A stretch of 41,508 bases of DNA from Bacteroidales bacterium (GTDB lineage: Bacteria; Bacteroidota; Bacteroidia; Bacteroidales; PWNQ01). The position numbers and the translations under genes were made by a program. Within the stretch, counting starts at the first letter, position 1, and every line of letters begins with the position of its first letter. Under the pieces are notes generated by a model that saw only the letters and a list, made by a program, of their open reading frames with translations, was not told the origin of the DNA and did no database searches. This document shows positions 1 to 41,508 of the stretch, piece by piece. The stretch is from the NCBI GenBank assembly GCA_003557725.1, contig PWNQ01000171.1, positions 1-41,508 of the forward strand, read 5' to 3'.

Positions 1-24
1 AAACTGCCGCGGGTTGGCCCGGTC

Positions 25-40
25 CTCCCCTTTAGGGGAG
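25..40. repeat. Short GC-rich palindrome (CTCCCCT-TT-AGGGGAG)
   Basis: Seven-base arms flank a two-base loop, and GTTAGAGGGG follows directly and partly repeats the right arm. From memory, similar CTCCCC/GGGGAG units occur between genes in Bacteroidota, but I see only this copy here. It could be a hairpin terminator or part of a dispersed repeat. Confidence 0.4.
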
Positions 41-324
41 TTAGAGGGGCGCGCGCGGGAGCTTTCCGTAAGGAAATAATCATCCTCCTGTGTGTCAAAA
101 ATCCTGTCATGGGCGTTTCATCTGTTTAAAATTTTATATATTGCTTAATATCAACTATTTGTGACTCTTTGCTGATTCACCAACTGGCCAATTCACATAC
201 CCCATCCCCCTGTGTTTAGACAGCATTGTTCCCGAAGGATGGGGAATATTTCATTAGCCAAAAGTAATCATTTTCCATATATGAGTTCAATCAATAAATT
301 ATTATTTGATATCAGATAATTATT

Positions 325-388
325 CTATCGGGCCAAATATACAAAATTATTTATAGGGATTGCGATAAAATAATTCATCACCCGATAG
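325..388. repeat. Nested inverted repeat upstream of gtrA-like gene
   Basis: The outer arms are CTATCGGG (325-332) and CCCGATAG (381-388), a perfect 8-base match. Inside them lie AATTATTTAT (345-354) and ATAAAATAATT (365-375), complementary except for one extra A. The whole 64-base unit could fold as a two-tier hairpin or could be a small mobile-element relic. No function is recognised. Confidence 0.45.
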
Positions 389-476
389 TTAACAGCCGGC
401 TAAAAAAGGCGCTCAGGCAGCTTTAAAAGGTCTGATTTTTCTCCATTCATTGGCTAAAAAACATTTTTCATCTAAA

Positions 477-484
477 TAATTTTG
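477..484 (+). promoter_or_regulatory. Probable -7 box of gtrA-like gene
   Basis: TAATTTTG matches the Bacteroidota -7 consensus TAnnTTTG. The nearest upstream TTG (450-452) is 24 bases away, longer than usual. The implied 5' leader is about 60 bases. Confidence 0.45.
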
Positions 485-551
485 GAGAAAACCTAATAGA
501 TAATGCCTTTGACAGGATTTTAGATACACCGGGGGAAATAGTTGGGAAAAA

Positions 552-1097
552 ATGTGTTATTTTGCATTTGAAAAAAGTTACACCGTGATAGAACTGGGAC
601 GGCATCTTCGTAATTTAATTGTTCAATTCCTGGATTGGATACACCTCCCTTTCCGGAAGCATATTCCAAGGGAGACCTTTCAATACGGAGCTACCGGTGG
701 GATAAATACGCTTTTGGATATTTTTTTATATTGGTTTTTTTACCAAATCATTCTTCAGGGGCAAATTGTTGAGTTGAATATTATTGCTATCAGTGCGCAT
801 ATTGCCGCCTTTCTCATTGTTTTTCCCATTACTTTCAGCACGGGCTTTATCATGGCCAAATACATCACCTTTAAGTCGTCCCTTCTCCGTGGCCGCAAGC
901 AACTTTTTCGATACGCCCTCACGGTAGGCGGGGCCATTTTTTTAAATTACATTTTTTTGAAGCTATTTGTGGAAGGGTTTCATCTGCCAGCTCTGGGAGC
1001 GAAAGTAGCCACAACAGCCATTGTGGTCACCTATAGCTACATGCTTCAACGTTATTTTACATTCCAGACAGGAAGCTTTAAAAAACGGCCACGGTAA
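552..1097 (+). CDS. GtrA-like family membrane protein
   Basis: This is a 181-residue protein with a soluble N-terminus of about 40 residues followed by four hydrophobic segments at roughly 48-70, 80-105, 120-138 and 145-165. The family signature is visible: FQYGATGGINTLLD near residue 43, an N-Y pair near 130, and S-Y-x-L-Q-R-Y-F-T-F close to the C-terminus. GtrA-like proteins are thought to move or organise polyprenyl-linked sugars for cell-surface glycan synthesis, but the substrate cannot be read from the sequence. The gene stands alone on the plus strand and converges on the BamA-like gene. The ATG at 552 follows a purine-rich stretch. The N-terminal part before the domain is longer than in minimal family members. 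Confidence 0.85.
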   Translation: MCYFAFEKSYTVIELGRHLRNLIVQFLDWIHLPFRKHIPRETFQYGATGGINTLLDIFLYWFFYQIILQGQIVELNIIAISAHIAAFLIVFPITFSTGFIMAKYITFKSSLLRGRKQLFRYALTVGGAIFLNYIFLKLFVEGFHLPALGAKVATTAIVVTYSYMLQRYFTFQTGSFKKRPR

Positions 1098-1125
1098 AAA
1101 GACCTCCGGGGTGGCCAGGGTCTTT
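1098..1125 (-). terminator. Hairpin terminator between convergent genes
   Basis: The arms AAAGACC (1098-1104) and GGTCTTT (1119-1125) pair perfectly. On the minus strand the stem is followed by a T-run (complement of 1096-1100), which fits termination of the BamA-like gene. On the plus strand the tail is weaker. The stem overlaps the minus-strand stop codon. Confidence 0.5.
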
Positions 1126-2533
1126 ATATGGGCGCAATAAAGTGAAAAAACAATCCTGCATCACCCCGGTGATTGCGGGATACTTCCATTCGCAACACTT
1201 TATCATAGTAAGTAACCAGGTCCAGCCCTGCTCCCATTCCGTAGTGCCAATGGTTTACCATGGGGTTTGCCAGCTCTTCTCCCTGGTTTCCGTCCACATA
1301 GGCAGCATCAAAAAAAACATTCGCATAAAGTCTCAGGGGTATTTTGCTGAATTTTTCACCCAGCAAGTCATTTTTCAGCCAGTGCACATTAATCTTCTTT
1401 TCACTTAATACTGTTCTTTTCAGGTTGGTTTTTATGCATATCCAGTTGGTTTGGTCAAAGACATAATGTTCCATTCCTCTTACCAGGTCCCTTCCGTACC
1501 CCAATCCTTTCTCTTCGGCCAGGTGGTAAGGCAAGTATTGTCCCAGCCGGGTTTGTCCGGCAAGGCTGGCAGCCAGGTACCACTTCCCGGGCACCAGCTT
1601 ATGGTATTTTCTCAGGTTGGTTTTAAGCAGCAGGTGATCTGTATCGGTATTAAAAAGTCCAAATTTTCTGGCTTTAAAGTCCATGTAATATCCACTGAGT
1701 GGGTATGCTTTATAGTCACGGTGATCATTTTTTACAATGTAAGAAATATACAGGAAGTCATTATTATCCACCGTTGCATAGTTTTTATTTAAAGCCATAA
1801 GTGTATCATTAATGGAAAAGTGGCGCCATCCCAGGCTTATTTTATGAGTAGTGCGAATTTCCGGCCGGTATCGCAGGCTAATGCTGCTTCTGAGTGCTTC
1901 TTTAAGGGCTTCATCCGGGGATGAAAAAAATAGCCGTTGGTGCCCCATGCTTCCGTAATACACCCTGTGCCGCCGGTGATATTCTCCTCTGATCATCAAT
2001 CCCAGGGTTTTAGTCTTATTAAGATTCAGTATATCATATTGGAAAACATACTGGTTTTCAAACCCTGCGGTAAAATAAAAAGCCAGTTTTTCGCCTCTGC
2101 CTCTGAAGTTATTATTTTTCAACCCGGCAGTATAGTTCACCCTTCTGAAGCTTTTATGTTCCCACCAGGTATTCACATTTCCTCCCGGCACCTCCACATA
2201 GACCACAGGCCAGATATACCATCGCTCCGTCAGACGTATATCAAATACCACCCCCTGGTCATCATCCCTGAGAAAGTCCACTAATACAAAATTAAACAAC
2301 AAAGTATTCATCAGGTTTTGGCGGATAGTTTTCCGGTAAGACTCCAAAAGGGCTGTATCCACTTTTTGCTCCTTCTTTATTGGGATTTCCCTAAGAATCA
2401 ATTCAGTCCGGGTTTTATCATTTCCGGATATTTGGATATCCTTCACCACCACCTGGTCCGACTGCTGTGCGAAAAGGGTAATGGGCAGCCATAACATACT
2501 AAAAGCGACCGGAAGCACCTTGGGATTATTCAT
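1124..2533 (-). CDS. BamA-like outer-membrane barrel protein with one POTRA domain
   Basis: The 469-residue product begins with a signal peptide whose likely cleavage is after LFA, leaving QQSDQ at the mature N-terminus. Residues about 28-105 read like a POTRA domain (VVVKDIQISGNDKTRTELILRE is split here by function, with the family's I-x-G-N-x-x-T pattern). The rest alternates aromatic and polar residues as in a 16-stranded Omp85/BamA barrel. It is much shorter than BamA (about 800 residues, five POTRA domains) and resembles the short Omp85-like proteins common in Bacteroidota. It may insert or move outer-membrane components; the substrate is unknown. Only two bases separate its ATG from the stop of the CBS gene, so the two are very probably translated from one mRNA. 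Confidence 0.75.
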   Translation of the reverse strand: MNNPKVLPVAFSMLWLPITLFAQQSDQVVVKDIQISGNDKTRTELILREIPIKKEQKVDTALLESYRKTIRQNLMNTLLFNFVLVDFLRDDDQGVVFDIRLTERWYIWPVVYVEVPGGNVNTWWEHKSFRRVNYTAGLKNNNFRGRGEKLAFYFTAGFENQYVFQYDILNLNKTKTLGLMIRGEYHRRHRVYYGSMGHQRLFFSSPDEALKEALRSSISLRYRPEIRTTHKISLGWRHFSINDTLMALNKNYATVDNNDFLYISYIVKNDHRDYKAYPLSGYYMDFKARKFGLFNTDTDHLLLKTNLRKYHKLVPGKWYLAASLAGQTRLGQYLPYHLAEEKGLGYGRDLVRGMEHYVFDQTNWICIKTNLKRTVLSEKKINVHWLKNDLLGEKFSKIPLRLYANVFFDAAYVDGNQGEELANPMVNHWHYGMGAGLDLVTYYDKVLRMEVSRNHRGDAGLFFHFIAPI

Positions 2534-2535
2534 TA

Positions 2536-3198
2536 TCAGATATTCAAATAATTGATAAGGGCATCATAGCGGTCCATCAGATCATCCCAGTATTGCTCTT
2601 CGGAGAAAGATGCTTTAATGGTATACTCATATCGCCCCAGAGTGGCCATAACGGCAGAGATATCCATTTTATTGATTTTCAGAGTTAGCTCCAACTTGGT
2701 TGAGTCTCTGGGTGAGGAGGTATAAAGGCTTAGGATTCTGGCGTCATTGGACTCCACGATTTGCACAATTTCCGACAGCAGGTAGTCTTTTTCATTGAGT
2801 TCCAAAACTATTATAGCTCCGGGTTGCTGTATTGCCGCCATTTCCGCAATACGTGCCAGCAGTTCAGACATCATCACCGCACCCTTATATCCTTTCATTT
2901 TGTCCAGCACAGGGATAACGGTGAGTTTTTGCTCATATACCACCTTGATAATATCATATATATGCTGGTTTTCTGAAACATAAGGTTTTATCAGTGACAA
3001 TTTATGGTCGCCCAGAGGTTTTGCGGGGTCGTTAAAGTTGAGGATATCCTCTTCGGATATAAGTCCCAGGAAATCCACATTGTTTACAATGGGAAGGTGC
3101 ATCACTTTAAAGTCATCCATCATTTCCAGTGCACGGGTACCCGGGTCTGATGTTCTAAGTGGCACGATGGTATTGGACAGAAGATGTTTTGCCAGCAT
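2536..3198 (-). CDS. CBS-pair protein with ACT-like C-terminal domain
   Basis: The 220-residue cytoplasmic protein carries two CBS motifs (about residues 5-55 and 70-120), the pair that usually binds adenosyl nucleotides. A C-terminal stretch (about 127-200) has the beta-alpha-beta pattern and I-V-E-x-N-x-A-x-I-L core of an ACT-like regulatory domain. No catalytic domain is attached, so a sensory or regulatory role is inferred. The gene is immediately upstream of the BamA-like gene with a two-base gap, and divergent from pdxJ. In many Bacteroidota, from memory, a CBS gene, nadK and pdxJ lie together; nadK is absent here. One copy of the 68-bp repeat lies between this gene and pdxJ. Confidence 0.8.
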   Translation of the reverse strand: MLAKHLLSNTIVPLRTSDPGTRALEMMDDFKVMHLPIVNNVDFLGLISEEDILNFNDPAKPLGDHKLSLIKPYVSENQHIYDIIKVVYEQKLTVIPVLDKMKGYKGAVMMSELLARIAEMAAIQQPGAIIVLELNEKDYLLSEIVQIVESNDARILSLYTSSPRDSTKLELTLKINKMDISAVMATLGRYEYTIKASFSEEQYWDDLMDRYDALINYLNI

Positions 3199-3217
3199 AA
3201 TACTTTTTTCTTTATTG

Positions 3218-3285
3218 AGTCCGGTCTAAAAACACACATTTTTCACATCCGCTGAAAATCAAAAGTAACCTTTTTAGAGCGGACT
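3218..3285 (+). repeat. 68-bp repeat with 15-base terminal inverted repeats, copy 1
   Basis: The left end AGTCCGGTCTAAAAA (3218-3232) matches the reverse complement of the right end TTTTTAGAGCGGACT (3271-3285) at 14 of 15 positions. The inner core includes CCGCTGAAAATCAAAAG. It lies between the divergent CBS and pdxJ genes. It matches copy 4 (16843-16910) at about 63 of 68 positions. Confidence 0.8.
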
Positions 3286-3330
3286 GTTTATTAACATAAA
3301 CAACTTACCTACCGCTCATGTTTATGGCAG

Positions 3331-3362
3331 TTTGCTTCATTCCCTATTCTTTACTATTTTTG
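3331..3362 (+). promoter_or_regulatory. pdxJ promoter, TTTG-N20-TATTTTTG
   Basis: TTTG at 3331-3334 and TATTTTTG at 3355-3362 are 20 bases apart, an exact fit to the Bacteroidota -33/-7 consensus. The ATG of pdxJ lies 25 bases downstream of the -7 box. Confidence 0.8.
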
Positions 3363-3387
3363 TGGCACAAAACATTTTTACAAAGTT

Positions 3388-4113
3388 ATGACAAATTTAA
3401 GTGTAAATATCAATAAAGTTGCCACCATTCGTAATGCCCGTGGAGGAGACACTCCCAATCTCATTGAGGCCGCCTGGTCATGTGAGCAATATGGAGCTCA
3501 AGGAATTACTGTTCATCCCCGGCCGGATGAGCGTCATATTCGCTACCGTGATGTTTATGATCTCAAGCCCTTGTTGACTACGGAGTTCAACATAGAGGGT
3601 TATCCTTCTGACACGTTTTTGGAGATGGTACTGGATGTATGTCCCGCCCAGGTTACTTTGGTTCCTGATGCTCCGGATGCTATTACCTCCGATTCGGGAT
3701 GGAACACCAAAACGCACAAGGGTTTTTTGCAAGAAGTCATCTCCCGTCTGAAAGGTTCAGGCATACGTACTTCTTTATTTATGGAGACGGATGAGGAGTT
3801 GATCACCCATGCAAAAGACACTGGTGTTGACCGTATAGAGCTCTATACGGAGCCCTATGCCCGGGGTTTTTCCACAGACAGGGAAAAGGCTGTTGCCCCA
3901 TACATCCGTTCCGCGGAGCATGCCAATTCCCTTGGGTTGGGCATTAATGCCGGTCATGATCTAAATTTGGACAATCTTCGCTATTTTGCGGAGCGTATTC
4001 CTGGCTTGCTGGAGGTATCTATCGGACATGCATTAATTTCCGATGCATTGTATATGGGTCTTGAGCAGACCATTCACATGTATCTGAAGCAGCTTTCCCC
4101 GGCACAGGAATGA
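3388..4113 (+). CDS. pdxJ: Pyridoxine 5'-phosphate synthase
   Basis: PdxJ condenses 3-amino-2-oxopropyl phosphate with 1-deoxy-D-xylulose 5-phosphate to give pyridoxine 5'-phosphate, the last ring-forming step of the DXP-dependent vitamin B6 route. The 241-residue length is typical. The catalytic residues are visible: His43 in HPRPDERHI, Glu70 in FNIEGYP, and His190 in INAGHDL. The phosphate-binding EVSIGHAL motif is near residue 212. The gene has its own promoter at 3331-3362 and is followed 51 bases later by an alpha/beta hydrolase gene on the same strand, which may share the transcript. B6 made here would serve PLP enzymes such as the alpha-oxoamine synthase at 38759. Confidence 0.96.
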
Positions 4114-4164
4114 ACTTCTTCCCCCGGTATTTGTTAGCTCTTCATCAATTAAAGCCAGGTTTTT

Positions 4165-4980
4165 ATGGAGTTATATACGCGCATCATGGGCTCGGGCCCC
4201 CCGTTGATCATCCTTCATGGTCTATTTGGTCTCTCGGATAATTGGGTATCCATTGCCCGCCGGTTATCGGCCAGCTATACGGTTTATCTTCCAGACCAGC
4301 GGAATCATGGCCGTTCACCTCATCACCAGGTATTTAATTATTATGCCCTCAGCGATGACCTGATGGCTTTTATGGATTCGCGGGAAATTGACAAGGCGGT
4401 TCTGCTGGGCCACTCTATGGGCGGGAAGGTGGCCATGCATTTTGCTCTGGACTATCCGGAGATGACCGATAAGCTTATTGTGGCGGATATGGGGACCGGC
4501 AGCTACCATGTGCGCCCGGTGCACAATAAAATAATGGAAGCCATGGAAAGCGTTGATTTTGATTCTCTGGACACCCGTGAAGCAGTGGAAGAGCATCTCT
4601 CGGCATATATTGACTCCCGTCCGTTGCGCTTATTTATTATGAAAAATCTGAAGCGCCTCCCCAAGGGGCGACTGGGCTGGAAGCCAAACCTTCCGGTGTT
4701 AAAAAAAAGCATGGGAGAAATTGTGGAGGGCCTATCGCCCGGCCCCACATATAACCAGCCCACCCTGTTTGTTGCCGGTGGCCGCTCCGATTATATCAAA
4801 GAGGCTGATCACCAAGATATCCAAAAATTTTTCCCCAAAGCCCGCATAGAGGTCATCCCTCATGGGTCTCACTGGCTCCATGCAGATGCTACGGAAGCAT
4901 TTTGTGATATCGTCAGCCACTTTCTGGACAGCACCTGCTATAACAATACCGACTTAAGGAAAAAAAGCGGGGCCAGCTAA
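4165..4980 (+). CDS. YbfF-like alpha/beta hydrolase (esterase)
   Basis: The 271-residue cytoplasmic protein has a complete alpha/beta-hydrolase catalytic set: oxyanion motif HGLFG (19-23), nucleophile Ser84 in GHSMGG, Asp209 in GGRSDYI, and His236 in GSHWLH. DQRNHGRS at 44-51 is also typical of the YbfF acyl-CoA/ester hydrolase group. The natural substrate is not known from the sequence. It lies 51 bases behind pdxJ. Its TAA stop shares bases with the TAG stop of the convergent LiaF-like gene: CTAA at 4977-4980 is read both ways. Confidence 0.85.
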   Translation: MELYTRIMGSGPPLIILHGLFGLSDNWVSIARRLSASYTVYLPDQRNHGRSPHHQVFNYYALSDDLMAFMDSREIDKAVLLGHSMGGKVAMHFALDYPEMTDKLIVADMGTGSYHVRPVHNKIMEAMESVDFDSLDTREAVEEHLSAYIDSRPLRLFIMKNLKRLPKGRLGWKPNLPVLKKSMGEIVEGLSPGPTYNQPTLFVAGGRSDYIKEADHQDIQKFFPKARIEVIPHGSHWLHADATEAFCDIVSHFLDSTCYNNTDLRKKSGAS

Positions 4981-5921
4981 TACCTTTCGATTTTTAAGTT
5001 GGCTATGGCCGCTTTAATATTCACCCGTATCTGCACTTCTTTACTGGCAAATCCCGGGGTATAATAAAGGTTTCTTTCTTCCTTCAGGAATCCCTCCAGA
5101 TCTCTTCCGGCCAGGACCGTTTCAAATTGTATGCGGCAGCCTGCTTCTTCGGGGATGCGGAGCACTATAGATGAGGCCCCTGCTTCTATGGTCACGTCCA
5201 CTTGCGGTGATCGTGTTCCCAGCTTCATATCTATTCCGGAAGCGCCTCCTTTCATGGCCACTTCTCTCACTATAAAATCATCCAGCTCCAGGTTGGCCCG
5301 GGCTGCCCCCAGGTTAAGCAACAACGACCATTGTGGCTGAGGGTGCAGGCGGATATTGGCTTTCCCCCGGCCTTCCCTCTGCCATCCCGTGATCTTGTTC
5401 ATGGTCACATTTACCACATATTGCTGATCCTCTTCATAGGGATTAATGGAGTACTCCCCCTGGTCTCCTTTTTTTTGGAAATCTACCAGGTAGCTGGCAG
5501 AAGTGTCGCTAATATTAAACCGTCCTGCTGCTCCATCCAGCTTGAGGACTGCATGGGTGAGTCCCTGTGGCAAGCGGATCAACTCCCGTTGATAGCTCAG
5601 GTCGCCTGTGGCATCCCCCCGGGCAAACTCTTTTTCATTAAAGTGGATATGCACTCCGGAGCCCACACGCTTTCCCCACAGGTTTTTTCCGCTATCATCC
5701 CGCACAGAATAGCTTAACGCTCCGGCCATAACCAGTAAAGAAAACAACGCCTTCCATCCGCTCTTCAGGGGCAGGGCTGATATCCCCCAAAGGATGAGCA
5801 ATGCGGGCCACATGGATAATAATGCCGTCCATGAAAAGCTGACAAGCCCCAGGTTCCCGGCGATCCATATGACCCCGCCAGCAATAAGCAAAAACCCCCA
5901 AACGGCCTGGTTATAGTTCAT
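4977..5921 (-). CDS. LiaF-like membrane protein with toast-rack domain
   Basis: This is a 314-residue protein. Residues 1-75 contain three to four hydrophobic segments of the LiaF/LiaI transmembrane type (WPALLILWG is characteristic). Residues about 115-305 form a beta-rich region with repeated short strands and GxAxxxL patterns, as in the toast-rack domains (DUF2154/DUF4097 type) of LiaF and cell-wall stress proteins. In Firmicutes LiaF represses the envelope-stress system LiaRS; in Bacteroidota the role is unproven. It is downstream of, and overlaps by 11 bases, the PspC gene, so the pair probably acts together in envelope stress sensing. No lia-type two-component genes are seen nearby. Confidence 0.75.
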   Translation of the reverse strand: MNYNQAVWGFLLIAGGVIWIAGNLGLVSFSWTALLSMWPALLILWGISALPLKSGWKALFSLLVMAGALSYSVRDDSGKNLWGKRVGSGVHIHFNEKEFARGDATGDLSYQRELIRLPQGLTHAVLKLDGAAGRFNISDTSASYLVDFQKKGDQGEYSINPYEEDQQYVVNVTMNKITGWQREGRGKANIRLHPQPQWSLLLNLGAARANLELDDFIVREVAMKGGASGIDMKLGTRSPQVDVTIEAGASSIVLRIPEEAGCRIQFETVLAGRDLEGFLKEERNLYYTPGFASKEVQIRVNIKAAIANLKIERY

Positions 5922-6417
5922 GATCCTGAGTGTTTGATGAGGAATTTTTTATGCTTCCCAGGAGGATAACGCCCCCCAGGATTATGAGCACCACGGGCCA
6001 CAAGTCGCTAAACTTCAAAAAATCAATAAAATTATCAGCTAAAAATGCGGCTCCCAGAAGTATAAGTGCCAACCCGGCAATAAGGTTACTTTTGGGTACC
6101 CCCCCGGAGCGCCCGGTGGGGCGGGCTTTCTGTGGCTCCGGGTCTACGTGCCCGCTGCTGGCAGCACTCCCCGCAGGCTCCTCCCCGCCTTCCGGGTCAC
6201 TTGCATCAAATATGGTATACAACGGCTCCTCAGGAAGCACCGCCCATAAAACGATATATGCTATAATCCCTCCCCCGCCCATAACCGCAGCAATAAAAAA
6301 TATGAGCCGAATAATCACAGGGTCCACATTAAAATAACGGGCGATCCCGCCACATACACCCCCCAGATACTTATCCCGGGTCGAACGATACAATTTTTTG
6401 GTATTTTCCATATCCAT
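5911..6417 (-). CDS. PspC-domain membrane protein
   Basis: Residues 7-65 form a PspC domain: KKLYRSTRDKYLGGVCGGIA then a hydrophobic helix ending in VLWAVLPEEP. A low-complexity Pro/Gly/Ser linker (75-105) leads to a second hydrophobic pair (110-155) with the WPVVLIILG motif of LiaI/LiaF membrane domains. The total is 168 residues, so this is a PspC-LiaF-type fusion. PspC proteins sense phage-shock/envelope stress at the inner membrane. An alternative start is the second ATG, two codons later. The 11-base overlap with the LiaF-like gene indicates translational coupling. Confidence 0.85.
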   Translation of the reverse strand: MDMENTKKLYRSTRDKYLGGVCGGIARYFNVDPVIIRLIFFIAAVMGGGGIIAYIVLWAVLPEEPLYTIFDASDPEGGEEPAGSAASSGHVDPEPQKARPTGRSGGVPKSNLIAGLALILLGAAFLADNFIDFLKFSDLWPVVLIILGGVILLGSIKNSSSNTQDHEL

Positions 6418-6558
6418 AAATTAAGTTAAAACCTTTTCCCTTATCCTGATGAGACGTACATAGCAAACAAAAGTTACATTACACAATAAAAACAGCCTCT
6501 AAAACTGGACAATTTATATATATCTCTCAAAAGTGGCGGACCGTTCCGGGGCTCAAAG

Positions 6559-7764
6559 TTAAAAAAATAAACAGGCATCGCCATAACTAAGAAACCGGAA
6601 GTTATTATCCAGGGCATAGCGGTAGGCCTCTTTCCACCGTTCTTCACCAAGAAAAGCGGCCACCAACAGCAACAGGGTACTTCCCGGCTGGTGGAAATTA
6701 GTGATCATGGCACCGGTCATGGCAAAGGAGTATGGAGGAGCAATCAAAAGGCGAGTACTCCCCCGCAGGGTATCTGTCTTGTCCCGGTCCATTTTTTCCA
6801 GTAGAATATCAATGCACTCCTCACGGGTTAAAGTATTTTCAGACTGATACGGCAGCCATTGTGAAACAGAGAACGGGGCATTATTATCCTTTCGGAGCAT
6901 TCCGGCGAACCAGTATAGGCTTTCCAGTGTTCTGACGGCAGTAGTTCCCACGGCCACCACTTTTTCTACCGGGGTTGCCTTCATTTTTTCCAGGGTTTCC
7001 CGGGATACAAGCACCTGCTCCTGGTGCATTTGATGCATATTAACATCTCCGGATACGATGGGTTTAAACGTACCGGCCCCCACATGCAATGTAAGATAGG
7101 CCTGATGGACATTTTGCTTTTCCAGGTTTTGAAACACGGTTGGTGTAAAATGCAGTCCGGCCGTTGGAGCAGCCACAGAGCCATGGTGGGATGCAAAGAG
7201 GGTTTGGTATCGGTTTTTGTCTTCGCTCTGCGCTTCCCGTTTAATATATGGTGGCAGTGGCACATGCCCGGCCTGCTCCATAACTTCTAGCCAGGGCAGG
7301 TCTTCAGGCTTCCATGAAAACTGCACCCACCACATGTCATTGTCCTGCTTTACTTTTTCAGCATGCAATACCCCTTTTTCCAGTTTTATGGATAACCTTC
7401 CCTGTTTCCATTTGCGGGCATTTCTCACAAAACACTTCCATACCACGGGAGAACTCCGTAGCCACTCCGTTTGGGCATCCCTCTGAGAGCTGGCGGGCTC
7501 CAGACAAAAAACCTCTATGGCAGCACCCGTTTCCTTGCGAAAAAGCAACCGCGCATGAACCACTCTGGTGTTGTTAAAAACCAAAAGGTCACCACCCTGC
7601 AAATGCCGGTGAAGGTGAACAAACCGGCCCTCATAAACCGCCGACCCCGGCCTGCTGATAAGCAAACGCGACTGGTCACGGCAATCCGGAGGATGATGCG
7701 CTATCCTATGCTCCGGAAGATCATAGCTAAAGTCTGAAACCCTTAAATCCAAAAATCCATCCAT
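6559..7764 (-). CDS. queA: S-adenosylmethionine:tRNA ribosyltransferase-isomerase
   Basis: QueA transfers the ribosyl part of SAM to 7-aminomethyl-7-deazaguanine in tRNA to make epoxyqueuosine. The family motifs are present: LPEHRIAHHPPD near the N-terminus, VFNNTRV, SVAAPTAGLHFT, LHVGAGTF, GTTAVRTLES and MITNFHQPGSTLL. At 401 residues it is longer than E. coli QueA (about 356), with extra sequence around residues 90-150, a length I have seen in other Bacteroidota. The start at 7764 lies only four bases after a TATTTTTG -7 box (7769-7776), so the mRNA may be almost leaderless. A copy of the 68-bp repeat begins just upstream at 7781. No other queuosine genes are in the window. Confidence 0.95.
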   Translation of the reverse strand: MDGFLDLRVSDFSYDLPEHRIAHHPPDCRDQSRLLISRPGSAVYEGRFVHLHRHLQGGDLLVFNNTRVVHARLLFRKETGAAIEVFCLEPASSQRDAQTEWLRSSPVVWKCFVRNARKWKQGRLSIKLEKGVLHAEKVKQDNDMWWVQFSWKPEDLPWLEVMEQAGHVPLPPYIKREAQSEDKNRYQTLFASHHGSVAAPTAGLHFTPTVFQNLEKQNVHQAYLTLHVGAGTFKPIVSGDVNMHQMHQEQVLVSRETLEKMKATPVEKVVAVGTTAVRTLESLYWFAGMLRKDNNAPFSVSQWLPYQSENTLTREECIDILLEKMDRDKTDTLRGSTRLLIAPPYSFAMTGAMITNFHQPGSTLLLLVAAFLGEERWKEAYRYALDNNFRFLSYGDACLFF

Positions 7765-7768
7765 GCTG

Positions 7769-7776
7769 CAAAAATA
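7769..7776 (-). promoter_or_regulatory. queA -7 box (TATTTTTG)
   Basis: Read on the minus strand the box is an exact TAnnTTTG and ends four bases before the queA ATG. Transcription would start at or next to the start codon. I see no good TTG at the -33 distance, which falls inside repeat copy 2. Confidence 0.55.
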
Positions 7777-7780
7777 AAAG

Positions 7781-7849
7781 AGTCTGGCCTAATAACTCGA
7801 AAATTATTAGACCCGGTGAAAATCAAATGTCACCATTTTAGACTGGACT
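7781..7849 (+). repeat. 68-bp repeat family, copy 2 (diverged)
   Basis: It starts AGTCTGGCCTAATAA and ends TTTTAGACTGGACT. The inner stretch GGTGAAAATCAAATGTCACC corresponds to GCTGAAAATCAAAAGTAACC of copy 1. The terminal repeats match at about 10 of 15 positions. It lies directly upstream of the queA promoter. Confidence 0.65.
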
Positions 7850-7908
7850 CATATAACGAAAACTAAATCCGGCCAGAAAAGAAGGGCTGCCGGAATAATT
7901 GAAGGAAC

Positions 7909-8169
7909 CTAATTCTTTTGATATAAATCAGAAATATCAATATGATCCTTATAGTTTAAAAACACCTCCGAAATATCCACCGTCTTTACATTATCAATTT
8001 TTGATGCATACTGGCGGTACCATATCTCCACAAAGAAGTTGGTCACGGCATATAGCTTAATGGTATAGTACATGTAGGTTCTGGTCATAATTTCTTCGCC
8101 ATACTCCAGAACCGTTTGCACTTTCTCAAGCATCTTCATTTCTTCAAACCCCTGTTTTGTCATATTCAT
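7909..8169 (-). CDS. Unknown 86-residue protein
   Basis: I do not recognise this small protein. It is soluble, with a helical middle (M-K-M-L-E-K-V-Q-T-V-L-E-Y-G-E) and many Tyr and Ile residues. An upstream in-frame start at 8226 would give 105 residues, but it lies before the promoter. The start chosen here (ATG at 8167-8169) follows a purine-rich GGAAGGGGG and sits just after a consensus promoter (8181-8211). The promoter spacer is covered by a perfect 11-base inverted repeat, so the gene is probably under the control of a dimeric repressor or autoregulated. It reads towards queA, with the repeat copy 2 and 144 bases between them. Confidence 0.65.
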   Translation of the reverse strand: MNMTKQGFEEMKMLEKVQTVLEYGEEIMTRTYMYYTIKLYAVTNFFVEIWYRQYASKIDNVKTVDISEVFLNYKDHIDISDLYQKN

Positions 8170-8180
8170 AATCCCCCTTC

Positions 8181-8211
8181 CAAAGATAATCCGTTGAAAA
8201 ACAATTTTCAA
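8181..8211 (-). promoter_or_regulatory. Promoter of the 86-residue gene, TTG-N20-TATCTTTG
   Basis: On the minus strand TTG (complement of 8209-8211) and TATCTTTG (complement of 8181-8188) are 20 bases apart, an exact Bacteroidota promoter. The predicted transcript would begin a few bases before the ATG at 8169. Confidence 0.75.
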
Positions 8212-8215
8212 CGGA
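8190..8215. promoter_or_regulatory. Perfect 11-base palindrome over the -33/-7 spacer (candidate operator)
   Basis: TCCGTTGAAAA (8190-8200), ACAA loop, TTTTCAACGGA (8205-8215). The arms are perfect complements. The right arm contains the -33 TTG of the promoter, and the unit ends two bases from the -7 box, the classic place for a repressor site. It could also act as a terminator hairpin for incoming transcription. Confidence 0.6.
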
Positions 8216-8389
8216 CTTTTAAGCATTCTGTTTCACCATAGGAACAAATGGAATTCCATTTAGTTCATAAAGAATTTATACTTTTATGGTTTTAAACACG
8301 GCTTATCCGGATCGTTGCCATATCGTCTTTAATCCTTGTTTTTCAAGGCTTAATGTTCTTCATACGATTCTGATTCCGTTCAAATAATT

Positions 8390-9154
8390 ATGGAAAACTA
8401 CACAAGTACACGCTCCTCAAGGGGGCATCACGGGTTTATATCCCTTATTCCCAATGCAATAACCCTACTAAATGCATTGGCAGGGGTTTTGGCTATCGTC
8501 CATGTGGCATTGGGTGATTTTTTGTTTTCGTTTTATTTATTTTCGGTCTGTCTGGTATTGGATTTTGCCGACGGTTTTGCCGCCAGGTTACTGAAAGCCA
8601 CCAGCGAGCTGGGGAAGCAACTGGACTCTTTGGCGGATATGATCTCCTTTGGACTCTATCCGTCGCTGGCCATATTTTTTGCTTTACACGGCCAGCATTC
8701 CTTTTGGGGAGGAGCAATTATTCCGGGTTTGGTTTTGGCATTCCCCTTATTTGCCATATTACGTTTGGGTATTTTCAACACCGAGTCACCTCATCCCCTG
8801 GTTTTTTATGGCCTTCCATCTCCGGCAGCAGCTATCGGGGTTGTTGCGATTGTATATATGGTTATTTTCCCTGGTTCTTCTTCCATTTTTTCGCTGATTA
8901 ACGACTACCCGTTTGTCCCCGTGATGCTTGTATTATTATACAGCGTTTTAATGGTGACGCGCCTTCCTATGATCTCCCTGAAGTTTGACCGCAGTGGGTG
9001 GAAAAGGAATCGTTACCGGGTAATCTTTCTGGGATTGGCAGTAGTTTTGGTCCTCGCGTTTCAGTTCCGGGCACTATTGGTGTTGATCCCGGCATATATT
9101 CTTTATTCCCTAGCGGTGTGGCCATCATTATCCAAGCGAGGGTATCAGGAGTAG
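8390..9154 (+). CDS. pssA: CDP-diacylglycerol--serine O-phosphatidyltransferase
   Basis: The enzyme makes phosphatidylserine from CDP-diacylglycerol and serine at the inner membrane, the first step to phosphatidylethanolamine. The CDP-alcohol phosphatidyltransferase signature is complete: D61-G-x2-A-R-x8-G75-x3-D79-x3-D83. The 254-residue protein has about seven to eight hydrophobic segments, as expected for the type II PssA subclass. No psd (decarboxylase) is next to it here. Its last codons overlap the 3' end of the convergent lptB by 10 bases. The start ATG follows an AT-rich stretch without a clear Shine-Dalgarno, normal for this phylum. Confidence 0.92.
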
Positions 9155-9888
9155 TTCTTCTTTGATTTTCTGAGTTCAAAATTTTCTCCCAGATAGACCC
9201 TTCTCACCTGTTCATCCTGAACCAGGTCTTCGGCCGTTCCCGATTTAAGTATTTTCCCCTGGTTAAGCAGATATGCCCGGTCTGTGATATTGAGTGTTTC
9301 ATGGACATTATGGTCGGTGATGAGTATTCCGATATTTTTTTTCGCCAGTTGTGAAACGATCGACTGGATATCTTCCACGGCGATGGGGTCTACCCCGGCG
9401 AAGGGTTCATCCAGGAGGATAAACATTGGGTTGACCGCCAGGCATCGTGCTATTTCCGTTCTTCGCCGTTCTCCTCCCGACAGGGTGATTCCTTTGCTTT
9501 TTCGCACATGCTCCAGCCCAAACTCTCCGATCAGCTCTTCCAGCTTTATCTTTCTTTTTTCTTTATCCGGCTCAGTAAATTCAAGGATGGAAAAGATATT
9601 ATCCTCCACGCTCATTCTCCGAAAGACGGAAGCTTCCTGGGCCAGGTAGCCAATCCCCAGCTTCGCCCGCCGGTACATTGGAAGGTGTGTGATATCCTTT
9701 TTATCCAGGGTAATCTTTCCCTCATTGGCAGAAATAAGCCCCACCATGATGTAAAATGTGGTGGTCTTTCCTGCCCCGTTTGGGCCCAGCAGCCCTACAA
9801 TTTCACCCTGATTAACGGATACGGATACATCGTTTACTACCGCACGGCTCTTGTACTTCTTAACCAAATGATGTGCTTCAAGCTTCAT
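9145..9888 (-). CDS. lptB: LPS export ABC transporter ATP-binding protein
   Basis: LptB powers the LptBFG complex that extracts LPS from the inner membrane. The 247-residue ATPase has Walker A GPNGAGKT (35-42), Q-loop in LAQEASVF, signature LSGGE (136-140) followed by RRR as in LptB proteins, Walker B ILLDE (157-161) and switch His193. The open frame extends upstream to 9960, but those 24 residues are Cys- and His-rich and unlike the family, so the start is placed at MKLEAHH (ATG 9886-9888). LptF/LptG are not in the window. The gene is divergent from the TMTC-like gene. Confidence 0.92.
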
Positions 9889-10012
9889 GATCAATCTCTT
9901 GCGTTTCACCGGGGAACAAAAAAGCATGTGGCAAAAAAAATAATGACACCCTGCCAACAACCCCGAATTTCAAGGTTCAAAAGTAATAAAAACCAACTGT
10001 TCAGAAATATTG

Positions 10013-10020
10013 TATCTTTG
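10013..10020 (+). promoter_or_regulatory. Possible -7 box of the TMTC-like gene
   Basis: TATCTTTG fits TAnnTTTG. No TTG stands at the normal -33 distance. The leader to the ATG at 10105 would be about 80 bases. Confidence 0.4.
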
Positions 10021-10104
10021 TATAGTTAATTTATGCTGTGGATACGAGTCATAGTCATTTAATAACACCCTTCCATGGCTTTTCTGCCTTAAAAAAATTT
10101 GCTC

Positions 10105-12465
10105 ATGAAGCTCCTGGATAATAAGTTTTCAACGGTCACGGGCAAGCCCTTTTTGCTTTTGGTGCTGTTTCTTTTTTCGGTGCTGTTAGGCACCTATTGG
10201 AATCATTTTCACAATGCGTTCCACTTTGATGACTTCCACACGATCACACAGAATCCATATATAACAGACCTGGGTAATGTTCCCCGGTTTTTCACAGACT
10301 TTACGGAAACGCAATCTACGCGGGCAGAAGTAAAGACCTACCGTCCGGTGGTGACCACTCTGAATGCTTTTTCTTATTGGCTGGGTGGTGATTACACCCC
10401 TTTTTATTTTCATTTGACCATTTTTATCTTTTTTATTCTGCAGTTGGTCATCATGTTTTTTCTTTTCCGCAAGTTATTCTCTCTGGTATCTGATGATATG
10501 CCCAACACCCTGATCAGTTTATTTGCAGTGGCTCTATATGGTTTTCACACGGCCAATGCAGAGACTGTAAACTATATTATTGCACGTTCTTCGGGTATGT
10601 CTGCATTTTTTGTGGTTTTGGCCCTGATGATATACGCCTGTTATCCTGGGCACCGTCGTTATGGTTATTATTTGGTTCCGGCAATTATCGGTTTATTTAC
10701 CAAAGAGCAGGCGGCCATGTTTGCCCCTTTGCTTTTCTTTTTTGTATTGTTGTTTGAACAACGCATGTCCATTGGCGACCTTTTTCGTCGTTCACAGGTT
10801 AGTGGTCTTTGGATAACTTTACGCAAAACCCTTCCGGCCATTCTTTTACTAGGTATTATCACCTATGTAATCGTATTTGTGGTTCGTGTATCCAAAGAGC
10901 CATATTACGGCCATACTGCTCTACAATATGCCATGACCCAGCCATTTGTCTGGTTTCACTATTTCCTTTCCTTTATTTACCCTTATAAACTCAGCGCGGA
11001 CCCTGATATGCGGGTTTTCCGCGATCTGTGGGACCCCCGTATGTGGGTCGGCTTTGTTTTTATCCTGGTGTATGTGTTTACCATTATCCGCACCTCTTCC
11101 ATTTCCCGCTACCGTCCAATATCCTTTGGTCTCATATGGTTTGGAATTTCCCTGCTGCCCACCTCCAGCATTTTCCCTCTGGGCCAGGTAACCAATGATC
11201 ACCGTATGTATTTTCCTTTTGTGGGGCTGGCTCTAAGTGCTGCCTGGGCTTTGGGCCTGTTGGTGATGCATATTGAAAAGAGGCTTAATGGAATAATCCG
11301 CCAGCGCTTTCATTATGGTTTGCTTCTTTTTATCATCCTGCTGTTGGGTGGCCATGCATATGGCACTTATCACCGCAATAAGGTTTGGAGTACCGAGGAG
11401 TCACTCTGGTATGATGCTATTCAAAAAAGCCCCAACAATGCTCGTGCTTTGATGAATTATGGTTTAACCCAAATGGCAAAGGGTCATTATGAAGAAACCC
11501 GAGAGGTTTTCCTTCAAGCTTATCGTCTGTCTCCCCATTACGATTACCTGCTGGTCAACCTGGGCATTTTATATAACGCCATGGATAAGGCAGACAGTGC
11601 CCGGTATTTCTATACCCGTGCACTACGGCAAAGCCCTGGGCTGCATGTAACACATCATTATTACGGGCGGCATCTGTTTCATGAGGGGAGGCCCCGGGAG
11701 GCCTTAAAGCGTGTCTCCCGTGCTTTGGAGATCGTTCCTCACTATATGCCGGCCCGGAGGTTAAAAATGAATATCCTGTTTCATTTGGAAGACTGGGACC
11801 GACTGGAAGCTTTTGCCCGGGAAACCCTTTCGCTTAACCGAAATGAGGATCTGGCCCAATACTATCTTAATGCCAGAGAAAACCAGCAGGCAGAGATTGA
11901 GAAACTGGAGTCTCAAGCCCGGGAAAACCCCACCAAAGATATTTATATCACCTTAAGCTTAAGGTACTACAAGAGTCAACAGTATAAGAAGTCCATCGAG
12001 GCATGTAAAAAAGCCCTGGAGATAGCCCCAAGGTCATCTATCGCTTATAACAATATGGGGTCTGCCTATATTGCCATGGAACATTATGACGCGGCCATAG
12101 CCCCTCTGAAGAAAGCTCTGGAACTGAACCCTGGCTTTCAACGTGCCAGGAACAACCTTCGCCTGGCTGAAAGCAACCTGAAGCGATTATCCGTGTTTGA
12201 AGAAAGTCGATCTTACAGTGAATGGATAAACCTGAGCCTGGAATTTTATCGTTTAGAAGACTATAAGAACAGTATCCGTTGTTGCGAAAAAGCCCTGGAG
12301 CTGAATCCCCGGTCGGCAAATGCCTACAACAATATTTGCGCAGCATACAACAAACTGGAGGCTTGGGAAAAAGCAGCAACGGCCTGCGAAAAGGCACTGG
12401 AAATAAATCCGGATATGAAGCGGGCACAGAATAACCTTTACGCAGCCCGTCAACGGTTGCCATAG
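10105..12465 (+). CDS. TMTC-like protein: GT-C type membrane domain with C-terminal TPR repeats
   Basis: The 786-residue protein starts with about 10-12 membrane segments (roughly residues 15-410). The first outer loop carries the acidic pair FHFDDFHTITQNP, then YRPVVTTLNAFSYWLGG, which matches the N-terminal pattern of GT-C glycosyltransferases of the TMTC/PMT type that use polyprenyl-linked sugars. From about residue 440 to the end there are eight or more TPR units (AYNNMGSAYIAMEHYDAAIA and similar). Eukaryotic TMTC proteins O-mannosylate cadherins, so protein O-glycosylation is a reasonable inference but not shown. A mannose-1-phosphate guanylyltransferase gene converges on it with zero bases between the stops. 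An upstream TTG at 10099 is also in frame, but the ATG is preferred. Confidence 0.75.
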   Translation: MKLLDNKFSTVTGKPFLLLVLFLFSVLLGTYWNHFHNAFHFDDFHTITQNPYITDLGNVPRFFTDFTETQSTRAEVKTYRPVVTTLNAFSYWLGGDYTPFYFHLTIFIFFILQLVIMFFLFRKLFSLVSDDMPNTLISLFAVALYGFHTANAETVNYIIARSSGMSAFFVVLALMIYACYPGHRRYGYYLVPAIIGLFTKEQAAMFAPLLFFFVLLFEQRMSIGDLFRRSQVSGLWITLRKTLPAILLLGIITYVIVFVVRVSKEPYYGHTALQYAMTQPFVWFHYFLSFIYPYKLSADPDMRVFRDLWDPRMWVGFVFILVYVFTIIRTSSISRYRPISFGLIWFGISLLPTSSIFPLGQVTNDHRMYFPFVGLALSAAWALGLLVMHIEKRLNGIIRQRFHYGLLLFIILLLGGHAYGTYHRNKVWSTEESLWYDAIQKSPNNARALMNYGLTQMAKGHYEETREVFLQAYRLSPHYDYLLVNLGILYNAMDKADSARYFYTRALRQSPGLHVTHHYYGRHLFHEGRPREALKRVSRALEIVPHYMPARRLKMNILFHLEDWDRLEAFARETLSLNRNEDLAQYYLNARENQQAEIEKLESQARENPTKDIYITLSLRYYKSQQYKKSIEACKKALEIAPRSSIAYNNMGSAYIAMEHYDAAIAPLKKALELNPGFQRARNNLRLAESNLKRLSVFEESRSYSEWINLSLEFYRLEDYKNSIRCCEKALELNPRSANAYNNICAAYNKLEAWEKAATACEKALEINPDMKRAQNNLYAARQRLP

Positions 12466-13557
12466 CTACAAATACCGCTCCCCGTAATCCACACGCAGGT
12501 CATTAATAAACTTTCTGATCATCTCTTCCTCACTGCGCTTACAGATTAACAAGGTATTGTTGTCTTCCGCAACAATAAAGTCTTCCAGGCCGTGCAATAT
12601 GGTCAGTTTATCATCCGGCACCTTCACCAGGCACCCTTTGGAATTGTACATTTTCACTCTATTTCCCTGGACAATACTATGATTATGATCTTTAGGGATA
12701 CTACTATACAGTGCATCCCATGTTCCCAGGTCGGACCATCCGAAAGAGCAGATATACACGTATGTATTATCTGCTTTTTCCATGATCCCATAATCGATGG
12801 AAATATTTTTGCAAACGGTATAAGCGGAGCGAATGAAAGAGGGCTCGGCGGGGGTATTGTACTTTCCGGCACCGGCCCGGAAAGTGCTGTTCACCTCGGG
12901 AAGGTATTTTTCAAAAGCATCCAGCCAGGTTTTCAGGGCACCCACAAAGATTCCCGAGTTCCAGAGGAAGTCACCACTTTCAATAAACTGGGCAGCCATT
13001 TCCTGGTCAGGTTTTTCGGTAAAGGTTTTCACTTTAATAATATTCTTTCTGGGGGTGCTTCCTTTTACCTCGTCATACTGGATATATCCGTATTCTGTTT
13101 CCGGCCGTGCCGGTTTAATCCCCAGGGTAAGGATCCATGGATTATCACTGCTGGCATCCAGGGCTTCCTGCATGGTAGCAAAGAATTCATTTTCGTTTGT
13201 AATAATATGATCGGAAGGAGCCACCACTACCTGTGCGCCGGGGTTTATCTCTTTGATTTTATGGCAGGCATAAGCCAGGCATGGGGCCGTATTCCTCCGG
13301 GAGGGCTCTGCCAGTATCTGACTACCGTAAAGGTCTGGGAGTTGTTGTTCCACCAGGGTCCTGTATCGCTCATTGGTAACCACTAAAATGTTCTCTTCAG
13401 GCACCAGCTGTAAAAAGCGTTCATAAGTGATTTGGAGCAACGTTTCCCCGGTACCCAGGATATCTATAAATTGCTTGGGATAATCGGCCCGGCTCACCGG
13501 CCAAAACCGGGAACCAAGGCCACCGGCCATTATTACGCAATAAGTGTCTTTGTTCAT
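12466..13557 (-). CDS. manC: Mannose-1-phosphate guanylyltransferase
   Basis: The enzyme makes GDP-mannose from mannose-1-phosphate and GTP, feeding mannose and fucose into surface glycans. The nucleotidyltransferase signature GGLGSRFWP is at 12-20, followed by the Lys of YPKQF. FTEKPD lies in mid-protein, and FLWNSGIFV and GWSDLGTWDAL are typical of the GMP-pyrophosphorylase family. At 363 residues it is the single-domain form without the phosphomannose isomerase domain found in many ManC proteins. It has its own promoter at 13586-13614. The adjacent TMTC-like gene could be a user of mannose donors, which is inference from position only. Confidence 0.93.
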   Translation of the reverse strand: MNKDTYCVIMAGGLGSRFWPVSRADYPKQFIDILGTGETLLQITYERFLQLVPEENILVVTNERYRTLVEQQLPDLYGSQILAEPSRRNTAPCLAYACHKIKEINPGAQVVVAPSDHIITNENEFFATMQEALDASSDNPWILTLGIKPARPETEYGYIQYDEVKGSTPRKNIIKVKTFTEKPDQEMAAQFIESGDFLWNSGIFVGALKTWLDAFEKYLPEVNSTFRAGAGKYNTPAEPSFIRSAYTVCKNISIDYGIMEKADNTYVYICSFGWSDLGTWDALYSSIPKDHNHSIVQGNRVKMYNSKGCLVKVPDDKLTILHGLEDFIVAEDNNTLLICKRSEEEMIRKFINDLRVDYGERYL

Positions 13558-13585
13558 GGCATGGGATTATGTGAATTCTCAGGAG

Positions 13586-13614
13586 CAAATATAAAACAAA
13601 ACCCGGACAATCAA
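13586..13614 (-). promoter_or_regulatory. manC promoter, TTG-N18-TATATTTG
   Basis: On the minus strand TTG (complement of 13612-13614) and TATATTTG (complement of 13586-13593) are 18 bases apart. The -7 box ends 28 bases before the ATG. Confidence 0.7.
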
Positions 13615-13628
13615 GGGAAATGCCTCAC

Positions 13629-14252
13629 TTAATCCCGGTTAACCACCTCAAAATCGGGTGAAAAAAGATAATATTTCTTATTTTTCAGCGATTGACAAAG
13701 GATGCGCACCCGTTTCTTGCCCATCTTTTTGAATTTATGGCCATTAGGTAATTTAAAAATGGTATTGGGCGCAAGCTCCTCCAAAGTGCGAGTGTGTTTA
13801 TGGAGATTTTCATCATACTTTTTCAGCATTTTAAAAAGGCTCCTGTTTCCACAAGTAGATGCTCTCAGGTCGGATGGCTGAAAGGGCAGGACCCGGCTCA
13901 CCTCCAGGGGAAACACATTCCGCTGGTTAAGGTCCTGAAGCATCTGAAAAAAGATGACTTTCCACTGCATCCCATGGGGCCTGACACCGTACCCATGTCG
14001 TATATGGACTATATGATGGGCCAACTCATGAACCAGTACAATCAAAAAACGATAGGGATTATGATCCCTGTTTATGGTAATCCGGGGGGAAGTCCCTGCC
14101 CGGGGCACGCGGTAATCTCCGCACTTTGTCTTTCTCGGGGCAACCAGGTCTATGTGCACGGGGAAATCAGTGATCCACTGCTCCACTAAGGGACGGGCCG
14201 GGAAAGGAATATAGTGGTCCACTAAGAATTCATCCTTTTTGAGCATGATCAA
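13629..14252 (-). CDS. SprT-family zinc metalloprotease-like protein
   Basis: The 207-residue protein has the zincin motif HELAHH at 75-80 and a plausible third ligand, His93, in RPHGMQWK. It belongs to the SprT/SprT-like group (bacterial relatives of Spartan). The C-terminal zinc-ribbon Cys pairs seen in E. coli SprT are absent. The substrate is unknown. Translation can begin at 14252 (MIMLKK) or two codons later at 14246. Either start lies inside the end of the small lipoprotein gene upstream, so the two are translationally coupled. Its C-terminal third is Lys-rich. Confidence 0.8.
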   Translation of the reverse strand: MIMLKKDEFLVDHYIPFPARPLVEQWITDFPVHIDLVAPRKTKCGDYRVPRAGTSPRITINRDHNPYRFLIVLVHELAHHIVHIRHGYGVRPHGMQWKVIFFQMLQDLNQRNVFPLEVSRVLPFQPSDLRASTCGNRSLFKMLKKYDENLHKHTRTLEELAPNTIFKLPNGHKFKKMGKKRVRILCQSLKNKKYYLFSPDFEVVNRD

Positions 14253-14394
14253 TTATCTCTATTTTACTGAAAGAAGGGCAGTCACAATTCCTTTGTATTC
14301 GCCTTTTCCTGGTGGATGAGCAAGCCATAACCCCCAGCAGGAAGGTGGCAAGCAGCAGTATAGTCAATATCCTCCGAACGCTTATCACATTCAT
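14230..14394 (-). CDS. Small (54-residue) lipoprotein with CDCP motif
   Basis: This short frame was found by translating the minus strand. It begins MNVISVRRIL, has a hydrophobic core (TILLLATFLLGV) and a lipobox VMAC, so Cys25 is the likely lipidated residue. The mature part is only 30 residues: basic (STRKRRIQRN), then CDCPSFSK. Short lipoproteins ending in a basic stretch plus CDCP occur, from memory, in Bacteroidota, but no function is known to me. Its end overlaps the start of sprT by 17-23 bases in another frame, which argues for a shared transcript. A TACGTTTG -7 box lies at 14444-14451. Confidence 0.7.
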   Translation of the reverse strand: MNVISVRRILTILLLATFLLGVMACSSTRKRRIQRNCDCPSFSKIEIIDHAQKG

Positions 14395-14443
14395 GGTTCC
14401 AACACCTTATTATGTGGAGATTACCCACATGGTTTATACTGTA

Positions 14444-14451
14444 CAAACGTA
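14444..14451 (-). promoter_or_regulatory. -7 box of small lipoprotein / sprT transcript
   Basis: TACGTTTG on the minus strand fits TAnnTTTG. The -33 position would fall at the edge of the degraded repeat copy 3, where no TTG is seen. The leader to the ATG at 14394 is about 45 bases. Confidence 0.45.
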
Positions 14452-14464
14452 CATAAAATTATTG

Positions 14465-14493
14465 ACTCCGTTCTAAAAACACACCATTTTCAC
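14465..14493 (+). repeat. 68-bp repeat family, copy 3 (left half only)
   Basis: ACTCCGTTCTAAAAA followed by CACACCATTTTCAC matches the left 29 bases of copy 1 with few changes. The right half has diverged (GGAAATCAGCATTTCCCC) and no right terminus is recognisable. Confidence 0.55.
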
Positions 14494-14702
14494 GGCACGG
14501 GAAATCAGCATTTCCCCGGGCCCCACGGATACATGATTTTCAGCGACTTCACCCATTAGTGGCCGGGGGAAAAGCCGCAGTAGAGCCCGGGCCAAAGTCA
14601 TCTTTTTAATACGCTGAATATATCTGATCCACATCCTCCAGGCATATTTATTAAAAAAGGCCATCGCAATAAAACAGGTTATTGAAAAAAAAAATGAAGA
14701 TC

Positions 14703-14736
14703 TTTGTTTCCGTCATATAAAATAATTGTACTTTAG
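14703..14736 (+). promoter_or_regulatory. Possible mlaE promoter
   Basis: TTTG (14703-14706) and TACTTTAG (14729-14736) are 22 bases apart. The -7 box differs from TAnnTTTG at one position. The leader would be about 60 bases. Confidence 0.35.
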
Positions 14737-14798
14737 CCCCACGATCTGAAGGGATCCGACTAAAGGCTGAATATTACCAAAATATAATCTTCTCCACC

Positions 14799-15539
14799 AT
14801 GAACTGGCTATTTCATTTGGGGCGTTACACATTATTAATGCTTCGATCACTTCGGAGACCAGACAAGCACCGGGTATTTTTTGGCCGGGTGCTTACAGAG
14901 ATCAACAATTTGGGTGTTAACTCATTGCCCATTGTTCTCATTATCTCTGTTTTTGTGGGGGCAGTTGTGTCTCTGCAGGCAGCCTTTAACATGGATAGTC
15001 CATGGATTCCTGAATATGCTGTAGGGTTAACCACGCGACAATCCATTATTCTGGAGTTCTCTCCCACAATAATCAGTGTGATCCTGGCCGGGAAGGTAGG
15101 CTCCAGCATAGCCTCAGAAATTGGCAGCATGCGCATTTCTGAACAGATTGAAGCACTTGAGATCATGGGCATAAACCCTGCCAGCCACCTGATTACTCCC
15201 AAGATGATCGCAGCGGTAATTATCAATCCCTTTCTGATCACCATCAGTATGGTTGTAGCCATCTTTGGCGGCTGGCTGGGCGCATTAGCCAGTGATGTGA
15301 TCACCGGTGATGCTTACATTATCGGCATAAAGTCTTATTTCAAACTGTATGATGTGTTCTATGCTCTCTTTAAAACAGCCATCTTTGCCTTTATTATTAC
15401 TTCCGTGGCTTCTTACCAGGGGTTTTATGTAAAAGGCGGAGCCATTGAGGTGGGACGTTGCAGCACCCAGGCAGTAGTAAATACCAGCATATTGATCATC
15501 TTTGCCAACTTAATACTCACCCAAATAATGCTTACATGA
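14799..15539 (+). CDS. mlaE: MlaE-family ABC transporter permease
   Basis: MlaE is the inner-membrane permease of the Mla phospholipid transport system that maintains outer-membrane lipid asymmetry. The 246-residue protein has five to six hydrophobic segments and the family pattern EFSPTIISVILAGKVGSSIA followed by SEQIEALEIMGINP. The stop overlaps the start of mlaF by ATGA (15536-15539), so the subunits are translationally coupled. The substrate-binding MlaD and periplasmic MlaC genes are not adjacent, as often in Bacteroidota where mlaD lies elsewhere. Confidence 0.92.
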   Translation: MNWLFHLGRYTLLMLRSLRRPDKHRVFFGRVLTEINNLGVNSLPIVLIISVFVGAVVSLQAAFNMDSPWIPEYAVGLTTRQSIILEFSPTIISVILAGKVGSSIASEIGSMRISEQIEALEIMGINPASHLITPKMIAAVIINPFLITISMVVAIFGGWLGALASDVITGDAYIIGIKSYFKLYDVFYALFKTAIFAFIITSVASYQGFYVKGGAIEVGRCSTQAVVNTSILIIFANLILTQIMLT

Positions 15540-16285
15540 TACAGGCTAAAGAATTATATAAGTCTTTTGATGACCTGCATGTTCTGAAAGGCATTTCCGC
15601 TGTTTTTGAAAAGGGTAAAAATAACCTGATCATTGGAAAAAGCGGTTCGGGGAAAACAGTATTTATGAAATGTCTTTTGGGTCTGATTGAATTGGACTCC
15701 GGGTCAATCCTTTATGATGACCGCAACTTCAGCCGCATGGATTTCCAGGAGAAAAAACGCTTGCGTCAGGAAATCGGCATGCTTTTTCAGGGGGGTGCAC
15801 TATTTGACTCCCTCACCGTAGAGAAGAATATCATGTTTCCACTAACCATGTTTACCCGGTGGAGCTATCAGGAAAAGCGTAAACGGGTGGACTATTGTCT
15901 GGACCGGGTGAATATGGCAGGAAGCAACGAACTAATGCCGGCCGAGTTAAGCGGAGGCATGAATAAACGTGTGGCCATTGCACGGGCTATTGTCATGGAG
16001 CCGGGCTATCTGTTTTGTGATGAGCCCAATTCCGGGCTGGACCCCAAGACAGGGGTGCTCATTGACAATCTGATCAATGAAATAACCAAAGACCTGGGCA
16101 TGACCACCATTATCAATACCCACGATATGAACTCCGTACTGGCGATCGGTGATCAGGTAATTTTTCTTAATCAAGGGGAGGTCGCCTGGAAAGGCGCCAA
16201 AGAGGAAATTCTGGACACAACCGACCCGGTGATCAATGAGTTTGTCTATGCCACGGAAATGGCCAAACGCCTGAAAGGAAAATAA
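15536..16285 (+). CDS. mlaF: Mla ABC transporter ATP-binding protein
   Basis: The 249-residue ATPase partner of MlaE has Walker A GKSGSGKT (34-41), signature LSGG (138-141) continuing MNKR as in MlaF proteins, and Walker B LFCDEP (159-164) followed by NSGLDP. The open frame extends back to 15458 inside mlaE, but the ATG overlapping the mlaE stop gives the normal N-terminus MIQAKEL. The cvpA gene follows after a 4-base gap. Confidence 0.93.
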   Translation: MIQAKELYKSFDDLHVLKGISAVFEKGKNNLIIGKSGSGKTVFMKCLLGLIELDSGSILYDDRNFSRMDFQEKKRLRQEIGMLFQGGALFDSLTVEKNIMFPLTMFTRWSYQEKRKRVDYCLDRVNMAGSNELMPAELSGGMNKRVAIARAIVMEPGYLFCDEPNSGLDPKTGVLIDNLINEITKDLGMTTIINTHDMNSVLAIGDQVIFLNQGEVAWKGAKEEILDTTDPVINEFVYATEMAKRLKGK

Positions 16286-16289
16286 CACG

Positions 16290-16814
16290 ATGACTGGCAT
16301 GACAGTTTTGGATATCATACTGGCTATATTGCTGCTATGGTTTGCATGGAAAGGGTTTTGCAAAGGCCTGATCATTGGGTTGGCATCCATAGCAGCCCTG
16401 GTTCTGGGGCTTTTAGCCGCCTTTCACTTTTCCCATATTGCCGGCGGAATACTGAAAAATATGCTTTCTCTGGAAGGAGATGGCCTGCAGTATGCCGCCT
16501 TTGGGGTAACCTTCCTGGCGGTGGTCATTATGGTGCATGTGCTGGGCCAAGCGGTGGAGAAAGTGCTGACGGTTATCATCCCGGGTATTATTAACAATTT
16601 GGCCGGCGCCCTACTGGGAATATTAAAGGCAGCATTGATTATCAGTGCTTTTTTTTACTTCCTGGAGGGAACCCGCCTTAAGGACCATTTGATATCCGGA
16701 GAAACCCGCCAAAAGTCGGTATTATATGCCCCGGTAGCCTCTCTGGCATATTATGTCATCCCCCATATTCAAGAGGCATACCCCGATGAGCTGTTGTTGT
16801 CTCCCCAAGACTAA
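16290..16814 (+). CDS. CvpA-family membrane protein
   Basis: The 174-residue protein has four hydrophobic segments and the CvpA core: TVLDIILAILLLWFAWKGFCKG at the N-terminus, then IIPGIINNLAGALLGILKAALI. CvpA proteins are inner-membrane proteins linked to colicin V production and, in several species, to bile or envelope stress tolerance; the molecular activity is unclear. It is the last gene of the mlaE-mlaF-cvpA run. A copy of the 68-bp repeat begins 28 bases after its stop. Confidence 0.85.
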   Translation: MTGMTVLDIILAILLLWFAWKGFCKGLIIGLASIAALVLGLLAAFHFSHIAGGILKNMLSLEGDGLQYAAFGVTFLAVVIMVHVLGQAVEKVLTVIIPGIINNLAGALLGILKAALIISAFFYFLEGTRLKDHLISGETRQKSVLYAPVASLAYYVIPHIQEAYPDELLLSPQD

Positions 16815-16842
16815 AAGAAAACTATTCCGGCGTATATCCATA

Positions 16843-16910
16843 AGTCCGGTATAAAAACACACATTTTTCACATCCGCTGAAAATCAAAAGGAACCTTTTT
16901 AGGCTGGACT
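16843..16910 (+). repeat. 68-bp repeat family, copy 4 (well preserved)
   Basis: It runs from AGTCCGGTATAAAAA to TTTTTAGGCTGGACT and is colinear with copy 1 with about five differences in 68 bases. The termini match each other at 12 of 15 positions. It sits between the convergent cvpA and exbD genes, so here it is at 3' ends. Confidence 0.8.
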
Positions 16911-16968
16911 CTTCCCCAAGAGCCACATCAGACACCCGCTTCGTCATGCAGTTTCCCTGGTTATAGAC

Positions 16969-17002
16969 AAAAAAACTCCGGCTTAGTGGAATAAACCGGA
17001 GT
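16969..17002 (-). terminator. Intrinsic terminator of the exb operon
   Basis: On the minus strand a 7-base stem ACTCCGG/CCGGAGT (16996-17002 and 16975-16981) with a 14-base loop is followed directly by seven T residues (complement of 16969-16975). It lies about 45 bases after the last exbD stop. Confidence 0.75.
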
Positions 17003-17045
17003 AAATAATATAAACCTTAAGATCTAAAAGATGGCCCATCGGTGA

Positions 17046-17522
17046 TTATTGCCGTCTATCATCACCAATGCGGGTATTATAGTTAATTCTGAGCGCATTG
17101 GCTTGTCTCAGTTCATGTTTAACATCACTAACGATCCCCATCCTTGTGTTCTTATCGATTTTTAGAGAGATGGTCATCAGCTGTCGCTGAGCCTCTGACA
17201 GAGCTTCCCTTTCGGTATATACAAACCGTTGGATTTCTCTGGGTTCAGCAAATGCGTCATTAAGCTGGATTCTGGGTTCGGACCCCAGCATGACCTGCCG
17301 GTTTCTGGGTGGCGGGCCAATATATACATAACTAACCAATTCCTTTTTCTCCAGCTTCTGCACTTCTGTAGCATCCGGCTCTGTAATGGTGACCAGCAGG
17401 GTAGTTTCCCTCATGGTAGTAGCCACCATAAAGAAGAACAGGAGCATAAAAATGATGTCCGGCAAAGAGGAGGTGTTAATTTTTTGCACCCCTGTTTGTT
17501 TTTTGTTTTTGAATCTTCCCAT
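17046..17522 (-). CDS. exbD: ExbD/TolR-family biopolymer transporter, second copy
   Basis: The 158-residue protein has a short cytoplasmic N-terminus, one transmembrane helix with the proton-carrying Asp in SSLPDIIFMLLFFFMV, and a periplasmic domain. ExbD/TolR subunits couple the proton motive force through ExbB to TonB-like or Tol-like partners. It is the last gene of the exbB-X-exbD-exbD operon, two bases behind the other exbD, and is followed by an intrinsic terminator. The two ExbD proteins differ strongly after the membrane helix, so they may form a heteromeric pair. Its C-terminus is Arg/Asn-rich. Confidence 0.88.
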   Translation of the reverse strand: MGRFKNKKQTGVQKINTSSLPDIIFMLLFFFMVATTMRETTLLVTITEPDATEVQKLEKKELVSYVYIGPPPRNRQVMLGSEPRIQLNDAFAEPREIQRFVYTEREALSEAQRQLMTISLKIDKNTRMGIVSDVKHELRQANALRINYNTRIGDDRRQ

Positions 17523-17524
17523 AG

Positions 17525-18106
17525 TTATCGGTCTCCTATTGTTTGCGGTTCCGCTTCAGAGATAGATACGGGAATGGCGCGCTGGATAGCTCTGGCTGCG
17601 GTTTCATCTCTGAGCTGTCCAAATCTTACGCCAAAATGCCTTCGGGCCATTTCATCGCGCAGTTCTCTGACAGCAGCGGTCAATTCATTTTGCACCTGAA
17701 TATACATGTCGTAAGAAGTACCCCGGTCGTTTTGCAGGGAAATCACTCCCTTAGAGACCCATACTTCTCCCAGTCCATCAATATATTCTTCTTCCACCTC
17801 GGGATACTGGGGGTCATCATGATGGATGCTCAGGAAGTCTTTGGCAGCAGCTCTCAGCTGCGAAATATCCATTGGCCTCAGGTCAGTCTGCTTCCCCACC
17901 AGCAAGCGATCGGCATGATTAACCAGCACCACAAAAGTATTGCGTTCCCGCACCTCAATGGGCTCATCCTCTACCGGTGGCGGCAACCTTCTTGCGATCC
18001 CCCTGTCCACATCCATTGTTGTGGTAACCAGGAAGAATATGAGCAGCAAGAAGGCGATATCGGCCATAGACCCGGCATTAATCTCCTGAATTGCTCTTCT
18101 AGCCAT
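17525..18106 (-). CDS. exbD: ExbD/TolR-family biopolymer transporter, first copy
   Basis: The 193-residue ExbD has the conserved membrane Asp16 in GSMADIAFLLLIFFLVTTTM and a long periplasmic part. A stretch of about 45 residues (roughly 95-140, with EVEEEYIDGLGE) is inserted compared with ordinary ExbD, making it longer than the usual 130-150 residues. It sits between the 142-residue membrane protein (11-base gap) and the second exbD (2-base gap). Role as above: part of a proton-driven motor energising the outer membrane. Confidence 0.88.
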   Translation of the reverse strand: MARRAIQEINAGSMADIAFLLLIFFLVTTTMDVDRGIARRLPPPVEDEPIEVRERNTFVVLVNHADRLLVGKQTDLRPMDISQLRAAAKDFLSIHHDDPQYPEVEEEYIDGLGEVWVSKGVISLQNDRGTSYDMYIQVQNELTAAVRELRDEMARRHFGVRFGQLRDETAARAIQRAIPVSISEAEPQTIGDR

Positions 18107-18117
18107 ACAAAAAGTTT

Positions 18118-18546
18118 TTATTTAAAGATTTTAGATACACCGGAGACAACAATGGCTGCAACAGCCATAATTCCCAGTATATACGTTGCAATAAGTCCTG
18201 CTCCCACTCTCCGGGAGCCCGCTTCTGTCACTTCAAAATTTTCATAGACAGCTCCTTCAGTGGATCCAGAAGCCAACAGGAAAGATATTCCCGCCAGCAC
18301 CAAAAACCCGGCCAGCCCGATAAGCACGGATTTGGCCTTTTCAGGATTGAGCACTATGTAAATAATGGGCGCCACAATGGAAGCAACCGCAGCGATTGCA
18401 AACAATGTATATGTATAATAAACATGCAGCATCACGGTTTGCATAGTTACATCTGAAATAAAGATGTAATAGACTCCCAACACTGCTGCGATACCCATCA
18501 TGGCATACAGAACTATGTTTAGATATTTGCCAACTTTATCTTCCAT
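18118..18546 (-). CDS. Four-helix membrane protein of the exb operon
   Basis: The 142-residue protein has four hydrophobic segments (about 10-30, 42-68, 74-92 and 115-138) with short loops. I know of no assigned function. A gene of this kind between exbB and two exbD genes is a recurring arrangement in Bacteroidota, from memory, which suggests an accessory subunit or assembly factor of the motor. The gaps are 23 bases to exbB and 11 to exbD. Confidence 0.8.
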   Translation of the reverse strand: MEDKVGKYLNIVLYAMMGIAAVLGVYYIFISDVTMQTVMLHVYYTYTLFAIAAVASIVAPIIYIVLNPEKAKSVLIGLAGFLVLAGISFLLASGSTEGAVYENFEVTEAGSRRVGAGLIATYILGIMAVAAIVVSGVSKIFK

Positions 18547-18569
18547 AAGGCAAAATAATTTTAAATTGA

Positions 18570-19424
18570 TTACTTATTAAGTTTTCTGACCAGGATGTCA
18601 ATAAAGCTGATCGTACTGTCTTCCATATCGTTAACAAGGCTATCCACCTTAGCGATCAGGTAGTTGTAAAATACTTGCAGGATGATGGCAACGATCAAAC
18701 CGAAGACAGTAGTCAACAGGGCCACTTTAATACCTCCGGCCACTACCGTTGGTGAAATATCTCCTGCGGCCTCGATAGCATCAAAGGCTGAGATCATACC
18801 AATAACCGTTCCCATAAAGCCTAACATGGGGGCAATGGCAATAAATAAAGATATCCATGACATTCCCTTTTCCAGCCTTGCCATTACCACACTTCCATAG
18901 GCAGTAACCGCCTTTTCTACGGTTTCAATCCCTTCATCTACTTTGCTAAGGCCTTCATAGAAGATACTGGCCACAGGCCCTTTGGTATCTTTCATCAGCT
19001 CTTTGGCCGCTTCCACGCCACCATTATCCAATGCACTCTCAAACTTATTGAGCAGCTTTTCCGTATTGGTTGTAGCCAGATTAAGATACAATACCCGTTC
19101 AATAACCAGAGCCAGTCCAAAGATCAGGGTAAGCAACACAATTCCCATGAACTCTGCTCCTCCTTCAATAAACTTCTCTTTGAGAATTTGGTGGAATGTT
19201 TGCCCTTCGCGGTCCACTTCACCCAGTCCTGCTGCTTCTTCACCTTCAAAAGCGACTTCAGTATCCTGGTCTGTGGCCAGCGTGTCATTTTCCATGTCCT
19301 GTTCATTTTGCTCTGCCAGCTCGGTTTCTTCCTGATCAGCAATGGGCTGGGCATACACTTGAGCAGAGAAGGTTGCTATATTAAACAACCCTGCTATAGC
19401 AAGAAAAGCAATCCATTTTTTCAT
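18570..19424 (-). CDS. exbB: MotA/TolQ/ExbB proton channel protein with acidic periplasmic extension
   Basis: The 284-residue protein has a signal peptide (cleavage after QVYA, leaving QPIAD), then a very acidic segment (about 31-75, rich in Glu, Asp and Gln), then the ExbB core with three membrane helices (about 93-117, 190-215, 230-257). The core motif APMLGFMGTVIGMISAF and the following GGIKVALLTTVFGLIVAI are characteristic of the channel. It forms the pentameric stator around ExbD. It starts 46 bases after the 3' end of tRNA-Ser on the same strand, and no promoter box is visible in that gap, so it may be transcribed with the tRNA. Confidence 0.9.
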   Translation of the reverse strand: MKKWIAFLAIAGLFNIATFSAQVYAQPIADQEETELAEQNEQDMENDTLATDQDTEVAFEGEEAAGLGEVDREGQTFHQILKEKFIEGGAEFMGIVLLTLIFGLALVIERVLYLNLATTNTEKLLNKFESALDNGGVEAAKELMKDTKGPVASIFYEGLSKVDEGIETVEKAVTAYGSVVMARLEKGMSWISLFIAIAPMLGFMGTVIGMISAFDAIEAAGDISPTVVAGGIKVALLTTVFGLIVAIILQVFYNYLIAKVDSLVNDMEDSTISFIDILVRKLNK

Positions 19425-19470
19425 AATACCTACGATTGATGTTTTTAATTAATTGGTTAGTTCATTGTTC

Positions 19471-19561
19471 TGGCGGAGAGAGAGGGATTCGAACCCTCGA
19501 TACGCTTGTGGCGTATACACACTTTCCAGGCGTGCGCCTTCGACCACTCGGCCACCTCTCC
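19471..19561 (-). tRNA. tRNA-Ser (anticodon GGA)
   Basis: The minus strand begins GGAGAGGTGGCCGAGTGGTC and pairs with TCTCTCC at the 3' end, followed by discriminator G and an encoded CCA (19471-19473). The anticodon loop reads CTGGAAA, giving GGA for Ser codons UCC/UCU. A long variable arm (TGTGTATACGCC..GCGTATC) is present as in class II tRNAs, and the T loop is GGTTCGAATCC. Confidence 0.95.
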
Positions 19562-19734
19562 TTCTGGTTTATACACCTTTACAAAAATTAAAAGAACGCT
19601 AAGCCCTCTGTGAAATTTGGCGCTAAATTACAAAAAACTTAATTACTTAAACACAAAAAGTTTTCCATTATTGCGTATCCTCTTTACAAAAGGCAAAAAG
19701 GATAGCCTCCCCGGGGGATATGCCATTGCGGAAG

Positions 19735-19751
19735 CCTGACTATTAGTCGGG
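19735..19751 (-). terminator. Possible hairpin after ansA
   Basis: CCTGACT-ATT-AGTCGGG forms a 7-pair stem with one G-T pair, a few bases after the ansA stop. The flanking T-tract is weak, so this may only protect the 3' end. Confidence 0.35.
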
Positions 19752-19755
19752 TTTA

Positions 19756-20784
19756 TTATGAAGACATTTCCCCCCTCAGTGAGGTTTCAAATAATGAGCT
19801 AAAGGCGTCTTTCCCAAATTGTCTGCCTAATAGATACATCATTTTGGCCAGTGCCGACTCCGTGGTAATATCCTTTCCACCAACCACCCCGGCTTTCTTA
19901 AGCTCCAGGCTGGCCTGATACTTCCCGGGTTCTACTTTCCCTTCAGGACACTGACTCACGCTGACGATCTGTATTCCGCGTGCAACGGCCCGCCGTATGC
20001 TGTCCAGAAACCATTGTGCAGTTGGAGCATTTCCTGCTCCGAAAGCCTTCATTACCACTCCCTTCAGCCCTTCTGTCTCCAATACTGCGTTTACCAGCGC
20101 AGGCTGTATCCCCGGATACAAATAAAGCACCGCCACATTCGTCTCCAACTCTTTGTGTACTATTAGCTTTTTAAAATTGGGCTTGCGAATATACTCATCA
20201 TTATAAGCTATATTTATACCGGCGTGAGCCAGGTGAGGATAATTGCCCGAACGGAAAGCAAGGAAGTTTTCCGCATTATATTTAAAGGTTCTGTTGGCAC
20301 GAAACAACATATTTTCAAAATATATAACCACCTCAGGCACCCTGGGAGTGTTATCAATTTTCTCTCCGGCAATTAATATGGATGCAATGAAGTTGTCGCG
20401 TCCGTCACTGCGAAGCATGCCCATGGGTAGCTGGGATCCGGTAAACACCACCGGCTTGTTAAGGTTTTCCAGCATAAAGCTCAAAGCAGATGCAGTATAT
20501 GCCATGGTGTCCGACCCATGCAAGACCACAAAGCCGTCATAATCTTCATACTTCGCCTCAATAATCCGTGCAATCCCCACCCATTCATAAGGGTTCATAT
20601 CACTGGAATCAATGGGCGTGTCAAAAGAACAGGAGTCTATATTGTAGTGATACCCTTCCAGTGCAGGGATTTCCCTGGAAATGTTATCAAAATTCACAGG
20701 CACCAATGCTCCCGTCTCCAGGTCTTGCTGCATACCAATAGTCCCTCCGGTGTATATCACCAGAATACTGGTATCTTCCTGCAT
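19756..20784 (-). CDS. ansA: Type I L-asparaginase
   Basis: The enzyme hydrolyses asparagine to aspartate and ammonia in the cytoplasm. The 342-residue length and lack of a signal peptide fit type I. Both active-site motifs are present: TGGTIG (12-17) and HGSDT (89-93). The open frame runs 10 codons further upstream to 20814, but that part overlaps the end of tatD. The ATG at 20782-20784 lies four bases after the tatD stop and gives the normal N-terminus MQEDTSILVIYTGG. It is the downstream partner of tatD, an arrangement I recall as common in this phylum. Confidence 0.93.
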   Translation of the reverse strand: MQEDTSILVIYTGGTIGMQQDLETGALVPVNFDNISREIPALEGYHYNIDSCSFDTPIDSSDMNPYEWVGIARIIEAKYEDYDGFVVLHGSDTMAYTASALSFMLENLNKPVVFTGSQLPMGMLRSDGRDNFIASILIAGEKIDNTPRVPEVVIYFENMLFRANRTFKYNAENFLAFRSGNYPHLAHAGINIAYNDEYIRKPNFKKLIVHKELETNVAVLYLYPGIQPALVNAVLETEGLKGVVMKAFGAGNAPTAQWFLDSIRRAVARGIQIVSVSQCPEGKVEPGKYQASLELKKAGVVGGKDITTESALAKMMYLLGRQFGKDAFSSLFETSLRGEMSS

Positions 20785-20788
20785 AAGT

Positions 20789-21556
20789 TTAGAATCCAAA
20801 CAGGTATTTTGCATTTTTTGTTGTTTTTTCAGCCACCATTTCCATTGTGGTGTGATGCATTATGGCCAGTTTTTCTGCCACCAGGGGCAAAAAAGCGCTT
20901 TCATTACGCTTTCCCCGGTAAGGATGAGGCGCCAGATAGGGGGCATCCGTTTCCAGAAGGATCTTATCCAATGGGATATCCTGAATGGCCTGAGCCAGCC
21001 CGGAATTTTTAAACGTTAACACCCCCCCGATCCCCAGATAAAAACCTTTCTCTAAAATTGCTTCTGCCTGATGACGAGACCCGGAGAAGCAATGAAAGAC
21101 CCCTCTCAGAGGAACATCCCCCAGAGCCTGCAGCTATTCCATGATGGCATTATAAGAACTTCGCATATGAATACACACAGGAAGGCCCATCTCAAGGGCC
21201 ATCTCACATTGCCGGCGGAAAGCAGCCCTTTGTGACTTCTCCAGAGAACGATCCCAATATAGATCAATCCCCGTTTCCCCTATGGCATAAACCGGCTTGC
21301 CGGAAACCCTGGAAAATATATTGTCTAACTGCTTTTGATAACCTTCCTTTACAGAAGTGGGATGTAACCCTGCCATTGGAATCATTTGCTCAGGCCATCG
21401 GTCATACACGCTATAGAGATCATCCAACGTGCTTTCATCAATGTTGGGCAATACAAAATATTCAACCCCCCCGGAAAGAGCCCGACGGGTTATTTGAGCA
21501 CGATCATTGTCAAAAGCACTCAAATACAGATGCGTATGTGTATCCACCAAAATCAT
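20789..21556 (-). pseudogene. tatD: TatD-family deoxyribonuclease, interrupted by an in-frame TAG
   Basis: TatD proteins are metal-dependent hydrolases/3'-5' DNases of the amidohydrolase fold. From the ATG at 21556 the frame encodes VDTHTH (residues 4-9), GETGIDLYWD, VCIHMRSS, then a TAG codon at 21134-21136 (position 141). The same frame continues without shift through GVFHCFSG, GIGGVLTF and LLETDAPYLAPHP to the natural stop. Across the TAG the product would be 255 residues, normal for the family, with all metal ligands present. TAG ends several other genes here (pssA, the TPR gene, manC), so recoding is unlikely. The simplest reading is a fresh nonsense mutation or sequencing error. The N-terminal piece alone (140 residues) lacks half the active site. 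Confidence 0.85.
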
Positions 21557-21560
21557 GGTG

Positions 21561-21568
21561 CAAAAGTA
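21561..21568 (-). promoter_or_regulatory. tatD -7 box (TACTTTTG)
   Basis: An exact TAnnTTTG on the minus strand ending four bases before the tatD ATG, the same tight spacing as at queA. It is back to back with the GT9 promoter box at 21609-21616. Confidence 0.5.
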
Positions 21569-21608
21569 ATAAAGAATAACAGACCCCATATAAGACCTGA
21601 AAATTTTA

Positions 21609-21616
21609 TATGTTTG
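21609..21616 (+). promoter_or_regulatory. GT9 gene -7 box (TATGTTTG)
   Basis: An exact TAnnTTTG 21 bases before the GTG start at 21638. No clear TTG lies at the -33 distance. Confidence 0.45.
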
Positions 21617-21637
21617 CACCAGCTAAAACCACCCACA

Positions 21638-22639
21638 GTGAAAAAGATACTGGTCATTCGTTTCAGTTCTATTGGAGACATTGTACTAACCAGTGCACTG
21701 CTCCGCTGCCTGAAAAAACAAAACCCCAACCTTGAAGTGCACTACCTGACCAAAGCAGCATTCAGGGATCTTGTGATCACCAATCCCTGTGTAGATAAGG
21801 TTTACTGCCTGCAGGGCCGTTTGCAGGACCTTCTTCCTGCCTTAAAAGAAGAACAATATAGTTTTATTGTGGACCTCCACCGTAACCTGCGCAGCACTAT
21901 TGTAAAGCGTTCTTTGGGCGTCCCATCAGCCGGCTTCCCCAAGCTAAACATACGCAAGTGGCTAATGGTAAATGCTCGGATCAACCTTCTCCCGCCGGCT
22001 CATATTGTAACAAGGTACTTTCAGGCAGCAACCCCTCTTGGCGTACACTATGACGGCGAGGGGTCCGACTTTTATATCCCCAAACACCTTCAGGCGGATC
22101 CGGAAAAACACCTGCCCGCCAGCTTTAACTCCGGATACATGGCTGTAGTGGTAGGCGGACACCACAAAACTAAACAGATCCCCGCTGAAAAACTAACGTC
22201 TATCTGCAATAATGCCGGCCTTCCGGTGGTGCTGTTAGGCGGTAAAGAAGATGCCGCAGACGCAGAGAAGGTGAAAGAAGGACTGAAACCAGCGGCCGTA
22301 AACTGCTGTGGAAAGCTTTCCCTGCACGGCTCTGCCAGTTTTCTGAAAAAAGCCCTGGTAGTGATCAGCCCGGATACCGGGCTTATGCATATTGCCGCAG
22401 CCCTGAATAAACCCCTGATAACCCTTTGGGGAAATACTATCCCCCGGTTTGGAATGACCCCCTTCTATCCGGATAAATACAAGGATCTGCATACCATTCA
22501 CCAGGTAACGGACTTGCCATGCCGGCCATGTTCCAAAATTGGATTCGAACGCTGCCCCCTTGGACATTTTGGATGCATGCATCAAATCCCTGACAAAGAA
22601 GTGATCAATTCAATTAAGCAGGCCGTCAGCACCCCTTAG
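21638..22639 (+). CDS. GT9-family glycosyltransferase (heptosyltransferase-like)
   Basis: The family transfers heptose or related sugars from ADP-sugar donors onto the LPS core. The N-terminus KKILVIRFSSIGDIVLTSALL and the C-terminal donor-site motif SPDTGLMHIAAALNKPLITLWG are diagnostic. FIVDLHRNLRS lies in between. The open frame extends far upstream into tatD, but the first sensible start is the GTG at 21638-21640, 21 bases after a -7 box; this gives 333 residues, normal for GT9. A Cys-rich tail (LPCRPCSK, RCPLGHFGCM) resembles the CxxC ending seen in heptosyltransferase-like proteins of this group. The acceptor cannot be told. Confidence 0.9.
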   Translation: MKKILVIRFSSIGDIVLTSALLRCLKKQNPNLEVHYLTKAAFRDLVITNPCVDKVYCLQGRLQDLLPALKEEQYSFIVDLHRNLRSTIVKRSLGVPSAGFPKLNIRKWLMVNARINLLPPAHIVTRYFQAATPLGVHYDGEGSDFYIPKHLQADPEKHLPASFNSGYMAVVVGGHHKTKQIPAEKLTSICNNAGLPVVLLGGKEDAADAEKVKEGLKPAAVNCCGKLSLHGSASFLKKALVVISPDTGLMHIAAALNKPLITLWGNTIPRFGMTPFYPDKYKDLHTIHQVTDLPCRPCSKIGFERCPLGHFGCMHQIPDKEVINSIKQAVSTP

Positions 22640-22749
22640 TCCGCCCAAAAGCCAATGGAATTTTTTCACCCCCCCTATACAACCAGACCACCACAAAAAG
22701 CGCTGCCCCTACAGATATAGAAGCCCCTTTCAGAACAGGGAGCCCCCCG

Positions 22750-23385
22750 TCAGAAAAACGGATTATGAGCCTTTTCTTCACTGACCGTAGTTGCCGGACC
22801 ATGTCCGGGATATATGGTAAAGCTTCCGGGGAGGGGGAGTATTTTCTCGCGGATGCTCTGAATTAACCGTTCCATATCCCCGGTGGGCAAATCAGCACGC
22901 CCCACGCTTCCGGCAAAAAGAACATCCCCGGAAATGATAAACCCTTCCCTGTGCGCTATCAGGCAAATGCTGCCGTCGGCATGACCAGGAGTATATCTTA
23001 CTTCAAGGGTGTCATCCCCCAACTCAACCATCTGCCCATCTTCAAGCCAGCTCTTTGGAGAAGGACTCTTTACCGGCGGAAAACCCATAAGCATTCCCTG
23101 CTCAGAAGCCGATTGAAGAATGGACAACCCCTCCTTGTGAATCACCGGAGAAAGCCCGTAAACATCAAAAATAAATTGATTCCCTACCATGTGATCCACA
23201 TGACCATGCGTATTGATCAGCATCACAGGGGATAATCCCATTTTTTCCATAAAGTGGGTTAACGCTTGCTGCTCGCCGGGCTCAATGCACGCAGGGTCCA
23301 CAATAATACACTTTCTTGATTCATTAAAAAGGACGTACGTGTTAACTTGCAATGGATTAAACACAAACTGCTCTATAGATATCAT
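22750..23385 (-). CDS. Metallo-beta-lactamase-fold hydrolase (glyoxalase II-like)
   Basis: The 211-residue protein has the metal-binding motif THGHVDH (His60, His62, Asp64, His65), a further His in TPGHADGS, Asp in SGDVLFAGSVGR and His in YPGHGP. This is the YcbL/hydroxyacylglutathione hydrolase-like pattern; the substrate may be a thioester but is not proven. The upstream in-frame start at 23415 adds ten basic/Cys residues unlike the family, so MISIEQF at 23385 is preferred. The promoter (23438-23470) takes its -33 element from a copy of the dispersed repeat. Confidence 0.88.
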   Translation of the reverse strand: MISIEQFVFNPLQVNTYVLFNESRKCIIVDPACIEPGEQQALTHFMEKMGLSPVMLINTHGHVDHMVGNQFIFDVYGLSPVIHKEGLSILQSASEQGMLMGFPPVKSPSPKSWLEDGQMVELGDDTLEVRYTPGHADGSICLIAHREGFIISGDVLFAGSVGRADLPTGDMERLIQSIREKILPLPGSFTIYPGHGPATTVSEEKAHNPFF

Positions 23386-23437
23386 ATGAAACCTGGATTT
23401 ATTATTACACCACAAACCTGCTTATGATTTGCCCGTG

Positions 23438-23470
23438 CAAATATAATGATTGAACCCGGTATAATACAAA
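23438..23470 (-). promoter_or_regulatory. Promoter of MBL-fold gene, TTTG-N21-TATATTTG
   Basis: On the minus strand TTTG (complement of 23467-23470) and TATATTTG (complement of 23438-23445) are 21 bases apart. The TTTG lies within repeat copy 5. Confidence 0.65.
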
Positions 23471-23519
23471 AAACTTGTTGCACCCGCTGAAAATCAAAAG
23501 CACCCTTTTTTGAACAGCC
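23453..23519 (+). repeat. 68-bp repeat family, copy 5 (diverged)
   Basis: It contains CCGGTATAATACAAAAAAC at the left, the strongly conserved core CCGCTGAAAATCAAAAG (23484-23500) and CCCTTTTTTGAACAGCCT at the right. The terminal inverted repeats are largely lost. The remnant lipoprotein frame from the left neighbour ends inside it. Confidence 0.6.
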
Positions 23520-23645
23520 TCGGTATCATCTCTTGCGTTTGACAATCAACAATTACAAGTTCTCTATATAAATCGGATTGCGCTTTACAACTCGTAAAGA
23601 ATAGCGAACTAAAGAAAGATAAAAAATATATACTCCCTTATTCAT
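23494..23645 (-). pseudogene. Remnant of a lipoprotein gene downstream of the RHS tip
   Basis: The ATG at 23643-23645 begins MNKGVYIF. A second frame then continues LSFFSSLFFTSCKAQSDL and on through YRELVIVDCQTQEMIP, so a shift of one base in the T6 run (complement of 23621-23626) is needed to join them. Joined, they give a lipoprotein signal peptide with lipobox FTSC and about 30 mature residues. The frame then runs into repeat copy 5 and stops at 23494-23496, so the rest of the gene seems to have been replaced. Its place right behind an RHS C-terminus is where immunity genes usually lie; that role is inference. Confidence 0.5.
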
Positions 23646-23757
23646 TTATATGGGGTATCCGATCTATACCCGTAACTTTTATTATAAATCTGATAATCAA
23701 TGATTTTTTTAAAATTTGCATATTCTGTAATTTGTTTATTTTCATCACATTATGTAT

Positions 23758-24540
23758 TTAACGGGAGATGATCAGATACCCCATTTCATTTATTATTCTT
23801 TCGTTTTCTTGAAAACCTTTCATCATTCCATTTATATCAGACGCATTAGGCATTTCTTTACCCCCGCCAATTCCTTCGGTCGCTCCATACATTATCATAG
23901 TAGAGTGTGTGGAAAATTTCGTGCAGCTTAGTTAAAACATTACCCCTTGACCTTTCAGGAATGTTTATATGTTGCAAAGTAGCGTCTGTTATACCCATTA
24001 GTTGATTATAGTTATCTTGATTAAATCCATTCGGACCAACTTCCACAAAATAAACTGCCCTAATTGTTACTGTCTGATTACTGTGATTTACTGAAGCAAT
24101 ACCTTCTTTCCCATCAGGGTCTAAAAAGTAGATGGGATTGTTATTAAAAGCGGAATAAGGGCTTTGGTGTGGATATTTAGCAGTAGCTGGGTCTATGTTC
24201 CAACGCCTGCCAGTTCTTGGGTCATATCCATAATCTACGAAAGATATGTGATTACCAGCCCCTTTAACTTCGTCATCCTTCTCAAAACTCATAAACCCAT
24301 ACCTGTATGACTCTGAGTCATATTCCCCTTCCACCAGCACCATCCCAAAAGGATAATACTCCGCGGAAGAAGACACCACGCTATGGTAACCGGTGATGTT
24401 ATCACTTGCATCCCCGGTCACGCTCCGGTAATCCGATAGCACCAAATGCACGTTGCCCAAATGGTTGGCTGATTTCAAAGAACGTACCGTTGCGCGTGGT
24501 AGCAAAAATAAGCATATTTTCATTAGCCGGTAAATGCAAT
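23758..24540 (-). pseudogene. Decayed RHS-repeat protein C-terminus with HEXXH tip domain
   Basis: The main open segment (23858-24550) contains the RHS core: NHLGNVHLVLSD, AEYYPFGM, YRYGFMSFEKDDE, YDPRTGRRWNIDPATAKYP and SPYSAFNNNPIYFLDPDGKEG. After the core comes a variable tip with HEIFH (23909-23923), a zincin-type motif, in TKLHEIFHTLYYDN. Two further shifts are visible. Upstream, another frame reads FATTRNGTFFEIS and joins NHLGNV if one C is removed near 24467. Downstream, a G5 run near 23861-23865 stops the frame; with one G fewer it continues KEMPNASDINGMMKGFQENE to a stop at 23758. Nothing of the long N-terminal RHS/YD-repeat region remains, so the gene is a truncated relic. Confidence 0.75.
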
Positions 24541-25064
24541 TATCCACCACGGGTGAAATCGCAGAATCCCAATGTTAGAAAGCATTTGAAATGCGACCCG
24601 AGATGAAATTTCCGATGGGTGGAATACGTGGTAATGGCCAATTTCAATTACACCAGATAATCACGGTGGGGATACATCCCATCCGGTTAACCAATGACAA
24701 TTGATACGGAATACGGTTTGGAACGTGATTATGGAATGTGATTACGGGGCTTCGGTTTAATCAGGGCCTGCATTTGTTTTTCTTTTCTGCACATAATATT
24801 TTTTGGAAACAAAAAACAGGCATTTTTTAACGCCAGGCAAGACGCTCAATGCCGAAGGGATACTTTTCCCCGGTACAAATCTAAACTGTTTTCAAAACTG
24901 CGACATCAAATTCTGCGACGGGTCAGGAGTTCTGAAATTAGTGTTTTTTACACTAACCGAGTCCTAACCATTACCGGGCTAACACAATACACTTCCTAAA
25001 AATAAAAAACTAAACCATTTTATTCCAAACCAACTTTTATCCAAATTGTTTCCCTATAAAATTT
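24541..25064. other. Gene-free region between RHS relic and the propeller-barrel gene
   Basis: No coding region is supported. A 7-base perfect hairpin TTAGTGT-TTTTT-ACACTAA is at 24938-24956. The stretch 24600-24700 has a loosely palindromic look (GTGGTAATGG ... CAATTACACCA) and may be a mobile-element or RHS-locus remnant that I cannot identify. Confidence 0.5.
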
Positions 25065-25072
25065 TATTTTTG
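25065..25072 (+). promoter_or_regulatory. -7 box of the propeller-barrel gene
   Basis: TATTTTTG fits the consensus and lies 44 bases before the ATG. The nearest TTG (25046-25048) is 16 bases away, slightly short. Confidence 0.5.
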
Positions 25073-25116
25073 TGGTCACGTTATTATAGCACTGTTAAAA
25101 CCATGGGGCAATTCTA

Positions 25117-28100
25117 ATGGGAGGATATTTGAGAAATACAGACTTTCGTTTTTTTTTCGCCATTTTACTTTTTTCCCCGTGGTCATTGGTTCACGGGCAG
25201 TTTTATAATGGTTCTCAGGTAACCTTTGGAAAAAACCGGGTTCAGTATCAGGAGGATCGGCTTTGGCACTACTACAGTTTTGAAAAGTTTAACACCTATC
25301 ACTACCGTGGCGGGAGGAATCTGGCGGTATATGCTTCCCGGTATGCAGACCAGCAGATCAACAGGGTTTCAGATTTGCTGGATCACACCCTCCACAGCAA
25401 GGTACATTTTATTGTTTTCAACAACCTTAACGATTTAAAGGAAAGCAATATAGGCCTTATCAGCGATGAGCAATACAATGTTGGTGGCATTACCCATTTG
25501 GTAGGAAACAAGGTATTTCTTTATTTTGAGGGGGACTTGCGTGCTTTCGAGCAACAAATTCGCAAGGGCATTGCCCACGTGATCATCAACCAGATGCTCA
25601 CCGGAGAAGATGTGGCCAGTGCGGTAAAAAGCTCTACCCTGGTTTCCCTTCCGGACTGGTATTTGAATGGATTGATCTCATATCTGTCCGATCCCTGGAG
25701 CATAGATTCCGATAACCGGGTGAGAGACGGCATATTAAGTGGGCGATATAAGGATTTTTATGCGTTAAAAGGCGAGGAGGCCACCATGGCCGGCCATTCC
25801 ATTTGGAAATATATTGCCGATAGTTATGGACACCAGTCCATCCCTGGTCTTATTTACATGACAAAAGCCGCCCGAAATATTGAAAGTGCCTTTTTATTGA
25901 TCCTGGGTTCTTCATATAACCGCCTTTTGGAAGACTGGTATGACTATTATTATGCTATTTACAGCGAGGATCAGAAGTTTTTCACGGAGATTAAAGGAGA
26001 GGTGATACAACCCCGCATTAGAAAAAAGTTTCAATATTATAATCCATCCATCAGTCCTGACGGCACCCATTTAGTTTACTCCCGGAACAGGCTGGGCAAG
26101 CTTCAGGTGTATCTAAAAAACCTGGAAACCGGTGACCACGAAAGGGTTTTTCGCCAGGGACATAAAATGGACCAGGTAGTAGACTACTCCTATCCGGTGA
26201 TCGCCTGGCACCCCAGCGGCAAAATATTTCGCCTCATTGTGGAACAAAGAGGCGAGATCATAATGTATCTATATGATATTGAAGAGGGCATAATAGAACG
26301 CCAGCAGTTATATCAACTGGGAAAGGTGTTGGATGCATCCTATAACCACCGGGGTTCTAATCTGGTATTATCCGCTGTGAAAGAAGGGCAGACCGACCTG
26401 TTTGTGTATCATCTGGCATCGGAAAGTCTGGAACAGATCACCAATGACATTTTTGATGTATGGAACCCCCGCTTCATTAATGACTCTCGCCATATTGTAT
26501 TTAGCTCAAACCGTACCACAGACACCCTGCGTGATGTGAGGCTGGATTTCCGGCAAAGGGGCCAGATGGACACCTCGGTAATCTCCCCGTATGCTACTAT
26601 TTTTATTTACAACTATTCCGAAGAAAATCGTGTTCTTCAGAGGCTTAACAATACTCCACGGATTAATGAGACCCATCCAGAGCCATATTTTGATGGTCAA
26701 ATCACCTATTTGAGTGATAAAAATGGCATTGTAAACCGTTATGTAGCCCGGTTTGACAGCGCTATCAGCCATGTGGACACTGCTGTCCATTACAATTATT
26801 ATACCGAGAGCTACCCAGTGACCAACTATAGCCGGAGCATTCTGGACCATGATGTGAGTCTGTCTTCCGGGCATATTGCAGAGCATATTTTACATGAAGG
26901 ATACCACAAGTTGTTTCTGCGTTCCGCCGAAGCCCTGGACTCCATCCCTCAGCGCGAAATCTACAATACTCTATATAAAAATCAGTTAGTTAGTCAGGCC
27001 CGCATGTCCCCTCCAGCTCCGCAGGAGCAGGAGGGTCCTGCTGCGGATAGCCCTCCTGTAAAGCAATTTACCCCCTTAAAGCACAGCCACAGGGATACTG
27101 TTTCTGCATCTGAGGAAACGGATAAAGTGGATATTCATCATTATACTTTTGAACAGGAGCCCGGCACAGCGGATACTTCTGGTTCCGGGGAGGCAACAGA
27201 AAAGCCCTGGTCACCTCCGGCCCGGCAGAACTATTATGTGGAATACAGCATAAACAAGCTGGTGAGTCAGATTGATTTTTCATTTATGAATGAGTCTTAT
27301 CAGCCATTTACCGGAGGGGGTGCTCCCATATTTTTAAATGCAGGTTTTGGAGCGCTAATTATGGTAGGGGCCACGGATATGATGGAAGATTACCGGCTCA
27401 CCGGGGGTGTACGTTTATCGTCCAGTTTGCGGAATAATGAGTATATGATCAGCTATGAAAACCTGAAAAACCGGGTTAATCACCAATGGATTTTTCATCG
27501 CAAGCCTTACGAGAATACCAGGGAGATGCTTATTCAGCGCATTGCTTCCCATAACATATACTATCGTGCCACCTATCCTTTCAATCAGGTTTTTTCCATT
27601 CGAATGACTGGTTCTGTGCGTTATGACCGGGCCACAATCCTGGCAACCGATTTCTTCACCCTTCAGGCGCCGGATGAATATTACACCTGGGGAGGCCTTA
27701 AGGCTGAGCTGATCTTTGATAACACGCGTGACCGGGGGATAAATACGCTTTTCGGCACCCGGTGGAAAGTATTTAGCGAGTACTATCAGCTTTATGATCC
27801 GGAGCGGGAGAATGTGAACCTTATTGTTACCGGTCTGGATTTCAGAAACTACATACCTATTCACCGTTCTTTTGTCTGGGCCAACCGTTTGGCTGCATCC
27901 CACAGCTTTGGCACCTCCCGGCTTATCTATTATATGGGAGGGGTTGACAACTGGTTGCTACCCCGCTTCAACCAGAGCACGCCCATAGATCATTCTCAAA
28001 ATTATGCTTATCAGACCCTGGCAACACCCATGCGAGGGTTTGAACAAAATATTCGCAATGGAAACTCTTTTGCCCTGTTCAACTCGGAACTGCGCCTGCC

Positions 28101-28422
28101 GCTGGTGCGGTACTTTTCCAGAAAGCCATTACGATCAGACTTTTTAAGCAGCTTACAGTTGGTGGGATTTTTTGATGCAGGCTCGGCCTGGACCGGTCTA
28201 AATCCCTACAGTGAAGAGAACACCATCATAGAGGAAGAGTATGTTAGCAAGCCCTATAAGGTTACGTTGCGTCGCAAAGTGGAACCCTTTGTGGCAGGAA
28301 CAGGATTTGGATTGAGAGCCAAGATATTTGGATATTTTGTGAGGGCAGATTATGCCTGGGGGATACGGGAAGGAGTGGTTCAGGACCCCAGGTTTTACCT
28401 TTCTTTGAACCTGGATTTTTAG
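25117..28422 (+). CDS. Pseudo-peptidase / beta-propeller / outer-membrane barrel fusion protein
   Basis: The 1101-residue exported protein has a signal peptide with likely cleavage after LVHG, leaving QFYNG. Residues about 60-295 resemble the peptidase-MA-like (gluzincin) fold, but at the place of HExxH it reads K150-G-I-A-H154, so two of three key residues are lost. Residues about 300-560 hold TolB/WD40-like propeller blades (NPSISPDGTHLVYSR, NPRFINDSRHIVFSSNR). A Pro/Glu/Ser linker (about 625-705) follows. The last 390 residues form a BamA-like barrel (VGFFDAGSAW, FGLRAKIFGYFVRADYAWG) ending in NLDF. Proteins of this build are usually annotated TolB- or BamA-like in Bacteroidota; the function is unknown. 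An M20 amidohydrolase gene follows after 18 bases. Confidence 0.75.
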   Translation: MGGYLRNTDFRFFFAILLFSPWSLVHGQFYNGSQVTFGKNRVQYQEDRLWHYYSFEKFNTYHYRGGRNLAVYASRYADQQINRVSDLLDHTLHSKVHFIVFNNLNDLKESNIGLISDEQYNVGGITHLVGNKVFLYFEGDLRAFEQQIRKGIAHVIINQMLTGEDVASAVKSSTLVSLPDWYLNGLISYLSDPWSIDSDNRVRDGILSGRYKDFYALKGEEATMAGHSIWKYIADSYGHQSIPGLIYMTKAARNIESAFLLILGSSYNRLLEDWYDYYYAIYSEDQKFFTEIKGEVIQPRIRKKFQYYNPSISPDGTHLVYSRNRLGKLQVYLKNLETGDHERVFRQGHKMDQVVDYSYPVIAWHPSGKIFRLIVEQRGEIIMYLYDIEEGIIERQQLYQLGKVLDASYNHRGSNLVLSAVKEGQTDLFVYHLASESLEQITNDIFDVWNPRFINDSRHIVFSSNRTTDTLRDVRLDFRQRGQMDTSVISPYATIFIYNYSEENRVLQRLNNTPRINETHPEPYFDGQITYLSDKNGIVNRYVARFDSAISHVDTAVHYNYYTESYPVTNYSRSILDHDVSLSSGHIAEHILHEGYHKLFLRSAEALDSIPQREIYNTLYKNQLVSQARMSPPAPQEQEGPAADSPPVKQFTPLKHSHRDTVSASEETDKVDIHHYTFEQEPGTADTSGSGEATEKPWSPPARQNYYVEYSINKLVSQIDFSFMNESYQPFTGGGAPIFLNAGFGALIMVGATDMMEDYRLTGGVRLSSSLRNNEYMISYENLKNRVNHQWIFHRKPYENTREMLIQRIASHNIYYRATYPFNQVFSIRMTGSVRYDRATILATDFFTLQAPDEYYTWGGLKAELIFDNTRDRGINTLFGTRWKVFSEYYQLYDPERENVNLIVTGLDFRNYIPIHRSFVWANRLAASHSFGTSRLIYYMGGVDNWLLPRFNQSTPIDHSQNYAYQTLATPMRGFEQNIRNGNSFALFNSELRLPLVRYFSRKPLRSDFLSSLQLVGFFDAGSAWTGLNPYSEENTIIEEEYVSKPYKVTLRRKVEPFVAGTGFGLRAKIFGYFVRADYAWGIREGVVQDPRFYLSLNLDF

Positions 28423-28440
28423 CACTAACATGATTTATTT

Positions 28441-29652
28441 ATGACCCAATCCTTAATAGACCGGATAAGACAACTGGCCCGGGAGGGGCACCGGGAGACG
28501 GTTCGGATACGCCGGCATATCCATCGTCACCCTGAACTGTCAGGAGAGGAAGAGCAAACGGCTTCTTTTGTGGAGCAGCAGCTTGAACAAATGGGTATAC
28601 CTCACCAACGCATGGCTAAGACGGGAGTAACCGGGTTTTTGCAAGGTGGTAAGGCCGGGGATAAGCATACGGAAACCATTGCATTGCGTGCTGATATGGA
28701 TGCCCTTCCCATTGAGGAAGAAGGGAGTAAGCCTTATACGTCCGTCCACAAAGGCGTTATGCATGCCTGCGGACATGATGCCCATACGGCCATCCTTCTT
28801 GGCACAGCCCGAATACTCAAAGAGTTACAGAGTTTCCTCCCGGGCAATATCCTGTTCATCTTTCAACCTTTTGAAGAAAAGCTGCCCGGAGGCGCCGTGC
28901 AGATGTTAAAAGAAGGGCTTTTTGAACGCTATAAGCCGCGGAAGGTCATTGGCCTGCACGTGGATCCCGAGCTTGAAATCGGGACAGTGGGCATGAAGCC
29001 GGGCCCTTACATGGCCTCTGCCGATGAAATCTACCTGGAGGTGACCGGTCGGGGAGGACACGGTGCCACCCCTCATAAAAATACGGACACCGTATTACTG
29101 GCCGCCCAAATTATCGTGTCATTGCAACAGATCACCAGCCGCAATGCCCCCCCTCCCATCCCTTCTGTCCTGTCCTTTGGCCGAATTATGGGGAACGGAC
29201 AAACCAATATCATCCCCAACCGGGTCAGCCTGGCAGGAACATTCAGAACCTTCGACGAAGACTGGCGAGCCAAAGCCCACCAACGGATCCGGGAGATCGC
29301 CCATCATACAGCAAAAGCCTACGGCGGGACATGCCGTGTGAAAATCAGTAAGGGATATCCAACACTGATCAACCATACATCACTTACCAACACCCTTTTT
29401 CAACATGCTGAAAAATACCTGGGTAAAGACCATGTGCTCTCATTACCGCTGCGAATGACGGCTGAAGATTTTGCCTATTTTTCCCGGGAAGCTCCGGGCT
29501 GCTTTTTCAGATTGGGCATTGCTAACAGCAGTAAGGGAATAACCGCCAACCTTCATACTCCTGATTTTGACATAAACGAAGAAAGCCTGGAAACAGGAAC
29601 CGGCATAATGACGTGGTTGGCGCTACAAAGCCTGCAACAGCCACAGGAGTAA
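28441..29652 (+). CDS. M20-family amidohydrolase (N-acyl-amino-acid or hippurate hydrolase type)
   Basis: The 403-residue protein has the M20D pattern: HRHPELSGEE (28-37), RADMDALPIEEE with Asp85, MHACGHDAH with Cys110, His112 and His115, and FQPFEE with Glu145/146. A dimerisation insert (about 185-300, GRGGHGATPH at its start) is present, and a last metal ligand lies in HTPDFDINEE. Such enzymes cleave N-acyl, indole-acyl or peptide-linked amino acids; the substrate is not fixed by the sequence. There is no signal peptide, so it acts in the cytoplasm. It probably shares the transcript of the propeller-barrel gene (18-base gap). It converges on the cation diffusion facilitator gene. Confidence 0.88.
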   Translation: MTQSLIDRIRQLAREGHRETVRIRRHIHRHPELSGEEEQTASFVEQQLEQMGIPHQRMAKTGVTGFLQGGKAGDKHTETIALRADMDALPIEEEGSKPYTSVHKGVMHACGHDAHTAILLGTARILKELQSFLPGNILFIFQPFEEKLPGGAVQMLKEGLFERYKPRKVIGLHVDPELEIGTVGMKPGPYMASADEIYLEVTGRGGHGATPHKNTDTVLLAAQIIVSLQQITSRNAPPPIPSVLSFGRIMGNGQTNIIPNRVSLAGTFRTFDEDWRAKAHQRIREIAHHTAKAYGGTCRVKISKGYPTLINHTSLTNTLFQHAEKYLGKDHVLSLPLRMTAEDFAYFSREAPGCFFRLGIANSSKGITANLHTPDFDINEESLETGTGIMTWLALQSLQQPQE

Positions 29653-29708
29653 AATGCCTTCTGGGAAGGCTGCCTGCCCAATGCGAGACATATAATATTT
29701 CTAACGGA

Positions 29709-30572
29709 TCATTCAGCCCCATAAGGTTCCAGGTGGATCGTAGCATAAATGTCCAGCTCTTCCAGTATGCGATCTTCCACCAGAGTGGCTTTGTCATGTG
29801 CACTGGTGATGCTTTCCTCTCCATGAAACTGGATATGAAAAGTGAGCTCCCGGTGAGATCCATATTCATGGAGCAAAAAGTCATGGGGCCTTCTGGCATC
29901 CACTGCCGTTTGCCGGATGATCTGGCAGATGCTCTCAAGCAATGCCGGAGAGGGTTTTTTGCCAATCATGGCATTGACCGACTCTTTGAGGATATTGAAT
30001 ACGGCATAAAAAAGGAACATGGCGATCACCGCGGCCAAAAGACTGTCTATCCACCAAAAATACTGGCTAAAGAATATGCCCAGCAGGATCAAGACGGAAG
30101 AGAGGGCATCAGACCGGTGGTGCCAGGCGTCGGCCTTTACCATCAGATTTCCTGATTTTTTCGATAGATAAAAAGCATATCTGGCCAACAGTTCTTTGCC
30201 CAAAATAGAGATAACCGTCACTGCAATAGCCAGAGCGCCAAAGTTTGCCGTTTTTCTTTGCTGATAACCTTCAATGGCCTTAACCAGAAATTCATAAGCC
30301 ACAAATGCAAGAATCACAGCAATAAAGACCGATGTCACCTGCTCCCATCGCCCATACCCATATGGATACTTTCTGTTTGATTTCCTTCCGGACAGGTAGG
30401 CACCAGCCAAAACGATCAATGAACTTACCGAATCGGTAAGGGTGTGCCAGGCATCCGCCATAATGGCTACCGAACCGGAGACAATTCCTGCCCACAGTTT
30501 TAAAAAAAACAAACAAACATTCACTACAATGGCTACCACTCCTTCCAGGTACCCTGCCCGCTTTTTTTTCAT
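29709..30572 (-). CDS. Cation diffusion facilitator transporter (YiiP/FieF-like)
   Basis: The 287-residue protein has six hydrophobic segments in the first 205 residues. The metal sites are in helix 2 (ADAWHTLTDS) and helix 5 (KADAWHHRSDALSS), the HxxxD plus HxxxD pattern linked to Zn/Fe/Cd/Mn export by proton exchange. The C-terminal cytoplasmic domain (about 210-287) has the expected beta-alpha-beta form with metal-binding His residues (HEYGSHRELTFHIQFHGE). It lies 22 bases behind mgtE on the same strand, so Mg import and divalent-metal export appear to be co-transcribed. Confidence 0.9.
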   Translation of the reverse strand: MKKKRAGYLEGVVAIVVNVCLFFLKLWAGIVSGSVAIMADAWHTLTDSVSSLIVLAGAYLSGRKSNRKYPYGYGRWEQVTSVFIAVILAFVAYEFLVKAIEGYQQRKTANFGALAIAVTVISILGKELLARYAFYLSKKSGNLMVKADAWHHRSDALSSVLILLGIFFSQYFWWIDSLLAAVIAMFLFYAVFNILKESVNAMIGKKPSPALLESICQIIRQTAVDARRPHDFLLHEYGSHRELTFHIQFHGEESITSAHDKATLVEDRILEELDIYATIHLEPYGAE

Positions 30573-30594
30573 AAGGACTTTTCTTTACGCTCCA

Positions 30595-31935
30595 TCATAC
30601 ACCAAGAACAAGGGAAGCAATATAAAAGTATATTAAGACTCCGGAGATATCGGATATTGATGTGATCAGCGGTGCACTGGCAGTAGCCGGGTCAATATTC
30701 AATTTCGTAAATACAAACGGCAACAACAGCCCGATAAGGCTTCCCACCATCACCACAATGATCATGCTTATTCCCACAATAAAGATCACCTCAGGAGCTC
30801 TGAAGCTGGCGATCAAGGCTACTCCGGCCGCCATAGTGATCCCCAGCAGAAAGGCCACCAGGAACTCTTTCCCTGCCAGCTTAAACCAGTCTTTCATTTG
30901 CAGGTCTCCGGTAGCCAACCCTCTAATAATCAACGTAGCCGACTGAGCACCGGCATTCCCGCCGCTGTCAATAAGCAAGGGAAGAAAAAACACCAGCGAG
31001 AGGGCTGCTTCCATGGTCTCTGAAAAAGAAGCCAGCGCCCCACCCGAGAACACATTCATAAACACAAGAGCCAAAAGCCACATTACCCTTTTCTTATACA
31101 GACCACCAATTTTAGCTTTCAGCGGGCTAACCACAATATCCTGGAAAGACCCAAACTTATGGAAGTCTTCCGTTGATTCCTCCTCCGCCACGTCCATCAC
31201 ATCATCCACAGTGATGATCCCCAGCAGCACCCCTTCCGTATCCGTAACCGGCAATGCCACACGGTCATAATCCTGAAACACCCGGATGGCATTCTCCTGG
31301 TCATCAAAGGCACTAAGGGATACAAATCGATTATCCATGAGTTCCTCAATAGTTTGCTCCGGACTGGCTACCAGTATCTCCCGAATTCGCAGGTCATCCG
31401 TTAGCTTTCCGTTATCATCTACCACATAGATCACGTTGAGGGTCTCCGAGTCCTTACCATGTTTCCGGATATGTCTCAGTGTCTGGTCTACGGTATACCA
31501 TGGCCGAATGGCTACGTACTCCGGGGTCATAAGTCGCCCGATACTTTCATCAGGGTAACCCAGCAGCTTGGTGGCAATGCTCCGTTCTTCAGGAGACAGC
31601 AACTGAATAAGGCGCTTTGTCACCATTCCAGGCATTTCTTCAAATAAGGCGGTACGATCATCGGGGTACAAATCATCAAGGATGCGCCCTAATACCTGTT
31701 GCTTTTTAGCCAGCTCTTCCACCAGCTTCTCCTGGCTTTCAAAGGCTAAATTTGGGAACACCTCTTTGGAAAGCTCTCTGGGGAGCAATCGAAAAACGAT
31801 GGTTGCATCGGTAGCTGACAACTCCTCGATCAGCTCAGCCAATTTTAACGCATCCATTTGGGAAATCTCATGATAGAGGCTTTTCCACTTTTGCTCTTCA
31901 ACCAGTTTCTGAAGCTTTTGTTTATCATCAGCCAT
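30595..31935 (-). CDS. mgtE: Magnesium transporter MgtE
   Basis: The 446-residue protein has the full MgtE layout: an N-terminal superhelical domain (1-130), a tandem CBS pair (about 135-255, LMTPEYVAIRP and VTDTEGVLLGIITVDDVMDV), the plug helix and five membrane helices (about 285-446) with the pore motif SGGNAGAQSATLIIRGLA. The cytoplasmic domains sense Mg2+ and close the channel. The start has a strong AAGGAGG five bases upstream (31941-31947), unusual for this phylum, and the 64-base leader contains two hairpins. It is followed by a cation diffusion facilitator gene. Confidence 0.94.
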   Translation of the reverse strand: MADDKQKLQKLVEEQKWKSLYHEISQMDALKLAELIEELSATDATIVFRLLPRELSKEVFPNLAFESQEKLVEELAKKQQVLGRILDDLYPDDRTALFEEMPGMVTKRLIQLLSPEERSIATKLLGYPDESIGRLMTPEYVAIRPWYTVDQTLRHIRKHGKDSETLNVIYVVDDNGKLTDDLRIREILVASPEQTIEELMDNRFVSLSAFDDQENAIRVFQDYDRVALPVTDTEGVLLGIITVDDVMDVAEEESTEDFHKFGSFQDIVVSPLKAKIGGLYKKRVMWLLALVFMNVFSGGALASFSETMEAALSLVFFLPLLIDSGGNAGAQSATLIIRGLATGDLQMKDWFKLAGKEFLVAFLLGITMAAGVALIASFRAPEVIFIVGISMIIVVMVGSLIGLLLPFVFTKLNIDPATASAPLITSISDISGVLIYFYIASLVLGV

Positions 31936-31940
31936 AACTA

Positions 31941-31947
31941 CCTCCTT
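31941..31947 (-). promoter_or_regulatory. Strong Shine-Dalgarno sequence of mgtE
   Basis: AAGGAGG on the minus strand, five bases from the ATG, is fully complementary to the usual anti-Shine-Dalgarno. Nearly all other genes in the window lack such a site. Confidence 0.65.
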
Positions 31948-31954
31948 CCTTAAC

Positions 31955-31989
31955 TCTGGTTATATACCAGATAGTGCCTGCCCGGGCAG
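31955..31989 (-). promoter_or_regulatory. Two palindromes in the mgtE leader
   Basis: TCTGGT-TATAT-ACCAGA (31955-31971) is a 6-base hairpin just ahead of the Shine-Dalgarno. CTGCCCGGGCAG (31978-31989) is a perfect 12-base palindrome behind it, towards the promoter. It is smaller than the known Mg2+ M-box. The pair could be an RNA switch or, for the GC palindrome, a protein-binding site. Confidence 0.45.
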
Positions 31990-32004
31990 AACGTTATTAA
32001 AGCA

Positions 32005-32012
32005 CAAAAGTA
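32005..32012 (-). promoter_or_regulatory. mgtE -7 box (TACTTTTG)
   Basis: An exact TAnnTTTG on the minus strand. Transcription from it would give a leader of about 64 bases holding both palindromes. No TTG is seen at the -33 distance. Confidence 0.5.
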
Positions 32013-32095
32013 TATTTTTTCTTTGTGCGGGTAATAATTTTCAACTATTTTAGCCGGTTCTTGTTGTATTATAAACGCATCAACCAGGTGAGTGT

Positions 32096-32791
32096 ATGCA
32101 AAAAAGGATTGTTGTTTTATCGGGAGCCGGTATCAGTGCAGAAAGCGGGATAAAGACCTTCCGCGACGATAACGGCATGTGGAAGCAGTATCGTTTTGAA
32201 GAGGTTGCCAGCCCTGAAGCCTGGCATGCACATCCGGAAGAAGTGCTGGAGTTTTACAACCAGCGAAGGAAAAATGTGCTTGAAGCCAGGCCCAATGCTG
32301 CTCACCGGGCTCTGGTGAACCTGGAGTCTTATTTTGATGTGCGTATCATTACACAAAACGTGGATGACCTTCACGAACGAGCCGGCAGCAGTAATGTATT
32401 ACACCTTCACGGAGAAATTCGCAAGGCACGAAGCAGCAATGATGACTCCCTCATCTATCCCATTGAGGGATGGGAGCTAAAAATGGGTGATAAAGCTAAA
32501 GACGGTGCCCAATTGCGGCCCCATGTGGTATGGTTTGGAGAGCCTGTTCCCATGATACAGGCAGCACATGAAATTACCAGGGAAGCGGATATATTCCTTA
32601 TTATCGGAACATCCCTGAACGTATATCCCGCTGCAGGGCTCTATCAATTTACCAGGGACAATATACCCAGGTTCTACGTGGACCCGGGAGCCAATGAGCA
32701 ACTGGATCTGGAGGGACTAAAGATCATGAAAGAAAAAGCATCCACTGCCGTCCCAGACCTTGCAGAATATTTAATAAACAACCATTTATAA
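32096..32791 (+). CDS. cobB: Sir2-family NAD-dependent deacylase without zinc cysteines
   Basis: The 231-residue sirtuin removes acyl groups from lysine using NAD+. Visible motifs are GAGISAESGIKTFRD (10-24), QNVDD (87-91), catalytic His105 in LHLHGE, LRPHVVWFGE (140-149) and GTSLNVYPAAG. Tyr54 and Arg57 (YNQR) match the residues that let SIRT5 and E. coli CobB accept succinyl or malonyl groups, so desuccinylase activity is likely. The four zinc-binding Cys of most sirtuins are missing; the whole protein has no Cys. I recall this variant in other Bacteroidota. It is divergent from mgtE. Confidence 0.9.
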   Translation: MQKRIVVLSGAGISAESGIKTFRDDNGMWKQYRFEEVASPEAWHAHPEEVLEFYNQRRKNVLEARPNAAHRALVNLESYFDVRIITQNVDDLHERAGSSNVLHLHGEIRKARSSNDDSLIYPIEGWELKMGDKAKDGAQLRPHVVWFGEPVPMIQAAHEITREADIFLIIGTSLNVYPAAGLYQFTRDNIPRFYVDPGANEQLDLEGLKIMKEKASTAVPDLAEYLINNHL

Positions 32792-32856
32792 GCGTATCCC
32801 GGGCCAAAAACCATTCCCCTGACAGAAACAATATAATACCAAGCTCATATAACCTT

Positions 32857-34320
32857 ATGGTCAGCAAAATTCAAAATCGGCGAAAGTTGCTAATAACCGG
32901 AGTTCTGGCGTTTGGGGTCATCGTCATAACACTTTTCGCTTTTCAAAAAAGTTGTTCCCGCATTATTAGCGATAATGACACAGCGGTTACCAAAAAACCA
33001 CAAGTGCTCCACAGGATCATGGAGAGACAAAAGCTGGTAGCTATTACCGACTATAATTCTATCAACTACTTTATTTACAGAGGGAAGCCCATGGGATACC
33101 AATATGATTTGTTGCAAAACTATGCTGATTATCTTGGGGTAGAACTGGAAGTACGTGTGGATAACCGGATGGAGAAAAAGTTTGACTGCATCAACCATGG
33201 AGATTGTGATATTCTGGGTATTGATCTAACCGTCACCAAAGAGCGTTCCAGGCTGGTGGATTTCACCATCCCACACAGTTTAAGCCGCCAGGTATTGGTA
33301 CAAAGAAAGCCGGAGGGGTTTACGCGTATGGGCCGGCGTCAGTTGGAGGATAGTCTGATCCGTAACCAGCTGGAATTAGGGGGAAAGGTGGTTCATGTTC
33401 AGGCAGGTTCTGCTTTTGCATCCAGGCTTCGCAACTTATCCGATGAGATTGGCGAGGACATTCACATCGTTGAATCGGAGCATGAAGCAGAACACCTGGT
33501 TCGTCTGGTGGCTCGCGGTGAGATTGACTATACGGTTTGCGATGAGCATGTGGCCATGGTTAATCGCACCTACTATAATAATATAGATATTAGCACGCCG
33601 GTGAGTTTTGTACAGCAACTGGCCTGGGCAGTTCAAAAAGGAGCCGACTCCCTGCTACTGTCCATAAACCAGTGGTTGGAAGTGTTTAAGGCCTCTCCCA
33701 CTTATCATGCCATTTATCACAAGTATTTTTTAAGCCGTCGGTCGCCGCACAAGCAGCATGCTCAATATCATTCTTTTTCCGGTGGTCGCATTTCTCCTTA
33801 TGATGATCTGATCAGGGAGTATAGTGCAGAGATCGGCTGGGATTGGCGTCTGGTGGCTTCATTGATCTTTCAGGAATCCCGTTTTGACCCGGAGGCGGTG
33901 TCCTGGGCAGGTGCGGTAGGGTTGATGCAGCTGATGCCTGCCACCGGGGAGCAGTTTGGAGCCCGTGACCTGATGAACCCCCGGGAAAATATCCGGGCAG
34001 GAATAAATTTTATCCGGTATCTGGAGCAAGAGTTTGAGAAAATGGGAAAAGAAGAACCAGACCGTACCCGCTTTGTTCTGGCAGCATACAATGCCGGACT
34101 GGGGCATATCCTGGATGCACGCCGGCTGGCGGAAAAATATAATGCCGACAAAAATAAATGGAATGAAGTGGACACTTTCCTGGTATATAAATCACGCCCC
34201 GAGTATTACAACGACCCGGTGGTAGAGTTTGGCTATGTGCGCGGTGAAGAGACCTATAACTTTGTGAGAGAAGTGATGGAGCGTTATGAGCACTATAAAA
34301 ACCTGTTGCCGGAAAGCTAA
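32857..34320 (+). CDS. mltF: Membrane-bound lytic transglycosylase MltF-like
   Basis: The 487-residue protein has an N-terminal membrane anchor (about 9-29, followed by KSCS, a possible lipid-anchored Cys), an ABC-type solute-binding domain (about 52-285, with GYQYDLLQNYADYLG and GIDLTVTKERSRLVDFT) and a C-terminal SLT lysozyme-like domain (about 318-470). The catalytic Glu340 is in FQESRFDP, followed by GAVGLMQLMPATG and LAAYNAGLGH. MltF cleaves murein to anhydro-muropeptides and is controlled allosterically by its binding domain. It converges on polA with eight bases between stop codons. Confidence 0.92.
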   Translation: MVSKIQNRRKLLITGVLAFGVIVITLFAFQKSCSRIISDNDTAVTKKPQVLHRIMERQKLVAITDYNSINYFIYRGKPMGYQYDLLQNYADYLGVELEVRVDNRMEKKFDCINHGDCDILGIDLTVTKERSRLVDFTIPHSLSRQVLVQRKPEGFTRMGRRQLEDSLIRNQLELGGKVVHVQAGSAFASRLRNLSDEIGEDIHIVESEHEAEHLVRLVARGEIDYTVCDEHVAMVNRTYYNNIDISTPVSFVQQLAWAVQKGADSLLLSINQWLEVFKASPTYHAIYHKYFLSRRSPHKQHAQYHSFSGGRISPYDDLIREYSAEIGWDWRLVASLIFQESRFDPEAVSWAGAVGLMQLMPATGEQFGARDLMNPRENIRAGINFIRYLEQEFEKMGKEEPDRTRFVLAAYNAGLGHILDARRLAEKYNADKNKWNEVDTFLVYKSRPEYYNDPVVEFGYVRGEETYNFVREVMERYEHYKNLLPES

Positions 34321-34327
34321 CCCCTCA

Positions 34328-37099
34328 TTAGTGGGCTTCCAGCCAGTTTGCCCCCTCATTGATATCCACAACCACGGGAATATTCAGCTTAACCGCTTCT
34401 TTCATATACTTTTCCACCATATTTTTCACCTCCTCCTTCTCCGGCTTATACGTGTCAAAGATCAGTTCATCATGCACCTGAAGGGTCATTTTGGTCTTCA
34501 TATTATGTTCCAACAAGTGGTTATGGATATTGATCATGGCAATTTTTATCATATCAGCTGAAGAGCCCTGTATGGGGGCATTAATGGCGTTTCGCTCCGC
34601 AAATCCACGCACCACATTATTTCTGGAATTAATATCACGCAGATATCGCCTTCTTCCTTTAATGGTTTTCACATATCCCTTTTCCCGGGCAACCTGTATT
34701 TGTTTTTCCATATACTGCTTTATTCCCGGGTACTGGTCGAAATAAGTATTGATAAGGCTTTCTGCCTCTTTTCTTCTAATGCCTAAACGCTCCGAAAGGC
34801 CAAAGGCGGAAATTCCATAAATAATGCCAAAATTCACCATCTTAGCTTTTCGCCGCATTTCTTTATCCACCTGAGCGGGATCCACACCATAAACCCTGGC
34901 TGCCGTATGAGTGTGAATGTCGCGGTTATTTACAAAGGCCTCTGTCATGGCTTTGTCCCCGCTAAGCTCTGCGATCAGGCGTAATTCAACCTGGGAATAA
35001 TCCGCTGCTATGAGAATATGGTCTCCATCCCTGGGGACAAACGCTTTTCGTATATTCTTTCCCCGCTCAGTACGAATGGGAATGTTTTGCAGGTTGGGCT
35101 TATTTGAACTGAGCCGTCCGGTGGCCGCCACCGTCTGATTAAAGGTGGTGTGTAAGCGGCCTGTGGATGTGTTGATGAGTAGCGGCAATGCATCTACATA
35201 GGTGGACCTGAGCCTGGATACCGACCGGTATTCCAGGATGGCCGACACAATTTCATGCTTATGCCTAAGCTTTTGAAGCACGTCCTCACTGGTAGAATAC
35301 TGCCTGGTCTTGGTTAGCTTAGGCTTATCCGTAATTTTCAACTTTTCATAAAGCACTTTCCCCAATTGCCGTGTGGATGCAATATTAAACGTCTCTCCCG
35401 CAAGATGGTAAATGGATTCTTCAATATCCTCCAACTCTTTCTTAAGCTGTATGGATATTTCCTTCAATGCCCGTGTATCCAGCTTCACGCCCGTCTTTTC
35501 CATGGATGCCAGGGCAGGAATAAGCGGCATCTCCATTTGCTCAAACAACCCATAAAGTTGATTCTCTTTAAGCTCAGGTAAAAATATCTCCCAAAGTTGC
35601 AAGGTGATATCTGCATCTTCGCAAGCATAGGGGGCCACTTTTTCCGGACTGATGGTGCGCATACTTTTTTGCCCCTTCCCTTTTTTCCCGATGAGGGCTT
35701 CAATGGGGATGGTCTTATAATTGAGATATACGTCTGCCAGCTCATCCATACCGTGGCGCATATCCGGTTGCAGCAGGTAGTGGGCGATCATGGTATCAAA
35801 GAGTGTTCCTCTCACCGGCATTTGATAATTATCCAGGACAGTAATATCATATTTAAGATTATGGCCCGTTTTACTGATTTTTTCGTCCTCAAATATCTCC
35901 CGGAAGGCTTGCAGTTTCTCTTTTGCGTCTTCTGTTTTTTCCGGGAAGGGCACATACCATGCTTCATTTTTTTTCACAGCGAAAGCGATTCCCACCAGCT
36001 CTGCTTTTATGGCCTCTGTACTGGTGGTTTCGGTGTCAAAACAAAATGCTCCATGTTTTTTTATGGTATTTATCAACTCATTAATTTCCTTATCACTGTT
36101 AACCAGGTGGTATTTAGCATTTTTATTATCCAGCGTTTCCCTCCGCTCAGCGGCCTGGTCCTGGCTGTCACTAAACAGATCCCGGTTGTGGTCACTGTCA
36201 TTATTGGGCGGGGCCTCTCCCAAAAAAGCAGCCACCCGGCTCTTTAGCTGTCTGAATTCCAGCTCATCGAAAAGGGAGCTGAGCTTTTCTGTATCACTCC
36301 CTGCCAGCTTAAGACTTTCCGGATTGTATTCCACGGGCACATTCACATCTATGGTTGCCAGTTCCTTAGATTTAATTCCCTGATCTGCATACTTCTCAAC
36401 GTTTTCTCTCTGCTTCCCTTTTAATTTATGGGCATGCTCAATAAGCCCTTCCACGCTTTTATATTCAGCAATGAGCTGCCTGGCCGTTTTCTCTCCAATC
36501 CCCGGAATGCCGGGAATATTATCGGAAGCATCTCCCCATAGCCCCAATATATCTATGAGCTGTTGTGGCTGATCAATAGTATACTTTTCACATATCTCCT
36601 TTTCTCCCAGTACTTCCGCCTGATTACCCATGCGGGAAGGTTTATACAGGAATATGTGGGGAGAGACCAACTGCCCGAAATCCTTGTCGCTGGTCATCAT
36701 ATACACTTGGAAACCATCTTTTTCAGCTTTTTTGGCGATGGTTCCTACCACGTCATCCGCCTCATAACCGTCCTCAAACAATGCCGGGATTCCCATGCCT
36801 TCCAGTAGCTGTAAAATATAGGGCAGTGATTTGGCAATGTCTTCAGGCAGAGCTTCCCGGTTGGCTTTGTATTCCTGATAGCCTTCTTTTCTACGGGTAG
36901 GCGCCATTGTATCAAAAGCCACTCCAATATGTGTAGGCTTTTCCTTTTGCAATACCTCCAGCAACGTGTTGGTGAATCCCAAAATCGCCGATGTGTTTAA
37001 CCCTTTAGAGTTCATCCTTGGGTTACGCTTCATGGCGTAATAGGCTCTGTATATCAATGCCATGGCATCTAATAAAAACAGCTTTTTCTTTGGTGTCAT
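34328..37099 (-). CDS. polA: DNA polymerase I
   Basis: The 923-residue protein has all three PolA domains. The 5' nuclease covers about 1-290 (LLDAMALIYRAYYA, YEADDVVGTIA, GDASDNIPGIPGIGEKTA). The 3'-5' exonuclease covers about 340-520 with its three motifs intact (FDTETT, GHNLKYDITVLD, YACEDAD), so proofreading is expected. The polymerase domain has motif A DYSQVELRLIAELSG, motif B RRKAKMVNFGIIYG and motif C LQVHDELIFD. It acts in Okazaki fragment processing and repair. A TACTTTTG -7 box lies 19 bases before the ATG. Confidence 0.97.
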   Translation of the reverse strand: MTPKKKLFLLDAMALIYRAYYAMKRNPRMNSKGLNTSAILGFTNTLLEVLQKEKPTHIGVAFDTMAPTRRKEGYQEYKANREALPEDIAKSLPYILQLLEGMGIPALFEDGYEADDVVGTIAKKAEKDGFQVYMMTSDKDFGQLVSPHIFLYKPSRMGNQAEVLGEKEICEKYTIDQPQQLIDILGLWGDASDNIPGIPGIGEKTARQLIAEYKSVEGLIEHAHKLKGKQRENVEKYADQGIKSKELATIDVNVPVEYNPESLKLAGSDTEKLSSLFDELEFRQLKSRVAAFLGEAPPNNDSDHNRDLFSDSQDQAAERRETLDNKNAKYHLVNSDKEINELINTIKKHGAFCFDTETTSTEAIKAELVGIAFAVKKNEAWYVPFPEKTEDAKEKLQAFREIFEDEKISKTGHNLKYDITVLDNYQMPVRGTLFDTMIAHYLLQPDMRHGMDELADVYLNYKTIPIEALIGKKGKGQKSMRTISPEKVAPYACEDADITLQLWEIFLPELKENQLYGLFEQMEMPLIPALASMEKTGVKLDTRALKEISIQLKKELEDIEESIYHLAGETFNIASTRQLGKVLYEKLKITDKPKLTKTRQYSTSEDVLQKLRHKHEIVSAILEYRSVSRLRSTYVDALPLLINTSTGRLHTTFNQTVAATGRLSSNKPNLQNIPIRTERGKNIRKAFVPRDGDHILIAADYSQVELRLIAELSGDKAMTEAFVNNRDIHTHTAARVYGVDPAQVDKEMRRKAKMVNFGIIYGISAFGLSERLGIRRKEAESLINTYFDQYPGIKQYMEKQIQVAREKGYVKTIKGRRRYLRDINSRNNVVRGFAERNAINAPIQGSSADMIKIAMINIHNHLLEHNMKTKMTLQVHDELIFDTYKPEKEEVKNMVEKYMKEAVKLNIPVVVDINEGANWLEAH

Positions 37100-37118
37100 G
37101 TTGTCACAATTTATTTTT

Positions 37119-37126
37119 CAAAAGTA
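37119..37126 (-). promoter_or_regulatory. polA -7 box (TACTTTTG)
   Basis: An exact TAnnTTTG on the minus strand, 19 bases before the polA ATG. The -33 element is unclear. Confidence 0.5.
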
Positions 37127-37292
37127 CACAATCCTTCCAACTATTTCTGTACTCCACCGGGTTCCTGCCCGCGAGGATATCCACGGCCATCAGGCCCTCT
37201 GCAGGGTAATTATTTACTAAAAAATACCCGTTGTCTTTCTCAATTGCATCATAAAAACATTACTTTTACCTGCAAATAAAAACGGTATAGTT

Positions 37293-38654
37293 ATGTCCCC
37301 GAAAGCGAAAACATCCTCAACGCCAGCCGGCAGTCCAAAAAAAATATTTGTTTTGGACACTTCGGTGATCATATATAGTCATGCCGCTATCCACAGTTTT
37401 GATGACAATGATATTGCCATTCCCATCACTGTATTGGAGGAGCTGGACAGTTTCAAAAAGGGTAATGATACCAAGAATTATGAAGCGCGTGAGTTTATCC
37501 GGATAATAGACACTCTGTCGGCCCCATTTTCGCTAACGGACTGGATTCCATTGGGGGGTGCCGGCAGTGGCCGGTTCAAGGTAATAATGCATGAAAACGG
37601 GGGAGAGCTGGATGCGGAAAAGATCTTCCGCGAGCATAAGGCAGACCACCGGATACTGAACGCCACGCTGACACTTCAGAAGGAATACCCTCACAGCAAA
37701 GTGGTTTTGGTAACCAAGGATGTGAATCTGCGTCTGAAAGCCAAGTCCATAAATTTGGAAGCAGACGATTTTCAGACGGGAAAGGTACAGGATGTGGAGT
37801 CTTTATATCCTGGTAAGACCCTGATGGAGGGCTTAGCCAGGGGCCAGCTGGACAAGCTTTATCAGGAAGGCTCCTGTGATCCTTCAGCATTGGGAATACC
37901 CCGCCCCATTGCCAATCATTATTATATTTTACGGAGCACCAACACTTCCGTTCTTGCCTATTACAACCCTTCCTCCCAGCTGGTTGAGCGGATAGAAAAA
38001 CGTACAAAGATGCGCATTACGCCCCGTAATGCGGAGCAAGTATTTGCCCTTCACGCCATCACCAACCCCCATATAAAACTGGTGACCCTCCAGGGCATTG
38101 CAGGCACGGGCAAGACCCTGCTGGCCCTGGCAGGAGCTTTGGATAAACGCAAAATATACAAGCAAATATTTTTGGCCCGCCCCATTGTTCCTCTAAGTAA
38201 TAAAGATATTGGATTCCTCCCGGGCGATATAGGATCCAAGCTGGATCCATTTATGCAGCCCCTTTATGACAACCTAAAACTAATTAAAGGACAATATAAT
38301 GAAGATGACAAAGAGGCAAAAATGATCGATGATGCCCTGAAAAATGAAAAACTGGTGATCTCACCGCTGGCATATATCCGGGGACGGAGCCTGTCTAACA
38401 TCTGCTTTATCGTGGATGAGTCTCAAAACCTTACCCCTCATGAAGTAAAAACCATTATCACCCGTGCCGGGGAAGGAACCAAAATAATCTTTACAGGTGA
38501 TATCTACCAAATAGACACGCCTTACCTGGACTCTCAGAGCAACGGATTATCTTACCTTATAGATAAGATAAAACATCACCCCATTTATTCCCACGTACTA
38601 CTGGAAAAGGGGGAGCGGTCTCAGTTGGCAAATTTAGCCAACCACTTACTGTAA
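37293..38654 (+). CDS. PIN domain-PhoH ATPase fusion (PhoH2-like)
   Basis: The 453-residue protein joins an N-terminal PIN ribonuclease domain (about 15-170, first catalytic Asp22 in VLDTSVI, ELDSFK and later KDVNLRLKA) to a PhoH ATPase domain (about 245-445) with Walker A GIAGTGKT (268-275), LARPIVPLSNKDIGFLPG and Walker B CFIVDESQNL. PhoH2 proteins of this build have RNA helicase and RNase activity in mycobacteria, and the YlaK type is common in bacteria. Unlike the mycobacterial locus there is no antitoxin gene beside it. The gene stands alone between polA and the oxoamine synthase. Confidence 0.9.
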   Translation: MSPKAKTSSTPAGSPKKIFVLDTSVIIYSHAAIHSFDDNDIAIPITVLEELDSFKKGNDTKNYEAREFIRIIDTLSAPFSLTDWIPLGGAGSGRFKVIMHENGGELDAEKIFREHKADHRILNATLTLQKEYPHSKVVLVTKDVNLRLKAKSINLEADDFQTGKVQDVESLYPGKTLMEGLARGQLDKLYQEGSCDPSALGIPRPIANHYYILRSTNTSVLAYYNPSSQLVERIEKRTKMRITPRNAEQVFALHAITNPHIKLVTLQGIAGTGKTLLALAGALDKRKIYKQIFLARPIVPLSNKDIGFLPGDIGSKLDPFMQPLYDNLKLIKGQYNEDDKEAKMIDDALKNEKLVISPLAYIRGRSLSNICFIVDESQNLTPHEVKTIITRAGEGTKIIFTGDIYQIDTPYLDSQSNGLSYLIDKIKHHPIYSHVLLEKGERSQLANLANHLL

Positions 38655-38716
38655 ACCCCTATGAATGTACTTTATGAGATGCATGTTTTTTAATGTCTTG
38701 CTTTTATCATTTTTTT

Positions 38717-38724
38717 TAATTTTG
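38717..38724 (+). promoter_or_regulatory. -7 box of the oxoamine synthase gene
   Basis: TAATTTTG fits the consensus, 34 bases before the ATG. A TTG at 38698-38700 is 16 bases upstream, a little close. Confidence 0.5.
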
Positions 38725-38758
38725 TGCAAAATATAATAAATATATAAAGAGAAAAATT

Positions 38759-39985
38759 ATGGCACTTGACAAACTTAACAAAGTACTTGTGGATCAGGTA
38801 AAAGACCTTGAGTCCACGGGTAGAGCCAAAGGGGCTGAGAATGTAGTAACGGAAGTTATTCCTGCAAAAGAGGGTAAAGGCCCCCGTTATTTGCTGGAAG
38901 GTCATGGGGACAAAGAGTTTTTACGGATGAATGCCAACTCCTATCTGGGGCTTTCATTACGGAAAGACATGATCCAGGCAGAAGAAAATGCGGCCCTGAA
39001 ATTCGGCGTAGGCCCGGGAGCGGTTCGCTTTATTGCCGGAACGTATAAGTCGCACGTAACCCTTGAAGAGCGACTGGCGGAGTTCCACCACCGTGAAGAA
39101 GGGATGATCTTCAGTTCTGCTTATGTTACCAGCCTTGGTGTTATCTTCCCATTGACAACCAAGGAAACGGTACTGATCAGTGATGAGCTGAATCATAACT
39201 GTATCATCCAGGCTATGCGAATGAGCCGTCCGGCAGGGAAAGCGATCTATCCCCATAACAACATGGAAGAGTTGGAGAAAGCCCTCAAAGAAAATGTGGG
39301 CAAAGCCAAGCGGGCACTGGTTATTACCGATGGCATTTTCAGTATGCGCGGAGACCATGCTCCTCTTAAGAAGCTGACCGAGATCTGTGAAAAATATGAC
39401 CACCTATATGAAGAAGGGGTGATCTCCATTGTTGATGACTCCCACGGGGTGGGTGCGTTCGGAAAAACCGGCCGGGGAACCGAGGAGTATGAAAACACTA
39501 AAGTGGATATTATTGTGGGCACACTGGGTAAAGCCTTTGGTGTAAACGGTGGATACGTGGTGGCGTCCCATGCCGTTATCCGTCATCTGCGTGAAACTGC
39601 CCCCACATACATTTATTCCAACCCCATTACCGTTTCAGAAACGGAAGCAGCCATCAAAGCGCTGGAGATCCTGGACTCCGCCGAAGGAAGGGAGATCCTC
39701 AAGCGGCTCCGTGAACGTACCCTCCAGTTTGAAAGCGGAATAAAAGCAGCCGGATATGAAACCATCGAAGGGGCTCACCCCGTCGTCCCCCTTATGACCC
39801 GCGATACCGGTAAAACCAAATCGCTGGTAGAACACCTGAAAAAAAATGGAATCCTGGCCACCGGACTGGCGTATCCTGTCGTTCCTAAAGGAGACGAAGA
39901 AATTCGCTTCCAGATCTCCGGCGAACATACGGAAACTGACATTGATTTTGTGCTGGAGGTGTTGAAAAACTACCCCAATAAATAA
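38759..39985 (+). CDS. Alpha-oxoamine synthase family PLP enzyme
   Basis: The 408-residue protein is a fold-type I PLP enzyme related to glycine C-acetyltransferase (Kbl), 8-amino-7-oxononanoate synthase (BioF) and serine palmitoyltransferase. The PLP lysine is Lys258 in GTLGKAFG; the ring-stacking His is in SDELNHNCI and the Asp/His pair in VDDSHGVGAFG. NANSYLGLS and GVGPGAVRFIAGTYKSH are typical of the family. The sequence alone does not settle whether it makes aminoketobutyrate, a biotin precursor or ketosphinganine. No bio, tdh or sphingolipid genes lie beside it. It is followed by three hairpins including a bidirectional terminator. Confidence 0.88.
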   Translation: MALDKLNKVLVDQVKDLESTGRAKGAENVVTEVIPAKEGKGPRYLLEGHGDKEFLRMNANSYLGLSLRKDMIQAEENAALKFGVGPGAVRFIAGTYKSHVTLEERLAEFHHREEGMIFSSAYVTSLGVIFPLTTKETVLISDELNHNCIIQAMRMSRPAGKAIYPHNNMEELEKALKENVGKAKRALVITDGIFSMRGDHAPLKKLTEICEKYDHLYEEGVISIVDDSHGVGAFGKTGRGTEEYENTKVDIIVGTLGKAFGVNGGYVVASHAVIRHLRETAPTYIYSNPITVSETEAAIKALEILDSAEGREILKRLRERTLQFESGIKAAGYETIEGAHPVVPLMTRDTGKTKSLVEHLKKNGILATGLAYPVVPKGDEEIRFQISGEHTETDIDFVLEVLKNYPNK

Positions 39986-39993
39986 TGCTGAAC

Positions 39994-40040
39994 CCCATTA
40001 TTTTAATGGGAAGACCCCATTAGCCTGTTTTTAAAACAGG
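39994..40040 (+). terminator. Two hairpins behind the oxoamine synthase gene
   Basis: CCCATTA-TTT-TAATGGG (39994-40010) and CCTGTTTT-T-AAAACAGG (40024-40040) are perfect stems of 7 and 8 bases. Neither has a long T-tract, so they may stabilise the 3' end rather than terminate. Confidence 0.4.
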
Positions 40041-40050
40041 GCCAAAGAAG

Positions 40051-40101
40051 TAAAATGCCGGGAGCAACGGTCCTAAAGGACTAAAGCTCACCGGCATTTT
40101 A
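40051..40101. terminator. Bidirectional terminator between convergent genes
   Basis: TAAAATGCCGG (40051-40061) and CCGGCATTTTA (40091-40101) pair over 11 bases with an A/T outer end on both strands, the form of a two-way terminator. A smaller hairpin GTCCTAAAGGAC lies in the loop. The right arm overlaps the stop codon of the lipoprotein gene. Confidence 0.7.
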
Positions 40102-40518
40102 TTGTTTATCACTGGCATAGAGCGCCATTTTCCAGCCTTGCGGGGTTTTTACCATGGCTTCCGTATTTATTTCCGTGTCGCCGTTTCCATAAGTGGTCTT
40201 GATCTTCACATACGCCCTTTCCCCATCATCGTATATCTCCTCTTCCATTATCTGAAAAGACTCTATTCCGCCATATTGGCGCATTTCCAGGCGCACCTGG
40301 GTCATAAACATGGTGAGCTGATGCTGCTCTGTGTGGGGAAGGCTATGATATCCTTGCACCATCTCTGCCGCCTTTTCCACATCTCCCTCTGCGAAATATT
40401 CGCTAAATTCCAATGCCGCTGCTGCCGGCCCATCCGGAGCATAACGGTTGCAAGAGGCCAAAGCACTGAAAAAAAATGCAATGACCAACATTAAAACATA
40501 ACCATTTCCTGTTTTCAT
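40099..40518 (-). CDS. Small lipoprotein, NTF2/DUF4878-like
   Basis: The 139-residue protein has a lipoprotein signal peptide with lipobox ALASC and lipidated Cys23. The mature part has a helical start (AALEFSEYFAEGDVEKAAEMV) and later strands (AYVKIKTTYGNGD, TEAMVKTPQGWKMAL), the pattern of DUF4878/NTF2-like lipoproteins. No function is known. It lies 59 bases behind the M28 gene on the same strand and probably shares its transcript. Confidence 0.75.
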   Translation of the reverse strand: MKTGNGYVLMLVIAFFFSALASCNRYAPDGPAAAALEFSEYFAEGDVEKAAEMVQGYHSLPHTEQHQLTMFMTQVRLEMRQYGGIESFQIMEEEIYDDGERAYVKIKTTYGNGDTEINTEAMVKTPQGWKMALYASDKQ

Positions 40519-40577
40519 GATTCGCTGTTTTCTTTTCGCCTGAAGTTATTATCCACCATAAAAACCGGGTGCCAGAC

Positions 40578-41508
40578 CTATTCCCGGTAAATCACATGTA
40601 ATACAGTATTCCCAACTACCTCAAGGGTTTCTTTATCAATATACTCCATTGTATCATCAAGGGTGTGCCATTGTTCAAAAAAGATGGATCGTCCCCCGGG
40701 TTCCAGGGCAATAATATTTATGGTGGGGATGCCCAGAATTTGATTAATATAAAGGTGGTCATGGGTGATACTCCCTGCTCTTCGGTTGAGAAAATACCTT
40801 CCATATCCCAGCTCCTGGCCGGTTTGCCATACTTTATCCAGGATATCAGATGCAAAATATTCGCTGGTTCCCTCCCTCAGGAAAGTGGCCTGTTGCACTC
40901 CCACCATATCCAGCAATATCCCGTACCGGGCAGTATAGTTAAAAGCGTGAGGGTTTCTGCTCCAGAACTGGCTTCCCAGCGCCCAGGAATCTTCTCTCCG
41001 GCTCTGCTCTCCATGCGGCTCACCATAGTCTTCCATATCAAAGAAAATAATATCTATTCCCACATTAGGCGGGGATTCACTGATCTGTCTGGCAATTTCA
41101 AGCAGCACGCCGACCCCGCTGGCTCCGTCGTTGGCCCCGTCTATGGGCGTATTATGCAGGGAAGGGTCTTCCTCCTGATCCGCAAAAGGCCGGGAATCCC
41201 AGTGTGCACATAACAAAACCCTACTGGTTTTCCGGGGCTGAAACATCCCGATAATATTTTTTCCGGGCATAACTCTACCATCATATATTTGAGCAGCGAA
41301 TTCCTGTACAATAAGACTGTCTGCATACCTGCCCAGCTTTTCTGCCAGCCAGGATGCACATGCTTCATGGGTTTCTGTACCAGGCACCCGTGGTCCAAAT
41401 GCCACCTGTCGCTCAATATAGTAGTATGCCGAATCGCTGTTAAAACCGGGGACCGCTACCGCCGGGCGCCGGGGAGCATCCTTCTCATCAACCGTCCGCT
41501 GCTCCGGC
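40578..41508 (-). CDS. M28-family protein, glutaminyl-peptide cyclotransferase-like (5' end outside window)
   Basis: The frame is open from the stop at 40578 to the right edge of the window, so the N-terminus (probably with a lipoprotein or export signal) is missing. The visible part reads FNSDSAYYYIERQVAFGPRV near its start. Metal-site motifs of the Bacteroidota glutaminyl cyclase group of M28 follow: AHWDSRPFAD, IDGANDGASGVGVLLEIA, FDMEDYG, LGSQFW, ILLDMVG and FEQWHTLDDTM. Such enzymes turn N-terminal Gln of exported proteins into pyroglutamate. An ordinary aminopeptidase remains possible. Three exported proteins in this window have Gln at the predicted +1 position, which fits the cyclase reading. 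Confidence 0.8.
   Translation of the reverse strand, partial: PEQRTVDEKDAPRRPAVAVPGFNSDSAYYYIERQVAFGPRVPGTETHEACASWLAEKLGRYADSLIVQEFAAQIYDGRVMPGKNIIGMFQPRKTSRVLLCAHWDSRPFADQEEDPSLHNTPIDGANDGASGVGVLLEIARQISESPPNVGIDIIFFDMEDYGEPHGEQSRREDSWALGSQFWSRNPHAFNYTARYGILLDMVGVQQATFLREGTSEYFASDILDKVWQTGQELGYGRYFLNRRAGSITHDHLYINQILGIPTINIIALEPGGRSIFFEQWHTLDDTMEYIDKETLEVVGNTVLHVIYRE

What the first reader, a model, noticed from the sequence alone, without database searches (positions are those of the whole stretch)
23494..24540. Decayed RHS tip with an HEXXH domain and an adjacent lipoprotein remnant
An RHS core (AEYYPFGM, SPYSAFNNNPI, FLDPDGKEG) leads to a tip carrying HEIFH, a zincin-type motif. Just downstream is a remnant lipoprotein frame in the place where an immunity gene is expected. 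The order (RHS core, variable tip, small exported protein) is that of a polymorphic toxin-immunity module. The HEXXH tip with NWRG/GKEMPNASD following could be an undescribed peptidase toxin.
Basis: partly seen in the sequence, partly recalled or inferred. Interest (0 to 1): 0.6.

Follow-up and report, generated by a model that had tools for sequence, protein, structure and literature searches.

The report
Dead RHS toxin-tip cassette, metzincin-like
This stretch is the broken remains of a spare end-piece of an RHS bacterial weapon protein whose intact relatives in other Bacteroidota carry a zinc-protease-like tip followed directly by a small exported, probably protective, protein; the copy here is dead, and the general kind of system is already known.

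Summary
On the minus strand of this Bacteroidota MAG contig there is a broken RHS 3' fragment: a core remnant (24540-24101), a tip with HEIFH (23923-23909) that continues after a frame change to a stop at 23758, and a broken lipoprotein-like start (23645-23512). NWRG and GKEMPNASD lie in different frames. Direct searches with the tip found no relative. Searching with the core plus only the first tip strand pulled in RHS tips that mostly carry HExxHxxGxxH/D. Their profile matches solved metzincins at about 1e-4 and no Pfam or NCBIfam model above cut-off. The window piece beats all 3000 shuffles on that profile, but lacks about 70 middle residues and the metzincin Gly and third ligand. All 10 RHS-linked relatives with downstream DNA are followed at -56 to +6 nt by a small exported protein; so are 16/16 other HEXXH tips and 62/84 other tips. 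A second fragment in the same genome shares leader and core but has another tip, so these are orphan RHS cassettes. RHS zincin toxins are known; this family appears unmodelled. The window copy is a pseudogene.

The parts
24541..24863 (-). Leader shared with a second RHS fragment in the same genome; begins with a terminator-like stem-loop (24834-24819); no long ORF
   Evidence: blastn 88% over 585 bp to C116 (L008:16147-16728), near-identical through about 24696-24510; same 5' boundary in a third partial copy, C153
24101..24540 (-). RHS core remnant without its N-terminal part; frame broken near 24466
   Evidence: translation, TIGR03696 hit, homology to C116 ORF L002:1324-2466
23891..24100 (-). 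Tip, first piece: strand TVTIRAVYFVE (24073-24041) to HEIFHTLYYDN
   Evidence: HMM of 12 relatives without the window: 15.6 bits, two colinear matches, 0 of 3000 shuffles as high
23909..23923 (-). HEIFH, the zincin-type motif
   Evidence: aligned with HExxH of relatives
23758..23886 (-). Tip, second piece in another frame: GATEGIGGGKEMPNASDINGMMKGFQENERIINEMGYLIISR, stop
   Evidence: no significant similarity on its own
23512..23645 (-). Lipoprotein-like start (signal, FFTSC), split over two frames and truncated
   Evidence: no significant relatives; position matches the exported partner gene of relatives

Best explanation
A dead orphan RHS cassette. A shared leader and a truncated RHS core were joined to a variable tip from a metzincin-like metallopeptidase family, with a lipoprotein gene behind it. 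Shown: the orphan form, the frame breaks, the family similarity, HExxHxxGxxH/D in relatives, and the exported partner directly behind each RHS-linked relative. Inferred: in intact relatives the RHS protein delivers the tip to the envelope of a neighbouring bacterium, the zinc site cuts envelope proteins, and the exported or lipid-anchored partner protects the producer in the same compartment. Orphan cassettes serve as spare 3' ends that recombine through the shared core. This copy has lost its frame, about 70 middle residues relative to the family (or derives from a compact version), and most of its partner gene, so it most likely does nothing now.
For: Second cassette with the same leader and core but another tip and exported protein in the same genome. 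Sister species has a three-cassette array with a repeated 300-nt unit and different tips. The core search ended at VYFVE, before the HEXXH, yet 5 of the 6 examined tips matching into that strand carry HExxH or EExxH in a metzincin-like setting. The window piece scores above all 3000 shuffles on the family HMM. The family profile hits alkaline protease, serralysins, ADAM17 and myroilysin in PDB sequences at 6e-5 to 5e-4, and sub-threshold reprolysin/matrixin Pfam models are hit by up to 7 of 13 members. Exported partner in 10/10 metzincin-like and 16/16 other HEXXH tips, against 62/84 other tips, Fisher p 0.0016. Partner type follows tip type: tips 64% and partners 46% identical for L107/L112; 54% and 38% for L113/L114.
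Against: No close homologue of this tip. HEIFHTLYYDN lacks the Gly and third His/Asp of metzincins. The second tip piece does not score. The middle gap is unexplained. Fold models are of low confidence. Family members were first chosen because they matched the strand, which biases that part of the score (the HEXXH was not in that query). Signal peptides were called with a simple heuristic. No toxicity or immunity data.
Confidence: 0.6

Rival explanations
1. A dead RHS cassette whose tip is an unrelated, undescribed fold; HEIFH is an accident of a helix, not a zinc site.
For: No homologue by direct search; metzincin Gly and third ligand missing; second piece scores no better than shuffles.
Against: Two colinear matches to the family HMM, the second over HEIFHTL, with 0 of 3000 shuffles as high; the strand-only search led to HExxH tips independently.
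Confidence: 0.2
2. A compact but natural zincin tip, different from the 200-residue family, that was functional with HEIFH and another third ligand, and decayed later.
For: The stretch between the strand and HEIFH is free of stops; L087 shows that the motif varies naturally (EEIGHNIGFLH).
Against: No compact relative found in the about 790 genomes searched with the tip or in the genome contigs and viral-contig scans.
Confidence: 0.15
3. Not decayed: the frame breaks are assembly errors in a working cassette.
For: A MAG of 236 contigs; contigs break near RHS repeats.
Against: At least two breaks plus a truncated partner gene within about 1 kb, while long flanking genes (22750-23415, 25117-28422) are open.
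Confidence: 0.05

Closest known systems
RHS polymorphic toxins with zincin-like tips, Tox-MPTase1-5 (Zhang et al. 2012, PMC3482391)
   Same: HExxH metallopeptidase domain at the C-terminus of RHS proteins, present in Bacteroidetes
   Different: No member of the family reaches a Tox-MPTase model in Pfam at E 0.1; the paper lists no immunity protein for Tox-MPTase1-5, while here an exported partner follows each RHS-linked member
Metzincins (serralysin, ADAM17, myroilysin, matrixin)
   Same: Family profile matches around HExxHxxGxxH
   Different: Mostly the catalytic-helix region aligns; all members lie below Pfam cut-offs where these were shown; the window copy itself lacks Gly and third ligand
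Orphan rhs cassettes (Salmonella, PMC3967940, PMC7043789; abstracts only were read)
   Same: Truncated core plus tip plus downstream gene, without the delivery part
   Different: Here dispersed with a conserved leader, and dead
Imm65, lipoprotein immunity of Tox-JAB-1 in Bacteroidetes (PMC3482391)
   Same: Lipobox protein directly behind a polymorphic-toxin tip
   Different: Described there as the only lipoprotein immunity protein of the collection; partners here are other proteins, e.g. CarboxypepD_reg-like in L112

Membership tests
RHS polymorphic toxin, orphan cassette | RHS-associated core followed by a variable tip | tested here: met
   TIGR03696 25 bits, below cut-off; same core with another tip at C116
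RHS polymorphic toxin, orphan cassette | Intact reading frame | tested here: not met
   Frame changes near 24466 and 23890-23860
RHS polymorphic toxin, orphan cassette | Immunity gene directly downstream | tested here: inconclusive
   Only a broken lipoprotein-like start here; exported partner in 10/10 relatives
Metzincin-like RHS tip family (assembled here) | Profile similarity to the family | tested here: met
   15.6 bits, 0 of 3000 shuffles as high, window excluded from the model
Metzincin clan | HExxHxxGxxH/D | tested here: not met
   HEIFHTLYYDN in the window; met in most relatives
Metzincin clan | Met-turn after the zinc helix | tested here: inconclusive
   GKEMPNASD has a Met in another frame but does not score
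Metzincin clan | Zincin fold | tested here: inconclusive
   Fold models of relatives have mean pLDDT 39 and 32
Tox-MPTase families in Pfam | Match to the model | tested here: not met
   None of 13 members at E 0.1
RHS polymorphic toxin, orphan cassette | Toxicity and its neutralisation by the partner | not testable with these tools
   Needs experiments

The most novel reading that the evidence does not exclude
The relic belongs to an unmodelled family of metzincin-type RHS tips in Bacteroidota that act in the envelope and are each paired with a tip-specific exported or lipid-anchored immunity protein, moved around as orphan cassettes with a conserved leader.
Probability: 0.4. Interest if true: 0.5.

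Novelty: new member of a known kind. Interest (0 to 1): 0.3.

Why it matters
The window copy is a pseudogene and matters little alone. It points to intact Bacteroidota RHS tips with a metzincin-like zinc site and a strictly adjacent exported partner. That is a testable toxin and immunity pairing outside the cytoplasm; the 2012 survey of polymorphic toxins lists no immunity protein for its zincin tips, and the family found here has no Pfam or NCBIfam model above cut-off.

Tried and rejected
Direct tip searches: own family, 393 order and 395 phylum genomes, viral contigs, genome contigs, phages, plasmids; the weak hits that I translated are MglA-type GTPases, other proteins or short frames, hence chance. 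Pfam on the tip: nothing. Lipoprotein start: no Pfam hit, and genome hits look like chance; a resemblance to CarboxypepD_reg starts (V.D..T...IP), as in the partners of L107/L112, is a lead only. Fold models too poor for a fold search. A Pfam scan of the other HEXXH tips failed on coordinates and was not repeated. The two broken tip frames were not joined or mended for any search.

Full report
Setting. The window is the whole contig C232 of a 2.82 Mb, 236-contig MAG whose relatives are Bacteroidota (named relatives of the tip family are Bacteroidales and Bacteroidota MAGs). The finding lies in the gap between a metallo-beta-lactamase-fold gene (22750-23415, minus) and a long plus-strand gene with a PD40 propeller repeat (25117-28422).

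Observation. On the minus strand, reading from 24863 down: a leader without a long ORF (24863-24541), an RHS core remnant (24540-24101), a tip piece up to HEIFHTLYYDN (24100-23891), a second tip piece in another frame ending at the stop 23760-23758, and a lipoprotein-like start split over two frames (23645-23512). NWRG is read in the first frame, ending in a stop, and GKEMPNASD in the second, so they are not one continuous reading. The core is also out of frame near 24466 relative to its paralogue.

An orphan cassette. The same genome has a second RHS fragment at C116 with the same leader and core (88% over 585 bp, with a nearly identical leader block at about 24696-24510) and a wholly different tip, followed by a FISUMP-domain protein. 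A third partial leader copy at a contig edge starts at the same base. The sister species G001 has a three-cassette array with a repeated 300-nt unit and different tips. Short RHS ORFs in arrays are common in this order. So a truncated core with a variable tip is the usual form here.

The tip family. Direct searches with the tip found nothing (checks in 33). A search with core plus only the first tip strand, stopping before the HEXXH, returned many RHS ends. Among the examined tips that matched into that strand, L082, L084, L093 and L103 carry HExxH, L087 has EEIGHNIGFLH, and L102 has none in a stretch that ends near the contig end. Iterating gave L107 (two tips), L109, L110 (not RHS-linked), L111 and L114. 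Most share HExxHxxGxxH/D. Their profile matches alkaline protease, serralysins, ADAM17 and myroilysin in PDB sequences at 6e-5 to 5e-4; the window piece was one of the 13 rows of that profile. Members give only weak, mostly sub-threshold Pfam and NCBIfam metzincin hits. I conclude that they are metzincin-like, an inference from sequence. The fold models are too poor to confirm it.

Does the window tip belong? Against an HMM of the 12 relatives without the window, the first tip piece scores 15.6 bits with two colinear matches (strand, then HEIFHTL) and 0 of 3000 shuffles reach it. The second piece scores no better than shuffles. About 70 model positions between the two matches are absent. The metzincin Gly and third ligand are absent in HEIFHTLYYDN. 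So this is a probable, degenerate member.

The partner. All 10 RHS-linked members with downstream DNA are followed at -56 to +6 nt by an exported small protein. The wider control: metzincin-like 10/10, other HEXXH 16/16, other tips 62/84; HEXXH of both kinds against the rest, Fisher p 0.0016. The arrangement is therefore general here and complete for HEXXH tips. Signal calls are heuristic and sequences are related, so p is indicative only. Tip and partner relatedness go together in L107/L112 (64% and 46%) and L113/L114 (54% and 38%), other partner pairs being unrelated at E 1e-3. The L112 partner is a lipoprotein with a CarboxypepD_reg-like domain. The window remnant sits where this gene would be but cannot be assigned.

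Mechanism and novelty. By analogy with RHS toxins, intact members would cut envelope proteins of neighbours, with immunity in the same compartment; this is not shown. Zincin RHS tips (Tox-MPTase1-5, no immunity listed) and one lipoprotein immunity protein (Imm65) were described in PMC3482391. Six library searches found no paper on a metzincin RHS tip, but the library is incomplete. The window copy is a pseudogene, a new member of a known kind; the intact family is worth an experiment.

Noticed in passing
L002:1324-2466 and L008:17692-19419 (G000:C116): Second orphan RHS fragment of the same genome, tip with HELLGH and HEYAH, followed by a FISUMP/PKD protein; appears open.
   Followed up: partly
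window 24863-24541; L008:16147-16480; L013:10-120: Leader is more conserved between the two cassettes than the core behind it, and starts at the same base in three copies; begins with a terminator-like stem-loop. Short pieces of it recur elsewhere in the genus (L014, L010, L012, L090:5070-5096).
   Followed up: partly
window 23639-23673 and 23761-23795: Inverted repeat, 35 nt, 71% complementary, flanking the gap between tip end and lipoprotein start.
   Followed up: no
L087:3429-4070 (minus): RHS tip of the same family with EEIGHNIGFLH in place of HExxH, in an open frame with an exported partner: possibly an inactive or altered member.
   Followed up: no
L110:1480-2139: Relative of the tip family outside an RHS gene, HEYGHTLGLEH, in another family of the same class.
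   Followed up: no
L004:3-761: RHS tip with Toxin-JAB1 (Pfam 9e-12) in the same genome, followed by an exported protein.
   Followed up: no
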